Notes under the pieces: model-generated
What the model saw: the letters and a program-made list of their open reading frames with translations, nothing else
What the model was told of the DNA's origin: nothing
Databases searched by the model: none
Assembly (NCBI GenBank): GCA_003140215.1
Contig: PLJL01000004.1
Location: forward strand, 2,204,192 to 2,268,191
Source: Vulcanimicrobiota bacterium
Lineage (GTDB): Bacteria; Vulcanimicrobiota; Vulcanimicrobiia; Vulcanimicrobiales; Vulcanimicrobiaceae
DNA: 64,000 bases
Direction: 5' to 3'
In this document: piece after piece, positions 1 to 64,000 of the stretch
Layout: the number at the start of each line of letters is the position of its first letter
How positions within the stretch are numbered: position 1 is the stretch's first letter
Program-made: the position numbers and the translations under genes

Positions 1-260
1 GAAAAGCCCGCGAACGTGACCGCGTACACCGAATGCGTGGCGGCGAGGTGCGGGATCACGGCGTTCCAGGTCCACGCCCCACTCGCCAGTCCGGGGACGA
101 GCACGACCGAATCGCCGCTGCCGAAACGCTCGACGTGCAGCATCCCGACGTCGAAGCTTTCGATCGGGCGCGGCGCAGGTGCAAGCGCTGCGGCATGCGC
201 GGGGAGCGAGACCGACAGTGCGAGCAGCGCGGCGCACACGGCCGCGATGAGATTACGCAT
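1..260 (-). CDS. Exported alpha/beta-fold hydrolase, C-terminus beyond window
   Basis: Only the first 86 or so codons are present; the gene runs off the left edge. The N-terminus is a clear Sec signal peptide (Met-Arg-Asn, hydrophobic Ala/Leu core, ending near LPAHA-AA). It is followed by the start of an alpha/beta hydrolase: a strand ending in VLVPGLASGAW, where the oxyanion-hole HGxxG motif is expected, then WNAVIPHLA and VYAVTFAG, typical of the strand-3 region. The ATG at 258-260 overlaps the end of the upstream HTH gene by a few bases, so the two are probably cotranscribed. The catalytic Ser, Asp and His lie outside the window, so the substrate cannot be guessed. Confidence 0.75.
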   Translation of the reverse strand, partial: MRNLIAAVCAALLALSVSLPAHAAALAPAPRPIESFDVGMLHVERFGSGDSVVLVPGLASGAWTWNAVIPHLAATHSVYAVTFAGF

Positions 261-459
261 GGATGGACTCCTCGTCGAGAAAGATGTCGTGAATGGTGCG
301 CTCGAAGACGCGGGCGATTTTGAACGCCAGGGGGAGCGAGGGATCGTACTTGCCGACCTCGAGCGCGTTGACGGTCTGGCGGCTGACGCCGAGCCGCTCC
401 GCGAGGTCACCCTGCGACCACTCGCGCTCCGCGCGTAAGACGCGCAGCGTGTTCTTCAC
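253..459 (-). CDS. Small Xre-family HTH regulator
   Basis: This 68-aa protein is almost entirely one helix-turn-helix domain of the short YgzD-like Xre type: LRAEREWSQGDLAERLGVSRQT is the HTH core (split here at Q and D), and the protein ends in the FLDEES motif common to the family. It starts at GTG 457-459, inside the stop region of the upstream membrane-protein gene (GTGA overlap), so translation is coupled. These short regulators usually repress their own operon. A palindromic sequence overlapping the -35 box upstream of the operon is the obvious candidate operator. Identification by family pattern is firm; the target is inferred. Confidence 0.88.
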   Translation of the reverse strand: MKNTLRVLRAEREWSQGDLAERLGVSRQTVNALEVGKYDPSLPLAFKIARVFERTIHDIFLDEESIHA

Positions 460-845
460 GTGTAGCGCCGGCGACCGATGTAGACGCCCAGGCCGTAGAG
501 CGCCATCGTGAACGGGAAGACCCAGCCCACGCTGAACGTCGGAACGCCCGCGAGCCATTGCAAGAAGCCGACCGTGAGGGTGACCGCAAAGGTGCCGAAC
601 ACCGCGAACAACATCCCTTCCGCGTGGATCTTGCGGAACAGCTCGTCGCCGGCACGAATGCCGCGGACGTTTTCGATTCCGGCGAACACCAGCGGGACGA
701 GCGGTAGCAACGCGAGGATCACGTGCAGCGCGTCGGGCCGACGAGGCTCGGGCATGAAGCTGCCCACGGCCACGACGACGACGCAATAGACGCCCATCCA
801 GAGCAAGAAGCGCATCTGGTGCGCCTTCGTAGCCGCGTTCATCAT
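456..845 (-). CDS. Four-helix membrane protein paired with Xre regulator
   Basis: A 129-aa protein with four predicted membrane helices (roughly residues 12-30, 40-60, 78-98 and 105-123) and a short cytoplasmic loop after helix 2 containing RAGDELFRKIHAEG. This arrangement, a DUF2178-like four-helix protein directly followed by a short Xre regulator, is common in many phyla, but its job is not known. I chose the ATG at 843-845 (next to another ATG) because a good promoter -10 box lies only 7 nt upstream, implying a leaderless transcript. An ATG 36 nt further upstream lies inside the -35/spacer region and is unlikely. Confidence 0.8.
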   Translation of the reverse strand: MMNAATKAHQMRFLLWMGVYCVVVVAVGSFMPEPRRPDALHVILALLPLVPLVFAGIENVRGIRAGDELFRKIHAEGMLFAVFGTFAVTLTVGFLQWLAGVPTFSVGWVFPFTMALYGLGVYIGRRRYT

Positions 846-852
846 GCACCCA

Positions 853-881
853 ATAGTAAAGGACACTTGTCTCCCTGTCAA
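853..881 (-). promoter_or_regulatory. Promoter of the membrane protein/Xre operon, with palindromic operator
   Basis: On the minus strand, TTGACA (876-881) is followed after exactly 17 bp by TACTAT (853-858). The start codon is 7 nt after the -10, so the mRNA is probably leaderless. An inverted repeat, ACACTTG/CAAGTGT (863-885), overlaps the -35 and spacer and is a plausible operator for the small Xre protein. The -35 straddles the left end of the IS-like element, so the insertion may have supplied part of it. Confidence 0.65.
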
Positions 882-912
882 GTGTACTGGTCATAATATA
901 CTTGACACAAAC
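880..912 (+). repeat. Left terminal inverted repeat of the IS1595-like element
   Basis: Begins AAGTGTACTGG and contains ACTTGACACAAA at its inner end. It matches the reverse complement of 3497-3529 at about 24 of 33 positions without gaps. The inner part supplies the TTGACA -35 box of the transposase promoter. Confidence 0.65.
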
Positions 913-930
913 GAACGGTTAGTCTAGAAT
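902..930 (+). promoter_or_regulatory. Transposase promoter inside the terminal repeat
   Basis: TTGACA (902-907), a 17-bp spacer and TAGAAT (925-930). Only 6 nt separate the -10 from the transposase ATG at 937, so the transcript is likely leaderless. The bases just before this ATG (GGGTGC) are identical to those before the divergent membrane-protein ATG. Confidence 0.65.
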
Positions 931-936
931 GGGTGC

Positions 937-1890
937 ATGGAAGCGCTCCCCGCCGACCCGACCTCGCTCCTTGAAGCCGTCGCGCTCTTTGCTGACAAGC
1001 AAGTAGCCCACGACTACTTCGTGGCGCTGCGCTGGCCGTACGCCGTCGCGTGTCCTCGGATGGACTGCGGGTCGGCTGACGTGGCGAAGATAGCGAACCG
1101 TAACGCGTGGCGCTGCCGCGACTGCGACCGGCAGTTTACGGCCAAGGTCGGGACGATCTTCGAAGATAGCCCCATCGGCTTCGACAAGTGGTTGCCCGCG
1201 TTGTGGATGCTCACGGCCTGCCGCAACGGCGTCTCGTCGTACGAGATTCACCGGGCGCTGAAGGTCACGCAGAAAACGGCGTGGTTCATGCTTCACCGTC
1301 TGCGCCTGTCGCTCAAGACTGAGACGTTCGACACGCTCCGCGGCGAGGTCGAAGCCGATGAAACGTATATCGGGGGGAGCGTCAAGAACAAGCGCGGGAA
1401 TATCGGGCACTCCAAGACCGGCAAGAAGGCGCAGGGCCCGCAGGCTGGCAGGACTGTCGTTATGGGCATGATCGAACGCGGTGGCCGCGTGCGCGCCTTT
1501 GTCATCCCCAACGTCCGCCGCACCACCGTCATGCCGAGGATCGTCGAGCACATCGCGCCCGGGTCGACCGTCTACACAGACGCGTTGCACTCGTATAACG
1601 ACGTGAGCGCGAGCTACGCGCATCGTGTGATTAACCACGCCGTCGCGTACGTCGAAGGCCAGGTTCACACAAACTCGATTGAAAACTTCTGGAGTGTGCT
1701 CAAACGCACGCTGGCCGGAACGTATATCTGCGCGCGCCCCTGGCACCTTGACGCCTACCTAGACGAGCAGATCTTCCGCTTCAACGCCCGTCGCGAGAAC
1801 GACGGAACGCGGTTCACCCAAGGGCTCAAAGGGGCCGACGGTCGCCGGCTCACCTGGAAGGCTCTTACGGATAAGAACGACCGCGAATGA
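937..1890 (+). CDS. IS1595-family (ISXO2-like) transposase
   Basis: A 317-aa transposase. The N-terminus (residues 35-70) is a zinc ribbon with CPRMDC and CRDC pairs, as in IS1595-family proteins. The DDE-type ISXO2 domain follows: first acid in GEVEADETYIGG (about residue 145), second in VYTDALHSY (about 210), then the NSIENFWSVLKR block. The protein is full length with no frameshift, so the element may still be mobile. The start is fixed by the promoter geometry just upstream. No other transposase in the window is related to it. Confidence 0.93.
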   Translation: MEALPADPTSLLEAVALFADKQVAHDYFVALRWPYAVACPRMDCGSADVAKIANRNAWRCRDCDRQFTAKVGTIFEDSPIGFDKWLPALWMLTACRNGVSSYEIHRALKVTQKTAWFMLHRLRLSLKTETFDTLRGEVEADETYIGGSVKNKRGNIGHSKTGKKAQGPQAGRTVVMGMIERGGRVRAFVIPNVRRTTVMPRIVEHIAPGSTVYTDALHSYNDVSASYAHRVINHAVAYVEGQVHTNSIENFWSVLKRTLAGTYICARPWHLDAYLDEQIFRFNARRENDGTRFTQGLKGADGRRLTWKALTDKNDRE

Positions 1891-1957
1891 CGGGGCTGGT
1901 TTGGGGCGCCCTTTGGGAGTGAGGGAGTCCGTCGCGACAGGGGGGAATACTCCTCCC

Positions 1958-2509
1958 ATGCCGCGCCTTCCGACGCCAGCGTTTGACGAGAGAAAAGCGG
2001 CCCAAGCCGCCGCGCGCTTCTTGGCGCTCAGCGGCGGCACGATGGACCGCCTCAAGTTCGTGAAGCTAATGTACCTAATGGATCGCAGGGCCTTGCTGTC
2101 GCGAGGCACGCCGGTCACGAACGACATCTATTATTCAATGCCACACGGCCCCGTTCCAAGCAACGTCTACAACCTCGTTCGTCACGGATTCGGAACCTTT
2201 TGGCCGGACTACATCGAAAGCCCGAACAACAGGACTGTTGTCCTGGCGCGGCATCCGGGCGAGGACACGCTCTCGGAGTCCGAGTTAGCAATCATTGATG
2301 CTCTGTGGGAAAAGTACAAAGACTGGCACGGGGTAAGGATGCGAAACTTCACGCATAGGTTGCCCGAGTACCAGGACCCCGGGGCCGGGCGCATCACGAT
2401 AGACATAGCAGAAATCCTCGCAGCCGAGAAAACGCCAGAGGAGGCGGTGGCGATCGAGCGCGACCTTCAAGCGACGCGGCTCGTCAAAGCGCTGTTCTCG
2501 GGAGCATAA
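1958..2509 (+). CDS. Panacea-domain (SocA/GepA-like) antitoxin candidate
   Basis: A 183-aa protein whose first 110 residues match the Panacea (DUF4065) fold: KFVKLMYLMDRRAL, then PVTNDIYYSMPHGPVPSNVY, the family signature in which a helix bundle is followed by a Y/HGPV loop. Panacea proteins are versatile antitoxins for unrelated toxins, and some act as adaptors or effectors in phages. The ATG at 1958 follows a GGGGGGA ribosome-binding site. A second gene follows after 12 nt, the usual layout of a two-gene toxin-antitoxin unit. Here the pair is cargo inside the transposable element, where it would favour retention of the insertion. Confidence 0.8.
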   Translation: MPRLPTPAFDERKAAQAAARFLALSGGTMDRLKFVKLMYLMDRRALLSRGTPVTNDIYYSMPHGPVPSNVYNLVRHGFGTFWPDYIESPNNRTVVLARHPGEDTLSESELAIIDALWEKYKDWHGVRMRNFTHRLPEYQDPGAGRITIDIAEILAAEKTPEEAVAIERDLQATRLVKALFSGA

Positions 2510-2521
2510 CCGGCCGCAGAG

Positions 2522-2917
2522 GTGCTGGGCGCAGGCGACACTTTTATCAGCCGTTTGCCGGGAGTTTCTACCGAGCATCTGTTTATCGTCCTGACCGATC
2601 CTGACGCGAACAATAAAGCAGTCTGCGTTAACGTCACATCGAGACGCACCGTTTCCGATACGACAACGCTGTGCCAACGGGTCGACCACCCGTACTTAAC
2701 GCATGAATCGGCCATATTCTACGCGGAAGCGACGTTGGCCGACCTGGCGCAGCTCGACGTTGCGCTTGCGCCAGGTAGTCCCATCCCGGGCCTACGCCAG
2801 GATGCGCCATGTTCGGCACCCTTCTTAAGGCGCGTTCGGCGGGGGCTTCTCGATTCGCCTGAAACGCCGCCCCGTATCAAGGCCGAATGTCTCGCGCTCT
2901 GGGGGCCAAACCCTTAG
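2522..2917 (+). CDS. Putative toxin partner, possibly PemK/MazF-like fold
   Basis: A 131-aa protein starting at GTG 12 nt after the Panacea gene. Residues 3-75 read like a small beta-barrel: GDTFISRLPG, EHLFIVLTDP, VCVNVTS, then HPYLTHES and IFYAEA. The GD near the N-terminus and a hydrophobic strand ending in a TDP loop resemble PemK/MazF-type ribonucleases, but I do not see their exact catalytic signature. Toxin status rests mainly on pairing with a Panacea protein. It could also be a conserved hypothetical with another function. Confidence 0.55.
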   Translation: MLGAGDTFISRLPGVSTEHLFIVLTDPDANNKAVCVNVTSRRTVSDTTTLCQRVDHPYLTHESAIFYAEATLADLAQLDVALAPGSPIPGLRQDAPCSAPFLRRVRRGLLDSPETPPRIKAECLALWGPNP

Positions 2918-2955
2918 AGTCGGCCGCAGAGCGACGGCTCGGGGCGTACGCTAGT

Positions 2956-3117
2956 CTACGCGGGTCGGACCTTCGGTTTCGGGCCGCGCTTCACGCCGTT
3001 GGACTGCGCCTTCTCGGCCGAGGCCAGGGCGTCTACGTCGCCCTTTGGGACCCTGGCGATCGCAGCGACGATCTTCTGAAATGGGGTCAGCGGCCTCTGA
3101 GGTTCCAGCTTCGCCAT
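2956..3117 (-). CDS. Small basic protein, 53 aa
   Basis: Minus-strand reading frame from ATG 3115-3117 to TAG 2956-2958: begins MAKLEPQRPLTPFQKIV and ends GVKRGPKPKVRP. Its composition (FQKIVAAIARVPKGDVD, then a Lys/Arg/Pro-rich tail) resembles small phage- and plasmid-associated proteins rather than chance translation. The start has no clear ribosome-binding site, but TATTCT lies 6 nt upstream, suggesting another leaderless gene. A competing plus-strand frame over the same bases has biased, low-complexity composition and was not called. Function unknown. Confidence 0.5.
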   Translation of the reverse strand: MAKLEPQRPLTPFQKIVAAIARVPKGDVDALASAEKAQSNGVKRGPKPKVRPA

Positions 3118-3173
3118 GCGCTAAGAATACCACGTCCGCGCGGGGTTTCGCGAGCGAGCGCGTAGAAGCAAAA

Positions 3174-3207
3174 CACCCCGGCCGCGACGGGTGTCGTAAC
3201 CGGGGTG
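3174..3207. terminator. GC-rich hairpin
   Basis: CACCCCGG (3174-3181) and CCGGGGTG (3200-3207) form a perfect 8-bp stem with an 18-nt loop. There is no T-run, so a rho-independent role is uncertain. Confidence 0.35.
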
Positions 3208-3283
3208 GCGCGCCCGCATTCCGTGTGAAGGGAGGGGGTGGTGCTTATGAGGGTCTGATCCCTCGCAAGGGGGTCCTCAACCG

Positions 3284-3318
3284 AGAGCCCGTTTCCGTTA
3301 CTGCGGGGCGGGCTCTTT
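3284..3318 (+). terminator. Terminator-like hairpin
   Basis: AGAGCCCG (3284-3291) pairs with CGGGCTCT (3309-3316) around a 17-nt loop, followed by TTTGGTTATT. It could end plus-strand transcription coming from the Panacea/toxin pair. Confidence 0.4.
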
Positions 3319-3327
3319 GGTTATTCG

Positions 3328-3364
3328 TACGGTTGTACGACCGTATAATGGTTCGATTCGAACC
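3328..3364. promoter_or_regulatory. Two adjacent palindromes overlapping a TATAAT box
   Basis: TACGGTTGTACGACCGTA (3328-3345) is palindromic at 14 of 18 positions, and GGTTCGATTCGAACC (3350-3364) is a perfect 15-bp palindrome. TATAAT lies between them at 3344-3349. This looks like an operator region, but no gene that would use it is evident. Confidence 0.35.
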
Positions 3365-3496
3365 CGGAACCGTAACAGTCCTACACACGCTTGCTATTTC
3401 CAAGAAACTTAACACAGAAGCAAGCGTGAACCGTGGAGCGTTCCCGCCCTCCTAGCCGATAGGCTGCTAGGCTTGCTTGGGTGCCATTCCAGGGTC

Positions 3497-3529
3497 TTTT
3501 GCGTCAAGTCAGTCATGTCCAGTGTACTT
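3497..3529 (-). repeat. Right terminal inverted repeat of the IS1595-like element
   Basis: The reverse complement begins AAGTACACTGGACAT and ends GACTTGACGCAAAA, matching the left repeat over 33 bp. Eleven bases further right, AAGTACCCTGGACA (from 3541) repeats the outer tip in the opposite direction, giving a strong inverted repeat (3519-3553). Confidence 0.62.
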
Positions 3530-3590
3530 AGCTATCTGTTAAGTACCCTGGACACCCGCCGGGCGGACACGGACGGCGGTTTGCGCCGGT

Positions 3591-4232
3591 CTAGGGCGCT
3601 AACCGCGTCAGCATCCACCCTTCGGGGCTCCGCTCGTAGGCGATGCGGTCGTGGACGCGGTTGAGGCGGCCTTGCCAAAACTCGAAGCGGCCCGGGACGA
3701 CGCGATACCCGCCCCAGAACGGCGGGCGTGGGACGTCGTCGGGGAAGCGCGCCTCCGCCTCGGAGACCGCGCGTTCCAGCGACTCGCGATTCGGTACGAC
3801 CGCGCTTTGGCTCGAGGCCCACGCCGCCAGACGGTGCCCCCGCGGACGGCTCGCAAAATACGCGTCGCTCTCCACGTCGAGGACGCGCTCGACGTTGCCT
3901 TCGACGCGGATCTGGCGTTCGAGCTCGCCCCACCAGAACACCAGCGCCGCGGCCGGATGCGCCGCCAGGTCGGCGCCCTTGCGGCTCTCGTAGTTGGTAA
4001 AGAACACGAAGCCGCGCGCATCCCACTGGCGCAGCAGCACGATCCGCGCCGCCGGCCGGCCGTCGGCGCCTACCGTCGCGAGCGTCATCGCGTTGGGCTC
4101 CGGGATCGTCGCCGCGTTGAGCGCCGCGTCGAGCCAACTGCGAAACTCTTCGAACGGATCGCGCGCAACGAGGGCAACGTCCAGCTCGGCGCGCTGGTAG
4201 CTGGTCCGCCGGTTACGAATCTCGTCGTCCAC
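3591..4232 (-). CDS. pdxH: Pyridoxamine/pyridoxine 5'-phosphate oxidase
   Basis: A 213-aa FMN-dependent oxidase that converts PNP or PMP to pyridoxal 5'-phosphate, the last step of vitamin B6 synthesis and salvage. The split-barrel FMN-binding domain includes [40 protein letters not shown] (FMN phosphate site) and SRKGADL. The C-terminal dimerisation region has [24 protein letters not shown] and ends in the family-typical Arg-Leu-Ala-Pro. Length is normal. It begins 12 nt after the vWA protein stop and is the last gene of the long minus-strand run, so it is probably read from upstream promoters. Confidence 0.97.
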
Positions 4233-4244
4233 GGTTACCTGCGA

Positions 4245-5168
4245 TCACGGAAAGCGGCCGGCGAGCAATCCGCCGGCGACTGCGAGGATGACGACCGCTC
4301 CGCCCCCGAGCGCCAGCGGCAGCGACGCGTCGATGCGCTTCTTCTCGGTCGTCGTGCTGTTCGCTAGGGCGGCAAGCCGGCTGCGCAAGCTGCCGGCGTC
4401 GTTCGCGCGCGCGTACACGCCGCGGGCGGAGGACGCGATCTGGCGCAGCGCGTCTTCGTCGATCGTCGCGGCCTGATCGGTGCCTGGGACGAGTTGTCCG
4501 CTGTCGTTGGTTCCGATCCCGACCGTGTCGATCTCGATCCCGCTCGCGCCGAGCTGTTGGGCGGTCGTGAGCGGATCGACCCCCAGGTTGTTGACGCCGT
4601 CGGTGATGAGCACGATCGCGCGGCGTCCGGACTTCGGGAGCTCGCGGCCCGCCGCCGCCAGCGCGTCTCCGATCGCGGTGCCGCCGTTGGGCGGCGGGAT
4701 GCGGGAGATCGCGTCGCGCAGCGCGTCCTTGTCGCCCGTCAACGGCGCGACGACGCCGGCCCCGCCGGCGAAGGCGACGATGGCAAGCCGGGTGCCGTCG
4801 GGGACGCTGTCGATGAAGGCCCGCACCGCCGCGGCCGCGGCGTCGGCGCGCGTGGGGTCGACGTCGGTCGCCCGCATCGACCCCGACGTGTCGACGCACA
4901 GGACGATCGCCCCACCGCGCACCGGAACCAGCGCCGTGAAGCGAGGCCCCGCCAGCGCCGCGCCGAGCGCGACGATGCCCAGCGCGGCGGCGGCGGCGAT
5001 CGCCAACGCCGGATCGAGACGCTGCCGCGTCGCCGCCTCGAAGAACGCCAGGTCGCTGTAGGCGAGGGCGGCGGCGGCGGCACGGCGCGCGGCGCCGCGC
5101 GCCGCCCAGAGGAACAGCGCGGCGACGACGATCCCCACGGCGATCCAAACCGGATGGGCGAGGCTCAC
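4245..5168 (-). CDS. Membrane-anchored von Willebrand factor A protein (BatA-like)
   Basis: A 307-aa protein with two N-terminal membrane helices (residues about 8-24 and 55-78), a vWA domain (about 85-270) and a C-terminal helix. The metal-ion-dependent adhesion site is intact: DTSGSM (about residue 93), a Thr in GGTAIGDAL, and the Asp of LITDGVNN. It is the last member of a MoxR / DUF58 / vWA cluster. In such clusters the AAA ATPase and vWA proteins act together as chaperones for membrane or exported complexes. Its start overlaps the upstream stop by 4 nt (ATGA). Confidence 0.88.
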   Translation of the reverse strand: MSLAHPVWIAVGIVVAALFLWAARGAARRAAAAALAYSDLAFFEAATRQRLDPALAIAAAAALGIVALGAALAGPRFTALVPVRGGAIVLCVDTSGSMRATDVDPTRADAAAAAVRAFIDSVPDGTRLAIVAFAGGAGVVAPLTGDKDALRDAISRIPPPNGGTAIGDALAAAGRELPKSGRRAIVLITDGVNNLGVDPLTTAQQLGASGIEIDTVGIGTNDSGQLVPGTDQAATIDEDALRQIASSARGVYARANDAGSLRSRLAALANSTTTEKKRIDASLPLALGGGAVVILAVAGGLLAGRFP

Positions 5169-5953
5169 GGCGCGATGCCGAACGCGCGCGCCAGCGAGGC
5201 GCGGCCGTCGCCCTCGTCCAGGCTCGCGGTGCGCCAGCCCGCCTCGCGAAAGCGCGCGTGCAACGCCGCCTCACGCTCGCGCGCCTGCTCGCCGTAGCGC
5301 CGGCGCGCTCGCGCGCCGACGAATACGCGCCGCACGCGCCCGCTCTCGGCATCACGCAATCGCGCCACGCCCCGCAACGGAAGATCGTCACGCCAGGGAT
5401 CGCGCGCGAGCAGCACCGTCGCGTCGAAACGCAGCGCCGCGCGAATCAGCTCCTCATCCGGGGGCAGGTCGAAGCCGTCCGTGAGAACGAGCAGCGACGT
5501 ACCGCGCGGCAGGGCGCGCCGCGCGATCGCGAGCGCGGGACCGAAGCGGAAGACACCCTGCGCACGCACCGCAGACGCCGCGCGGCGATCGCGGACGATC
5601 TGCTCGTCGACCACACGCGCCGCCCGGTCGTCGCCCTCGAGCGCGCCGAACCACGCGCGCAGGGCTTCGTCCGCCGCAGCGGCGAGCGAGCGTCGCCGGC
5701 CGACTCGCATCGATCCCGATTCGTCGACGATCGCCGCCAGAACCAGCGTCGTCTCTTCGACGTAGATCCGCGTCTGCAGCGTCCCGGCGCGGGCGGTCGC
5801 GGCGTGGTCGATGCGGCGCGGGTCATCGCCTTCGACGTAGCCGCGCAGCTGCGAGAAGACGAAGCCGTCGCCGGGCCGGCTTCCGCGCGTCGCGCTGCCC
5901 GCGCGCGGCGTCGCACGCGCACCTCGCAAGATCGCGGCGCGCAGCGCGTTCAC
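5165..5953 (-). CDS. DUF58 domain protein
   Basis: A 262-aa protein with the DUF58 signature RGYVEGDDPRRIDHAATAR (residues about 38-56) followed by a vWA-like core: IVDESGSMRVG (MIDAS-like), LLVLTDGFDLP and a C-terminal AFGIAP. Unlike many DUF58 proteins it lacks N-terminal membrane helices, so it is probably a cytosolic partner of the MoxR ATPase encoded just upstream. It overlaps both neighbours by 4 nt, showing tight translational coupling. The biochemical role of the family is still inferred. Confidence 0.88.
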   Translation of the reverse strand: MNALRAAILRGARATPRAGSATRGSRPGDGFVFSQLRGYVEGDDPRRIDHAATARAGTLQTRIYVEETTLVLAAIVDESGSMRVGRRRSLAAAADEALRAWFGALEGDDRAARVVDEQIVRDRRAASAVRAQGVFRFGPALAIARRALPRGTSLLVLTDGFDLPPDEELIRAALRFDATVLLARDPWRDDLPLRGVARLRDAESGRVRRVFVGARARRRYGEQAREREAALHARFREAGWRTASLDEGDGRASLARAFGIAP

Positions 5954-6867
5954 GGCGCCGGAACCGAAGCCACGATGCGCCGCACGACGTCCTCCGGGTC
6001 GCCGCCCGTAATCGCGAGTCGGTCGTCGTAGGAGACGCGGTGCCGGAGCACGGCCGGCGCGATGTCGCGCACGTCGTCGGGTGTCGCGAAGTCGCGGTCC
6101 TCCAGGTACGCCCGCGCGCGGCCGAGCGCGACGAGCGCCAGGGCGGCGCGGGGGCTGGCGCCGTGCGCCACCATGTCGGCACCGCGCGTGGCACGCGCGA
6201 TATCGATCGCGTAGTCGCGCAGCTTGGCGTCGAAGAACACGCTGTGGGCTTCGCGCTGCCAGCGCAGCACGTCGTCGAGCGTGGCCGCGTCGCGCCGCAA
6301 CGGCGGCTCGCCGGCGCCGAAGCGGTCGACGATGCTGCGTTCCTCGTCGCGCGACGGATATGTCACCACGACTTTGGCCAGGAACCGGTCGAGCTGGGCC
6401 AGCGGGAGCGGATAGGTTCCGTCGGAGTCGTAGGGGTTCATCGTGGCCAGCACGACGAACGGCGCCGGCAGATCGAGGGTCTGCAAGCCGATCGTCGCGC
6501 GGCGCTCCTGCATCCCTTCGAGCAGCGCCGATTGTACTTTGGCCGGGGCGCGATTGATCTCATCGGCAAGCACGACGTTGGCGAACAGCGGGCCGAGCAC
6601 GGTGGTGAACTCGGCGCTCTTCTGATCGAAGATGCGCGTGCCCACGATGTCGGACGGCAGCAGATCGGGCGTGAACTGCACGCGCCGGAAGACGCCGCCG
6701 ACCGCGGCCGCGAGCGCTCGGCAGGCGAGCGTCTTGGCGACGCCCGGTGCGCCCTCGAGCAACAGATGTCCGCCGGCGATCAACGCGAGCACGAGGCCGT
6801 CGACGACATCGTCTTGGCCGACGATCGTCGCGCGCAGCGCGTCGAGGACGTCGCGTGGCCGGTTCAC
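5950..6867 (-). CDS. MoxR-family AAA+ ATPase
   Basis: A 305-aa ATPase. Walker A is LLEGAPGVAKTLACRAL (about residues 37-53), followed by the MoxR-specific RVQFTPDLLPSDIVGTRIFD. Walker B is VVLADEINRAPAKVQSALLE, sensor 1 is ATMNPYDSDGTYPLP, and the arginine-finger region is LAQLDRFL. The C-terminal lid includes GASPRAALAL. MoxR proteins are chaperone-like ATPases that mature metalloenzymes or envelope proteins together with DUF58 and vWA partners, which are encoded next to it here. Starts and stops overlap by 4 nt on both sides. Confidence 0.95.
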   Translation of the reverse strand: MNRPRDVLDALRATIVGQDDVVDGLVLALIAGGHLLLEGAPGVAKTLACRALAAAVGGVFRRVQFTPDLLPSDIVGTRIFDQKSAEFTTVLGPLFANVVLADEINRAPAKVQSALLEGMQERRATIGLQTLDLPAPFVVLATMNPYDSDGTYPLPLAQLDRFLAKVVVTYPSRDEERSIVDRFGAGEPPLRRDAATLDDVLRWQREAHSVFFDAKLRDYAIDIARATRGADMVAHGASPRAALALVALGRARAYLEDRDFATPDDVRDIAPAVLRHRVSYDDRLAITGGDPEDVVRRIVASVPAP

Positions 6868-7724
6868 GACAACCAGGCCTCGGCGGCGCGGGCCAGCGCT
6901 GCGGCGGCGGCATCGCGCCCGGACGCCGGCCCGAACGCGGCCCGCTCCGCGGCGATCAGCGCCGGGCGCAGCCGCTCGTCGGCACCGCTGCGTACGGCGT
7001 CGCGCAGCGTAGCTCCGGGTTTCGCGCCGGCTGCTGCGAACAGCGCCGCGCGCAACCGCAACAACGCCGCCGTCTCGGGCGTGCGCCGGAACGCGCGCAG
7101 CGCCTCGGCCACCTCGTCGCGCGCCGTGCGCGCCGGTGCGACGGGAACGACCGGGGTCGGTCCCACCGTCGCAGCTTCACGCCGGCGGCGCGCTCGCGCC
7201 AAGGCCGGCAGCCCGACGATCGCGCCGAGCACCGCGAGGATCAGCGCACCGGCGATCAGCAGCGCGCGCACGATCTGTCCCGCGGTGACCGCGGACGCGA
7301 GGCCCGGGTTGTCGACGACGATCGTGACGGTATCCGCGGAGAACCGCGTGGGCTTGCCGGTCCGCGCGTCGATGGCGTCCACGTACGCGCCGCGAATCGT
7401 ATAGCGTCCGCGCGCGGTCGCTTCGAGGGTCAGGGTCTCGACCACGTCGGTCCCTGCGGGCGACCGGGTGACGTGCCGTTCGTCGCCTTCGAGCTGCAGC
7501 GTCCCGACGTCGGGGACGACCAGCTCGTCGAGCGCGGCGACGTCTTCGCGCAGCCGCGCCCGAATCGCGAGATGGAACACCTCGCCGATCGCGACGTGAT
7601 TGCGGTCGGCCCGCATCGAGAGCGCGTCGACGTGCAGCCGGCGCAGCGCGTCCGCCGGCGCCGCAAGCGTGAGACTCGCCGCAACCGCCATCGCGAGCGC
7701 TAGACGTCGACGCGTTCGAGCCAT
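6864..7724 (-). CDS. BatD-like exported/membrane protein of the MoxR cluster
   Basis: A 286-aa protein with a signal sequence (Met-Ala-Arg-Thr, hydrophobic core, cleavage near APADA), an extracytoplasmic beta-rich domain (LHVDALSMRADRNHVAIGE and later strands, about residues 28-140), one membrane helix near 155-180, and a cytoplasmic helical tail. The arrangement resembles BatD-type proteins in MoxR/Bat operons, though sequence match is weak. I chose the ATG at 7722-7724, which overlaps the end of carA by 25 nt. This overlap joins the MoxR cluster directly to the pyrimidine operon. Confidence 0.75.
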   Translation of the reverse strand: MARTRRRLALAMAVAASLTLAAPADALRRLHVDALSMRADRNHVAIGEVFHLAIRARLREDVAALDELVVPDVGTLQLEGDERHVTRSPAGTDVVETLTLEATARGRYTIRGAYVDAIDARTGKPTRFSADTVTIVVDNPGLASAVTAGQIVRALLIAGALILAVLGAIVGLPALARARRRREAATVGPTPVVPVAPARTARDEVAEALRAFRRTPETAALLRLRAALFAAAGAKPGATLRDAVRSGADERLRPALIAAERAAFGPASGRDAAAAALARAAEAWLS

Positions 7725-8779
7725 CGCGCGAAGAGGTTGCGCGCGTCGAATGGGCCCGGCGACGCCTCGGGATGGAACTGCACCGCCTCGACCGGCAACG
7801 AACGGTGCCGGAACCCTTCGTTGGTCCCGTCGTTGAGGTTGATCATCGTCGCCTCGAGGTCGGCGGGGAGCGTGTCGCCGTCGACCGCGTAGCCGTGATT
7901 GTGCGCGGTGACCAGCACTTCGTCGCGCAGGATGTCTTTGACCGGCTGGTTGCCCCCGCGGTGTCCGTACGGGAGCTTGTAGGTCTGCGCGCCGCACGCC
8001 AGCGCGAGCAGCTGGTGGCCCAGACACACGCCGAACACCGGCTTGCGTCCGATGAGCTCGCGCAGCGTCTCGACCGTGCCGGCGAGATCGCGCGGATCGC
8101 CCGGGCCGGGCGAAACGACGATCGCGTCGGGGTCGTGCGCCAAGATCGTTTCGCTCGTCGAGCCGTAGGGCAACACCGTCACCCGCGCGTCGAGCGCCGT
8201 GAGGTCGCGGATGATGTTCTTCTTCACCCCGCAGTCGAGCAGGACGACGTGCACGCGCCCGGTGCCGATCGTCTCGCCCCACGGGTAGGCATCCGCGACC
8301 GAAGCCACCAGCCCTTGGGTGGTTGCTTCGCCGACGTAACGCGCGAGGGTCGCGTCCAGCTGCGCGATCGCGGCCTCGCCCACCGCCAACCCCGCCGCGA
8401 TCGTGCCGTGCTCGCGCAGCGCGATCGTGAGCGCGCGCGTGTCGACCCCGAGGATCGTGCGCACGCCCTGCTCGTCGAGCCACGACCCGAGGTCTTGCAC
8501 GGAGGCGTAGTGCGAGGGGTGGCGCGAGAGCGTCTTGACGACGGCTCCCGCGACGCACGCGTGCGGATGCTGCGCGACGGTCCCGCTGACACCGTAGTTG
8601 CCGATGAGCGGATAGGTGAAGGTTAGAATCTGCCCCGCGTACGAGGGATCGGTGAGCGCCTCTTCATAGCCGGTCATGCCGGTATAGAACACGGCCTCAC
8701 CCAGCGCGACGCCCGTCGCGCCCAGGCCTTCGCCGTCGAACCGCGTGCCGTCGGCAAGCAGTAACGTCGCGCGGTTCAC
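7700..8779 (-). CDS. carA: Carbamoyl-phosphate synthase, small (glutaminase) subunit
   Basis: A 359-aa amidotransferase subunit that hydrolyses glutamine and channels ammonia to CarB for carbamoyl phosphate, feeding pyrimidine and arginine synthesis. The N-terminal domain has YTGMTGYEEALTDPSY and the class I glutaminase domain has VVSPGPGDP, the nucleophile in FGVCLGHQLLAL and the catalytic His/Glu in FHPEASPGP. I chose the GTG at 8777-8779 because GAGGGG lies just upstream and it begins 7 nt after the pyrC stop. carB is not in the window, which is unusual for an operon that already holds carA. Confidence 0.96.
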   Translation of the reverse strand: MNRATLLLADGTRFDGEGLGATGVALGEAVFYTGMTGYEEALTDPSYAGQILTFTYPLIGNYGVSGTVAQHPHACVAGAVVKTLSRHPSHYASVQDLGSWLDEQGVRTILGVDTRALTIALREHGTIAAGLAVGEAAIAQLDATLARYVGEATTQGLVASVADAYPWGETIGTGRVHVVLLDCGVKKNIIRDLTALDARVTVLPYGSTSETILAHDPDAIVVSPGPGDPRDLAGTVETLRELIGRKPVFGVCLGHQLLALACGAQTYKLPYGHRGGNQPVKDILRDEVLVTAHNHGYAVDGDTLPADLEATMINLNDGTNEGFRHRSLPVEAVQFHPEASPGPFDARNLFARWLERVDV

Positions 8780-8786
8780 GAGCCCC

Positions 8787-10082
8787 TCACGCGACCGCTT
8801 CTTGGCGCGGCAGCACGCGGCCGTGCTCGAACACGACCGCACCGTCGACCACCGTCGCGACCGCGCGGCGCGGCAGCGTCAGGCCGTCGAACGGCGTGTT
8901 CTTCCCTTTTGAATGAAACAACCGCGCGTCGACGGTCCAGGGACGGTCTGCGAACACCGAGACGTCGCCGGGGCTGCCCACGCCGAGCGTTCCGCCGGGG
9001 ACGCCGAGGATCCGCGCCGGGTTCACCGAGAGCAGCTCGACGAACCGCGCCGGCGCGAGCTGCGGCAGCGCGAACGCGTACGCACCGATGGCGATCTCGA
9101 GCCCGCCAAAGCCGACCGGCGCCGCCGAGAGCAGCTGCGCCTTCTCGTCGAGCCCGTGCGGTGCATGATCAGTAGCCAGCGCGTCGACCGTGCCGTCGAG
9201 CACGGCGGCCCGCAGCGCGTCGCGATCGTGCGCACCGCGCAGCGGCGGGTTGACCTTGGATTCCGCGCGATAGTCGTCGAAGCGGTCGTCGAGGAAGACC
9301 AAGTGGTGCGGGGTGACCTCACAGCTGACGCGCACGCCGCGGGTACGAGCCCAGCGGATCAGATCGAGCGAGGTCGCGGTCGTGACGTGCGCGATGTGCC
9401 AGACCTTTTCGCAGTCCGCCGCGATGAGCAGATCCCGAGCGACCACGACGTCTTCGGCCAGCCCCGGCGATCCGGCCAAGCCCAGCCGCATCGACGCCGC
9501 ACCCTCGTTCATCACCGCGTCGCCCTTGAGGTCAGGGTCTTCGCAGTGCGAGATGAACGCGCAGCCCAGATCGGACGCGTAGCGCGCCGCGTTGCGCAGG
9601 ACACGGGCGTCGCGCGGGGTCGAGCCGTCGTCGCTGAAAGCGACGCAACCGGCCTGGGCCAGCAGATGGTACGGCGCCAGCTCGGTTCCCGCGCGGCCGC
9701 GGGTGATCGCGCCGACCGGGTACACGCGCGCCAGTCCGGCGGCGTCGGCACGGCGCATGACTTCGCTCACGATCGCGGCTGAGTCCAAGGCCGGCTCGGT
9801 GTTGGGCATGCAGGCCACCGCGGTGAAGCCGCCCGCGACCGCCGCGGCGGTTCCGGTCGCGATCGTCTCCTTGTGCGTCTGTCCCGGCTCGCGCAGGTGC
9901 ACGTGCATGTCGATGAAACCAGGCGCGACGATGCAGCCGCGCGCGTCGACGACGCGGGCACCGTCCGGCTCGATGTGCTCGCCGATCCGGCCGACGAAGC
10001 CGTTCTCGACGAGCACGTCGAGGTTCGCATCGATCCCAGCCACCGGATCGACGAGCCGCCCGCCTTTTACTAATGTCTTCAT
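8787..10082 (-). CDS. pyrC: Dihydroorotase, type I
   Basis: A 431-aa zinc amidohydrolase that cyclises carbamoyl aspartate to dihydroorotate. Metal ligands are visible in DMHVHLREPGQTHKE, FISHCEDPDL and WHIAHVTTA, and the catalytic Asp in ALATDHAPH. The substrate-binding CMPNTEPALD is present. Length and motifs fit the type I (PyrC/AllB-like) class usual in Gram-positive and related phyla. It lies between pyrB and carA. The 118-nt gap upstream contains a strong hairpin. Confidence 0.96.
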   Translation of the reverse strand: MKTLVKGGRLVDPVAGIDANLDVLVENGFVGRIGEHIEPDGARVVDARGCIVAPGFIDMHVHLREPGQTHKETIATGTAAAVAGGFTAVACMPNTEPALDSAAIVSEVMRRADAAGLARVYPVGAITRGRAGTELAPYHLLAQAGCVAFSDDGSTPRDARVLRNAARYASDLGCAFISHCEDPDLKGDAVMNEGAASMRLGLAGSPGLAEDVVVARDLLIAADCEKVWHIAHVTTATSLDLIRWARTRGVRVSCEVTPHHLVFLDDRFDDYRAESKVNPPLRGAHDRDALRAAVLDGTVDALATDHAPHGLDEKAQLLSAAPVGFGGLEIAIGAYAFALPQLAPARFVELLSVNPARILGVPGGTLGVGSPGDVSVFADRPWTVDARLFHSKGKNTPFDGLTLPRRAVATVVDGAVVFEHGRVLPRQEAVA

Positions 10083-10113
10083 TTTGACGGCGCTCCGCCC
10101 TTGGCTCCGCGCC

Positions 10114-10134
10114 CCCCACGCCTTCGGCGCGGGG
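10114..10134 (-). terminator. Hairpin between pyrB and pyrC
   Basis: CCCCGCGCC / GGCGTGGGG on the minus strand, a 9-bp stem with one mismatch and a 3-nt loop (10123-10125). There is no U-run, so it may be an mRNA processing or stability element rather than a terminator. It is the only sizeable gap within the pyr genes. Confidence 0.4.
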
Positions 10135-10200
10135 CCCCCACGCCGCGAGCGGGCGCGAGCATAGCGACAGTGCCAACATTCCCCGAGGACCCGCTCTTCG

Positions 10201-11127
10201 TCATACTGCTACCACGGGTGCCCCGTTGACGAGGAGATCGAGCACCGCCATGCGCACGAAGACGCCGTTGTGGACCTGCGCGACGTAGCGCGAGCGCGGG
10301 TCGTCGAGCACGTCGTCGGTGAGTTCGACGCCGCGGTTGTATGGACCGGGATGCAGGATCACCGCGGCGTCGCGCAGGGCCCGCAAACGCGACCGGTTGA
10401 GCTGGTAGCGCTGCGTGTAGTCGTCGAGCGCAGGCAGCAGCCCCGACGCGATGCGTTCGCCCTGGATGCGCAGCATCATCACCGCGTCGACGTGCGGCAG
10501 CACCGCGTCGAGATCGCGCTCGATGCGCAGCTCCCCGGCGCCAAAGTCGGGCGGCAGCAGCGTCGGCGGGCCGACGAGCGTCACCTCGATCCCCAGCGCG
10601 CGCATCCCGACGATGTTGGAGCGCGCGACCCGGGAGTGCAAGATGTCTCCGACGATTGCGACGTGCAGCCCGTCGAAGCGCCCGAACTCTTGGCGCAACG
10701 TCATCAAGTCGAGCAGTGCCTGCGTCGGGTGCGCGTGGGTTCCGTCCCCGGCGTTGACGACGTGGCCCTCGAACGCGTCGGCGAGGCGCCGCGCGAAGCC
10801 CGATTCGTAATGGCGCACCACGATCACGCGCACGCCGATCCCGTGCAGCGTGAGCGCGGTGTCGGCGATCGTCTCACCCTTGCCCAGGCTCGACGCGCCG
10901 GGCGCGAAGGTGATGACGTCGGCACCGACGCGCTGTTCGGCCAGCGTGAACGAGGTCGCGGTGCGGGTCGAGGCTTCGAAGAAGAGGTTGAGGACGGGGA
11001 TTCCGGCGAGCAGATCGCGCGCCGGCAGGGCGTCGCGGAAAGCAACGGCTCGGTCGAGGACGCCGACGAGCTCGCCGGGTCGCAAATCATCGACGTCGAG
11101 CAGGCTACGGGGCGGCACGGTCCTCAT
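10201..11127 (-). CDS. pyrB: Aspartate carbamoyltransferase, catalytic subunit
   Basis: A 308-aa enzyme that condenses carbamoyl phosphate with aspartate. The carbamoyl phosphate site is FFEASTRTATSF (about residues 50-61) and the family markers HPTQALLDL and HPGPYNRGVEL are present. No pyrI regulatory gene is nearby, fitting the class regulated at expression level through PyrR. Its start overlaps the pyrR stop by 23 nt, so the two are translated together. Confidence 0.96.
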   Translation of the reverse strand: MRTVPPRSLLDVDDLRPGELVGVLDRAVAFRDALPARDLLAGIPVLNLFFEASTRTATSFTLAEQRVGADVITFAPGASSLGKGETIADTALTLHGIGVRVIVVRHYESGFARRLADAFEGHVVNAGDGTHAHPTQALLDLMTLRQEFGRFDGLHVAIVGDILHSRVARSNIVGMRALGIEVTLVGPPTLLPPDFGAGELRIERDLDAVLPHVDAVMMLRIQGERIASGLLPALDDYTQRYQLNRSRLRALRDAAVILHPGPYNRGVELTDDVLDDPRSRYVAQVHNGVFVRMAVLDLLVNGAPVVAV

Positions 11128-11659
11128 CGGAGACGGTCACCGCGTCGGCGTCGGAACGCTGCGCGGCGAGGGCGACGTCGATATGCTCGCGGCGGCTGGT
11201 CGGGATCGCTTTACCGACGTAGTCGCCTTGGATCGGGATCTCGCGCAGGCCGCGGTCGATCAGGACGGCCAGCCGAATCGCCCGCGGCCGTCCGAGATCG
11301 GTGACCGCGTCGAGCGCCGCGCGCACGGTGCGCCCGGTGTAGAGCACGTCGTCCACGAGCACCACGGTCATCCCGGCGATCCCGCTGCGAATCTCCGATT
11401 CGGGCAAGTCGCGCGCGACGTCGTCGTCGCGGTAGAGGTTGATGTTGAGGAAACCCAGATGAGGCAGCGAGCCGCGAATCTCCGCGATCTTGGACGCCAA
11501 GCGCCGCGCCAAGGCTTCTCCGCCCCGCCGGATGCCGATGAGGAGCAGTCCGTCCTGGACGTCCTCGGGCTCAACGATCTGGTGGGCTATGCGCGCGATC
11601 GCCCGATCGATCTCGTCGGACGACATCAGCACGCGCCGCCGGGCGACCGCGGTCTGCAT
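11105..11659 (-). CDS. pyrR: PyrR: pyrimidine operon regulator / uracil phosphoribosyltransferase
   Basis: A 184-aa protein of the type I phosphoribosyltransferase fold. The PRPP-binding loop VVLVDDVLYTGRTVRAALDA (residues about 98-117) is intact, and GIRRGGEALARRL and NLYRDDD are typical of PyrR. PyrR binds pyr mRNA in a UMP-dependent way and causes attenuation, and often has weak uracil phosphoribosyltransferase activity. It is first in the pyr gene order here. I found no clear anti-antiterminator structure in the short gap upstream of it. Confidence 0.95.
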   Translation of the reverse strand: MQTAVARRRVLMSSDEIDRAIARIAHQIVEPEDVQDGLLLIGIRRGGEALARRLASKIAEIRGSLPHLGFLNINLYRDDDVARDLPESEIRSGIAGMTVVLVDDVLYTGRTVRAALDAVTDLGRPRAIRLAVLIDRGLREIPIQGDYVGKAIPTSRREHIDVALAAQRSDADAVTVSDEDRAAP

Positions 11660-11703
11660 CGCCCGGACGTTCGTCGCCGCGGACCGCTTTCGCCTTTGGC
11701 CGC

Positions 11704-12198
11704 CTACGGGCGCAGTATCGCGCAGGCGGTGGTGCCGGTCGCCAGCACCCGGCCGGTACCGTCGCGGAGTTTGCCCTCAGCGACCGCCGTCGAGCGCCCG
11801 AGGTGGACGACGGTGGCCTCGCAGCGCACCGGCCCGGTGCCCTTGGTCATCCCACGAATGAAGCGAACCTGCACGTCGGTGGTGGTGAACCCGACTCCGA
11901 CCGGCAGCGCGGTGTGGATGGCGCACCCCAGCGCCGAGTCGAACAACGTCAGCGCAAAGCCGCCGTGCACGGCGCCGTTCGGGTTGTAGTGCTGCTCGCC
12001 GGGCGTTCCTTCGAAGACGACGCGACCTTCATCGACCTCCGCGATGGTGAAGCCCATCAACATCGCGATCGGCGGCGCGGGGACGCGCCCGTCGCGGACG
12101 GCGCGTATCGCCTCGATCCCCGACAACGTCCGCAGCGTCTGGGCACCGGGCAGGGGGTCCTCCCAACGGACGACCAGTTCGCGAGTCACTTGCATCAT
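11704..12198 (-). CDS. PaaI-family hotdog-fold acyl-CoA thioesterase
   Basis: A 164-aa protein with a C-terminal PaaI/4HBT hotdog domain: LMGFTIAEVDEGRVVFEGTP, then the active-site helix in NPNGAVHGGFALTLFDSALG (catalytic Asp in the helix, HGG turn), followed by VQVRFIRGM. These enzymes hydrolyse aryl- or acyl-CoA thioesters. The first 45 residues, before the hotdog, look like a short linker. It sits between valS and pyrR on the same strand, with no obvious pathway link. Confidence 0.88.
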   Translation of the reverse strand: MMQVTRELVVRWEDPLPGAQTLRTLSGIEAIRAVRDGRVPAPPIAMLMGFTIAEVDEGRVVFEGTPGEQHYNPNGAVHGGFALTLFDSALGCAIHTALPVGVGFTTTDVQVRFIRGMTKGTGPVRCEATVVHLGRSTAVAEGKLRDGTGRVLATGTTACAILRP

Positions 12199-12239
12199 GC
12201 AAGGAACTTAGCGGGGCGGCACGCTCGATCCCGCGCGTT

Positions 12240-14915
<2,676 letters not shown>

Positions 14916-14946
14916 CGGCGACTAGTACGCGACCGGGCCATATTTG

Positions 14947-16122
14947 TCATGGCCGCCAGCCGTAGAGCCATTCGATGTGGGCGAAGTCGTCGTCGGCCCG
15001 CGTCGCGAGCATGGCGTCGCGTAGTGTGGCGCCGACGTCGCCGACGTGCCAGATCTCGCCGAAGAGCCGCGCGCTGTACTGCACGCGCGCGGTGCGCAAA
15101 TAGCGCTGGTCTCGGTACGCCGTGAACGCGGCGGCGGGATCGTCGTGCGCGGCGAGCGCGTCGGCCAGCACGACCGCGTCCTCGAGCGCCTGACAGGCGC
15201 CTTGCGCGAGATATTGCAGCATGGGATGGGCCGCATCGCCGAGCAGGGCCAGCCGGCCGCGGCTCCATTGCGCGATCGGTTCGCGGTCGTACATCGGCCA
15301 GTGCCGGTCGCGGCGGATCCGCGCGATCCCGGCCTGCACCGCGTCGCAACCGACGGCGAACGCGGCGTCGAGCTCGTCGGGCGTTCCCCAGTCGTCGCCG
15401 CCGGCGCGATAGCGGTCGCTGCGAAAGACGGCGACCTGGTTGAACAGCTCGCCGCCGCGAATCGGATACTGCACGAAGTGCAAGCCCGGCGCCGTCCAGA
15501 GCGTGACGTCCTCGAGCCCGACGCCTTCCCACAACTCACCGACCGGGACCGTGCCGCGATATGCTACGTAGCGCGCCGCGACGGGATCGCCGTCGGGGTG
15601 CACGAGCGACCGCAACCGCGACCACAAGCCGTCGGCGGCGACGGCCGCGGTACCGTCGTACGTAGCGCCGCCCGCACAGACGACGCGTACGCCCGCACCG
15701 CGGTCTTCGACGTCGACGACCTCCTGGGACGGTTCGAGCACGATGCGCTCGTCGGCACGACATCCGGCCAACAGGACGTCGAGCAGGTCGCCGCGGTGCA
15801 TGACGACGTACCGGTGCGCGAACCGCGCGCGGAAGCGCTCGCCCAAATCCAGCGTGGTGACGCGTTTTCCGCTGCGTGCGTCGCGCCACGTGATGCGCCG
15901 CGGATAGACGGCATGCGGTTCGATCGCGTCGAGGACGCCCAGTCGAGCCAGCGCGTGCGACGCGTTGGGCGCGAGTTGCAGCCCGGCCCCGATCTCGCCG
16001 AAACGCGAGGCCTTTTCCAGCACGTGCACGGCCCGTCCGGTGCGCGCCACCGCGAGCGCGGTCGCCAGGCCGCCGATCCCGCCACCAGCGATCAGCAGCG
16101 GTTCATTCGACGAGTGCACCAC
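14947..16122 (-). CDS. FAD-dependent aromatic-ring monooxygenase (salicylate/3-hydroxybenzoate hydroxylase type)
   Basis: About 391 aa, group A flavoprotein hydroxylase. It has the Rossmann dinucleotide motif IAGGGIGGLATALA at the N-terminus, the DG region AADGLWSRLRSL, and the FAD ribityl motif RLALLGDAAHPMLQYLAQGA (GD motif). It resembles 3-hydroxybenzoate 6-hydroxylase and 6-hydroxynicotinate monooxygenase. The start is a GTG pair at 16117-16122, just after the haloacid dehalogenase stop. Its pairing with a 2-haloacid dehalogenase suggests degradation of a (possibly halogenated) organic acid, but this is inference. Confidence 0.87.
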   Translation of the reverse strand: MVHSSNEPLLIAGGGIGGLATALAVARTGRAVHVLEKASRFGEIGAGLQLAPNASHALARLGVLDAIEPHAVYPRRITWRDARSGKRVTTLDLGERFRARFAHRYVVMHRGDLLDVLLAGCRADERIVLEPSQEVVDVEDRGAGVRVVCAGGATYDGTAAVAADGLWSRLRSLVHPDGDPVAARYVAYRGTVPVGELWEGVGLEDVTLWTAPGLHFVQYPIRGGELFNQVAVFRSDRYRAGGDDWGTPDELDAAFAVGCDAVQAGIARIRRDRHWPMYDREPIAQWSRGRLALLGDAAHPMLQYLAQGACQALEDAVVLADALAAHDDPAAAFTAYRDQRYLRTARVQYSARLFGEIWHVGDVGATLRDAMLATRADDDFAHIEWLYGWRP

Positions 16123-16133
16123 GCGGACGTCGG

Positions 16134-16871
16134 TTATTCGACGGCGTCCGTGGTGCCGCCGGCCGGACCGTATGACGTCGGCTGCGCGTCGCCCGTCTCC
16201 GCCGCGCCGACGAATGCGCCCAGCTCCTCCAAGCCCGAGATGGTCGTCTCCGGCGCGGGCAGCAGGGTCTCGGCGACGCCGCGGGCGCGGTTGCACCATG
16301 CGACGCGAAAGCCGAAGCGCGCGGCACCCCAGGCGTCCCACGGGTTCGACGAGACGAAGACGATCTCGCGCGGCGCGCAGTTGAAGCGCGCCGTGGCGAG
16401 CGCATAGACGCGCGGGTCGGGCTTGTACGCACGCACGCTCTCGACGGAGAGCACTGCGGTGAGCAGCCCGCGGACTCCGGCGCTCGCAAGGGCCGCCTGC
16501 GCCGACGCCGGCGTGCCGTTCGTGAGCACCGCTAACGGCACGCCGCGTGCCGCAAGCGCGCCCAGCGCCGGCGCGACGTCATCGTACGCCGGCATGGTGC
16601 GCCACGCGTCGACCAAGGCCGCCTGGACCGCGGTAGCCAGGCTCACGCCGCGGGCCGCGCAGGTCTGCTCGAGCGCCAGCGCGGTGAGCTCGTCGAAGTC
16701 GCGGTACGCGTTCGCCAGCGAGCTGAGAAAGGCGTACTCGAGCTGCTTGCGGCGCCAGTCGCGCACGAACGCATCCGCGTCGGCGACGTTCGCTCGCGCG
16801 ACGTGCGCCGACATCGAGTCGATCGCCAACAGCGTTCCGTAGAGGTCGAAAACGGCCGCCGCGACGCGCAC
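16134..16871 (-). CDS. (S)-2-haloacid dehalogenase, HAD type II
   Basis: A 245-aa HAD-superfamily enzyme. All four catalytic loops fit L-2-haloacid dehalogenases: nucleophile in FDLYGTL (Asp9), the LTNG loop, YKPDPRVY lysine loop, and VSSNPWDAWGA with the Ser/Asn/Asp set that distinguishes dehalogenases from phosphatases. The last 35 residues after the core are low-complexity. It begins 2 nt after the YqeG stop and is followed by an aromatic monooxygenase. Substrate is inferred from family. Confidence 0.9.
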   Translation of the reverse strand: MRVAAAVFDLYGTLLAIDSMSAHVARANVADADAFVRDWRRKQLEYAFLSSLANAYRDFDELTALALEQTCAARGVSLATAVQAALVDAWRTMPAYDDVAPALGALAARGVPLAVLTNGTPASAQAALASAGVRGLLTAVLSVESVRAYKPDPRVYALATARFNCAPREIVFVSSNPWDAWGAARFGFRVAWCNRARGVAETLLPAPETTISGLEELGAFVGAAETGDAQPTSYGPAGGTTDAVE

Positions 16872-16873
16872 GG

Positions 16874-17356
16874 TCAGCTGCGCCCGGCGATCGTGCGTTC
16901 GAGGAAGCGCAGCACGCGGGTGAGCGGAAAGTCTTTGGCCACCAGCGGTTTGGTCAGGACCGAGCGCAGTCCGAGCAGCTTCGCGCCCAGGACGTCGGTG
17001 AAGAGCTGGTCGCCGATCACGACCGTGGCGCGGCGCGGCGTGCCCAAGAGCTTGAGCGCGCGCAGGAACGCGAACGGCAACGGCTTGAGGGCGTTGGGGA
17101 CGACCGGGATCTCGAGCTGCGCGCCCACCGATGCGACGCGTTCGGTGAAGTTGTTGGAGACGAGCACCAGCGCGAAGCCGCGGTCGCGCGCGGCGCGCAC
17201 CCAGTCGGCGACGCCGGGGGCCAGCTCGGGGCGGCGGTACTCGCAGACCGTATTGTCGAGGTCGACGACGATCCCGCGCACGCCGGCCGCCGCCAGCCGG
17301 TCGAGCGAGACCTCGGGCAGGCTGTCGGCGTGCTCGTCGGGGCGGAACCTCTCCAC
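16874..17356 (-). CDS. YqeG-family HAD phosphatase
   Basis: About 160 aa from the GTG at 17354-17356 (Val-Glu-Arg-Phe-Arg-Pro). I preferred this start because YqeG homologues begin with a similar xxRPDxxxDS segment. An in-frame ATG at 17456-17458 would add 34 residues of low similarity. Catalytic loops: IVVDLDNTVCEY, LVSNNFTERV, NALKPLPFAF and VIGDQLFTDVLGA. The family acts on an unidentified phosphate ester and is often near nucleotide or fatty-acid genes. It is the first gene of the minus-strand run and is divergent from nrdJ. Confidence 0.88.
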   Translation of the reverse strand: MERFRPDEHADSLPEVSLDRLAAAGVRGIVVDLDNTVCEYRRPELAPGVADWVRAARDRGFALVLVSNNFTERVASVGAQLEIPVVPNALKPLPFAFLRALKLLGTPRRATVVIGDQLFTDVLGAKLLGLRSVLTKPLVAKDFPLTRVLRFLERTIAGRS

Positions 17357-17510
17357 GCTATCCCCGGTTCCGTCCACAGCCCGCTCACCCCGCTCGCCGC
17401 CGGTCCACCGCGCCTGCTTGCTCCTGTCCACGGAAAAGAAAAAGTCGTCCTCGCCCATTCACAAGGTGACCGGACCGCAGTACAATATCTAGTACAGCCC
17501 GACGGCAAAA

Positions 17511-17528
17511 GGCACAAGTTGTTGTGCC
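17511..17528. promoter_or_regulatory. Perfect palindrome between yqeG-like and nrdJ genes
   Basis: GGCACAA / TTGTGCC with a 4-nt centre (GTTG). It lies about 30 bp upstream of the nrdJ -35 box and could be an operator for either divergent gene, or a hairpin in the divergent transcript. It does not match the NrdR box consensus closely. Confidence 0.4.
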
Positions 17529-17554
17529 CGAGCCGTCTTAGGCACCCCTCGGGG

Positions 17555-17583
17555 TTGACGAAATCGAACAAACGTTCGATACT
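17555..17583 (+). promoter_or_regulatory. nrdJ promoter
   Basis: TTGACG (17555-17560), a 17-bp spacer and GATACT (17578-17583). The coding start is 48 nt downstream of the -10, with GAGAGG upstream of the ATG at 17632. Confidence 0.6.
17565..17578. promoter_or_regulatory. LexA (SOS) box in the nrdJ promoter spacer
   Basis: CGAACAAACGTTCG matches the Gram-positive/actinobacterial LexA operator (CGAAC-N4-GTTCG) perfectly and sits between the -35 and -10 boxes, where a bound repressor would block polymerase. This predicts induction of the ribonucleotide reductase by DNA damage. Confidence 0.65.
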
Positions 17584-17631
17584 TTGTGGTCCCCGCCAAG
17601 CTCTCATCGTGACCGAGAGGACGCAGCCGGC

Positions 17632-20600
17632 ATGAAGTTCGCGCGCACCTATTCCGCCCCCGGCGACCCCTACGCAAACATCGGTTTCGAGCCGCGCACG
17701 TCGCGGATCGTCAATCCTGACGGCAAGGTGGTTTTCGAGGCCAAGGAGATCGCCATCCCGACCGGCTGGTCCCAGGTCGCGACGGACATCCTGGCCCAGA
17801 AGTACTTCCGCAAGGCCGGGGTGCCGGACGCGACGGTGCGCGTCCCCGAAGACGGGGTGCCGGAGTGGTTGTGGCGCTCGGAGCCGGCGTCGGATGCGCG
17901 GTTCGGCATGGAGACCGACGCCCGCCAGGTCTTCAATCGGCTGGCCGGCTGCTGGACGTACTGGGGCTTCAAGCACGGCTACTTCGACAGCGAGTTCGAA
18001 GCCCGCGCCTACTACGACGAGCTGTGCGCGATGCTGGCGCTGCAGATCGCTGCGCCTAACTCACCGCAGTGGTTCAATACGGGATTGCATTGGGCGTACG
18101 GAATCTCGGGCCCGGCTCAGGGTCACTACTACGTCGATCCCAAGACCGGCGAGCTCGCGGAATCCACGTCCGCTTACGAGCATCCGGCCCCGCACGCGTG
18201 CTTTATCCAATCCGTCAACGACGATTTGGTTAACGAAGGCGGCATCATGGATCTCTGGGTCCGCGAAGCGCGCATTTTTAAATTCGGGAGCGGCACAGGA
18301 AGCGATTTCTCGAATCTTCGCGGCGAAGGCGAGCGGCTGTCCGGCGGCGGCACATCGTCGGGTCTGATGTCGTTCCTGAAAGTCGGGGATCGCGCTGCCG
18401 GGGCAATCAAGTCCGGCGGTACGACGCGCCGCGCGGCAAAGATGGTGGTTCTCAAGCTCGACCACCCCGACATTGAAGAGTTCATCACTTGGAAAGTGAC
18501 GGAGGAGCAGAAAGTCTCCGACCTCGTCGCCGGTTCGATCGTCTGCGAGAAGCACCTCAACGCTATCATGGCGGCTGCCAACGATGCGAAGATTCCGGAA
18601 TCCGCCCGTCTCGACCCCGCGCTGAACATCGGGTTGAAGGCTGCGATGCGGGCCGCGCTGGGCGCCGGCATTCCGCCCGCGAACATTCAGTATGCGCTCG
18701 ACTACGCGAAGCAAGGCTACAAAGAGCTGGCGATCGAGACGTACGACACGAATTGGGATTCCAAGGCCTACGGAACGGTCTCCGGCCAGAACTCCAACAA
18801 TTCGGTGCGCATCCCCAACGAGTTTTTCGCGCGCCTCGATGCGGGGCAGACGTGGGACTTGATCCGCCGCACCGACGGTCGCATCCACAAGACGATCCCG
18901 GCCGCAGACCTCTGGGAAAAGATCGGACTCGCCGCGTGGCAATGCGCCGATCCGGGCGTACAGTACGACACGACGCTCAACGAATGGCATACGTGCGCGG
19001 CTGATGGGCGAATCAACGCAAGTAATCCCTGTAGCGAGTATACGTTTCTGGATGACACGGCATGCAATCTCGCATCGCTGAACCTCGCTACGTTCCTTGA
19101 TGAGAGCGGGCATTTCGAACCCAAGCGATTCGCTGACGCGTGCCGCATCTGGACGTTCACGCTCGAGATCAGCGTTCTCATGGCGCAGTTTCCGAGTGCC
19201 GAAATTGCTCGCCGCTCATACAAGTATCGAACGCTCGGACTTGGCTATGCCAACATGGGCACGTTGCTGATGCGCCTCGGACTGCCGTACGACTCAGAGG
19301 AAGGCTTCGGTTGGTGCGCGGCGATCTCGGCGCTGATGACCGGCGCGGCGTACAAGACGTCGGCCGAGATGGCGCGCGAGCTGGGGCCGTTCGCGGGATA
19401 CGACCGTAACGCCGAGCACATGGGCCGCGTCCTGCGCAACCATCGACGCGCAGCTTATGCTGTTCAAAAGGCCGAGTACGAAGAGCTTACCGTAACGCCC
19501 GTCACGCATCAGCCGACGCTCTTCACCCAAGAGACGTGGGCCCTGGCGCGTTCGACGTGGGACAACGCGCTAGCGATCGGCGAGGTCGCAGGCTATCGCA
19601 ATGCGCAAGTCACGTGCATCGCACCTACTGGTACAATCGGGCTTGTAATGGACTGCGATACCACCGGTATCGAGCCCGACTTTGCGCTGGTGAAGTTCAA
19701 GAAGCTTGCTGGTGGCGGGTACTTCAAGATCGTCAATCAGTCGGTCGAGCCGGCGTTGCGGCGTCTCGGCTATAACAACGAGCAGATCGCGGCGATCGAG
19801 ATCTTCGCCAAAGGCACCAACACGCTTGAGGGCACGCCGCACGTCAACAAGGCCACGCTCAAAGCGAAGGGCTTCGACGATGAGGCGGTCGCCAAGATCG
19901 AGTCTCAACTGCTGGGCGCGTTCGAGATCGGCTTCGTCTTCAACCAGCACGTGCTAGGCGAGGAGTTCTGCCGCGAGAAGCTGGGCATGACGGATGCGCA
20001 ACTCGCAGACTGGAACCATTCCATCCTGCGTGACACGCTGGGCTTCACACAGTCACAGATCGAGGAAGCCTCCGATGTGATCTGCGGACGCATGACGCTC
20101 GAAGGCGCTCCGTTCCTCAAGGACGAGCACCTGCCCGTGTTCGACTGCGCCACGCCATGCGGCAAGCACGGCGCGCGGTACATCCGCCCGCTCGCGCACG
20201 TCGATATGATGGCAGCGGCGCAACCCTTCGTCTCGGGCGCTATCTCCAAGTGCGTTGTCGGTGAGACGTTGTTGACGACCGAAAACGGGCTCATTCGGAT
20301 CGCGTCGTTACATCAGGGAGAGGACGATGATCGCTTCCGCTCCCATACGATGACGGTCGCCTCTCTGAATGGCTCTCAGGCCACCGACGCCTTCTACTAC
20401 GGCGGCAAGCGCGCCGTCCGCGAGGTCCGCTTGCGTTCCGGCCACCGAGTGGTCGGCACGCCGAACCACCGGGTTCTCGTTTGCGGTGATCGTGGGCTCG
20501 AGTGGCGTTATCTCTCCAATCTGAAGCCTGGTGAATACGTCGCGACTCAATACGGCGACGATATGTGGTCTCACGAATCGAGCCGCTTCGATAGTTTCGT

Positions 20601-22500
20601 TCCTCCTGCCGCGCACGGATCTCAGAAGACCATTCGGATTCCGGACTCGATGACGTCAGAGTTGGCGTTTTTCCTGGGTGCCTACGCATCCGAAGGGCAC
20701 ACGACTCGTGTCAATTACACAGTCACGCTGACGAACGCGGATTTGGACGTCCTGGAACGCATTCGCGTCGCCGCCCAATCGGCGTTCGGTCTGTCCGGTC
20801 GCTTGGCGCAACAGCCCGAAAAGTGCCCGGCGATCATGTTCAGTTCGAAGACGCTCGTGGAATTCTTGGCGTACCTTGGCTGCGGAGCGCGTGCATCGGC
20901 AAAGCGTATCCCTGACGCGATTCTGACATCGAAGCGCGAACACGTCATCGCATTCCTGGAAGGCCTTTCGCTCGATGCGTACGTGACATCGAGCGGGGGG
21001 GCAAGTAAATGGGCAATCTGTCTCGACTCGCCTGGGATGCTCGACGATCTTCAATCGGTACTGACGAACCTTGGGATTGTTCATAGCCGGATTGAAAAGT
21101 ACAACACCCAGTACGACAAGACGTACGGCGAAGTCTACGCAGGGGGGCGAGCAGCGCGAAAGATGATCGACCTCGTGGCCTTCCCGGAAGTAGCGAAAGC
21201 CGCGCGCGCATCAAAGTTCGGAAGCTCGTTCGCGCAGAGTACCGCGGATATCGTTCCCGGTGTTTCCGGCCGGGAACTCTACGAGATGCTGCCGCTTGGT
21301 CGTTCGGGACGAGCCGGTGCCGGGACGAGCGTCCGGCCCCGATTCACGTACCTGCTGGATTCGCGTTCCAAGAACGTCTCTTGGGAAAGCGTCCGACGCC
21401 TTTCCGAAGAGATCGAGCTACCGGAGTGGCTCAATGAAATCGTCAACCGGAACTTGCATTTCAGTCCGGTCGAAGCCGTTTCGGATGCGGGGGAGCGCGC
21501 GGTCTATGACATTTCGGTGCCGGTGACTCACGCGTTTGTCGGCAATGGAATCGTCAACCACAACACGATCAATATGCCGCAAACGGCCACGATCGCCGAC
21601 GTCAAGGATGCGTACCGCTATTCCTGGGAAAAGATGATCAAGGCGGTCGCGCTCTATCGTGACGGCTCGAAGCTGTCCCAGCCGCTCGCGGCCAGCTACG
21701 ATGTCGGCGGTGACGATGAGCTCGACCAACCGCAGACCGCGTATGAGGGGCCCATCCAAATCGCCGAGCGCGTCGTGTACCGCTACATCGCCAAGCGCCG
21801 GCGGATGCCGGATCGCCGCGGCGGCTACACCCAGAAGGCGGTCATCGGCGGGCACAAAGTCTACCTGCGGACCGGCGAGTACGACGACAAGACGATCGGC
21901 GAGATCTTCATCGACATGCACAAGGAAGGCGCCGCCTTCCGCAGCCTGATGAACAACTTCGCGATCGCCGTCTCGCTCGGACTGCAGCACGGCGTCCCGC
22001 TCGAGGAGTACGTCGACGCGTTCACCTTCACGCGCTTCGAACCCAACGGGCCCGTCGTCGGCCACGCCAACATCAAGATGGCGACGTCGATTCTCGACTA
22101 CATCTTCCGCGAGCTCGCGGTGAGCTATCTCGGCCGCTACGACCTCGCGCAAGTCCAGCCCTCACAGCTCGTCGACGCAATGGGCCCAGAGCCGGAGTAC
22201 GTCGCCGAGGAATCGGGCGAGGTCCACTACGTCGCTCCGATCCCGATCGCGCCCAAGGCCTCGACCCCAGCCTCAAGCGCGACCGTGAACCGGACGCCCG
22301 AACTCGTCGGCGTGCTGGCATCGGCACCGAGCGCTTCGGGCGGACCGGCGAAGGGTCAGATCGTTGCGGCCAAGGCCCGCGAGGCGATGGCCAAAGGCTA
22401 CAGCGGCGACGCCTGCACCCAGTGCGGCCAGTTCACGCTCGTGCGCAACGGCACGTGCCTGAAGTGCGACAGCTGCGGCACAACGAGCGGCTGTTCGTAA
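17632..22500 (+). CDS. nrdJ: Class II (adenosylcobalamin-dependent) ribonucleotide reductase with intein
   Basis: A 1622-codon precursor; removing the 438-aa intein leaves 1184 aa, a usual NrdJ length. The enzyme makes deoxyribonucleotides without oxygen dependence. Active-site residues are visible in [12 protein letters not shown] (Asn465, Cys467, Glu469). The redox-cysteine partners include [10 protein letters not shown] and [17 protein letters not shown]. The C-terminus ends in a Cys-rich ribbon (CTQCGQF and CLKCDSCG) that regenerates the active-site disulfide. The C-terminal part (about residue 1390 onward) carries the NrdJ-specific TSCPD-like domain ([14 protein letters not shown]). ATG 17632 is preferred over an upstream in-frame ATG because of its position after a GAGAGG site. 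An SOS-type box lies in its promoter. Confidence 0.96.
20251..21564 (+). other. Intein (with LAGLIDADG homing endonuclease) in NrdJ
   Basis: 438 codons inserted in frame after GAISK. It starts with Cys ([13 protein letters not shown], block A), has block [10 protein letters not shown], and ends with the splice signals [11 protein letters not shown] followed by Thr (extein TINMP). The central part has two LAGLIDADG-like helices, [10 protein letters not shown] and [10 protein letters not shown], each with an acidic residue at the catalytic position, so the endonuclease may be active. The insertion site, the ISK/TxNMP active-site loop, is a known hot spot for NrdJ inteins. Coordinates follow codon boundaries exactly. 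Confidence 0.93.
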
Positions 22501-22516
22501 AATTGCATATTATTCG

Positions 22517-22532
22517 ATCAGACGTTACATTC
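22517..22532 (+). repeat. Left copy of 16-bp direct repeat, candidate attL
   Basis: ATCAGACGTTACATTC, just after the nrdJ stop and before the tyrosine recombinase. It matches 36506-36521 (ATCAGATGTTACATTT) at 14 of 16 bases. The two copies bracket the whole set of island genes. Confidence 0.45.
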
Positions 22533-22566
22533 GTTTGCGTCGAGTGATGCTGAAAACGGCGGGAAC

Positions 22567-22592
22567 CGGCGGGTCGATTCATCGGCCCGCCG
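22567..22592. terminator. Strong GC hairpin downstream of nrdJ
   Basis: CGGCGGG (22567-22573) pairs with CCCGCCG (22586-22592), and the inner CGAT/ATCG bases extend the stem. No T-run follows, so it may be a processing or rho-assisted end of the nrdJ transcript. Confidence 0.45.
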
Positions 22593-22665
22593 TGTTCGCG
22601 TCATGAGGCGCGGCTTGGCTTCGTAACGCAAGGAGATACCGTCGTAACAGTAAACGTTACGCCCC

Positions 22666-23781
22666 GTGAGAGGGGTATCGGACCTGGCAGCCAGCGCGTC
22701 GGCACTTCTCGCCGAGAATGTTGCGCTGCTCGATCCGGAAGAGCGCGTCTTCGAGGCGATGCTGGCCGGCTGGGTACGACAACAACAGGCACGCGCACTT
22801 CGAGCCGAGACGATTCGAAGTCGAGCTAGCATTGTAACGCGCATGCACGTGCACACCAATTCGTATCCGTGGCAGTGGACGGCCGCCGACTACGTCGACT
22901 TCTCGGCATATCTCGGCTCAACGGTTCGAGTAGCGTATAGCACGTTGCGCGGCTACCAAATCTCGATCCGCTTGTTCCTCGAGTACATCACCGATAGTCG
23001 CTACGGCTGGATCGCCGCATGTACAAAGCGCTTCGGTCGCGCCCCCGAGCAACTCGCTGATGAGTGGAACACAACGCGGCATAGCGCGGAGTTCGAAGCC
23101 CGACCGGGACGCCGGCCGCTGACCTTCGACGAGGTTCAGAGCCTCTTTGACTATCTAGACGATCGCGTCCGCGCGATTCGCCAGCACGGGAAGAAAGGCG
23201 CTCTCGCCGCTTTCCGCGACGCCGTGATCTTCAAGGTGGCGTACGCGTACGGTCTGCGCCGACGGGAAGTCGCGCGTCTTGAGCTACCGGATCTCCGGCA
23301 TAATCCTGCGGTCCGCCAATACGGGACCATCGGTGCGATACATGTACGTCACGGCAAGGGCGCTCGCGGCGGCCCGCCGCGCCGCCGAATCGTTCTGACG
23401 GTCCCCGAGTTCGACTGGGTGGTCGACACGATCGTACAATATCTCGAGGAGGTGCGGCCGCGTTTCGGTGCGGCGAACCATCCTGGCCTATTCGTGACGG
23501 AACGGCTCGGCTTCGTCGCGCCCGTTTACATCGGAACGCGATTCGGCGAAGTCGTATGCGAAGCCGGGCTTGACAAAGAGCTCGAGCTGCACTGCCTCCG
23601 ACATACGTACTCGACGCATTTGGCAGAGTTTGGCTACGATCCGCTGTTCATTCAAGAGCAGCTTGGCCACACCTATGCGGCATCGACGGCCATCTACACG
23701 CACGTCAGCAACGACTTCAAGAACCAGCAGATAAAGCGCGCGCTGTCGCACCTCTACAGCGAGACCGGGAAGCGATCGTGA
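22666..23781 (+). CDS. Tyrosine recombinase/integrase (first gene of a three-gene module)
   Basis: A 371-aa site-specific recombinase with all catalytic residues: Arg in YGLRRREVARL, Lys in VRHGKGARGG, His/Arg in ELHCLRHTYSTHL, the second His in LGHTYAAST and the nucleophile Tyr in AIYTHVS. The N-terminal SAM-like core-binding domain spans about residues 30-105. It sits at the left end of the inferred island beside a candidate att repeat. Its stop overlaps the GTG of the next gene (GTGA), so the trio is one operon. An inverted repeat CGTAAC/GTTACG (22642-22660) lies just upstream of the start. Confidence 0.93.
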   Translation: MRGVSDLAASASALLAENVALLDPEERVFEAMLAGWVRQQQARALRAETIRSRASIVTRMHVHTNSYPWQWTAADYVDFSAYLGSTVRVAYSTLRGYQISIRLFLEYITDSRYGWIAACTKRFGRAPEQLADEWNTTRHSAEFEARPGRRPLTFDEVQSLFDYLDDRVRAIRQHGKKGALAAFRDAVIFKVAYAYGLRRREVARLELPDLRHNPAVRQYGTIGAIHVRHGKGARGGPPRRRIVLTVPEFDWVVDTIVQYLEEVRPRFGAANHPGLFVTERLGFVAPVYIGTRFGEVVCEAGLDKELELHCLRHTYSTHLAEFGYDPLFIQEQLGHTYAASTAIYTHVSNDFKNQQIKRALSHLYSETGKRS

Positions 23782-24098
23782 CTAAGAAGATGGGGATCTC
23801 CTGGAATCTTCGGGAGCGACTCGAGCAGCAATGTATCCACTCGACGGCAGAGCTCGTCCCACGGCTGGCCGAGCGTGGCATACATCTGTCCCGAATGCAG
23901 GTCTATCGCCTCGTCGCGCAAGAACCGCAGCGGATCTCGGTGGACGTTCTCGCGGCGCTCTGCGACGTGCTGTCGTGCACGCCGAACGATCTCATCACAG
24001 TCAAGGTGGTAAAGGAGCAACTTCGGAAGGCCGCCAGTGGCCCGCATGGCGCCGCGCCGACGCCCCTACGCACGACGATTCGGCGGCCGCGCCGGTAG
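23778..24098 (+). CDS. Xre/Cro-type HTH protein of the recombinase module
   Basis: A 106-aa protein beginning at a GTG that overlaps the integrase stop by 4 nt. Residues 10-75 form a helix-turn-helix domain of the Cro/Xre type (LVPRLAERGIHLSRMQVYRLV, then ISVDVLAALCDVLSCTPNDLI, with each run split here only for description). A basic, Pro-rich tail follows. In related actinobacterial modules an HTH protein of this size always sits between an integrase and a large zinc-ribbon recombinase-like protein. It may be a directionality factor or regulator; that is inference. Confidence 0.85.
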   Translation: MTKKMGISWNLRERLEQQCIHSTAELVPRLAERGIHLSRMQVYRLVAQEPQRISVDVLAALCDVLSCTPNDLITVKVVKEQLRKAASGPHGAAPTPLRTTIRRPRR

Positions 24099-24106
24099 AG
24101 TAGCGT

Positions 24107-26338
24107 ATGTCGCCCGCAAGCAACCAGCAGCTTGAAGAGATCATTTGTCGCGTCGCTGAGGCGGTTCCGACGATCGCGCGTGATGCGCTACGGGACCTCG
24201 TAATGGAGGCGGTTCCGAGTTCGCACTCGTTTCGCTCCGCTGTCGTTGCGCTGACCGCTAATCCGAGAGTGTTGCACGATGGCGTCGGGATCACGTCTGC
24301 GCTCTTGCGCGTAACCGCGGCACTGGCAGATGCGGGGACGCCGGATATGTTTCGAGCGAAATGCGTTGGGTGCAACGGTACGAAATCGCTGCGGTATAGG
24401 CGCGGGTCGGAGCGTCTGTGCACTCGTTGTTTCGAGCGCGCGAACGCGGAGCTATGCACTCGCTGCGTAAAACTGAGGCCGGTCGCGATTAGGGAAGACG
24501 GGAGACCGATCTGCCATACCTGTTATGCGGCGGATCCCCGAAGGTTTGAGATCTGCACGGACTGTGGCGGCCTCGCGCGCGTCGCTATGCGTGCCGATCG
24601 GGGGCCGCTGTGCCAATTGTGCTATCCTCGGCCCGCTCATACGTGTTCTGGCTGCGGCGAGCTCCGACCAGTTCATTCTCGTCGAACCGGCGCCAACGTC
24701 TGCAAGGATTGCTATCAGCAAGGCCGCGGTCGCGCTAGGAAACGTGCGGTGAAGCTCGTTCGGCTACGGCATGCGCGCAAGCGAGTCTGCTCGTCGTGCG
24801 GTCACTTTAGGAACTGCGTCGACTATACAACGCAGCAACCGCGTTGCATGCCGTGCGTAGGATCACCGTTCCAGGTCTGCACCGGGTGCGGTCGCTCGCG
24901 CAAAGCGCAGGCGGTCTGGTCGACCGGCCCCGTCTGCTCAACCTGCTACAATCGATATACGCGCAAGACGCAACGCTGCTCGACCTGCGCCACTGTCGCG
25001 CTGCTCGTACCTGGCGAGGACGGTGACCGTTGTCGGGAATGCCGCGGCGACACGCCGCGAGCAAAATGTAGTGCCTGCGATCACGGCATCGTGCTATGGC
25101 AGGACGGGGTTTGCGCGAAGTGCGTCTTGACGGCCAGATGCGCCGCCATCGCATCGGAGGCCGATCCGGGGCGCGCCGTACTACTGCAGCCGGTCATTGA
25201 CCTCATTTCCGCAACGCCCGACCCGCGCAGCGCGCTGCGATGGCTTGCGAACCGTAAAGGGGCGATGATATTCGCCCAGCTTGCCAGCGGTGAACTCGAC
25301 GTGTCACACGCGGCGCTCGACGGACTGCACGACGAGAACGCCGCCGACGCCGGCGCAATCATGTACGTGCGGGCGTTGCTTGTGCGCGCCGGCGTGCTCG
25401 CGCCCGTCACGGCCTCCGCCGATCGCCTGGGGCGCTGGATCGACCGATTCATCGCGAGATGCGTCCCGGCACACCGGCCAATCCTGCACATGTTCGCGCA
25501 ATGGTACCTGCTGCGAAGACTCCGGTTAAAGGTCGACGCCGATACGCTCACCGAGGGTGGTGTTAAGTATGCGCAGGCACGCCTCCGCGCGCCGTCCGCA
25601 TTCCTTTCCTGGCTTGATCAGCGGGGAACATCGCTGCGCGACTGTTCGCAGGCGGAGGTTGAGGTCTGGCTTCAAGCTCCGCGCAAATCGACGGCGTATT
25701 ACGTGAAAGACTTCTTGAAGTGGACGTCGCGTCGACACTTCTCGCGCGATCTGAACGTGCCTGAACGAAGGGTCATGGTTCGAACGCGACCGTCGCGCGA
25801 CGACGACCGGTGGTCTGAGGTCGCGACGTTGCTACACGACGACGGCATTGACGCGGCGACACGTGTGGCCGGTTTGTTGCTCTTGGTGTTCGGACAGCAG
25901 CTCAGCCGCATCTGCAGCCTCCGGTGCTCGCTGTTGAGGGAGGGCGCCGACGGCTCTATGCGCATTGTTCTCGGACGCGAGTCGATCGAGATGCCGCCGG
26001 GCGTGGCCGCCGCTCTTGCCGCTCAGCGCGACGTCGCGCTTGAGAACCCTAAGGCGATCCGCCCTGACGGCGATCACTGGCTCTTCCCGAGTGCCTTCTA
26101 TGGGCAGCATACGCGTCCCCACGCGCTGAGCCGGCGACTGATTGAGATCGGCGTACACGCGCGCGCTGAGCGTACCAGCGCCTTGCTATATCTCGCGGCT
26201 GAACTTGAGCCCGTCGTTCTAGCACAGATGCTCGACCTCCACACGAGCACCGCCGTGGTGTGGTGCCGCCTCGCCGGCCGCACGTACAATCGGCACGTTG
26301 CTCGGCGGCGAGGCTCCAGTGACCTTCCTCAAAAATGA
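24107..26338 (+). CDS. Zinc-ribbon array protein with degenerate tyrosine-recombinase domain
   Basis: 743 aa, third gene of the recombinase operon, 8 nt after the HTH gene. Residues about 85-345 contain 16 CxxC pairs (from CVGC to CAKC), enough for eight zinc ribbons. The C-terminal 230 residues look like a tyrosine recombinase that has lost catalysis: a core-binding segment (FLSWLDQRGTSLRDCSQ), LLLVFGQQLSRICSLR where the first Arg box sits, and a final helix where a Trp-rich segment replaces the nucleophile Tyr (LDLHTSTAVVWCRLAG). It probably binds recombination sites as an accessory subunit of the active integrase. Function is inferred from architecture and position. Confidence 0.82.
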   Translation: MSPASNQQLEEIICRVAEAVPTIARDALRDLVMEAVPSSHSFRSAVVALTANPRVLHDGVGITSALLRVTAALADAGTPDMFRAKCVGCNGTKSLRYRRGSERLCTRCFERANAELCTRCVKLRPVAIREDGRPICHTCYAADPRRFEICTDCGGLARVAMRADRGPLCQLCYPRPAHTCSGCGELRPVHSRRTGANVCKDCYQQGRGRARKRAVKLVRLRHARKRVCSSCGHFRNCVDYTTQQPRCMPCVGSPFQVCTGCGRSRKAQAVWSTGPVCSTCYNRYTRKTQRCSTCATVALLVPGEDGDRCRECRGDTPRAKCSACDHGIVLWQDGVCAKCVLTARCAAIASEADPGRAVLLQPVIDLISATPDPRSALRWLANRKGAMIFAQLASGELDVSHAALDGLHDENAADAGAIMYVRALLVRAGVLAPVTASADRLGRWIDRFIARCVPAHRPILHMFAQWYLLRRLRLKVDADTLTEGGVKYAQARLRAPSAFLSWLDQRGTSLRDCSQAEVEVWLQAPRKSTAYYVKDFLKWTSRRHFSRDLNVPERRVMVRTRPSRDDDRWSEVATLLHDDGIDAATRVAGLLLLVFGQQLSRICSLRCSLLREGADGSMRIVLGRESIEMPPGVAAALAAQRDVALENPKAIRPDGDHWLFPSAFYGQHTRPHALSRRLIEIGVHARAERTSALLYLAAELEPVVLAQMLDLHTSTAVVWCRLAGRTYNRHVARRRGSSDLPQK

Positions 26339-26463
26339 CACCAGTGGCGATGCGGCGCCTTGTTCCTTGAATACAGGTATCGAAACGCCGGCTGACTGAT
26401 GGCAACTGCCTTCAGTAGTCGCTGACGTGTCACTCTACGCCGAGTACTTAGATTGGTGAACCG

Positions 26464-27051
26464 CTACACCAGATACAGCTCACGCAAGCGCAATTGAAAC
26501 GCCGCGCGAGAGACGCCCAGCGCATTCGCACAAGCCCGCGGATCACGTATTGAGCGCCAAAGGTGTTCGACAGACTCTTTCGGCATTAATATGCCCGCAG
26601 CGAACTTGTTAGCGGCGGCCTCGTGCTGCGAATATGACCGCTCAGAGCTATCTCCTATGTCCGTTTCGGCACATCCGATGAATCTCTGATCGTCCGAATC
26701 GACATTCTGTCGATCTCCCGGCCTGATGTTGAATTGAAGCTTCCCATGTCCTAGCTCATGCGCGAGCGAGAATCGCCGGCGGACGTCGATCGCGTCCGCC
26801 TCCACGAGCACAAGACTCAGGCCGGGCAAAATGGCGGCCAGCAGCCGCGTACCACCCAACTCCAAACCGGGAATATACGCAACATCTAGCTCATACCAGT
26901 CACGCAGTATCGCTTCAATATCGATGGCGATTCCATTCGACATATGCGGCTTGTGAGACGCCTCGAGAACACACAATACAGCTTTATCAATCTCGCTAAG
27001 CTCTTGCGGCACGTCAACGCACCCGCTTCCGCAGCTCGCGCTGTACGTCAC
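26464..27051 (-). CDS. ImmA/IrrE-family zinc metallopeptidase
   Basis: A 195-aa protein with the HEXXH site in FSLAHELGHGKLQFN (about residue 98) and the downstream Glu/Asn in HEAAANKFAAGILMP, the family signature. The C-terminal RACANALGVSRAAFQLRLREL resembles the small HTH tail of IrrE proteins. ImmA/IrrE peptidases cleave Xre repressors or other regulators on DNA damage, triggering prophage, ICE or stress responses. It is last in a three-gene operon and overlaps the upstream gene by 38 nt. The sigma-like protein encoded first is a possible partner. Confidence 0.9.
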   Translation of the reverse strand: MTYSASCGSGCVDVPQELSEIDKAVLCVLEASHKPHMSNGIAIDIEAILRDWYELDVAYIPGLELGGTRLLAAILPGLSLVLVEADAIDVRRRFSLAHELGHGKLQFNIRPGDRQNVDSDDQRFIGCAETDIGDSSERSYSQHEAAANKFAAGILMPKESVEHLWRSIRDPRACANALGVSRAAFQLRLRELYLV

Positions 27052-27436
27052 CGAGTAATGCCAGCGTGGGATTCGACGCCCCTCGCGCGGCGTGTGCTAA
27101 TTCGCTGCCAGACTCCGAACCAATGCGTTGCAGCTTCACAAACGCCCCTAGCGCTACGCGACATTTCGCGAGTTGGCGCGTCGACAAGCCCGCCCGAGCC
27201 CGAATGTATTCGCCGAACTCGTCCGTTTTTAGGTCCGCTACGGTCCCCTGATTGAGTCTTGCGACCGCCGCGAGCTGGGGTACGATATCCGCAAAGGGCT
27301 GCGCAGCCAGAAAGCATTCAATTATTGCCCGCAGCGGAGCATCAGGCAAGCGCCCCGCCTCAGCGACAGCTTCCAGGGATGCCTCAGGTACGAAATGGTA
27401 AGCGGCTGCAATTTTGAGCAATGTATCGTCGTCCAT
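27014..27436 (-). CDS. Unknown 140-aa protein of the sigma/ImmA operon
   Basis: I do not recognise this protein. It is mostly helical, soluble and acidic at the N-terminus, with RAGLSTRQLAKCRVALGAFVK near residues 78-100 as a possible HTH or helix-packing segment. Its position, between a sigma-like protein and an ImmA/IrrE peptidase with overlaps on both sides (its ATG meets the sigma-like stop), fits an anti-sigma, adaptor or antitoxin role. That role is inferred from position only. Confidence 0.75.
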   Translation of the reverse strand: MDDDTLLKIAAAYHFVPEASLEAVAEAGRLPDAPLRAIIECFLAAQPFADIVPQLAAVARLNQGTVADLKTDEFGEYIRARAGLSTRQLAKCRVALGAFVKLQRIGSESGSELAHAARGASNPTLALLGDVQRELRKRVR

Positions 27437-27975
27437 CAGCCCTCTCCTTGGAATATCGATCGAACGCGCTTCTTAGCTCGATGAAGCACTTGTCTAGCGG
27501 TGGCATCAGAAAGGTCAAAACCGGAGTCGCGCAGCGCGGGCCCGACGTCAGCACCCTTTACGTACGCCACGAGCGCGATATATGACCGCAAATCTTCTGC
27601 CTTTACGCGTTCCAACAGATCGCTCACGTGGACCGCACCATAGCCAGCTTCATCCGCGCCCATTTGCGCTGCCGGGTCCCCCGTAACTTCCAAGGTTCCC
27701 GCACCCACCGACCGCGACGATCGTCTATACAGATCAATTGCGCAGCGTTTAGCAATCGTGTTGACCTCGCGTGCAAGGCGAGGCGCGATCGAGTTCGGCA
27801 TTCTTCGCACTATCGCTAGCAATAGGACGTTCCTTAGATCGTTTACGTCCAAATATGACGGGAGATAAGAGGCGAAACAGGCCACGACGGCGCCAAGGGC
27901 ACGATCGAGCGGTGCAAGGTTACCGGATTCATACGCGATGGTCAATGCGTCCTCGAGAGCGCCACTATGTGCCAA
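27436..27975 (-). CDS. Sigma-70-like (ECF-type) factor
   Basis: A 179-aa protein. Residues about 40-90 resemble sigma region 2 (DLRNVLLLAIVRRM, EVNTIAKRCAIDLYRRSSRS) and residues 135-175 resemble region 4, a helix-turn-helix ending in RQVLHRAKKRVRSIF. The motif AIDLYRR-S is typical of region 2.3-2.4 in ECF factors. It is the first gene of a trio with an unknown protein and an ImmA/IrrE peptidase. A link in which the peptidase controls the sigma factor is plausible but untested. Confidence in sigma identity is moderate because region 2 is divergent. Confidence 0.68.
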   Translation of the reverse strand: MAHSGALEDALTIAYESGNLAPLDRALGAVVACFASYLPSYLDVNDLRNVLLLAIVRRMPNSIAPRLAREVNTIAKRCAIDLYRRSSRSVGAGTLEVTGDPAAQMGADEAGYGAVHVSDLLERVKAEDLRSYIALVAYVKGADVGPALRDSGFDLSDATARQVLHRAKKRVRSIFQGEG

Positions 27976-28023
27976 GCGTCACCCGCAATTTCAGTTTACA
28001 GCCTCCGCGACTCGTGCTCGATT

Positions 28024-31002
28024 CTATGCGACCGTCTCAATCATTCTCATAGCGAGACCTGCAAGAGCGTCGTCCTCGAGCCGGCTAATAACACTGCCAG
28101 TTGGCGACGACGTCACTTGCAACACAACGTTCACGTAGTCCGCCACGCTTTTCACGTGAGATATCACGCCGATCAATCGCCCGGAAGCCGAACGGCGCTC
28201 AAGCTCTTGCATAGCGAGGTCGAGCGAAGTCTGGTCGAGGCTACCGAAACCTTCGTCCAGGAATAATGAGCCGAGATGGCCGCCGGACCGCGCCGATATC
28301 TCACTGAGCGCAAGTGCAAGTGCCAAACTAGCGAGGAATGTTTCGCCACCGGACAGCGTTTTTGCTGAGCGCTCAAGGCCGGCGGGCACGTCGAGTATTT
28401 TAAGGTCTTCTGCGAAGGCATAGCGCTCGGCCGTCATGCCTTGAAGAATGGTCGACGCAACAACGAGTAACTGCCGCTCCTTTCTGCGAATCACGAAGTC
28501 CGCGAAGCGCGAATCTCCGAGAGCACGGTGGAGTGCCTCAAGGGCTGCTGCGAGCGGCTCAAGGACCTTTAACCGCTCCAATAGCAAGTGATGATGAGAT
28601 CCCTGAAGCGCCAAGCGTTGGGCTGCTACTTCGGCCAATACAACCTCGACGCGGAGCGCGTCAACCATCGTTTCGATTTCACCGACGCCGTTCACGTCAA
28701 GCTCTCGAAAGGTCCTGGCAACAAGCTCGTAGCTCTTGGCCGCGCTCTCTCGCCAGTCTGACGCAGCCTTCCGAAGAGCAGCGCGTACACGTTTTGTCTC
28801 CTTACGGAGACTATTCGCCCAACACTCAATCACTTCGCCGCTCGCATCGTTTCCAAGCTGCGTGCTCGAACAAGCTCCGATAACATCTTCATCCAGCGAG
28901 AGCAACAGGCGTGCGCGTGCATCTAGCTCCCTGATCACGTCGCCGCGCACGGCAAGAACTTCGCGATCGCGACGCTCCCGCAACTCCTCGTGGTCCCGAA
29001 TTAACCCATCCAGGACCTCGCGCGCGTCCGCAACCTCGCTCTCCGCCTCGACCGCGTCATCCATGAGCACAGATAGCACCTCGCGAATTTGCTCAATTGC
29101 TCGGGGACCATCAATTGCATAGTCATGACACGCGTTGGGCAGGCCCTCCGCCAGCTGAACGAGGCGCTCTTCGGAAGAGCGACTCCGACTCTCAGCTCGC
29201 CGAATGGCGTCTTCAAGGCCAGCACTTTCCGCCTTGATTTTCTGAACAGCCTCTTCAAGGGCGGCAAGACCCGCGCGCTCGGTAGCCACTAGAGCTAATG
29301 CTGCATCGCGATCGGTTCTCAGCTCATTTTCTTGGAGGGCCAGATCGGCGATGATGCGGCGGACGTCGGGCCCACCGAACTGTGTCCGTAACAGTTGCTT
29401 CGCGTGTCCAACCCGAAGTTCCGCAGCAGCCAGTGAGTCAATCGCGTTGCGAAGCTGAGCCCTCTGAGTCCGCTCTTCAGCGTCAGCCGCGCTCAGGAGG
29501 TCTGCCTTTGCCCGCGATTCGTCGCTGAGCCGTTTCGTGCGCATTAACAGCGGTTCCACATCTGGCAGAATTGGCGGCACGTAATCAGGCGTCAGGATTC
29601 GCCGGCACACCGGGCATTCGACCCCCGGGCCGAGGTGCGCTACCACGCCGCTTATGCCGTCAAGACCACGCGCTCTCGATAAGTCCTCCTGTGCAACTCG
29701 GAGCTCTTTCTCAAGAGAAAGGTGCTCATCGCGCGTACTGCTATGCTTCGCGGCAGCCGTATCCGCAGAGAGGGCGATTGCCGTCTTCGCATCGATTGCG
29801 ACCTTCAGCGCCTCAGAAGCTGCAGTCAACTCCGCATTGGCACCCTCAAGGAGCTTCAGCCGTTCATGATTCGCGGTCAGGCGACTCTCGGTCTCTTGTA
29901 GCCGCGCCTCGGCGGTACTTATGTTAACAGTAGTCGCCTCGCTCGCCGCTAGCCGTTCGATTACTGCCAGCCGATTCTCCGCAAGCTTCGTCGTAGCGCG
30001 GACGAGATCGTCTTGCGCATGCCGGGTCCCCTCAAGGAGGACCTCAGCAGAATTGACTCGCTCGCGCTGCTCCGCGATTCCGGCCCGGTCAAGGGACAAC
30101 ATCTTTAGGCCGTCCAGAGCCTTGGCGCGGAGATTGAGAACCTCTTGCGCTGTAGCGCGCCGACTGGAAGCCTCCTGAAGCTGTGCAGTTAGGAACGAAT
30201 CGCGAGCACTGATTCTTACCAGCTCAGCGACCAAGTCGTCGGTTCCGTCCAACGCACGCGCGTCGGCGGTCGCCTTGTCCGCTCGCACATGGAGCGTGTC
30301 GATTGAGGCCTGCGCTGTTGCGATTGACTCCCTTAGATCGACGAGTTCCGACTCTCGCCGTCCTGCACGAACGAGAAACTCCTGCTTCACCGCGAGGTCA
30401 GCCTCGGGATCTTCGGGAAGGCCGGCAAGTTGCACACGTGCGCTCGACACTAGATCACGCGATCGATCGCGCGGCTCTTCGAGCTCATTGCGCATTTCGT
30501 CTAAGCGCTGGAGTCCGAGGATGTCCTTCAATATTTTGTTTCGGTCGCCGCGTCGCGCGTGAAGCAACGCCATGAAGTCCCCTTGGGGCAATAATACCGT
30601 CTTAGTAAATCCGGCGTGATCCAGTCCTATCAGCTCTTCGACCTTACGCGTGACTCCATCATCGGTCTCACGCCGAACGCTCGGGTCGCCATCGCACTCT
30701 AGTATGTGCTTTGCCGGGGGATAGCTTGTCCGTGTACGGCTTCGCGTGATCCTGTAAATGCGTCCGTCAACTTCAAACTCAAAACGCACGGTCATCGCAC
30801 TTGCCGAAGAGCAGATAAGATCGCCGGACGGCGCGGTGAAGGTGGGCTTCCCATAAAGCGCATAGGACATCGCTTCTAGGATTGAACTCTTGCCGGCGCC
30901 AGTGTCACCAACGATTGCGACGAGGCCTAGCCCCGTGAAGTCAAGGTCGCGGCGCTCCTTGAAGCTTCGAAACCCCTGCAGCTCCAGTCTTAGCGGCCTC
31001 AT
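28024..31002 (-). CDS. sbcC: SbcC-type (Rad50-like) ATPase of the DNA-end nuclease complex
   Basis: 992 aa. N-terminal Walker A IVGDTGAGKSS (residues 31-40), very long coiled coils, a zinc hook with CPVC at residues 463-466, and a C-terminal ABC half with TLSGGETFLASLALALAL and Walker B LFLDEGFGSLD. With SbcD it would tether and resect double-strand ends and hairpins. It overlaps sbcD by 4 nt and is the last gene of a four-gene operon with herA- and nurA-like genes. It lies in a horizontally acquired-looking, less GC-rich region, suggesting a specialised rather than housekeeping SbcCD. Confidence 0.94.
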   Translation of the reverse strand: MRPLRLELQGFRSFKERRDLDFTGLGLVAIVGDTGAGKSSILEAMSYALYGKPTFTAPSGDLICSSASAMTVRFEFEVDGRIYRITRSRTRTSYPPAKHILECDGDPSVRRETDDGVTRKVEELIGLDHAGFTKTVLLPQGDFMALLHARRGDRNKILKDILGLQRLDEMRNELEEPRDRSRDLVSSARVQLAGLPEDPEADLAVKQEFLVRAGRRESELVDLRESIATAQASIDTLHVRADKATADARALDGTDDLVAELVRISARDSFLTAQLQEASSRRATAQEVLNLRAKALDGLKMLSLDRAGIAEQRERVNSAEVLLEGTRHAQDDLVRATTKLAENRLAVIERLAASEATTVNISTAEARLQETESRLTANHERLKLLEGANAELTAASEALKVAIDAKTAIALSADTAAAKHSSTRDEHLSLEKELRVAQEDLSRARGLDGISGVVAHLGPGVECPVCRRILTPDYVPPILPDVEPLLMRTKRLSDESRAKADLLSAADAEERTQRAQLRNAIDSLAAAELRVGHAKQLLRTQFGGPDVRRIIADLALQENELRTDRDAALALVATERAGLAALEEAVQKIKAESAGLEDAIRRAESRSRSSEERLVQLAEGLPNACHDYAIDGPRAIEQIREVLSVLMDDAVEAESEVADAREVLDGLIRDHEELRERRDREVLAVRGDVIRELDARARLLLSLDEDVIGACSSTQLGNDASGEVIECWANSLRKETKRVRAALRKAASDWRESAAKSYELVARTFRELDVNGVGEIETMVDALRVEVVLAEVAAQRLALQGSHHHLLLERLKVLEPLAAALEALHRALGDSRFADFVIRRKERQLLVVASTILQGMTAERYAFAEDLKILDVPAGLERSAKTLSGGETFLASLALALALSEISARSGGHLGSLFLDEGFGSLDQTSLDLAMQELERRSASGRLIGVISHVKSVADYVNVVLQVTSSPTGSVISRLEDDALAGLAMRMIETVA

Positions 31003-32222
31003 ACCCGAAGCACCTCGATATCGTCCTTCAGTTCAGCAATCTCGACCGACTCCGCCGACTCCAGCGCCGTTAGTACTCTTGTGAACACTTCAAGCACCGA
31101 CTCGGCGTCTGCTCCCGTCGTGGCGCTTTCAGTCAGGAACGCACGAAACATCGAAGTCAGATCTTCCTCGGCTTCACGATCACCGTCATCCTCGATGGGA
31201 CGCAGTCGGGCGCCGGGATACTCGTTTGCCACCCGCAAGATGGCAGCGCGCGTAAACATAGCCGCGACGATGGATGACGCGTTCGGCTCCGGACCGTCCG
31301 AGACCAAAGTAACATTACAAAGAGCGTCATCGACTTGGTCTGCGAGCATCACAAGCTCAGCTGCAGAGCCACGCAATGTGCGCAATGCACGACCACCTGA
31401 GAGATCCACCGTCGAAACCGAGGGAGCGCCACCCGGTCGTGCCTCGACGAGCACGATGCTCTTGGTTTCGCCCTCTTCACCGAAATCGATTGGTATTGGA
31501 GATCCTGCGTACCGCGCCAGCGTCCGTCGGGTCGGCAGCTTTTGGGGGCGATGGATATGCCCAAAGGCCGCATACGTTACGGGCGGGGTTGACTCAAGCT
31601 TCGCCATATACGCGTCGCTGATGTGCAGCGGGCGCTCACTTCTAGACGTTATTGCTCCACTAACATACAGATGCGCGCCGAAGATCAAGACATCGCGCCG
31701 CTCATCGAAGCCGCTCAAAAGTCCGCGTTCGAGTTCCCGTTCGTATACGTCAATCTTGTCGGAATAGCGGCTCATCCACAGTGATGGGTCTAGAAACCGG
31801 TCGACGCCTCTGTTGCTGACAAAGGGCAGCGGTGCCAAACGAATCCGGTCACCGTCCTTTGCGGGAAAGTCGAGGATCCCGCCGTCTTCTGGTCGTCGCG
31901 CTTGATCAACAAAGATCAAGCGGCGGTCCCCGCCCAGCAACTTCTGAAATAGGCGAAAGAGCGCCGGGGAGTCGTGGTTTCCACAGAGGACGACAACCGG
32001 CGCCAAATCCGACAATTCGCGAAGCATGTCGATGCCGAGCTGAATGTCTTCATAGCTTGGCCGGTATGTCTCGAACACATCTCCTGTATGCAGAATAAGG
32101 TCGGGCATGTAGTCCCTTGCGACTTCCCGAATCTCCTCGAAGGTTCTTATTGAGTCGATACGTCGTGGCTCGCCCTGCAACACCTTTCCGAGATGCCAAT
32201 CTGAAATATGTATGAGCTTCAT
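30999..32222 (-). CDS. sbcD: SbcD-type (Mre11-like) nuclease
   Basis: 407 aa calcineurin-like phosphoesterase with the Mre11/SbcD metal motifs: HISDWHLGK (residues 5-13), ILHTGDVFE, VVLCGNHDSPALF and AFGHIHRPQKL. The C-terminal 130 residues form the capping region that contacts SbcC. Together with SbcC it processes DNA ends. It overlaps both sbcC and the herA-like gene by 4 nt, so subunit production is tightly coupled. Length is typical for SbcD. Confidence 0.95.
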   Translation of the reverse strand: MKLIHISDWHLGKVLQGEPRRIDSIRTFEEIREVARDYMPDLILHTGDVFETYRPSYEDIQLGIDMLRELSDLAPVVVLCGNHDSPALFRLFQKLLGGDRRLIFVDQARRPEDGGILDFPAKDGDRIRLAPLPFVSNRGVDRFLDPSLWMSRYSDKIDVYERELERGLLSGFDERRDVLIFGAHLYVSGAITSRSERPLHISDAYMAKLESTPPVTYAAFGHIHRPQKLPTRRTLARYAGSPIPIDFGEEGETKSIVLVEARPGGAPSVSTVDLSGGRALRTLRGSAAELVMLADQVDDALCNVTLVSDGPEPNASSIVAAMFTRAAILRVANEYPGARLRPIEDDGDREAEEDLTSMFRAFLTESATTGADAESVLEVFTRVLTALESAESVEIAELKDDIEVLRV

Positions 32223-34006
32223 GATAAGCTTGCGAACGCCGCAGCGACGCGAGCCTCCGGATCCGGCTGTCGCCCCTCAGCAACGTTTGTCGCGTAACAG
32301 GGGAATGGAAATCGCAACGGGATCGGGGCAGGTACGATCGGCTGGTCGAGGACCATGGTACCGGGAAGAAATCTGGCCGCCCGCTCCCGCAGTTCGGCGC
32401 TTAGGAACCGATATTCGTCAGCCGTCGAGGCGTCGAGACGGCCGACGACCTTGATGGCAGAATTTGTCGTAACTGCGCGGTCGACGTCCGAAGCCGATTG
32501 CTGAGCTCCGATCAAGATGATACCTAAACTTCTGCCTCGTGCCGCGATGTCAACCAATACTTCCTTAATCGGACTGGAACCGTCACGGGGTGCATACTTG
32601 TTCAACTCGTCCAGAACGACGAATTGAAGCGGCTCTCGACCCGAGCCTTGCTTCGCCTCAAATATTTGCGAGAGGAGAGCACCGACGACGAATCGTTGGG
32701 CATCGTCGTGCAATGCATGAATATCTACTACGCTAATACGCGATCGCTGTTCAATCGACGCTACATTCGTGCAAACGAGCGGTCCCAAACGAGGAACCAT
32801 GGCGTAGAGGCGACGCAAGAAGGCAAGGACGGTGCCCGGCGCCGCTATGCCGACCCAATGCGGGTCCGAATATTGTCCGCCGATCTTATCAGCGATGAAT
32901 TCGACCAGGTCACCAAAATCGCTGATCAGCGTTCCCGACCCTGGGTCAACCGGCAATCGCTTCCGCAATAAGGCGCGTTCAAATGTTTGTGGAAAGTCGG
33001 GCTCGGGCTCCCGCATGACAATGGACCCGTCGGCTAGACGCGCCGGATGCATCCAGCGCAACAGTTGCGTGCGAACCTTTTGCTCTAGAAACGATAGCTG
33101 ATTGCGCGTGTCCGCCGCATCTGAGAAGCAAAAGCGTAGCAGGCCCCCGCGGATGAACGCGTCGGGCGTCCATCCATAAACGGTCACGTCTTCTTGTTGC
33201 CTCGATTCTACATCGGCTACCCGCGCGCCCGAGTGCGCACGCGCCGCGCGAGGGACAAAAAATTCGACGTCGCCAAATGGCCCGGGGCTCGTAACGCCGA
33301 GTGCGGTCCAGCGTGCCGCGTGTTTAGCGGCGTCGAACGCTCCGTTCGGCCTATCAAGATGGAGCAAATCCTCGCCCTTTACGTTGAAGACGAGTGCCCT
33401 TGTATTGGGCTTGTGGGGTCGCAGGACCGCGTCACCGTGCGTCGTTTCAAGGAGCATGTAAAGCATGAAGAGCGCAAACGAGGTCTTCGTGGCTACACCG
33501 GAAATCCCAGAAATAGAGGCGTGTCCGCCTTTTTCTCCACTTAGAAACGAGAAGTCCAACAAAATGGGCTGTTCGTTGATGTCAAGGCCGATGGGAATTG
33601 GGTGGCTCATCTGATCCGCAAAAAGAGCCATATCTCGTTGAGGTCCCGATGCGCGGTAAATGGCAGCCCCGGGCTGAGGAGGGATCCAGACCTCTTCGAA
33701 TGTGCGTAGCATCTGGACAGTAACAGCACGTGAGACCCGTCCGGGCATGGTTTGGGAGCCAGCTATGCGCTCTGTGTCAGATCGCAGTTCAGCGCCTTCA
33801 ATATCACCAGTGCCTTCGACCACAATGCCGTAGTGGGTGACAGTGCGGCCGTCGCGAAGGGGCTGCGAGCATAGCAGAAGATCATCGAGTTGAACTACGG
33901 CGTCGTCCTCTAGTACTACGCTGAAGCGCCGCGTCGTAGCTGGTACCGATCCGTCCACCAGACCGACCCTGACATCATCATCCACGCTTTTTCTCCTCCA
34001 TTTCAC
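32219..34006 (-). CDS. HerA-like DNA translocase/helicase (DUF87 type)
   Basis: 595 aa. N-terminal HAS-barrel-like region (about 20-150), then a RecA-like hexameric ATPase core. The P-loop region reads ISGISGVATKTSF, an unusual variant in which GxxGxGKS is stretched. Walker B is FVVLDELNKYAP, followed by IAARGRSLGIILIGAQQSASDVD and the arginine-finger region. It overlaps sbcD by 4 nt and the nurA-like gene by 29 nt. HerA and NurA form a resection complex in archaea with Mre11-Rad50, and this order reproduces that set in a bacterium. Some bacterial HerA proteins are antiphage effectors. Confidence 0.88.
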   Translation of the reverse strand: MKWRRKSVDDDVRVGLVDGSVPATTRRFSVVLEDDAVVQLDDLLLCSQPLRDGRTVTHYGIVVEGTGDIEGAELRSDTERIAGSQTMPGRVSRAVTVQMLRTFEEVWIPPQPGAAIYRASGPQRDMALFADQMSHPIPIGLDINEQPILLDFSFLSGEKGGHASISGISGVATKTSFALFMLYMLLETTHGDAVLRPHKPNTRALVFNVKGEDLLHLDRPNGAFDAAKHAARWTALGVTSPGPFGDVEFFVPRAARAHSGARVADVESRQQEDVTVYGWTPDAFIRGGLLRFCFSDAADTRNQLSFLEQKVRTQLLRWMHPARLADGSIVMREPEPDFPQTFERALLRKRLPVDPGSGTLISDFGDLVEFIADKIGGQYSDPHWVGIAAPGTVLAFLRRLYAMVPRLGPLVCTNVASIEQRSRISVVDIHALHDDAQRFVVGALLSQIFEAKQGSGREPLQFVVLDELNKYAPRDGSSPIKEVLVDIAARGRSLGIILIGAQQSASDVDRAVTTNSAIKVVGRLDASTADEYRFLSAELRERAARFLPGTMVLDQPIVPAPIPLRFPFPCYATNVAEGRQPDPEARVAAAFASLS

Positions 34007-34787
34007 GTACGGTTCGAACGGCCTCGCGCACCGCTCGTTCGCCCAATCCTGGGTGCCCGAGTAGGTGCCGCAAGTGATGCTCTAGACCACCAATCGGCTG
34101 CAGATTCTGTGGCGCGCGCGCATCACGATGCGGCACGCCTGCGTATCGCGGTAGCCGTGACGCCAGCATATCGGCACGCTTCACGGCCTGCTCAATGCCG
34201 TTTGATGCCGGCAAATCGATTCTCACAATGCCAGCCCACGGGCCAGCGTCACGGGAAGGCTGCGCGATTCTAATGTAGGACGAATAGCGATCGGTTCCGA
34301 TCTGAAAGAGTGACGTTCTTTGCGCCACACCCAGCTGCCGGATGATTGACCGATGTTCTGGTTTCAGCAAGGGACGATGGTGAGTCTTGATGTATCCGAC
34401 TGCGTCGAGATCGCGTCGCAGCGGAAAATAAAGTGGCCCATCAACGATGACAAGATGGCCGAGCTTGATCAAGTCCACTGCGATGGATTCTTCAGCCCGC
34501 CGCATTCGCAGCTGTAATTCGTCTAGAGGGCCCTTCGGATCAGATTTGGCGACCGAATGCACAACCCAGCCCCACCCTCCGGAAACGTCTGGTAATTCGA
34601 ATTTGGCGCCATCGCTCCAAATCACGACGCGCTCAATGTGCGTCGCTGCAATTACTGGGGTTGTAGCGGGACTGCAGATGACGGCACCCGCACCCAATAC
34701 ACCTGCGACACCGCGTGCCAGGGAACCATCTGCACAGACAGCGTAGAGCGAAGCCTCCCCGTGCCGGACGCCGTCGATGAATGCCAT
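33978..34787 (-). CDS. NurA-like 5'-3' nuclease
   Basis: 269 aa from the first in-frame ATG. The catalytic motif FIDGVR (Asp4 here), the second acidic motif LVIVDGPLYFPLRR and the later YIRIAQPS fit NurA family nucleases, which partner with HerA. The Asp motif lying at residue 4 implies that this ATG is too far in. The same frame stays open upstream to 34985 with strongly protein-like sequence (for example GVFVEDWAVRYGSPYL), but has no ATG, GTG or TTG. The best start is a CTG at 34965-34967 with GGAG 7 nt before it. First gene of the nurA-herA-sbcD-sbcC operon. Confidence 0.82.
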   Translation of the reverse strand: MAFIDGVRHGEASLYAVCADGSLARGVAGVLGAGAVICSPATTPVIAATHIERVVIWSDGAKFELPDVSGGWGWVVHSVAKSDPKGPLDELQLRMRRAEESIAVDLIKLGHLVIVDGPLYFPLRRDLDAVGYIKTHHRPLLKPEHRSIIRQLGVAQRTSLFQIGTDRYSSYIRIAQPSRDAGPWAGIVRIDLPASNGIEQAVKRADMLASRLPRYAGVPHRDARAPQNLQPIGGLEHHLRHLLGHPGLGERAVREAVRTVREMEEKKRG

Positions 34788-34967
34788 GGCACGGTCAGGC
34801 GCCGTGTCGATGGTATCCCGGCACCGGAGAATGTCGCCGTCCTCGATGGGATCGGCATCCTCGTCGACCGTGTCCTCGTCATCGACTAGATATGGCGACC
34901 CGTATCGGACAGCCCAATCCTCGACGAAAACTCCTGAAGGCTCGGGACTCGTAATTGGCTCTGGCAG

Positions 34968-35233
34968 CGTCGTTCTCCATTCTCACACGGATCGGCCCCC
35001 TCAAATCCATACATCGCGGGGAACAACGACTACGTGACACCGGGGAGATCAAAGCCGAGGATTCGACGGAGTCGGTCGTTCGCCCGCTAGGCTCAACAAA
35101 GCAAGCCGCACTTAGAGGACCGCGGTGAGCAAGCAACCGCCGTCACGATCGGAGCCGGTACAGAGATCGAGGACGCTGTTATCACATGAAATCCCGTGGT
35201 GTTGCGCAAATCGGCAATTTGGCGAGGAAACAA
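34968..35233. other. Divergent control region between nurA-like and caspase-like genes
   Basis: About 265 bp without a gene, less GC-rich than the flanking housekeeping regions. It must hold promoters for both the minus-strand nuclease operon and the plus-strand peptidase. I could not assign confident -35/-10 pairs. A GAGGAAAC ribosome site lies just before the ATG at 35234. Confidence 0.4.
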
Positions 35234-35794
35234 ATGGCACCGTCGGACATTGCCTTCGTCTTGATTCAATCACCAGACGATGACGAGATTGCGCAATTGA
35301 TCGCTACGCAGTGTGCGGCAATCGCCGCAATGCTTCATCGCCGTGACCTTGCATATGAAACACTTCACATCAACGTTGTCTCCCGGCAATCATTTTACGA
35401 TGTTGCCGCCCATTTATATGGCAACGCCGAAATCGTTCACGTGGCGGCCCACGGTGATGAGGCAGGGATCGACACAATGCGCGATGCTCTGACTTGGGAA
35501 GACGTTGGAGCAGTACTGACTAAACTCGTGCCACCACTGAGTGGCAAAGCTAAACGGGTACTGTGTCTTTCTTGTTGTTATTCGCGCTGCGGATATCGGG
35601 CGTTACGTAAAACGCTGCAATCGCGCTTTACGGGGATCTACTGCTTTCGTGACAACGAGGTCTACTTCGACACTATAATGATGGTGTGGAGCATGTTCTA
35701 CGGGACAAAGCCTCTTGGGCAGCCCGCATCCAAAATAAAGAAGCGAATCAATCGCTTCTTTGGCCGGCGCACCCTCGAATATCACAGGTTGTAG
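35234..35794 (+). CDS. Caspase-like (CHAT/clan CD) peptidase
   Basis: 186 aa from ATG 35234, chosen because GAGGAAAC lies 4-10 nt upstream; an in-frame ATG at 35186 has no such site. The fold reads as a small clan CD peptidase: beta strand FVLIQSPDDD, catalytic His73 in IVHVAAHGDEAG, and catalytic Cys115 in VLCLSCCYSRCG, the spacing and context seen in CHAT and metacaspase-like proteins. CHAT proteases act as death effectors in several antiphage systems. It is divergent from nurA-herA-sbcDC at the right end of the island. The partner that would activate it is not obvious. Confidence 0.72.
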   Translation: MAPSDIAFVLIQSPDDDEIAQLIATQCAAIAAMLHRRDLAYETLHINVVSRQSFYDVAAHLYGNAEIVHVAAHGDEAGIDTMRDALTWEDVGAVLTKLVPPLSGKAKRVLCLSCCYSRCGYRALRKTLQSRFTGIYCFRDNEVYFDTIMMVWSMFYGTKPLGQPASKIKKRINRFFGRRTLEYHRL

Positions 35795-35983
35795 CGCTGC
35801 CGAGGCTCTCAGGCGGTGCGCTGTGACATTGCCCAATTGGTATCCAGCGTCAGTTCTGCCGTTCGCTACGAGCCACGAGAGCAGCCGGACGCGACAGCCA
35901 AAAGTGTCGACCGCTCGCCCGCGACCGCGTGCGCTGTCCCGAGGGCCGTCGATCCAGGCGGGGCCCTCGATCGACCGGAGTGT

Positions 35984-36030
35984 GGAATACATCGCGATTG
36001 GAATATCTGTACCTTACCAGTAGGCCACGC
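35984..36030. repeat. 47-bp diverged repeat, copy A
   Basis: Shares GGAATA, TTGGAAT and TTACCAGTA at fixed spacing, without gaps, with copies B (36452-36498) and C (38948-38994). Read on the other strand it is two ATATTCC-type half-repeats after a TTACxGGTAA core. Confidence 0.55.
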
Positions 36031-36451
36031 ATTATTCTAGCAGATGCAATAATACGAGCTTAGATACGCCGCTCCGCGCAAGGGGACGACCGACGATCCC
36101 TAGGCTCAGTCCCTAAACGGAACGACGCCCAATGAGGATCAGGCGGGAGATCCGTGGATCTACGTCGTTAGAGGGCAAGCGGTCCCGCATAGCGCGCCAT
36201 CTGTGACGCGAGTGCTCGAAAGTCGAGAGCGCCGCCCGCCCGACAACTGCCGAGTTCTAACAGATGCCCAGCCGAGTATCTCCGCGACGAGCTCCGCCTC
36301 TCCGATTTTGCCTGCGGCTTCGAGATGATCGCATGCTCGGAAGAAAATGTTTAACGGCTCTATTCTGCCGAATGGCGTCACACTCGCTAGTAGGATCATC
36401 CTAGAGCCCGTGACGGATCATCCGCCCGGAGCCGCCCTTACAGTCGCCGCA

Positions 36452-36498
36452 AGAATAGTGGGCAGTTGGAATGGTCCGGCCTTACCAGTAAACCCCGG
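36452..36498. repeat. 47-bp diverged repeat, copy B
   Basis: Aligns without gaps to copies A and C: AGAATA, then GTTGGAAT, then TTACCAGTAAACC. It ends 7 bp before the right copy of the island's direct repeat. Confidence 0.55.
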
Positions 36499-36505
36499 GA
36501 TTTTT

Positions 36506-36521
36506 ATCAGATGTTACATTT
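36506..36521 (+). repeat. Right copy of 16-bp direct repeat, candidate attR
   Basis: ATCAGATGTTACATTT, same orientation and 14 of 16 bases identical to 22517-22532. If real, the pair delimits an island of about 14 kb. Confidence 0.45.
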
Positions 36522-36561
36522 CCCCGACACCTGATCTTACTCAAGTCTCGGACGAAAGAGA

Positions 36562-36595
36562 GGCAGCCGGCAATGCCGGCGGCCTTTTCTTCTTC
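36562..36595 (+). terminator. Rho-independent terminator
   Basis: GCCGGC / GCCGGC stem (36566-36571 and 36575-36580) with AAT loop, extended by GGC/GCC, followed by TTTTCTTCTTCT. Strongest on the plus strand; on the minus strand CTCTCTTTCG follows, so it may serve both sides. Confidence 0.7.
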
Positions 36596-36622
36596 TCTAC
36601 GATCCGCCCGAGAAACCGCATC

Positions 36623-37669
36623 CTAACGGGCACCGAGCACATCGCCGGCCTTCGGTGGGTTCGAAGATTGCCAAGATGTGCCGTCGGCGAAATCGACCTC
36701 GAGCGGCGACGCGACGATGCGCGCGACCCGGCCCGAGGCCCCGGTCTGCGGATCGGTATAATCGAAGGTTCCGTCAGGCTGCCACTTCCCGTCCATCGTC
36801 GCGCAGTTGCCGCCGCGCGAGTCCTCGACCGGACCGTCCGACGAAAACTTGCCGCGAATATCGAACGTCTGCACGCCGAGAACCTTCCCGTCGGCGTTGA
36901 CGAACGCAAAGTCAGTTCGGACGGCCTTCGCGATCCGCGCATCGTGATTCGCGAACGCGATGCAGACCTGTCGCTCGAGTGCGCCGGGAATCTGAGACTG
37001 CCGACTCGCGTGCGCTCGTTGGTACGCATCGGTGAGGTCGACCGGCGAGCCAGGTGCCGCCATCGCTGCGATGTGAACGGGCCCATTCTGCGGCGCGTTC
37101 GCGGGCATGGTGATGTGATCGCCGGTTTGCGGAAGGTTCTCCGCCTTCCACACCGTTCCGTCGTCGTAGTGAATCTCGCGCGCGGAGACGGCGAACGCAA
37201 CGATTGGCACGAACGGCCCGTGGAACTGTGGGTAACTCCAATGTGCCTGGGAGAAGCCGGCAGCCGAATGGATCACGTCGCAGTTTCCGTTCGGGATGTC
37301 GCTTGTGCTGCGCGTCGATGCAACGGGGACGCCGACGGGAAACGTGCCGCCGAGCGAGCTGACGTCGACGCCGGCGACCGTCCCGGCGGCATCGACTGCA
37401 GCGAGGCTCAGACCTATCCTGGTCGCCATCCGCGGACCCTTGTTCACGATCGTGATGCACATGACCTCAACCTCGCCGCCGTAGATCGTCGCGAGAAAGG
37501 GCAGGGCACCGGTGACGGTGACGGCGCTCGGATGCGCGGGGTCGTCGAACGCGTACGGCGGCGCGGCCGAAGCCGGGAGGGGGAGGAGCGCTACGGCCAG
37601 CAGGGCGAGCAGGGCTGCGGCGCGCGCCGGGCGCCAGACAAGAACCCGCCGCGCGGTCGACACTATCAT
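36623..37669 (-). CDS. Exported protein with two homologous halves, unknown function
   Basis: 348 aa with an Arg-rich n-region, a hydrophobic signal core and a cleavage site near LPASAAP. I do not recognise a named family. Two related halves are visible: each has a strand-rich region with Cys (CITIVNKGPRM and CIAFANHDARI), a GNCDVIH / GNCATMD cysteine block, and a DGTVW...NLPQTGD / DGTSW...NPPKAGD end. Paired cysteines suggest disulfides, hence an extracytoplasmic location. It stands alone, with a terminator just after it. Confidence 0.75.
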   Translation of the reverse strand: MIVSTARRVLVWRPARAAALLALLAVALLPLPASAAPPYAFDDPAHPSAVTVTGALPFLATIYGGEVEVMCITIVNKGPRMATRIGLSLAAVDAAGTVAGVDVSSLGGTFPVGVPVASTRSTSDIPNGNCDVIHSAAGFSQAHWSYPQFHGPFVPIVAFAVSAREIHYDDGTVWKAENLPQTGDHITMPANAPQNGPVHIAAMAAPGSPVDLTDAYQRAHASRQSQIPGALERQVCIAFANHDARIAKAVRTDFAFVNADGKVLGVQTFDIRGKFSSDGPVEDSRGGNCATMDGKWQPDGTFDYTDPQTGASGRVARIVASPLEVDFADGTSWQSSNPPKAGDVLGAR

Positions 37670-37794
37670 CGTCAGCCCCTTTCTCTCGAGGACTCTCTGT
37701 GTCTCACGTCAGCGGCGTCCACTTCCTGCAGATCCCCGGGCCCACCAAAGTCCCCGCACTACGACACAAACTCCTACGGCGGGCGCGCAGTTTA

Positions 37795-38817
37795 CTACGC
37801 GGGGCTCGCCGTCAGCAGCACTTTGCCGGCGGTCATGTGCGCTGCATAGTTCTGAAGGGCTCGGGAAACGTGTTCCAACGGATAGTGCGCCTGAATCTCC
37901 GTCTTGAGATCACTGGCGAGCAGTTTCTGAACCTGGCTAGCTACGCGGAGCTGGCGGAGCAGATTTCGATCGCGCATCCAATCGCTCAGGTACAAGCCCT
38001 CAACTGACTTGCGTTCGAAGATGAGCGGTGCGGCCCCAATCTGAACCGGCGCGTGCGATAGCAGTCCATAGACGATCAAACGGCTCCCCTTGGGTTGTGC
38101 ACGCAGTATTCGGTCGGACATATCGCCGGCGACTGCGTCGAAGCCGATGCTCGCACCGAGTCGATGGCACTCTTCGCGCAGCCGGGTGTCGAACTCCGGA
38201 GCACTACTGTCCAGTACATGCTCCGCACCCGTCTCTTGCAGCAGACGGACCTGGTCAGCGCGGCGAACGACATTGATCACCGGGATCGAGCACCTGCGCG
38301 CAAGCCGTATCACCATCTTCCCGAGCGCGCTAGCCGCCGCGGTCTGAACTACAGATCGATGGCGCCCACGCCGCGCCTCATCCACGAGTGCCCATGCCAT
38401 GAGCGGGTTCACGAGCATCGTCGCACCCTGTTCCATGTCAACCTGTTTCTGCAATGGAACGCAGAGGCGCGCTGAGGTAACCATATATTCGGCCCACGTG
38501 CCGCTCGCCACGTTCGCGTCGGCGGCGGTGCACGCCACGCGTCGCCCCTTGAGCAACTTCGGTAGAATTCCGCTTCCGACTGCGACGACCGTGCCGCTTC
38601 CTTCAAATCCCGGGATTGCGGGAAGCCGTTTCTTGAAGCCATAGAGGCCCCGAACGAAGAGCAGGTCCGATGGATTGATTGGCGAGGCGTGCATCCGTAC
38701 AAGCACTTCACCAGGTCCTGGATGAGGCACAGCTATCTCGGCCACAGTCAGGCTCTCCGGCTTCCCGTCATAGGCGAGAAGCTGTGCGGCGAGCATCTGG
38801 CTGGATATTGAGGTCAT
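37795..38817 (-). CDS. Zinc-independent MDR-family quinone oxidoreductase
   Basis: 340 aa from ATG 38815-38817, which has GGAG 8 nt upstream; an in-frame ATG 42 nt earlier adds an atypical basic lead. It fits medium-chain dehydrogenase/reductases of the quinone-reductase and trans-2-enoyl-CoA reductase type: HASPINPSDLLFVRG, PAIPGFEGSGTVVAVG, then the NADPH fold (QTAAASALGKMVIRLA replacing the usual GxGxxG). No structural or catalytic zinc ligands are present. Substrate not predictable. Confidence 0.88.
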   Translation of the reverse strand: MTSISSQMLAAQLLAYDGKPESLTVAEIAVPHPGPGEVLVRMHASPINPSDLLFVRGLYGFKKRLPAIPGFEGSGTVVAVGSGILPKLLKGRRVACTAADANVASGTWAEYMVTSARLCVPLQKQVDMEQGATMLVNPLMAWALVDEARRGRHRSVVQTAAASALGKMVIRLARRCSIPVINVVRRADQVRLLQETGAEHVLDSSAPEFDTRLREECHRLGASIGFDAVAGDMSDRILRAQPKGSRLIVYGLLSHAPVQIGAAPLIFERKSVEGLYLSDWMRDRNLLRQLRVASQVQKLLASDLKTEIQAHYPLEHVSRALQNYAAHMTAGKVLLTASPA

Positions 38818-38947
38818 CGGTACCGCTCCGTCGTGCCGTATTCTTGCGCTAATGCGCACTACTCTGCCTGCGGAACCTCCGCGCCGCCGGCGCTCTCCTA
38901 CGCGGTGGCCCGCCGCCGGTCTCGTGGCTGCGGCGTTTACCGTTCGG

Positions 38948-38994
38948 GGAATATGTACCAGTTGGAATATGTGCCGGTTACCGGTAAACCGTCC
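38948..38994. repeat. 47-bp diverged repeat, copy C
   Basis: GGAATATGTACCA, then GTTGGAATATG, then a perfect TTACCGGTAA palindrome and AACC. On the minus strand it is two direct 12-bp repeats (GGYACATATTCC) 16 bp apart. It lies upstream of the quinone-oxidoreductase gene, where it could act as an operator. Confidence 0.55.
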
Positions 38995-39074
38995 ACTGGC
39001 TGATGCGAGGAGCGACCCCTTTGCGGCCCGCTCCTCGCGTTGCCGGCCTCCGTAGTACTACGGAAACGGACGAA

Positions 39075-39830
39075 CTACGGAGCGTTCAAGCGCGAAGCGT
39101 AGATCCTCGCGACCGTGTCCGCGCTCAGGGCGGTGTTCCACAGCGCCACGTCGCTGATGTCCCCGTCGAAGAAGCGCCCGGTGAACACCTTGCTCTCGCC
39201 GATCGTGAACTCGTTCGTTTTCCCGATGCGACCGCCACCGGTGTCTTCCTTCCCAAGCTTGCCGTCCCAGTAGATGGCGCGCGCTCCGGTGCTCGCATTG
39301 AACGTCGCGACGACGAGATGCCACTCCCCTTCGAGCGTTGCAAGCGGCGGCATGTAGGCGACGTTCGACCCTACGGCGGTATAGAACCGCAACGCATTGT
39401 CGGGCTCGAACTGGAGATCGAAATCGTTACCGTTCTGCGAGATCCCCGCAACGTAGTCGAAGCGGCTCTTCAGCGCCGGCCGGGAGGTCAGATGGACCCA
39501 CGCCATAATGCTGCCCATGCCGCGGATCCCGCCCACTTGCGAGGTGTCGAAGTACCCCGTCGTACCGTCGAAGAGCGTGCACTGATTGTTCGGGACGCTG
39601 ATCGGAGCGCACAGCGACGCCCTCGGGACGATGCTGACACCGCCAACGGCCGTGTACTTCGAAGTCCCGACCTCGCTCGTCCCGGTCGTCGCCGAGAGGC
39701 GATAGTAGGCGATCGGATGTGTCGATTTCACGGTCGCGACGAAGCCGAGACCGGCAGCTGACTGCGGGATCGGGACTAGGACAAAGGCGGCCGCTGCTAG
39801 GGCAGCGCCGAGCGCGGTTCGATGGATCAC
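39075..39830 (-). CDS. Exported LamG/concanavalin-like domain protein
   Basis: 251 aa from a GTG at 39828-39830, chosen because GGAG lies 5 nt upstream and the protein then begins with a normal signal peptide (cleavage near PQSAAG). The rest is one LamG-type jellyroll: PIAYYRLSATTGT, CTLFDGTTGYFDT, IMAWVHLTSR, GEWHLVVATFNASTGARAIYWDGK, and the closing FDGDISDVALWNTALSADTV. Such domains bind carbohydrates or surfaces. It is probably a secreted or surface-attached protein. Confidence 0.88.
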   Translation of the reverse strand: MIHRTALGAALAAAAFVLVPIPQSAAGLGFVATVKSTHPIAYYRLSATTGTSEVGTSKYTAVGGVSIVPRASLCAPISVPNNQCTLFDGTTGYFDTSQVGGIRGMGSIMAWVHLTSRPALKSRFDYVAGISQNGNDFDLQFEPDNALRFYTAVGSNVAYMPPLATLEGEWHLVVATFNASTGARAIYWDGKLGKEDTGGGRIGKTNEFTIGESKVFTGRFFDGDISDVALWNTALSADTVARIYASRLNAP

Positions 39831-39962
39831 GCGAACTCCTCGTCGTCGGGTGATAGTCGCGCGGCCGTTCGGCCCCGCGCGATTCCCTCCTCCGTAGGGC
39901 AAGTCAACGCGATCGCTTTCACCGCCGCGAGCGCTGTTTCGATGAGACCGAGCGCATGATGC

Positions 39963-40376
39963 TCACCAGCGCACCACGGTCCCGCATGGGAGTCGGCGCG
40001 GTGCTTCGGCGACGCTGAGGAGTTCGGCGACACCGGGGAGTTCGAGCGTCTCCGCCCCATCGGGGAGGCGCAGGAAGCGGTTCTGTTTTCCACTCCCGGC
40101 GAGGAGGCGGCGCGGATCGCTGATATCGGCACCGCGGTAGAACGACAGGCCGACGCCGTTGGCGTCGGCGGCGATCGGTACGATGCAATCCGACGGACGT
40201 TCTGTCGAACAATAACCGATCACGAAGAAATTGTAGTTGTCGTAGGCGAGTTCGAAAGCGGTCGGGAAGCGTTCTCGTAGGACGGCCCGCACGGCGCGGA
40301 TCTTGCGTGCGACCGCCGGGGCAAATCTTGCAATCGCCGCCATGATTTGCGCCCGGTCGGCGGCCAGCGTCTTCAT
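39963..40376 (-). CDS. DUF1801 family protein
   Basis: 137 aa, matching the YdhG/DUF1801 pattern: an N-terminal helical part (KIRAVRAVLRERFPTA), then YDNYNFFVIGYC, VGLSFYRGADISDP and the conserved end of the fold NRFLRLPDG. Most members are small cytosolic proteins of unknown function with an iron-chaperone-like fold. It is monocistronic in appearance. Confidence 0.8.
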   Translation of the reverse strand: MKTLAADRAQIMAAIARFAPAVARKIRAVRAVLRERFPTAFELAYDNYNFFVIGYCSTERPSDCIVPIAADANGVGLSFYRGADISDPRRLLAGSGKQNRFLRLPDGAETLELPGVAELLSVAEAPRRLPCGTVVRW

Positions 40377-40426
40377 CGACGACGTAGCGGCGACGAGTTT
40401 TGCACGCCGGCCGCGAATCGCAACAT

Positions 40427-41221
40427 CTAGCGGTGCGGAATGGGCTCGAGCCCGGTTTTCGCGATGCCCGGCGCGGCGGCCGGTGACGCGAGAAACGCGA
40501 GCAGCGCGCGTGCTGATGCGCCGTGCTGCGCGTTCGCGACAACGCCGCCCGCGAACACGGTGATCTTCTGCACTTCGGCCGGGATGACGCCGACGATGTC
40601 GATGCCGTGTACGGGTCGCAGCTCGCTCAGCTGCTGAAAGCCTATCTCCGCGTCGCCGCGCGCGACCACCTCGCCGACCGGCGTCGCGGGGATCATCGCG
40701 CTCTTGGCCCGTACGGCGTCGGCGATGCCGAGCTTCGCGAACATCTCGTTCTGGATGTAGACGCCGCTGGCGCTGTCCGAATACGCGATTGATCGCGCGT
40801 TCAGCAGAGCTTGCTTGAAGCGGTCGACCGTACTGATGTCGGGCTTCGGGGCTCCGGCGCGCACGGCCATCGCGATCGGCGAACGTGCGAGGTCGACGCG
40901 GCTGTCCGCGGCGACCGTTCCGGCCTTGATCAGCCCGTCGAGCGCGTAACCGACCATGATGACGACGTCGGCCTGCTCGCCGCGCCCCAGACGATTCGGA
41001 ATCGCCTGCGCCGTCGTGCCCATCGACGGGCCGGATATGATCTCAAGCGTGTCTCCGGTTTGCTGCTGATACGCGGGCGCGAGATCGCGCAGCGCCGCGG
41101 AGAATCCGCCCGAGATCATCACGCGAACCGTTTCGGCGCCGGCGATCGCTGTCTGTGAGAGGAAGAGTGCGGCAGCCGCTGCGAGAAACGCGGACCGCGA
41201 GCCCGTTGCGCGGATGTCCAT
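40427..41221 (-). CDS. ModA-like periplasmic substrate-binding protein
   Basis: 264 aa with a signal peptide (core FLAAAAALFLSQ, cleavage near AIAGAE) and a type II periplasmic-binding fold: VRVMISGGFSAALRDLAPAY, GPSMGTTAQAIPNRL, RGEQADVVIMVG, and ARGDAEIGFQQLSEL. It resembles the molybdate-binding ModA group and relatives acting in sensing. No permease or ATPase gene is adjacent, so it may work with a distant transporter. I used ATG 41219-41221. Confidence 0.87.
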   Translation of the reverse strand: MDIRATGSRSAFLAAAAALFLSQTAIAGAETVRVMISGGFSAALRDLAPAYQQQTGDTLEIISGPSMGTTAQAIPNRLGRGEQADVVIMVGYALDGLIKAGTVAADSRVDLARSPIAMAVRAGAPKPDISTVDRFKQALLNARSIAYSDSASGVYIQNEMFAKLGIADAVRAKSAMIPATPVGEVVARGDAEIGFQQLSELRPVHGIDIVGVIPAEVQKITVFAGGVVANAQHGASARALLAFLASPAAAPGIAKTGLEPIPHR

Positions 41222-41328
41222 CCGGACCGATTCGGACGCCCTTGGCCGATCCACCTCCGTCGATGCTGAAGGCCGGCCGAACGGGCTGTTTCCGGGTTGC
41301 CGCGTAGTGCAGGGAGATACTGGTCCGA

Positions 41329-42117
41329 ATGAATGCAGCCGACCTGTGGCAAATGATTCTGGCCGCGCCAGCCGATGCCGATCTCAAGACCCAATACGTC
41401 CAAGCGCTGACCCAGGCCGGCGATTGGCGTGCGGACCTCTTTTCTCTGGCGGCCGAATACAAGCGGCTTCGATCAGGGAGCTATATCGACCGCGCGCAGG
41501 CCTTGAAGCCGCGGCTCGACGGATTGATTGCCGACTGGCGGGCGGATCTTTCCGGCCGTTCCGACGCGTGGCCGGGCGAGATCGAATTCGTCCTCGGATG
41601 GCCCATCGAGCTGAATATCAAGGCCGCGGACTTCGCGCGGCACGCCGGGGAAATCGTCGCCACGCTGCCGGTCCGGCACCTGAATCTCGTGGCCGTCAGC
41701 GACCTGCCCGGCGTGTTCGAGGTGCCGCAACTCCGCCAAATCGCCTCACTGGACGGCAGTAAGCAGATATGGTCGGACGATGCGATTCGCGCCCTGGCGA
41801 GCTCCTCCGCCCTCCGTGCGCTGCGCTGGCTGGATCTCTCGCACGGCGGCATCACGGAAGCCCAGGTGGAAATCCTCGCCGCCTCCCCGTCCTTGAGGAC
41901 TGTCGCAATGATCGACCTCTCCGACAATCCGACACGCGACCCGGTCGATGGGGCAGCGGGAGCGGGCTGGGATTGGATGACCGGGAAGATCGTGCTGGAA
42001 TCGGTCGCATTGCCGGAGTTCGGCGTCGAACTCGAGCACCGGCACGGCGAGATCACATGGCTACATGCTCTCTGGAATTTCCTGGAGGCCTATCCGCCCA
42101 GCCGATACAGCTTTTGA
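41329..42117 (+). CDS. Leucine-rich-repeat protein with TIGR02996-like N-terminus
   Basis: 262 aa. Residues 1-45 (LWQMILAAPADADLKTQYVQ, then GDWRADLFSLAAEY) resemble the TIGR02996 domain of planctomycetal and myxobacterial proteins. Later segments such as LRALRWLDLSHGGITEAQVEILAAS and LRTVAMIDLSDNPTRD are leucine-rich repeats. Probably a cytosolic interaction protein. Its 3' end overlaps the convergent esterase-like gene by 57 nt. Confidence 0.75.
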   Translation: MNAADLWQMILAAPADADLKTQYVQALTQAGDWRADLFSLAAEYKRLRSGSYIDRAQALKPRLDGLIADWRADLSGRSDAWPGEIEFVLGWPIELNIKAADFARHAGEIVATLPVRHLNLVAVSDLPGVFEVPQLRQIASLDGSKQIWSDDAIRALASSSALRALRWLDLSHGGITEAQVEILAASPSLRTVAMIDLSDNPTRDPVDGAAGAGWDWMTGKIVLESVALPEFGVELEHRHGEITWLHALWNFLEAYPPSRYSF

Positions 42118-43596
42118 TCGCTCCTTCGTGTATCGAGCGGGGTAGTGCAAAGGACCGAGCAGCGATGGAAACACTGCGGAAGCATGGCTTTCCGATACGA
42201 AGATGAGGGCATCGAATCGACTGCGCTGCTTCCACCGGGCGAAGACCAGTGCCGCGGAGCTGTCCACAAACCAAGACGGTACCTCGCGACCGAGGGTATC
42301 ACCCTCGAACCATCGGGCTGCCGGATCACTTGCTCGAAGCGACCGGAGCGGCACGTAAAACCGAGTGCCGACGCTGTTCAGCAGTTCTTCCATGGTGCCG
42401 CGCGGCGCTGGTGCGACGCTAGTCGGGCCGAGGCGATCGTTCGTGGCGCTGACCGCACCGCGGTCGAATGCGAACCCGATGCGCACATAACCCTTTCCAA
42501 AGCGCTCGTTCAAGCGCGAACCTAGCGTGGGCCAATCCGCGGGCCGATCGGCGTCTCTTTGGGAACCAATTGCCCTGTTGTCGGACCAAACGGCGACCTT
42601 TGCACCGGGGTACCGCGTCGCGGCAAGCCACGCAATATTCTCGGCCTGTGCGACGGCAACATCTCCCCAGCCATTTCCATGCGGATCCAGCCAGATCCGA
42701 ACGCCCTGTTCGACCACATGGGCGTCGTGCGCAAGGTCGACATCCGGATGCAGCGTCGCGATGAGCCGCGACACTTCGGCGACGCTCCGAATGCAACGCG
42801 GTTTGCCGTCCCAAGTCGCGCTCAGACGCTGCCACGATTCCATCGAGCGCGGCATACACGCATATTGCTTCCTGACCGCCGCCTGGACGTGCGCGCCACG
42901 TTTCGCGGCGAACGATTCGACATTTGATAGGGCACGATCGACCAACTTCGGATCGACGCCGGCGAAGTGCAGCGTTGGGTGAAGCCCAGGCGCGGCGTTG
43001 AACGCCCGCATCCACTTCACCAGGTCGCGCACCTCGGCGGTTTGCCACTCCCACGTCGGCAACGACCGCAGTGCACGAATCGGGTCACCGCGGCCGGTCG
43101 CGACATACCGGTCGATCTCGCGCGCCTCGACCACACCGGTATCGAACGCGAGCACGGTAACACCGTGCCGCTCGACGAGATCGCGAAACAAGCGATGCTT
43201 CATGCGCAAGAACTCGGCGGTTCCGGCGCTCGCCTGGCCGAGCCCGATCACCCGTGCAGTGGCGACGTCGCGATCGAACGTGGTGAGGTCATCGAGCTGC
43301 AGTCGCACGCGCTTGGCCCGATAGGGAGTCGCGTCCAGCAGCCATACCGCGTTTGACTGGCGGCGTTGCGTGGAGTGGGGTGGCCCCACGTCCGCCGAGA
43401 TGGCGATCCGGAGTGTCGGCTTGCCGGCATAGCGTTGAGCGGAGTCCAGCACCACGGACGTTCCTGGTTGCTGGTAGGTCGACCACGGCGGGATCGAGGC
43501 CGCGCTATCGGCACGAGCCAGGCTTGCCGGGTCCGGCCCTAGTACGCACGCCAACGCGCACACGGAGACGCCGATGATACGCATCGTCCGGGCCAT
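42061..43596 (-). CDS. Erythromycin-esterase-like protein with degenerate active site
   Basis: 511 aa with a signal peptide (cleavage near SLARADS), a beta-domain (about 35-115) and an erythromycin-esterase-like domain (about 118-500). In active enzymes the motif is GEATHG; here it is GLGQASAGTAEF, so the catalytic Glu and His are replaced by Gln and Ala. The later AHNxH motif is also lost (WSDNRAIG). The fold is recognisable through TWEWQTAEVRDLVKWMR and AENIAWLA. It is unlikely to give macrolide resistance; a binding or new catalytic role is possible. Confidence 0.72.
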   Translation of the reverse strand: MARTMRIIGVSVCALACVLGPDPASLARADSAASIPPWSTYQQPGTSVVLDSAQRYAGKPTLRIAISADVGPPHSTQRRQSNAVWLLDATPYRAKRVRLQLDDLTTFDRDVATARVIGLGQASAGTAEFLRMKHRLFRDLVERHGVTVLAFDTGVVEAREIDRYVATGRGDPIRALRSLPTWEWQTAEVRDLVKWMRAFNAAPGLHPTLHFAGVDPKLVDRALSNVESFAAKRGAHVQAAVRKQYACMPRSMESWQRLSATWDGKPRCIRSVAEVSRLIATLHPDVDLAHDAHVVEQGVRIWLDPHGNGWGDVAVAQAENIAWLAATRYPGAKVAVWSDNRAIGSQRDADRPADWPTLGSRLNERFGKGYVRIGFAFDRGAVSATNDRLGPTSVAPAPRGTMEELLNSVGTRFYVPLRSLRASDPAARWFEGDTLGREVPSWFVDSSAALVFARWKQRSRFDALIFVSESHASAVFPSLLGPLHYPARYTKERSKAVSAGRIGLQEIPESM

Positions 43597-43687
43597 TCGA
43601 GCGTTCCTGCGGTCAAATCCCGCCCACGCTTGGCTGCGTCACCGCCCCATTTGCCGGAACCACCCCAAACAATCGTAGACTGGAAGT

Positions 43688-44539
43688 ATGCCCGAGCTTC
43701 CTGATATCACTGCCTACCTTAGCGCGTTAGACGACCGGATCGTCGGCCGGCGGCTCGAGCGCGTCAGGCTGGCAAGCCCCTTTTTACTGCGAACCGCGCA
43801 GCCGCCGATCGCGGATGTCGAAGGCCGCACCGTGCTCGAGCTGCGGCGCATCGGCAAGCGCATTGCGATCGGGCTGGACGGCGATCTCTGGCTGGTCCTT
43901 CACCTCATGATCGCCGGCCGGCTGCATTGGAAAGCCCCTGGCGCGGCGCTGACCGGCCGCACGACGTTGGCGGCCTTCGATTTTCCGAATGGCGCTCTCG
44001 TGCTCATCGAAGCCGGCACGAAGCGCCGCGCTTCGTTGCACGTTCTGAGCGGCGCCGATGCCCTGCGTTCCATCGATCCCGGCGGCATCGACGTTCTCTC
44101 CTGCGATCTCGACTCGTTTCGGGCCGCCCTGATCGCCGAAAACCGCACGCTGAAGCGTGCCCTAACCGATCCACGTACGGTCGACGGCATCGGCAATGCA
44201 TACTCTGACGAGATTCTGCACTCGGCCCAACTGTCTCCAACGCTCCTGACGAAGAGACTCACGCCCTCCGAGTGGGTCCGGCTCTTCACCGCGACGCGAG
44301 GAACGCTTCAGCTTTGGATTGATCGGCTACAAGCTGAGGCGAAGGACGGGTTCCCGAAAAACGTGACCGCCTTTCACAAGGGCATGGCGGTCCACGGTCG
44401 CTACGGAGAACCATGTCCAGTGTGCGGCGAAACCGTGCGACGCATCCGGTACGCGGACAACGAGACGAACTATTGCCCTCGCTGCCAGACCGGCGGCAAG
44501 GTCCTCGCCGATCGCGCGCTATCGCGCCTCCTACGCTGA
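43688..44539 (+). CDS. mutM: Formamidopyrimidine-DNA glycosylase (Fpg/MutM)
   Basis: 283 aa base-excision-repair glycosylase/AP lyase. It has the catalytic N-terminus Met-Pro-Glu-Leu-Pro-Asp (Pro2 nucleophile, Glu3), the conserved helix-two-turn-helix ([14 protein letters not shown]) and an intact C-terminal zinc finger with [10 protein letters not shown] and NYCPRCQ. A normal length for the family. Members of the Nei branch share the same start, but the zinc-finger context fits Fpg. It removes oxidised purines such as 8-oxoguanine. Confidence 0.93.
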
Positions 44540-44547
44540 CGGCCCCT

Positions 44548-45606
44548 TCACGGCTGTGCGCCGAGCGCCTTCGCGCCGGCACGCTGGTTCCCTCGACCCG
44601 CGGGGCTCGCAAACCGGTACAACTCCTTTGCGATGCCGGCAAAGGTCTGGTGGTTTAGCGGAAACTCCAGCATGACGTGCAGGACGCTCAGAAAATAGAG
44701 TGCGACGAAGCCCATGTCGTAGCTGTAGCCGTAGATGGCCAAGGAGCCCAACCACCCACCCACGATGACTGCGGCCCGGCTCCTCGATACCTCGTGCCAC
44801 TTGATGATCGACGTCTTCGAGAACCAATTGAGATAGTGGTACGTGTAGCCAAACGCGATGAGGCGCATGACGGTCAACCCCGCCGTCGAGTCATAGATCT
44901 CAGCCAGCGACGTTCCAGTGCCGAGATGAAAGAGCTTGATCAACTCGGCGTTGAGCGTCTGGAACGAGCCGTAACTGTGCCGCACGTAGTCACCGACGGT
45001 CGAAGCGAACGCTCCCGGCACGTACACGAAGAAGCTGACCGCGCACAGCAGGAACACCAGCAGCGACAGCACGCCCGAGCGGCTCCTGCTCTTGAGCGCC
45101 CCGAGGAGCACGAATGCCGCCGTGAACACGAAGACGTGAACGATCGTAACCAACAATAATGCGACCAGGCCGAAATATCGGGAATTGCTAAAGATCACAA
45201 GGGTGAACGCGGTCAGCGCGATGAGCGCGACAGAAACGGTTCTGTTCTTGACGAAGACGAGCAGCGACGCGGCGATGAAGACTGCATAAACGAGGCCGAT
45301 CTCGAATGCCGGCGATAGCGACTGGTTGAAAACCTTCTCGGCCGCCAGGCCGTACAGCATGACGACCAGCGTCACGACGACGAGCGCGAGCCAGTACTGT
45401 CGAGCCTGCAACACTCGCCGCGCCGGTTCGGCTTTCACGAAATACCCTCGATCGTGAAGCCAGGAGATTTCCGTAAGGTAGTGCAGCGGCCCCAGCACCG
45501 CGTATGAGAACAAGAAGAGCTCGAATGGAAACCGGTAGGCCGCCAGACAGGAACCCACCATCAAGCCGATGTTCGCGTAGTTGACCGCATCGGCGCTGCG
45601 CCTCAT
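44548..45606 (-). CDS. Polytopic membrane protein rich in membrane-edge histidines
   Basis: 352 aa with about nine hydrophobic segments. Conserved-looking His clusters sit at membrane edges: GPLHYLTEISWLHDRGYF (about residues 39-57), YTYHYLNWFSKTSIIKWHE (about 255-274) and SVLHVMLEFPLNHQTF (about 312-327). This pattern suggests metal binding, as in membrane-bound di-iron oxygenases or the Brp/Blh carotenoid-cleavage proteins, but I cannot match it to a named family. The long 3' region is Ala/Gly-rich. Confidence 0.72.
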   Translation of the reverse strand: MRRSADAVNYANIGLMVGSCLAAYRFPFELFLFSYAVLGPLHYLTEISWLHDRGYFVKAEPARRVLQARQYWLALVVVTLVVMLYGLAAEKVFNQSLSPAFEIGLVYAVFIAASLLVFVKNRTVSVALIALTAFTLVIFSNSRYFGLVALLLVTIVHVFVFTAAFVLLGALKSRSRSGVLSLLVFLLCAVSFFVYVPGAFASTVGDYVRHSYGSFQTLNAELIKLFHLGTGTSLAEIYDSTAGLTVMRLIAFGYTYHYLNWFSKTSIIKWHEVSRSRAAVIVGGWLGSLAIYGYSYDMGFVALYFLSVLHVMLEFPLNHQTFAGIAKELYRFASPAGRGNQRAGAKALGAQP

Positions 45607-45646
45607 GCGGTCCTCCCTTCGCGTCCCTACCGGGTTCTCCGGCTCC

Positions 45647-47206
45647 TTAGACAGCCGTGGCGATAGGCTCCGCGATCAGCTCTGCGAGCGTCGGTACGAA
45701 ACGCGTGGCCAGCTCGGTTCGATTGCGGCCTTTGCGCTTGGCCTCGTAGAGGGCGGCGTCGGCTGCCTTCACCAGGGAGAACGGAGAGGTCGCCCCAGTC
45801 GGTGACATACGCCCGATGCCGATGCTCACCGTGACGGTGCCGCGCACGTTGCCGGCGTGGGCGATGTTGAGCGCGAGGACGGCGCGCCGAATCGCTTCGC
45901 CGACTGCGAACGCGCCCGCTGCGTCGGTGTCGGGGAGAAAGACCGCAAACTCTTCGCCGCCGTAGCGTGCCGCGAGATCTCCGGGGCGACCGAGAGCAGC
46001 CGCGATGCATCCGGCGATGCTCTTGAGAACGCCGTCGCCGGCTTGATGCCCGTAGTGATCGTTGTAGCCCTTGAACGCGTCGGCGTCGATCATGAGAAAG
46101 GCCAGAGACGTGCCGGCCCGCACGGCGCGCCGCCACTCCCGGTCGAACACGGCGTCAAATTGATAGCGATTCCCAAGCCCGGTGAGACCGTCGATCAAGA
46201 CGAGTCGCTCCAGTTGCGCCTCAGCGGCCTCGCGCTTGTCGATCTGTCTCGCCAGGTATCTGCCGAGGATCCCGACGATGGCGATCATGCCGACGAGTTC
46301 GGCCAGGTTGATCAAGGTTTGGATGCGCCATGCAGCCAGGGCCTCGTCTTCCGCCACGCCGACCACGACTAGCAGCGGATACTGACTCACCCGTTGATAA
46401 GCAAACAGCCGCGAGACGCCGTCGATGACGGAGCGGTTTTGGTAGCTTCCCACCGGCGACCGCGGCAGCATCAGTCGAAAGAACGACGCCTTCGCAAGGC
46501 TCTTTCCGATGTTCGCTTTCTCGAACGGCTTGCGCATCAGAACGGTGCCGTCGGCGAGTGCGAGCGTGATGCTGCCGAGCCGTCCGATGTCGACCTGTTC
46601 GTAGAGATGGAGGAAGTAGTTCCCCGAGATGGTTGCCATCGCAACTCCGGCGAAGCTGCCGTCGCGGTGATTCACGCGCCGCGTAACGGTGATGATCCAA
46701 CTCCCGTCTGTCCGGCTGCGCACGGTGTGTCCGATGTGGGTGGTGCGGTCGGCGTGGGTTCGATGGTAGATGAAGTACGGCCGGTCTCGGTAGTTCGCAT
46801 TCTTCAGCCCCGGAATGGCGTTGACCACGCCGTTGCCGGCGGCGTCGACGATGAAGAGATTGTGAAGCACGCGTAGCTGTGCAATGTGCTCGACCATCAG
46901 GTCTTGCAGGCGCCGCCGCTGCTTCGGCCCGGTCCCGTCGGTCTGGGCTCGATCGACGAGGTCGATCAGCACGCCGTCGATCGTCTGAAAGCTATCGGTA
47001 GCCTGCTGCGAGAGGGACTGGACCAGGTTGGTCGTCTGCAACGTTGAGGCGTGGACGTCCGTAGCCCGGTTGCTCCAAATCTCTTTTGCGGTCGCCAAAA
47101 TCGCCAGCAGACAGACCACGACCATGAACGCGAGCAAGCCATGCCGCAGCGATAGCTGCCTGAAACCTTGACGCGAGCGGCTCGGCGGTGTCCCAACGGA
47201 GAGCAT
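45647..47206 (-). CDS. Diguanylate cyclase with dCache sensor domain
   Basis: 519 aa. N-terminal helix (about 22-42), an extracytoplasmic double Cache domain (about 50-300; ANYRDRPYFIYHR and SVIDGVSRLFAYQRV are typical), a second helix near 308-330, and a C-terminal GGDEF domain with RYGGEEFAVFLP active. The allosteric RxxD I-site (RPGD) sits five residues before it, so the enzyme should make c-di-GMP and be product-inhibited. The Cache domain implies sensing of a small amino acid or carboxylate-like ligand outside the cell. Confidence 0.93.
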   Translation of the reverse strand: MLSVGTPPSRSRQGFRQLSLRHGLLAFMVVVCLLAILATAKEIWSNRATDVHASTLQTTNLVQSLSQQATDSFQTIDGVLIDLVDRAQTDGTGPKQRRRLQDLMVEHIAQLRVLHNLFIVDAAGNGVVNAIPGLKNANYRDRPYFIYHRTHADRTTHIGHTVRSRTDGSWIITVTRRVNHRDGSFAGVAMATISGNYFLHLYEQVDIGRLGSITLALADGTVLMRKPFEKANIGKSLAKASFFRLMLPRSPVGSYQNRSVIDGVSRLFAYQRVSQYPLLVVVGVAEDEALAAWRIQTLINLAELVGMIAIVGILGRYLARQIDKREAAEAQLERLVLIDGLTGLGNRYQFDAVFDREWRRAVRAGTSLAFLMIDADAFKGYNDHYGHQAGDGVLKSIAGCIAAALGRPGDLAARYGGEEFAVFLPDTDAAGAFAVGEAIRRAVLALNIAHAGNVRGTVTVSIGIGRMSPTGATSPFSLVKAADAALYEAKRKGRNRTELATRFVPTLAELIAEPIATAV

Positions 47207-47346
47207 TTGACCGTTTCCTCACCGCCTCAGAGGTGCGGTGATTGGATGCAGCGCCACCAGGGACGCTCTGGGACGATCATCCCGCTCCGCGGTAACAAAT
47301 CGGTGTCGGCGCCACCGGCCCCGAGCTGGGGCCGCCGCCCGGCGTG

Positions 47347-47964
47347 CTACATCGGGAGCGCCAGGCCGTTCTTTCCGACGGTGACGCGGGCGGTCGAGAG
47401 GCCGCCATCGGCAGCCCGCTGCGCGATGATGTAGACGTGCGCCCCGGGGACGAGCGCCTTGGCGTCGCCCAGCTCGTAGAGCACGACCGGCGTGTCCTTG
47501 GAGACAACGATCTTCTTCTCGCCGTCCTTGTACTTGAGCGTGAGGACCTGCCCGCCGACGCTTTCGACCGGGCCGCTGGCATCGACGGTTCCGTTGGTCA
47601 TCGTGCTTTGCGGGCCCAGATCGTAGGGGCGATGGCCCTCGCCGGTGCCGCGCATCGCCTCGGGAAAGATGTGGACCTCTCGCGCACGCAGCGTGCCGTC
47701 GGGCTGCAGGATCGCGGCGCTGCCGACATAGGTGCCCGGACCGATCTTGGACAGGTCGGACTTTACCACGGTGACGACGCGAAAGCCGTCCGACAGTGTC
47801 ACCCGGCGATTCTCAGCGGCCGTCGCCACCGTGAGCAGGTTGCCTTCGAGGCTCACGATCGTGCCGCGAATCCTCGTCGTACTCTCTTGCCCGTAGGCCG
47901 GTGCCGCGGCGACGGCGAGCAGGCAGAGCAGCGGCGCGGCGCGTCTCATGCCCGCCCTTTGCAT
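47347..47964 (-). CDS. Exported DUF5666-type protein
   Basis: 205 aa with a signal peptide (cleavage near APAYGQ) and two OB-like repeats: IRGTIVSLEGNLLTVAT...RVVTVVKSDLSKIGPGTYVG and GPVESVGGQVLTLKYKDGEKKIVVS...LVPGAHVYI. This double small-barrel form is found in DUF5666 proteins, which some pipelines label as metal-transporter-like without evidence. Function unknown; likely periplasmic or cell-surface. Confidence 0.75.
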   Translation of the reverse strand: MQRAGMRRAAPLLCLLAVAAAPAYGQESTTRIRGTIVSLEGNLLTVATAAENRRVTLSDGFRVVTVVKSDLSKIGPGTYVGSAAILQPDGTLRAREVHIFPEAMRGTGEGHRPYDLGPQSTMTNGTVDASGPVESVGGQVLTLKYKDGEKKIVVSKDTPVVLYELGDAKALVPGAHVYIIAQRAADGGLSTARVTVGKNGLALPM

Positions 47965-47991
47965 GGGCCCCGCGACCGATCCCGCCTGGCG

Positions 47992-48207
47992 CTAGCGGTA
48001 GACGCCGCTCAGGCTGACCTTTGCGGCCTCGAGGGCGGCGACGGCCTGGGGTTCCGCCGCCGGGTCGATCCGCAGGCTCAGGTTGGACGTGGACTGCGTG
48101 CTCGCCGGCGTCGGGATGATCGTTGCAGCCACACCGGAATCGCGCAGCGCCTTGGTCGCGATCATCGTGCCCGAATTCGACGGGAACACCAGGACGACGC
48201 CGGCCAC
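47992..48207 (-). CDS. DUF3343 putative Se/S carrier-like small protein
   Basis: 71 aa starting at GTG 48205-48207, 2 nt after the upstream stop. It fits DUF3343: VVLVFPSNSGTMIATKALRD, then GVAATIIPTPAST, ending GVYR. Pfam describes the family as putative selenium/sulfur carrier-like. The Cys expected in the loop after the PTP segment is not obvious here. Pairing with a membrane sensor is unusual, and a possible selenoprotein gene lies 4.6 kb away. Confidence 0.68.
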   Translation of the reverse strand: MAGVVLVFPSNSGTMIATKALRDSGVAATIIPTPASTQSTSNLSLRIDPAAEPQAVAALEAAKVSLSGVYR

Positions 48208-48209
48208 GG

Positions 48210-48878
48210 CTACGACTTGGCGCCCGCGAGGTGCTGGTTGAGCTGGGCTTCCAGGGCTGAGATCGTCTCCTGATCGCGGGTGAGCGCCTCGGCCGTCGCG
48301 CGGGACGTGAAGTCGACCAAGTCTTCGAGCCGCGCGAACAGCGCAGCGATTGAGGCCGTCAGCCAGAACAGAACGCCGCACTCGATCACCACGGCAATGG
48401 CGTGCAGCGCGACACGGTCGATGCCTTCCTCAGGGAAGACGTTCGCGGGTACGACGAGGTCCAGGATCAAGTGGTGGGCGGCGGTAAGCGCCGCCGAAAC
48501 CGCGATGGGACGCCAATCGACGTACGCGCTGAGCATCGCGAACACGCCGAAGAAGTACATGTGGTAGTCGATCTGCCAATCGCCGTTGCCGGCGATGCCG
48601 CTGAAATGCCCGCGCCCGGCGTAGACGAACACGATCGGACCGAACGTAAGGCAGACCGCGACGATCGAGCGCAAGGTGAGGCCGTCGCGGAGCTTCCACG
48701 CCGCTAGCGTGGCGACGAGCGCCACAATCGCGGCCATAGCCATCGGCTCGCGCCACGAGTTGCGGGCCAGCAGCGCCACCCCGCCGGCCAGGAGCACGTG
48801 CGCCCAGACGACCCACACGAAGATCTTCGTAGCCCGAGCGCGGATGGAGCCGAGCGAAAAGGAGCTGTTCAAGCTCAA
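48210..48878 (-). CDS. Truncated chemoreceptor-like membrane sensor module
   Basis: 222 aa with five or six hydrophobic segments including DWQIDYHMYFFGVFAMLSAYVDWR and AAHHLILDLVVPANVFPE (runs shown for description), the His-rich membrane sensor region found at the N-terminus of some chemoreceptors and GGDEF proteins. After the last helix only a coiled coil (about 190-222: LEDLVDFTSRATAEALTRDQE) remains before the stop; no signalling domain follows. It may be a decayed chemoreceptor or a free-standing sensor. The next gene begins 2 nt downstream. Confidence 0.72.
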   Translation of the reverse strand: MSLNSSFSLGSIRARATKIFVWVVWAHVLLAGGVALLARNSWREPMAMAAIVALVATLAAWKLRDGLTLRSIVAVCLTFGPIVFVYAGRGHFSGIAGNGDWQIDYHMYFFGVFAMLSAYVDWRPIAVSAALTAAHHLILDLVVPANVFPEEGIDRVALHAIAVVIECGVLFWLTASIAALFARLEDLVDFTSRATAEALTRDQETISALEAQLNQHLAGAKS

Positions 48879-48955
48879 AACCTCTCTCTTGTTGGAAAGC
48901 CCGGCCTCCAGGTTATCGGCCCCGCCCGGCCCGAGTTTACCCCGGGCCCGAAAAT

Positions 48956-49231
48956 CTACGCCGGCGTACCGAAGCGCGCCGCGGCGCGCGCGTTCGCCTT
49001 CGCGGCCTCTTCGGCTCGATTCTTCGGCGAGGCGTTCGTCTCGAGCGAACGCAGCAGCCGCGTCGCGACGCCGGCTACCTCATCGACGGCAGCCAAGAAC
49101 GCCTCCTCGTTAGCCTTTGACGGCTTGGTGAAGCCGCTGATCTTTCGCACGAACTGCAGCGACGCTGCCTCGATCTCGCTCGCGGTGACGGGCGGATCGA
49201 AGTTGAAAAGCGTCTTGATGTTCCTACACAC
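48956..49231 (-). CDS. DUF2277 family protein
   Basis: 91 aa with the characteristic start Met-Cys-Arg-Asn-Ile-Lys, then LFNFDPPVTASEIEAA and FVRKISGFTKPSKANEEAF. DUF2277 proteins are small cytosolic proteins of unknown function spread across soil bacteria. The tail is Ala/Arg-rich. Confidence 0.88.
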   Translation of the reverse strand: MCRNIKTLFNFDPPVTASEIEAASLQFVRKISGFTKPSKANEEAFLAAVDEVAGVATRLLRSLETNASPKNRAEEAAKANARAAARFGTPA

Positions 49232-49264
49232 TGCGTACTACCTCGTTTCGGCGGTGGTGCTTCG

Positions 49265-50452
49265 TCAGAACGACCGGGGCATTCCCAGCACGTGCTGACC
49301 GATGTACGAGAGGATCAAGTTGTTGGCGACCGGCGCCGTGATGTACAGACGCGTCTCGCGGAACTTGCGTTCGATGTCGTATTCCTCGGCGAAGCCGAAG
49401 CCGCCGTGCGCGTCCATCGCGGCATTTGCGGCCTGCCACGACGCTTCGGACGCAAGCAGCTTGGCGGTGTTGGCCTCTGCGCCGCACGAACGGCCTGCGT
49501 CGAAGAGCACGGCGGCCTGCTTTCGCACCAAGTCCGCCGCGACGATCGCGGCGTGCGCCCGCGCGATCGGAAACTGGACGCCTTGATTCCGGCCGATCGG
49601 CCGGCCGAAGACGACGCGTTCGCCCACGTACTTCACGGCTCGCTCGATGAAGAACGTGCCGTCCCCGACGCATTCGGCCGCGATCAGGATGCGCTCGGCG
49701 TTCATGCCGTCGAGGATGTAGCGGAAGCCCTGCCCTTCTTCTCCCACCAGGTTCTCGACCGGTACCTCGAGATCGTGGATGAACACCTCATTGGTCTCGT
49801 GGTTCATCATGGTGCGGATCGGACGTACTTCGAGCATCCCGGGCGCTGCCGCGCGCAGATCGACCAGCAGCGTCGAGAGCCCCAACGTCTTCGCCTTCGG
49901 GTCGTCGGACGGCGGTGCGGTGCGTACGAGCAGCAGCATCAGATCGCTGTGCTGCACGCGCGAAGTCCACACTTTTTGCCCGTTTACCACGTAGCGGTCG
50001 CCGCGACGCACCGCCGTGGTCGCGATCTTCGTGGTGTCGCTCCCGGCATTGGGTTCGGTAACGCCGAAGGCTTGGAGCCGCAGCTCGCCGCGCGCGATCG
50101 GCGGCAAGAAGCGGCGCTTCTGCTCCTCGCTGCCGTGGCGCAGCACGGTGCCCATGATGTACATCTGCGCGTGGCAGGCGGCGGCGTTGCCGCCGCTGCG
50201 GTTCACCTCTTCGAGGATGATGCAGGCCTCGCTCAGCCCTAGCCCGGCGCCGTCGTATTGCTCGGGGATGAGCGCTGCGAGGTAGCCGGCATCGGTCAGG
50301 GCGGCGATGAAGGCGTCCGGATACGCACGCTCGGCGTCGAGTGCACGCCAATACGCGTCGTCGAACGACGCGCACAGCGCGCGCACCGCGGCGCGCAGCG
50401 CACGTTGATCCGGGGTCAACTCTAGCCCCGCGGTGACCGGAGGGGCGGTCAC
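49265..50452 (-). CDS. Acyl-CoA dehydrogenase
   Basis: 395 aa from GTG 50450-50452. A FAD-dependent dehydrogenase of the ACAD family: FGVTEPNAGSDTTKIATTAVR (flavin loop), VNGQKVWTSRVQHSD, VRPIRTMMNHETNEVFIHD, GRPIGRNQGVQFPIA, and MDAHGGFGFAEEYDIERKFRE, where the catalytic base region lies. It oxidises an acyl-CoA thioester, passing electrons to ETF. Longer in-frame starts overlap the neighbouring gene and were not used. The substrate chain cannot be told. Confidence 0.93.
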   Translation of the reverse strand: MTAPPVTAGLELTPDQRALRAAVRALCASFDDAYWRALDAERAYPDAFIAALTDAGYLAALIPEQYDGAGLGLSEACIILEEVNRSGGNAAACHAQMYIMGTVLRHGSEEQKRRFLPPIARGELRLQAFGVTEPNAGSDTTKIATTAVRRGDRYVVNGQKVWTSRVQHSDLMLLLVRTAPPSDDPKAKTLGLSTLLVDLRAAAPGMLEVRPIRTMMNHETNEVFIHDLEVPVENLVGEEGQGFRYILDGMNAERILIAAECVGDGTFFIERAVKYVGERVVFGRPIGRNQGVQFPIARAHAAIVAADLVRKQAAVLFDAGRSCGAEANTAKLLASEASWQAANAAMDAHGGFGFAEEYDIERKFRETRLYITAPVANNLILSYIGQHVLGMPRSF

Positions 50453-50532
50453 GGCAGGAGCGCCTTGCTTCGACTCGGCATCGGGCCGGAGTTCGCGCTT
50501 GCGGCGGCTTGTCCGGTCGCAGCCGCCGGCCG

Positions 50533-52716
50533 CTACGCGGAGATCCGGGTGCTCGCGCCCCAATTGCGGCCGGGCGATGCGGCCAGCAGCGCCGTGATCT
50601 CGCCGGCCGGTCTGGCTTTGCTAAAGAGGTATCCCTGCGCTTCGGAACATCCGTGCGCCCGCAGCCGGCGCAACTGCCCGCGCGTCTCCACGCCCTCCGC
50701 CACCGTCGCGATCCCCAACGCGTTGCCGATCCCGACCACGGCTCGTACGATCGCCTCGGATTCCGCACGTTGGAGCAGATCGCCGACGAACGACCGGTCG
50801 ATCTTGATGCGGTCGAAGCGGAAGCTGCGCAGGTACCCCAGCGACGAATAGCCGGTGCCGAAATCGTCCAACGAGATGCCGACACCCAGCTCGCGCAGCT
50901 CGTTGAGCACCGCGAGCGTTCCGGCAGACTCTTGCAAGAGCACCGACTCCGTGATCTCCAGATCGAGCCGGTCGGCTGAGAGACCCGACGCGTCGAGCGC
51001 GTCGCAGACCGTTTGGACGAACCGGGGCGCCCGAAATTGAATCGGCGAGACGTTCACTGAGAGCCGGATCGTCGCCGGCCACTGCGCCGCGTGGCGGCAG
51101 GCCCCGCGCAATACCCACTCCCCGAGCCGTACGATCATCCCCGTGTCTTCGGCGATTGAAATGAACTCGTCGGGATAGACCAGGCCGCGCTGCGGGTGCT
51201 GCCAGCGAACCAGCGCCTCGAGGCCCACGATCGCGCCCGACGTCACGTTGACGATCGGCTGATAGAAAATCCTGAACGACTCGTCGGCAAGCGCGGCGCG
51301 CAATTGACCTTCGGTCTCCAGCCGCGTCTGGCGGTCCACGGCCATGCTCGGCTCGAACAGCCGGTACGCTCGCCGCCCCTCGGCTTTCGCGCGGTAGAGC
51401 GCGAAGTCGGCATTCTTGAGCAACTGGTCCGGCAAAATACCGTCCCGCGGCGACGTGGTGATACCCACGCTGGCACCGACGAGGAGCTGATGACCCATGA
51501 GCTCGTACGGCTCGCTGACGACGTCGACGATGGTCTGCCCGCGCTGCGCCGCTTCCTCGGGATTCTCCAATCCGAGCAGCACGACGACGAACTCGTCGCC
51601 GCCGAGCCGCGCGACGGTATCGTCTTGGCGCACGCAGCGCAGCAGCCGCTCCGCCACGCCTTGAAGCAGTGCGTCCCCGATCGCATGTCCGAGCGTGTCG
51701 TTGACGGCCTTGAAGTTGTCGAGGTCGACCGACAGAACCGCGGCGGACCCGCCGGCCTCGACGAACAGGCGCGCTTCCTCGAGCCGCTCGCGCAGCAGTA
51801 CCCTGTTCGGCAGGCCGGTCAGCGCGTCATGGCAAGCCATCGATGCGATCTTGCTTTCGGCCGCCTTCCGTTCCGAGATGTCGCGGACGACCGAGACGAT
51901 GACGGTGTTGGCCAGGCCCGTGCCGTCGGCGAACGGCGCGACCAGGGTTGCCACCCAGTGCGCCTCGACCCAAACGTAGCCGCCGTCCTTGTGCCGCAGC
52001 CGATAGGTATGCGTCACGGCACCGCCGCGCTGGACGAGTTGGCCGTAGTCGGCCGTGACGCGTTGCTTGTCGTCCGGGTGCAGGAACGTCGAGAAATCGA
52101 GCTCCATCATCTCCGCCGGCGTGTACCCGAGCATCCGTAGGCACGACGGCGAGACGTACGAACGGGTGCGGTCCGCCCGCGCGCAAACGATCATGTCGGC
52201 GGCGTAGTCAGCGAGCAGGCGGTAGCGCTCTTCGCTCTCGCGCAGCGCATCGTCGGCGATGCCACGAGCGACGTTGATGGCGGCCTCGACGGCCCGGCGC
52301 TCAGAGACGTCCTCGGTATGACACAGGTAGAACAGCGGCTCACCGGCCTCGTCCTCGATCACCGTGCGGTGTTGGCGCACCCAAATCGACGAACCGTCGC
52401 GCCGCCGGACGCGCAGCTCGGCGTCGGTCTCCTCGACCGCGCCCGATTTCAGCCGGCCGAACATCTCGGCCGCCGTCTCGAGATCGTCGGGATGGCACAG
52501 GTCCCCGAACATGACGGAGCCGAGCTGGTCGGTGGAATAGCCGGTGATCTCGCAAAACGCCGGGTTGGCGAGCACGTATCGCCCGTGCGACTCGGGGCGC
52601 GCGCTCACCAGCGAGATCCCGAACGGTGCACGCTCGAAGGCGACGTCGGCCGGCGCCGGCGTCGGCGAAGACGACGACGCGCCAAGGGTACGATGGGCCG
52701 AGGGCAGCGGCTGCAC
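50533..52716 (-). CDS. PAS-PAS-GGDEF-EAL signalling protein
   Basis: 727 aa cytosolic protein with PAS domains at about residues 25-140 and 160-290, a GGDEF domain (about 295-455) and an EAL domain (about 465-715). The GGDEF motif RLGGDEFVVVL is intact with an RxxD I-site (RQDD) before it. The EAL motif in VGLEALVRWQHP, the DDFGTGYSSL loop and ETESVLL-type metal ligands are present, so it may both make and break c-di-GMP. Sensing is through the PAS pair. It is divergent from the adjacent peroxiredoxin-like gene. Confidence 0.95.
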   Translation of the reverse strand: MQPLPSAHRTLGASSSSPTPAPADVAFERAPFGISLVSARPESHGRYVLANPAFCEITGYSTDQLGSVMFGDLCHPDDLETAAEMFGRLKSGAVEETDAELRVRRRDGSSIWVRQHRTVIEDEAGEPLFYLCHTEDVSERRAVEAAINVARGIADDALRESEERYRLLADYAADMIVCARADRTRSYVSPSCLRMLGYTPAEMMELDFSTFLHPDDKQRVTADYGQLVQRGGAVTHTYRLRHKDGGYVWVEAHWVATLVAPFADGTGLANTVIVSVVRDISERKAAESKIASMACHDALTGLPNRVLLRERLEEARLFVEAGGSAAVLSVDLDNFKAVNDTLGHAIGDALLQGVAERLLRCVRQDDTVARLGGDEFVVVLLGLENPEEAAQRGQTIVDVVSEPYELMGHQLLVGASVGITTSPRDGILPDQLLKNADFALYRAKAEGRRAYRLFEPSMAVDRQTRLETEGQLRAALADESFRIFYQPIVNVTSGAIVGLEALVRWQHPQRGLVYPDEFISIAEDTGMIVRLGEWVLRGACRHAAQWPATIRLSVNVSPIQFRAPRFVQTVCDALDASGLSADRLDLEITESVLLQESAGTLAVLNELRELGVGISLDDFGTGYSSLGYLRSFRFDRIKIDRSFVGDLLQRAESEAIVRAVVGIGNALGIATVAEGVETRGQLRRLRAHGCSEAQGYLFSKARPAGEITALLAASPGRNWGASTRISA

Positions 52717-52799
52717 CGATTGAGGCTAGCGGCCCGCGGTAACGCGCGGGTAACGCCGGCGACCAGGGACCGGCCGCCGCCGCCGGAAGAGCAGCTTCG

Positions 52800-53333
52800 A
52801 TGACGACCCCTTCCCTGCACCCCGGCGACCCGGCGCCGCGCGCCGTCTTGGAGCTGCGGATCCCCCTGCCGGCGCTCGTGGTGTGGCTGCGCCACGTCGG
52901 TTGACGCTTCTTCGGTGAGCCGCTCGCGCAGTTGCGCGAGCTCGACGAGGACTTCGCGCGCGCGGGCATCAGCGTTCGGTTCGTCACGATCGGCTCGCAA
53001 GCCAAAGCCGACGATTTCTGCGCGCGCCACAACGCCGCCGCAATCTGCATCGGTGACGCCGACAAACACACCTATAAAGCGATGGGCTTGAGCGATTTCG
53101 ATCTCACCAAGCTGATGTCGACGCCCGCGCTGCTCGAGCGGCGCAACGAAAACCAGGCCGCGGGCTTCCGCCAGGACTGGGGTGCGACGCTTATCTGGGA
53201 CGCGGCGCAGAATCCGGGCGCCGCAGTGCTCGACGCCGGTGGGATCGTACGCTGGGTGCACCGCGGCGTGCATCCCGGCGACTTGCCGCCGATGCGCGAG
53301 CTGCTGGCGCAGGCCCAAGCGGTCCTCCGGTAA
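52800..53333 (+). CDS. Peroxiredoxin-like (PRXL2/SelL-related) protein with in-frame TGA, candidate selenoprotein
   Basis: Starting at ATG 52800, the frame runs LVVWLRHVG, then TGA (52902-52904, codon 35), then RFFGEPLAQLRELDEDF and on to 53333 without another stop: 177 codons. In the AhpC-TSA_2/PRXL2 family the position after LRHVG is the redox cysteine (RHxGC), so TGA sits exactly where Sec replaces Cys in SelL-related redox proteins. A perfect 8-bp hairpin starts 17 nt after the TGA. The rest has the thioredoxin-like fold (VRFVTIGSQAKADDFCARH, VLDAGGIVRWVHRG). A frameshift or broken gene is the alternative. Downstream of the TGA alone, a TTG-started fragment would lack the active site. Confidence 0.72.
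52922..52941 (+). promoter_or_regulatory. Candidate bacterial SECIS hairpin
   Basis: GCTCGCGC and GCGCGAGC pair perfectly around the loop AGTT. The stem begins 17 nt, and the apical loop 25 nt, after the in-frame TGA, and a G lies in the first two loop bases. These are the known requirements for bacterial selenocysteine insertion elements. Confidence 0.55.
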
Positions 53334-53343
53334 GCGACCGCCC

Positions 53344-54327
53344 GTGACCTGGCGGGTGCTGACGACCGCGCGCGGCTTCGAAGCCACGCCCGAGGCAGCC
53401 GCACTGCTGAAGCGCGCCGGATGCGAGGTCGTCGCGACGCCCTATAGCGGGAGCCGTTTCGACTACGAGCTCGGCGGCGACGCGCTCGTCGCGCTGCTCG
53501 ACGGCATCGACGCGCACATCGCGGGTTCGGCCCACCTCACCCGAGACGTGATCGAGCGCGCGCCCGCGCTCAAGCTCATCTCACGCCGCGGTGTCGGTTA
53601 CGAGCGCATCGACCTGCAGGCAGCGCGCGAGCACGACGTGGTGGTCACGATCACGACCGGGGCCAACCAGCACGCCGTCGCCGATCACGTCTTCGGGCTG
53701 TTGCTGGCGGTCGCGCGGCGCACGCTCGAGGCCCATCGTAGCGTGACCGAGGGGCGCTGGGAGTCGTTCATCGGACCGGAGCTGCGGGGAAAGACGCTGG
53801 GCATCATCGGCTTGGGCCGAGTGGGAAAAGGCGTCGCCCGGCGCGCGCTGGGCTTCTCGATGCGCGTCGTCGCAGCCGATCCGGTTGTCGACGATGCATT
53901 CTCGCGAGCGCACGACGTCACGTATCTGCCGCTCGACGAGCTGCTGGCGACGGCCGACGTCGTCTCCATCAACGCCTCGCTCAACGAGACCACGCGCGGC
54001 CTGATCGACCGCCGGGCGTTGCGCCGCCTCAAGGCCGGCGCGATCTTGATCAACACCGCTCGCGGCGGGATCGTTGACGAAGCCGCCTTGGCCGAGGCGC
54101 TGCGCAGCGGACAGCTCGGCGGCGCCGGGATCGACGTCTTCGAGCGTGAGCCGCCCGCCGGCTCGGCGCTTATCGGCCTGCCTAACGTCGTGCTCACGCC
54201 GCACGTCGCGGCGTACACGCACGAAGCGATGGCGGCAGCGAACCTGCTCGCGGCACGCATCGTCGTCGACCTTATGCACGGACGTCTGCCCGACCTCGAC
54301 TGCATCGTCGCCGGGCCGAAACGCTAG
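53344..54327 (+). CDS. D-2-hydroxyacid dehydrogenase (phosphoglycerate dehydrogenase-like)
   Basis: 327 aa from GTG 53344. NAD-binding fold GKTLGIIGLGRVGKGVARRA (about residues 145-164), catalytic Arg in INTARGGIVDEAAL, Glu in GIDVFEREPPAG and His in LTPHVAAYTHEA. It fits the SerA/formate-dehydrogenase-like family. No ACT domain follows, unlike full-length SerA, so it may reduce another 2-keto acid. It begins 10 nt after the peroxiredoxin-like gene and converges on the TIR gene with a 4-nt overlap. Confidence 0.93.
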   Translation: MTWRVLTTARGFEATPEAAALLKRAGCEVVATPYSGSRFDYELGGDALVALLDGIDAHIAGSAHLTRDVIERAPALKLISRRGVGYERIDLQAAREHDVVVTITTGANQHAVADHVFGLLLAVARRTLEAHRSVTEGRWESFIGPELRGKTLGIIGLGRVGKGVARRALGFSMRVVAADPVVDDAFSRAHDVTYLPLDELLATADVVSINASLNETTRGLIDRRALRRLKAGAILINTARGGIVDEAALAEALRSGQLGGAGIDVFEREPPAGSALIGLPNVVLTPHVAAYTHEAMAAANLLAARIVVDLMHGRLPDLDCIVAGPKR

Positions 54328-55676
54328 GGAATCGCCACGGGACCGGTGTCGCCCGGGCTGAAACGCACGTTTTGGACCCACGAGAAAAAGTAGCCCTTAC
54401 ACGTTCGGACCCGTGCGGAATACGTAACCGTCGCGCCGGACCCGACGCGCTCGCGTCCGAGGTGCACCGCCGCCGGGTAGTTCGCCCGTTCGCCTGCGCT
54501 GTGCTCTTGGATGGCGAGATTGAAGTATGCCGGCACCGAATAGTCGTTGTAGACTCGTATGAATTGCGCCCCCGACGTGCAGTTACCGCCCTTCGTATAC
54601 AACCCGGCCGCGTTGAACTGCGAATTCCACTCCGGCGGAGCGTTGCCCATGCGCGCGGGCACCTCCCCGGCCGCGGCGAACCGTGGCGTTGCCGGCGGGC
54701 CGACCGGGAGCCGTCGCGTCGCGACGACCGGCGGCTGCGGGCGATGGAGCAGCGCGAACGCACCGCCGGCGACCACCAGGGCGGCGAGGACGCACACCGC
54801 GACGAATGCTGGGCGCCCCGGTACCAGCAGTGAGGGTGCGGCCGCGCGTTCGACCACGAATGACGGCCCCAGTCCTGCGACCAAGTTCCCCGCCGCATCC
54901 CAGGTGGCCACGCGCAACCGCATCGCCTGCCCCGCTTGGGCGTCGCCCGGCACGGTGACCTCGCCCGAGACTTCATCGCCGGCACGTTGCCGATTCCGAA
55001 CGACCGCCGGGCGCGCGTTCCCGCGTAAATCGACGAAGTCGACCTGTTCCATCGCGGAACCGCCCCGCGGCACGCTGTAACTAAACGCCATCGTCGCGTT
55101 CGCGGTAACCGGCATGGCTGCGATCGCGCTGACGGTCAAACCGCGGTTGGGATCGGCCGGCGGCTCGTGCGCCGGTCGCGTCACGGCGGGGGCCGGCTCG
55201 GGTGCGGCTTCGATGACCGCGCGCTCGGATGCGGCGACCTCCGGAGCGGCGGCTGCGGGCGCATGGCCCGGAGCCGCATCGAGAACGCGGCGCACCAGGT
55301 CGACGAGCTCGTCGAGCCGCTTCTCCATCGGGGGACTCATCGCGTCGAGCCAGTGCACGCGCTGAATGTAATATTCGAGATCACCTTCGGGCAGCACGAG
55401 CTCGATGCGGAACGGAATGATGTTCTTGCCACGCTTGTATGCGAGCTCGAGCTCGCTCAGGACCGCCTCGGAGGCGTTTGCGTGTGCCGAAAAGATCAGG
55501 ACGACGACACGTCCGTGCGCGATTGCGTCAACAAGTTGCCGACCGTAGGGGATCCCGGGAATCGGATCGCGCGGCGCGATCCAGCACCGAATACCGTGCG
55601 CTTCGAGCTGCGCGCACGCGGCGTTCGCTACGATTCGGTCCTGCGCCGAATGGCAGATGAAAACGTCATGCGCCAC
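54324..55676 (-). CDS. TIR-domain protein with transmembrane helix and C-terminal outer domain
   Basis: 450 aa. The TIR domain (residues about 3-135) has HDVFICHSAQDR, CWIAPRDPIPGIPYG, VVLIFSAHANAS and the putative NADase Glu in LSELELAYKRGKNIIPFRI. A Pro/Ala-rich linker (140-185), a beta-rich domain (190-270, FVDLRGNARPAVV), a membrane helix (about 281-302) and a C-terminal domain with two Cys (GGNCTSGAQFIRVYND, VRTCKGYFFSWVQ) follow. TIR enzymes often destroy NAD in antiphage systems; this layout more resembles a receptor. No partner gene is adjacent. Confidence 0.85.
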   Translation of the reverse strand: MAHDVFICHSAQDRIVANAACAQLEAHGIRCWIAPRDPIPGIPYGRQLVDAIAHGRVVVLIFSAHANASEAVLSELELAYKRGKNIIPFRIELVLPEGDLEYYIQRVHWLDAMSPPMEKRLDELVDLVRRVLDAAPGHAPAAAAPEVAASERAVIEAAPEPAPAVTRPAHEPPADPNRGLTVSAIAAMPVTANATMAFSYSVPRGGSAMEQVDFVDLRGNARPAVVRNRQRAGDEVSGEVTVPGDAQAGQAMRLRVATWDAAGNLVAGLGPSFVVERAAAPSLLVPGRPAFVAVCVLAALVVAGGAFALLHRPQPPVVATRRLPVGPPATPRFAAAGEVPARMGNAPPEWNSQFNAAGLYTKGGNCTSGAQFIRVYNDYSVPAYFNLAIQEHSAGERANYPAAVHLGRERVGSGATVTYSARVRTCKGYFFSWVQNVRFSPGDTGPVAIP

Positions 55677-55718
55677 CAGCCCCGCGTTCTTTGACGGGCG
55701 CGCGCCGTCCTCCGCGGC

Positions 55719-57152
55719 TTAGAACAGGTTCCAGAGGTACTGGTTGTACACTTCGTGGTGGTACTGGACTTCTTGCGCTTTCACGAACGTCCCCAGTTGG
55801 CGCGGGCAGCGATCGGCGCTGGCCTGCTTGAGGTCGGCGTAGCGCTCTTTCACGTCGGCCGTCAGGAGTTTGGTCGTCCACTCTGAGCCGCGGAAGTTCG
55901 CCAGCGCGTCGTAGATGTTGTCGGGCAGATAGCGGTCGGCTTGACGCAGGTTGTCGATCGTGCTGATGCTGCCTTCGAGTCCGGTCTTGAACACCGCGAG
56001 CATCACCATGTAGGGGTTCGCGTCGGGCGCGACGGAGCGCACCTCGACGCGTGAGCTGCGCTCGTTGCCGATCGGGAAGCGCACCATCGAGCCGCGGTCG
56101 ACCGCCGAGGCCTTGATCTGATTCGGCGCTTCGAAATGCGGATCGAGCCGGCGGTAGGCGTTGACGCTCGAGTTCAGCAGCAGGCAGATGTCGTTGCCGT
56201 GCGTGAGGATACGGTCCGAAAAGTCCATCGCAAACCGGCTGAGGTTCTCCGCGGCACCCTTCTCCCAGAACAGGTTCTTGCCGTTCTTGTCGCTGACCGA
56301 GACGTTGGTGTGCATCCCGTTGCCGTTGACGCCGACGACGGGCTTGGGCAGGAAGCTCGCCGTCATTCCGAGCTTCGTCGCGACTTGGCGGCAGATCAGC
56401 TTGTAGAGTTGGATCGTGTCGGCGGCGGCCGTCACCTCGCCGTAGCTGTAGTTGATCTCGAACTGCGAAGGCGCTACCTCGGGGTGGTCCTTCTCGTTCT
56501 CGAACCCCATCGCGCGCTGCACTTCGGCGACCGTGTCGATGAACTGGCGCAGCGGGTCGCCGGGCAGCGAGTGATAGTAGCCGCCGGTGTTGACGTACTC
56601 GAACGCTCCGGTCTCGTGATACCGCTGCTCTGCGTCGAGGCCTTGGAACACGAACCCTTCGATCTCGTTGGCGGCGTTGAGCGTGTAGCCGTGCTTCTCG
56701 TACTGCTCGGCGGAGAGGCGCTTGAGCACGCCGCGAACGTCGGCGGAGAACGGCGACCCGTCGCGGTCGAGCACCTCGCCGAACACGAGCGCCTTGCCCG
56801 CGCCGAAGATGTCCGCCGGCCCCCAGTAGAATGCTCCCCAGTCCAACGCGAGCCGGAGATCGCTCTCGCGCTGCGGGGTGAAGCCGCGGATCGAGGACCC
56901 GTCGAACGTGAGATTGTCGGCTGACTTCAGCAGAAACTTCTTGTCGTAGTCGAGCATGTGCAGCCGGCCCTCGAGGTCGCTGAACAGCACCGTGACCGCC
57001 TTGATGCGGCGCTCGTCGGTCAGATACTTGAGCCGGCTTTCCTGAATCTTGTGGGGCGCGACCCGATCTCTGCGCTGTTGTTTGGCTTCGAGGTTGAGGT
57101 CTTCGAGCTCGCCGTACGGGAGCATGAGAAAGTCGCGCAATTCAGTAGGCAT
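55719..57152 (-). CDS. glnA: Glutamine synthetase, type I
   Basis: 477 aa. ATP-grasp-like GS fold with the metal- and glutamate-binding motifs: DGSSIRGFTPQRESDLRL, NEIEGFVFQ (first of the Glu ligands), VAPSQFEINYSYGEV, the conserved NGNGMHTNVSV, and NERSSRVEVRSVAPDANPY. It assimilates ammonia into glutamine. The N-terminal lead of about 60 residues is longer than in E. coli GlnA and is shared by some terrabacterial relatives. It is divergent from the transketolase genes. Confidence 0.95.
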   Translation of the reverse strand: MPTELRDFLMLPYGELEDLNLEAKQQRRDRVAPHKIQESRLKYLTDERRIKAVTVLFSDLEGRLHMLDYDKKFLLKSADNLTFDGSSIRGFTPQRESDLRLALDWGAFYWGPADIFGAGKALVFGEVLDRDGSPFSADVRGVLKRLSAEQYEKHGYTLNAANEIEGFVFQGLDAEQRYHETGAFEYVNTGGYYHSLPGDPLRQFIDTVAEVQRAMGFENEKDHPEVAPSQFEINYSYGEVTAAADTIQLYKLICRQVATKLGMTASFLPKPVVGVNGNGMHTNVSVSDKNGKNLFWEKGAAENLSRFAMDFSDRILTHGNDICLLLNSSVNAYRRLDPHFEAPNQIKASAVDRGSMVRFPIGNERSSRVEVRSVAPDANPYMVMLAVFKTGLEGSISTIDNLRQADRYLPDNIYDALANFRGSEWTTKLLTADVKERYADLKQASADRCPRQLGTFVKAQEVQYHHEVYNQYLWNLF

Positions 57153-57308
57153 CGCTCTGAGGTCTATGCCTTCGGGGCGCCGACTCCTCGGGCATAAGGA
57201 GCACGATCGGCCCCGCGGCTATCCATCTGTCGAATCCGCGGTGCCGGCGTGCGGCCCGGCAGGACGGCCCGGCGGGACTCGGGCGGCGGGATGGGGATAA
57301 GCGCCCGT

Positions 57309-58169
57309 ATGGGACTTCTCGCTCCGGAGCGCCTCACCGCGCTCGAAGAGCACGCCAACGACGTCCGGCAGGGCATCATCCGTTCGCTCCTGGCGGCCGG
57401 TTCGGGGCACTCCGGCGGGTCGCTCGACATGGCCGACATCTTCGCCGCGCTCTACTTTCACGTGCTGCGGCACGATCCGCAGCGGCCCGACTGGCCCGAG
57501 CGCGACCGCCTGCTGTTGTCGTGCGGGCACATCGCGCCGGTCCGCTACAGCGCGATGGCGTACGCGGGCTACTTCCCGGTCGAGGAGCTGCTGACGCTGC
57601 GCCACTTTCGCACGCGGCTGCAGGGCCATCCGGAACGCGTGAGCTTGCCGGGGCTCGAGACGACGTCCGGCCCGCTGGGCGAAGGGCTCGCCCAGGGCGC
57701 CGGGATGGCGCTGGCAGGCAAGCTGGACGGCGCCGGCTGGCGCGTCTACGTCGTAACCTCCGACGGCGAGCATCAGTGCGGGCTCCACTGGGAAGCCATG
57801 ATGACGGCCGCCAAGTTCCAGCTCGACAACCTGACCTGCATCGTCGATCGCAACGTGATCCAGATCGACGGCAGCACCGAAGACGTGATGCCGCTCGAGC
57901 CGCTCACCGACAAATACCGCGCCTTCAACTGGGAGGTCTTCGAATGCGACGGCCACGACATCGGTGCATTCGTCGCCACCGTCGAAAAGGCCAAACAGGT
58001 CAAAGGCAAGCCCCAAGTGATCATCGCCCACACCGTGATGGGCAAGGGCGTGTCGTTCATGGAGGGCGACTATCTCTGGCACGGCAAGCCGCCCAAGCAA
58101 GACGAAGCCGACCAGGCGTTGCGCGAGCTCGGCGCCGCGCGCGAGCTGATCGGAGCGCAGCGTGGCTAG
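57309..58169 (+). CDS. Transketolase, N-terminal (ThDP-binding) subunit
   Basis: 286 aa from ATG 57309; another in-frame ATG at 57291 is possible. It is the first half of a split transketolase: SLLAAGSGHSGGSLDMADIF, SGPLGEGLAQGAGMALA, and the ThDP-magnesium motif YVVTSDGEHQCGLHWEA (GDG-like with GDx...N further on), then VDRNVIQIDGSTEDV. Partner subunit overlaps its stop by 8 nt. Used in the pentose-phosphate pathway. Separate subunits are common in archaea and terrabacteria. Confidence 0.93.
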   Translation: MGLLAPERLTALEEHANDVRQGIIRSLLAAGSGHSGGSLDMADIFAALYFHVLRHDPQRPDWPERDRLLLSCGHIAPVRYSAMAYAGYFPVEELLTLRHFRTRLQGHPERVSLPGLETTSGPLGEGLAQGAGMALAGKLDGAGWRVYVVTSDGEHQCGLHWEAMMTAAKFQLDNLTCIVDRNVIQIDGSTEDVMPLEPLTDKYRAFNWEVFECDGHDIGAFVATVEKAKQVKGKPQVIIAHTVMGKGVSFMEGDYLWHGKPPKQDEADQALRELGAARELIGAQRG

Positions 58170-59184
58170 CGCCGGGGTGACGAGCGCGGCCGGGGCCGCG
58201 ATGCACCTGGTCGACTACACCGACCCCGCGGCGATCAAGCAGGTCCCGACGCGCAACGGTTTCGGCGAAGGCCTCGTCGAGGCCGGGCGGCGCGACGAGC
58301 GCATCATCGCGATCTGCGCCGACCTTTCGGAGTCGACCCGCATGGAAGCGTTCAAGAAGACGTTTCCGCAGCGCTACATCGAGATCGGCGTGGCCGAGCA
58401 GATGCTCGTCGCGATGGCGGCGGGGCTAGCCGCGGCGGGCAAGATCCCGTTCATCGCCAGCTATGCGATGTTCAACCCGGGACGGTCCTGGGAGCAAGTC
58501 CGCACGACGATGGCGCTCAACGAGTCTGACGTCAAGATCGCCGGTGCGCACGCCGGGGTCTCGGTCGGACCCGACGGCGCGACCCACCAGGCGATCGAGG
58601 ACATCGCGATCATGCGCGTGATCCCGAAGATGACGGTGGTGGTGCCGTGTGATTCGGCGCAGACCAAGCAGGCCACGCTGGCCGTCGCCGGCCGCTTCGG
58701 GCCGACGTACCTGCGTTTCGCGCGCGCCGAGTCGGCCGTCGTCACCACCGACCAGACGCCGTTCGAGATCGGGACGGCGCAGACGTTTCGTGACGGCGAC
58801 GACGTCGCGGTCGTGGCCTGCGGCATCCTCGTGTACAACGCGCTCGTCGCCGCCGAGCTGGCGCGCAAAGACGGCATCGAGTGCCGCGTCGTCAACAACC
58901 ACACGATCAAGCCGATGGACGAGGCGGCGATTCTCGCCGCGGCCCGCGACTGCGGCACGATCGTGAGCGTCGAGGAGCACCAGGTCCACGGCGGGATGGG
59001 GTCGCGCGTCGCCGAGATCGTGGCCGCGCACGACCCCGTGCCGATGGAGTTCATCGGCGTCCACGACCGCTTCGGACAGTCGGGCAGTCCGCCGGAGCTG
59101 ACCGAGGAATACGGGATGGGCGTGACCGCGATCCTGGCCGCCATCAAGCGCGCGCACGGCCGCAAGCGCGCGGCCCGCGGATGA
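58162..59184 (+). CDS. Transketolase, C-terminal (pyrimidine-binding) subunit
   Basis: 340 aa beginning at GTG 58162. It has the pyrimidine-binding domain with the catalytic Glu in YIEIGVAEQMLVAMAAGLA, GAHAGVSVGPDGATHQAIED, and the C-terminal domain (EEHQVHGGMGSRVAEIV). Together with the gene before it makes one transketolase, both produced at equal rates through the 8-nt overlap. The first 15 residues before HLVDYTD look like a non-conserved lead. Confidence 0.93.
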   Translation: MASAGVTSAAGAAMHLVDYTDPAAIKQVPTRNGFGEGLVEAGRRDERIIAICADLSESTRMEAFKKTFPQRYIEIGVAEQMLVAMAAGLAAAGKIPFIASYAMFNPGRSWEQVRTTMALNESDVKIAGAHAGVSVGPDGATHQAIEDIAIMRVIPKMTVVVPCDSAQTKQATLAVAGRFGPTYLRFARAESAVVTTDQTPFEIGTAQTFRDGDDVAVVACGILVYNALVAAELARKDGIECRVVNNHTIKPMDEAAILAAARDCGTIVSVEEHQVHGGMGSRVAEIVAAHDPVPMEFIGVHDRFGQSGSPPELTEEYGMGVTAILAAIKRAHGRKRAARG

Positions 59185-59423
59185 CGCAAGCGCAGGGACT
59201 AGCCCGCGAGCTCAACGCGCTGGCGGGGTCGTCGCAGTTCTCGAACTCCAAAGCGCGGGCGGCGGCGCGCGGTCACGCCGACGTCGATTGGCCGCGCACC
59301 AAGGCGCACAACGGCGACTTCAACGCAGAGGTCGACGGGTGCGAGTCCTTCGTGATGCGCGACGGCAGCCGGTGCGAATGGGTTTCGGGGACCTACCGGT
59401 ACGTGGCGCGCCCCGCGGGCTGA
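59181..59423 (+). CDS. Small coupled protein, 80 aa, unknown
   Basis: ATG 59181-59183 overlaps the transketolase stop (ATGA). The sequence has HADVDWPRTKAHNGDFNAEVDGC near its centre, then FVMRDGSRCEWVSGTYRYV, so it is compact, polar and likely cytosolic. I do not recognise it. Translational coupling to transketolase suggests it is a real gene, and it may be an accessory to that enzyme. Confidence 0.65.
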   Translation: MTQAQGLARELNALAGSSQFSNSKARAAARGHADVDWPRTKAHNGDFNAEVDGCESFVMRDGSRCEWVSGTYRYVARPAG

Positions 59424-59430
59424 GCGCCCC

Positions 59431-60345
59431 TCAACCTTCCTCGGCGGTCGTGAAGCACCGCAGCGCCTGGATCGAGGGCACGAAGTAATACGCGCCGGTG
59501 AGCGGCGTGCTGAAGCGCGTAAGGGCGTCGCGCGGTCCGCCGTCGGCCCCTGCCATCTGCTCGAGCATGCGCTGCATGCGCCCCTGTTCGGCGCTGAAAC
59601 CGATGAAAAGCGTGCCGTGCTCGCTGACCGTGCCGTAGGGAACGTTGCGCCGGAAGATCTTGAGCTCTTCGCCGCCGCGATGAACCTTCGTGCGCGCCAC
59701 GTGCGAGTCGCGCGGCATGGCGTCGCCGGCGAACTCGGTGCTTTCGGGTTTGGTGCGGCCGATGATCTTCTCTTGAGCCGGCTGCGGCAGCGCGTTCCAG
59801 GCTACGGCGTCGTGGCGCCATTGCTGGAAGAGCAGAACGCTGCCGCCCGCGCCCGGAGCACCGTCGGCGATCAGCGCGATCTCGGGCGCTTCGTAGAGGG
59901 TTGGGTTCTCGGTACCGTCTTCGAACCCGGTCAGATCGCGGCTGTGGCGATACGACCAGCCCGTCTGCTCGCGCACCAGCGTCGCGACACCGGCAAGTTC
60001 CTCGACCGTCGCGTGGCCCAGGTCGAAGACGATGTCGTACGCGGCGGCGGCAAACCACACCCAGACGTCGGCCTGGGACGCGGGCATCGCGTACCCGTCC
60101 GCCCCGCGCACCTCGGCATTGAAACCCGTCACCTCCGCCGGTGCCTCGGCGGGCGCCGCCGCGCGCCACAGCTCGGGGCGAAAACCGACCACCAGGTTCA
60201 CACCCCCGACCGTCGTGTGCGGCGGCCGCAGATCGGCGACCGCGCGGACCAGCGCGGCGGCATCGACGCCGGGGCGAGCGCGAAACTCGAAGAACCCGTG
60301 CGCAGCGTCGCCGAGCGCGAAGATGCCCGACTGGCCCGTCACCAT
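59431..60345 (-). CDS. DyP-type (dye-decolourising) heme peroxidase
   Basis: 304 aa from ATG 60343-60345 (Met-Val-Thr-Gly-Gln-Ser-Gly, a common DyP start). The distal Asp motif GFEDGTENP and the proximal His region SHVARTKVHRGGEELKIFRR are present, as is the C-terminal FIGFSAEQGRMQRMLEQM. It fits the cytosolic B-type group, some of which are loaded into encapsulin shells; no encapsulin gene is in the window and no obvious cargo tail is present. It is 22 nt downstream of the reductase gene. Confidence 0.92.
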   Translation of the reverse strand: MVTGQSGIFALGDAAHGFFEFRARPGVDAAALVRAVADLRPPHTTVGGVNLVVGFRPELWRAAAPAEAPAEVTGFNAEVRGADGYAMPASQADVWVWFAAAAYDIVFDLGHATVEELAGVATLVREQTGWSYRHSRDLTGFEDGTENPTLYEAPEIALIADGAPGAGGSVLLFQQWRHDAVAWNALPQPAQEKIIGRTKPESTEFAGDAMPRDSHVARTKVHRGGEELKIFRRNVPYGTVSEHGTLFIGFSAEQGRMQRMLEQMAGADGGPRDALTRFSTPLTGAYYFVPSIQALRCFTTAEEG

Positions 60346-60367
60346 TCGCGCAACGCGCAAACCTCGT

Positions 60368-61360
60368 TCAGGCGGGGACCGGACGGCGCGAGCGCGACAC
60401 CTCGAGCGCTTTGACGCAGGCGTACACCGATTCGATGTGCGGCGTCGGCGTCTCGGTGAGCCGGCCCAGCTCGACGACGGCGCCGACGAGCGCCTCGATC
60501 TCGAGCGTTCGCCCGGCCTCGACGTCCTGCAGCATCGAGGTCTTGTGCTCGCCGACCGCTTCGGCGCCGGCGATCCGCTTCTCGATGGTGTGCCGGAACG
60601 TGATGCCAAGCTTCTCGGCGATCTGCTGCGCTTCGCGCATCATGTCGGCCGCGAGCGCGCGCGTCCCCGGATCGCGGCAGATCGCCGCCAAGGTCGCGCG
60701 CGTTAGCGCGCTGATCGGGTTGAACGACAGGTTGCCCCACAGCTTGAGCCAGATCTCGGAGCGAATGTCGTCGAGGACGAACGACTTGAAGCCGGCCCGC
60801 ACGAGCATCGCCGCGAGCGCTTCGACGCGCTCGCTGTGCGCGCCGTCAAGCTCGCCGACCGAGAAGCGGTTCCCCTCGACCACGTGGATGACGCCTGGTG
60901 CCGTCACCTCGCCGGCGGGATAGACGACGCACCCGATGATGCGCTCGTGCTCGATGGCCGCGTCGATGACGCCGTTGGGATCGACCGCCTCGATGCGCCG
61001 CCCGTCGAACGGTCCGCCCTGCTTGTAGAAGTACCACCACGGCACCCCGTTCTGCACCGTCATGACCATGGTTTGCGGACCGAAGAGCTTGCGGATGTCC
61101 GGCAAGAGCAGCGGGATCTGATGCGCCTTGACCGCGATGATGACGAGATCTTGCGGGCCCGGCGCGCCCAAGTCGTCGGTGACGTCGATGTTGGTTGCCA
61201 CCACGGCGTCGCCGTCGGCCTCGAGCCGCAAACCGTGCGTTCTGATCGCGTGGGCGTGCTCGGCGTTTTTCTCGACGAAGGTGACCGACTCGCCCGCCAG
61301 CGCCAGCCGTGCTCCGAGCATGCCGCCGATCGCGCCGGCACCGATGATGCAAATACGCAC
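60368..61360 (-). CDS. 2-dehydropantoate 2-reductase-like (ketopantoate reductase) protein
   Basis: 330 aa. NADP-binding N-terminus MRICIIGAGAIGGMLGARLA, the AVKAHQIP motif of ketopantoate reductases, VQNGVPWWYF and the C-terminal helical domain with IWLKLWGNLSFNPISALTR, which holds the catalytic Lys/Asn, plus HKTSMLQDVEAGR. The family acts on ketopantoate in pantothenate synthesis but has broader members. With a fumarylacetoacetate hydrolase-family gene 10 nt upstream, a catabolic role is also possible. Confidence 0.88.
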   Translation of the reverse strand: MRICIIGAGAIGGMLGARLALAGESVTFVEKNAEHAHAIRTHGLRLEADGDAVVATNIDVTDDLGAPGPQDLVIIAVKAHQIPLLLPDIRKLFGPQTMVMTVQNGVPWWYFYKQGGPFDGRRIEAVDPNGVIDAAIEHERIIGCVVYPAGEVTAPGVIHVVEGNRFSVGELDGAHSERVEALAAMLVRAGFKSFVLDDIRSEIWLKLWGNLSFNPISALTRATLAAICRDPGTRALAADMMREAQQIAEKLGITFRHTIEKRIAGAEAVGEHKTSMLQDVEAGRTLEIEALVGAVVELGRLTETPTPHIESVYACVKALEVSRSRRPVPA

Positions 61361-61370
61361 GCAAAATCCT

Positions 61371-62156
61371 CTATTCGAACCGGTTGCGCAGCGTGCCGAT
61401 CCCGTCGATCGCGACCTCGATGGTGCTGCCGGGCTTCATCTTCCCGGCCCCGATCGACGTTCCGCACGCGATGATGTCGCCGGGGACGAGCGTCATGTCG
61501 CGCGAGATCAAGCTGACCAGCCGCGCCGGCTTGATCAGCATGTCGGCGGCCGGGTAGTTCTGCCGCTCCTCGCCGTCGAGCAGCGCGCGGATCACGAGCG
61601 TATCGGGATCGAGGCCGGTTGCGACAACGGGGCCGAACACGCCGAACGTATCGTAGCTCTTGGCGCGCGTCCACTGCGCGAAGGACGCGTCTTTGTTGAG
61701 CACGTCGAATGCGGTGACGTCGTTGACGCAGGTGTAGCCGAAGATCGCCGCGTTCGCCTCGTCCTCGTCCGCGCCCGCGCAACGCTTGCCGATCACGATG
61801 CCCAGCTCGGCTTCGAAGACCACCCGCCCGTCGTAGAACGGCGGCTTACGAATGGTCTGCCCGCTCGCCGCGAACGCGTTGTTGCCCTTGATGAAGTACA
61901 GCGGATCCTCGGGCACGCCGAGGCCGAGCTTCACCCCCAGCGCCGCGAAGTTGTTCCACAGCCCGATCATCTTGCTGGGCTCGGTCGGCGGCAACAGCGT
62001 TACGGCGTCGAGCGGCACGCGCTCGGCGGTCGGCTGCGGCGCGGCGAACATCTCACCGGCGTAACGGGTGATCGTGCTTCCCTCGAGCGTGCCGAACGCG
62101 GTCGAACCGGCGTGCTCGTAACGCAACCAGTGCTGCGTCGCAACCTCAGTCTTCAT
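61371..62156 (-). CDS. Fumarylacetoacetate hydrolase family enzyme
   Basis: 261 aa. Metal-binding core FEAELGIVIGKRC, TCVNDVTAFDV and SFAQWTRAKSYDTFGVFGP, with LISRDMTLVPGDIIACGTS near the C-terminus, as in 2-keto-4-pentenoate hydratase/acylpyruvase types. These enzymes cut or hydrate beta-diketo acids. It is the first gene of a minus-strand set with a ketopantoate reductase-like enzyme and a DyP peroxidase. Confidence 0.92.
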   Translation of the reverse strand: MKTEVATQHWLRYEHAGSTAFGTLEGSTITRYAGEMFAAPQPTAERVPLDAVTLLPPTEPSKMIGLWNNFAALGVKLGLGVPEDPLYFIKGNNAFAASGQTIRKPPFYDGRVVFEAELGIVIGKRCAGADEDEANAAIFGYTCVNDVTAFDVLNKDASFAQWTRAKSYDTFGVFGPVVATGLDPDTLVIRALLDGEERQNYPAADMLIKPARLVSLISRDMTLVPGDIIACGTSIGAGKMKPGSTIEVAIDGIGTLRNRFE

Positions 62157-62251
62157 GAGGCCACCTTAGGAGCGCGGCTCGCGGCGCCCTCTTGCTTTCC
62201 CAGCGCTCTCCGGGAGGACGTCGTGCGCGTGGCGCCGGACCAGGCAGGCTC

Positions 62252-63928
62252 ATGTCTCAACGATCCGGCGGCCGGGTGGTCGTCGACGCGCTCGCGGCAA
62301 ACGGCGTCGACACCGTCTTCTGCGTCCCCGGCGAAAGCTACGTCGCCGTACTCGACGCCTTATACGACACGCCGGCGATACGCGTGATCGCGTGCCGCCA
62401 CGAGGCGGCCGCGGCGCACATGGCCGAAGCGTCCGGAAAGCTCGACGGCAGACCGGGGGTCGCCTTCGTGACCCGCGGACCCGGCGCGACGCACGCGAGC
62501 ATCGGCGTTCACATCGCTCGCCAGGATTCGACCCCGATGGTCTTGTTCGTCGGGCAGGTCGCGCGCGGGATGCGCGGGCGCGAAGCGTTCCAAGAGCTCG
62601 ACTACGCGCAGGTCTTCGGCGGCCTTGCGAAGTGGGCCGCCGAGATCGACGACGCGCGACGCATCCCCGAGCTGGTCGCGCGAGCGTTTCACGTCGCGAT
62701 GTCCGGGCGCCCGGGCCCGGTCGTCCTCGCGCTTCCCGAGGACATGCTGCGCGACGAGGTCGACGTCGCCGACTTGGCGCCGGCCGTCCGAACCGCGGCG
62801 CATCCCGGTTCGGGCGAGCTCGCTCGAATGCGCGCGCTGCTCGCCGCGGCGCACCGTCCGCTCATGATCCTGGGCGGCAGCGGCTGGGACGAAGCCGCCT
62901 GCGCCGCGATCCGACGCTTCGCCGAGCGCAACGAGCTTCCGACCGCGTGCACGTTCAGGCGCCAGGAGCTCTTCGACAACCGCGACCCGCGGTACGCCGG
63001 CGATCTCGGGGTCGGCCCGAATCCGGCGCTCGCGGCGCGCGTCCGCGACGCCGATTTGATCCTGGCCGTCGGGGACCGTTTGGGTGAGATCCCGACCAGC
63101 GGCTACACGCTCATCGAGGCGCCGCGACCCAAGCAGCGCTTGGTCCACGTCCACGCCGATCCCGACGAGCTCGGTCGCGTGTTCCAGGCCGACCTCGCGA
63201 TCAACGCCGGCCCGGCCGAGTTCGCTCGCGCGCTCGATGCCCTCGAACCGATCGCCGCACCGGCGTGGAGCGCGGCGACGCGCGAGGCCCGGCGCGACTA
63301 TGAGGCGGCGCTCGATCCGGGGGTACCGCGCGCGGCGCTCGACCTCGCGCACGTCGTGCGCTGGCTCGACGAACGCCTCCCCGAAGACGCGATCGTCTGC
63401 AACGGCGCCGGCAACTACAACACCTGGCTGCACCGCTTCTTCCGCTACAAGCGGTATGGTACGCAGTTCGGCCCGACCGCCGGCGCGATGGGCTACGGTT
63501 TCCCGGCCGCGATCGGCATCAAGCTGCGACGGCCCGAACGCATCGTCGTCGCCTTCGCCGGTGACGGGTGCTTTCTGATGAACGGCGCGGAGCTCGCGAC
63601 GGCGGTGCAATACGGTGCGAACGTCGTCACGCTGGTCGTGAACAACGGGATGTACGGTACGATCCGCATGCATCAAGAGCGTGCATACCCCGGCCGCGTC
63701 GTCGGGACCGACCTGCTCAACCCGGACTTCGTCGCCTACGCCCGCGCCTTCGGCGCGCACGGCGCCCTGGTCGAACGGACCGAGGACTTCGGCGCCGCCT
63801 TCGACGCCGCGCTCGCCGCCGGGCGGCCCGCGCTGATCGAGCTGCGCACCGATCCCGACCTCATCACGCCGCGCACGACGCTGCGCGAGATCCGCGCGCA
63901 AGCGCACGAATCTGCCGCCCGGAGGTGA
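62252..63928 (+). CDS. Thiamine diphosphate-dependent enzyme, acetolactate synthase large-subunit type
   Basis: 558 aa from ATG 62252. Pyrimidine domain with VFCVPGESYVAVLDALYD and the catalytic Glu in RHEAAAAHMAEA; central domain with LILAVGDRLGEIPTSGYT; ThDP domain with the motif FAGDGCFLMNGAELATAVQYGANVVTLVVNN (shown split: GDG...NN) including GDG to NN spacing. No regulatory (ilvN) gene follows. Such stand-alone proteins may be oxo-acid decarboxylases or carboligases, so the exact substrate is uncertain. Confidence 0.92.
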   Translation: MSQRSGGRVVVDALAANGVDTVFCVPGESYVAVLDALYDTPAIRVIACRHEAAAAHMAEASGKLDGRPGVAFVTRGPGATHASIGVHIARQDSTPMVLFVGQVARGMRGREAFQELDYAQVFGGLAKWAAEIDDARRIPELVARAFHVAMSGRPGPVVLALPEDMLRDEVDVADLAPAVRTAAHPGSGELARMRALLAAAHRPLMILGGSGWDEAACAAIRRFAERNELPTACTFRRQELFDNRDPRYAGDLGVGPNPALAARVRDADLILAVGDRLGEIPTSGYTLIEAPRPKQRLVHVHADPDELGRVFQADLAINAGPAEFARALDALEPIAAPAWSAATREARRDYEAALDPGVPRAALDLAHVVRWLDERLPEDAIVCNGAGNYNTWLHRFFRYKRYGTQFGPTAGAMGYGFPAAIGIKLRRPERIVVAFAGDGCFLMNGAELATAVQYGANVVTLVVNNGMYGTIRMHQERAYPGRVVGTDLLNPDFVAYARAFGAHGALVERTEDFGAAFDAALAAGRPALIELRTDPDLITPRTTLREIRAQAHESAARR

Positions 63929-63960
63929 ATGGCCGGGCTGGGGTAATCCCTCGGGCCATG

Positions 63961-64000
63961 ATGGAGCGTCCGTTGCTGGACGTCTCGGATGTCACGCTCC
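63961..64000 (+). CDS. Probable ABC-transporter ATP-binding protein, first codons only
   Basis: Only 13 codons: Met-Glu-Arg-Pro-Leu-Leu-Asp-Val-Ser-Asp-Val-Thr-Leu, the usual opening of LivG/LivF-type ATPases. Another ATG directly precedes it at 63958. Identification is tentative because no motif is included. Confidence 0.4.
   Translation, partial: MERPLLDVSDVTL

Follow-up and report, generated by a model that had tools for sequence, protein, structure and literature searches.

A predicted selenocysteine-dependent redox protein of the SelL/AhpC-TSA_2 type with a near-invariant SECIS-like hairpin in Vulcanimicrobiota

The window, that is, the whole stretch of 64,000 nucleotides that was analyzed, comes from a soil bacterium whose named relatives belong to Candidatus Eremiobacterota (WPS-2), now Vulcanimicrobiota, and whose assembly (3.88 Mb) is 86.7% complete. 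On its forward strand lies a reading frame of 177 codons with a sole interruption, a TGA at codon 35, which raises the question of whether this triplet ends translation, marks a dead gene, or is decoded as an amino acid. An earlier note, made from the sequence alone, had proposed a selenoprotein, and its description of the locus was accurate: the frame is open on both sides of one TGA, the part upstream of the TGA ends in LRHVG, and an 8-bp stem closed by an AGTT loop begins 17 nt 3′ of the TGA (52922-52941). Upstream of the start codon, the letters CCGGAA are found, as they are upstream of L021 and L022. The features of the gene are given in Table 1.

Table 1 Positions of the predicted selenoprotein gene and its elements in the window.
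Feature	Position	Strand	Remarks
Possible ribosome-binding site GGAAG, weak	52785..52789	+	10 nt before ATG; sequence inspection
SelL-related/AhpC-TSA_2 redox protein gene (predicted)	52800..53333	+	Complete CDS, 177 residues and TAA stop
Gly34 codon GGT, directly 5′ of TGA	52899..52901	+	GGT in 22/23 Sec sequences
In-frame TGA, putative selenocysteine codon (Sec35)	52902..52904	+	TGA in 23/23 distinct Sec-type sequences; L031 and L053, with Cys, have TGC
Candidate bacterial SECIS, 5′ arm GCTCGCGC	52922..52929	+	Stem pairing, comparison, folding
Candidate SECIS apical loop AGTT, invariant	52930..52933	+	Starts 25 nt after TGA
Candidate bacterial SECIS, 3′ arm GCGCGAGC	52934..52941	+	Stem pairing, comparison, folding
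Cys74 codon	53019..53021	+	Conserved with UxxF motif, 22/23 Sec sequences
Cys83 codon	53046..53048	+	Invariant in UxxF group

The earlier note had staked its proposal on the selenocysteine machinery being present in the same genome; its absence was looked for and is not the case, as all four components were found. The selA gene (490 bits) adjoins selB (278 bits, or 306 with a neighbouring piece) on contig C5, selD scores over its cut-off (377 bits), and a tRNA-Sec with the anticodon UCA was detected at 73.5 bits. Two other genes of this genome also carry an in-frame TGA. In the SelD gene itself (L011, G000:C4:386180-387103, reverse strand), it stands in the context SACAGUASKVG, and the loop of a hairpin, GGCGCAG-GTC-CTGCGCC, begins about 33 nt further on; a gene for a formate dehydrogenase alpha subunit (L112, G000:C2:147308-148102, reverse strand) has it within the classical ARVUHGPTV site. 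Downstream of the latter, a hairpin can be drawn with an apical CAGTTT, close to the CAGTT of the SelL-like gene.

A close homologue with TGA at codon 35 is present in 21 of 149 phylum genomes; in one further genome, G009, this codon is TGC, and two genomes of another family have a less closely related UxxC protein that likewise contains a TGA. The TGA and the same hairpin occur together in a Planctomycetota MAG (L052, 39% protein identity), while another Planctomycetota MAG (L053) has TGC and lacks such a hairpin. Codon 35 of the homologues is thus TGA or TGC and no other codon. This agrees with the earlier note, which had pointed to cysteine in relatives at this position: TGC was found in L031 and L053 and TGA in 23 distinct sequences, and a non-Cys sense codon or a frameshift at the TGA, either of which would have spoken against the proposal, was looked for in the homologues and not found. 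These 23 distinct Sec sequences, 22 from Eremiobacterota and one from Planctomycetota, form the comparison set.

Each of the 23 TGA-bearing genomes of the phylum has selA, versus 121 (over the cut-off) of the 149 overall; since most of the phylum has selA and the genomes are related, this co-occurrence is supportive but not decisive. In the relative G025, selB and selA are found ~1 kb away from the Sec gene (locus L038, PLFC01000034.1, 3001-6461). The genome with the Cys homologue, G009 (L044/L031), still has selA, so that its Cys form is not explained by a lost use of Sec. In the gene tree, several deep branches are unsure. Neighbourhoods, compared by eye, differ between genera, and no conserved operon partners were seen; in genus g24 only (L045, L047, and L051), the gene stands between surE-like and clpX-like genes, again judged by eye. 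Near the Sec gene of the window, a TIR domain (PF13676) lies at the N-terminus of the protein encoded at 54324-55676 on the reverse strand. A plasmid protein search returned no relative. Redoxin-family matches with one in-frame TGA were also seen at G107:C183, G098:C55, G062:C30, G065:C18, G061:C22, and at other places, and these are perhaps other Prx-like selenoproteins.

The earlier note had further claimed that the hairpin obeys the rules for bacterial SECIS elements, and it agrees with all four constraints of a published bSECIS model (PMC13188914). The model places 3-9 nt in the apical loop and 4-16 bp in the upper stem, where the hairpin has 4 nt and 8 bp; it places a G within the first two loop positions, and the invariant AGTT loop has G second, followed by U; it allows 16-37 nt from the UGA to the apical loop, here 25 nt; and it sets a free energy of at most -7.5 kcal/mol, where the hairpin folded alone reaches -15.4 kcal/mol, a value matched by none of 200 dinucleotide shuffles. 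As evidence for Sec, however, the hairpin in the window sequence by itself is weak, because codon redraws that keep the protein give an 8-bp stem in 3.6% of cases and an equally low energy in 2%; the single-sequence structure is mildly unusual (p about 0.02-0.04) and suggestive only. Folding of the wider region of 59-70 nt gave no signal above shuffles, and an Rfam search at gathering thresholds gave no match within the window. The exact hairpin core occurs once in the genome.

Comparison across homologues was far more informative. Throughout the 23 distinct Sec sequences, codons 42-47 are fixed as CTC GCG CAG TTG CGY GAG wherever the residues are kept: Leu42, Ala43, Gln44, Leu45, and Glu47 each use one codon (CTC, GCG, CAG, TTG, and GAG, respectively), and Arg46 is encoded by CGC or CGT alone, either of which keeps the stem paired. 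The same genes vary freely outside the hairpin codons, and codon entropy is 0.22 bits for the hairpin codons versus a mean of 1.11 bits for other conserved codons (Mann-Whitney p 0.0002, kinship ignored). The TTG at Leu45 is present in 23 of 23 sequences, yet it makes up only ~11% of Leu codons in a five-gene sample. Stem pairing is kept in 97.7% of cells, with one compensatory double change, from G-C to A-U, in L029. Covariation in the stem is slight, six of its eight pairs never varying and shuffles often reaching the observed values, and in so constant a stem the covariation count says almost nothing. Together, the shared TGA and the freeze of synonymous sites argue strongly for a candidate Sec element at this position.

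The window protein matches PF13911 (AhpC-TSA_2) at 36.4 bits, above the gathering cut-off of 27, and stays below the cut-off of the typical peroxiredoxin family PF00578 (17.5 bits versus 26). Its PxxxTxxC motif, proper to peroxiredoxins, is absent, there being no Thr three residues before Sec35. The relation to SelL and PRXL2 that the earlier note had seen holds in part. The model for SelL-related redox proteins (NF040769) matches all 26 aligned members, covers the window protein almost from end to end, and has the RHxG(C/U) active-site region in common with it, but the window protein scores 90.1 bits against a cut-off of 120, which no genome of the phylum passes. SelL carries a UxxU diselenide motif. 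The motif of the window group is instead URFF or UTFF, that is, UxxF, and position 38 is Phe or Tyr (Tyr in L031), which departs from the CxxC of PRXL2 as well. Two further cysteines, C74 and C83, are conserved with UxxF, except that C74 is replaced by Ala in L029. In the phylum family f13, two redoxins (L076 and L077) carry RHFGUIFCRE, a UxxC motif, with a different hairpin and with neither C74 nor C83.

In an AlphaFold model (mean pLDDT 90.2), the protein adopts a thioredoxin fold, with Sec35 in the loop between strand 1 (E25-32) and helix 1 (H39-54), where a thioredoxin-fold active site belongs. No signal peptide was seen by eye. In peroxiredoxin Q of Xanthomonas, C48 and C84, the peroxidatic and resolving cysteines, have a spacing that resembles that of Sec35 and C74; this enzyme (PDB 5ima and others) has a related fold at 16-18% identity. 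Human PRXL2B (prostamide/PGF synthase, PDB 9us9 and 9usa) was the sole PDB sequence match (E 3e-9) and also the top fold match. It uses Cys, not Sec, in a CxxC motif (C44/C47), of which C44 aligns with Sec35 and C47 with F38, and its aligned sequence has no equivalents of C74 and C83.

Could the TGA be a nonsense mutation or a miscalled base in a gene that is dead? A TGA within a frame is the usual mark of a broken gene, and the assembly is incomplete. The same TGA nevertheless recurs in independent assemblies, those of the 21 phylum genomes and the Planctomycetota MAG, no frameshifts were found in the window gene or its homologues, and purifying selection acts on the region 3′ of the TGA (dN/dS 0.08-0.26), which means that this region is translated. 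The conservation of the TGA and the low dN/dS downstream of it refute a pseudogene or sequencing error, whose probability is practically negligible. A functional TGA might still be a true stop that leaves a 34-residue peptide and a separate protein initiated at TTG 52932, and an open frame from this TTG to 53333 does exist. This arrangement is highly unlikely, since the TTG sits in the invariant hairpin and a start there would leave the protein without its active-site loop and with a shortened helix 1, while conservation of the frame continues from upstream right to the TGA, and a Cys homologue reads through this position without a break.

Translation through the UGA could also place Trp, Cys, or Gly there, by genome-wide reassignment or plain read-through; homologues do have Cys at the position, and UGA is in general known to undergo near-cognate read-through. 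However, TGA ends 16 of the 35 long frames in the window (not all of them verified genes) and is thus not generally reassigned, a complete Sec machinery is present, and a frozen SECIS-like hairpin would serve no purpose, so that we regard this explanation as extremely unlikely. The hairpin might also be conserved for a reason other than Sec, such as mRNA regulation or constraint on the protein segment LAQLRE, which is indeed conserved, and the weak covariation would agree with this. Such reasons are very unlikely to account for synonymous sites that are fixed down to a minor Leu codon, for Cys homologues that do not keep the hairpin, and for its agreement with the four bSECIS constraints. On the evidence above, the in-frame UGA at residue 35 is very probably decoded as selenocysteine.

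For the decoding of this UGA as selenocysteine, we infer that SelB with Sec-tRNA(UCA) would bind the hairpin that follows the UGA, and that selenocysteine would be inserted at residue 35 in place of termination. The best reading of the product is a predicted Sec-dependent SelL/AhpC-TSA_2 redox enzyme, which would be a cytosolic oxidoreductase of the thioredoxin fold in the SelL/AhpC-TSA_2 (PF13911) superfamily. A redox role for the Sec35 protein is likely. Sec35 would be the nucleophile that attacks a peroxide or a disulfide, and since Phe holds the second place in the motif, resolution of the oxidised Sec would probably fall to a distal cysteine (C83, or perhaps C74) or to a thiol from outside the protein. 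We put forward the distal Cys as the resolver tentatively.

Selenoproteins of the AhpC/TSA type (PF13911/cd02970) with a UxxS motif have already been listed (PMC9312934, PMC13188914), and the authors of PMC9312934 assign proteins that differ in their Sec motif to separate subfamilies. The UxxS proteins resemble the window protein in their PF13911 domain and in having Sec first in the motif; going by their listed description, UxxF together with C74/C83 sets the window group apart. The group may accordingly form a distinct, Eremiobacterota-centred subfamily with Phe in place of the second Cys, C74/C83 as resolving residues, and an intramolecular selenenylsulfide, unlike the diselenide of SelL or the CxxC of PRXL2, although we would rate this somewhat below an even chance. 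The data fit best a UxxF variant within the known PF13911 selenoproteins. A literature search on Eremiobacterota and selenocysteine found no paper; an earlier listing of the UxxF subfamily is possible.

The locus would add a coherent, conserved group of selenoproteins to a little-studied soil phylum in which the Sec machinery is widespread. Since standard gene callers cut the gene in two at its active site, the enzyme would be missed. The near-invariant hairpin offers a clean natural system for testing SelB recognition of a short AGUU loop. A testable question also arises from the pattern of UxxF with distal cysteines, namely, how the Sec of these enzymes would be resolved.
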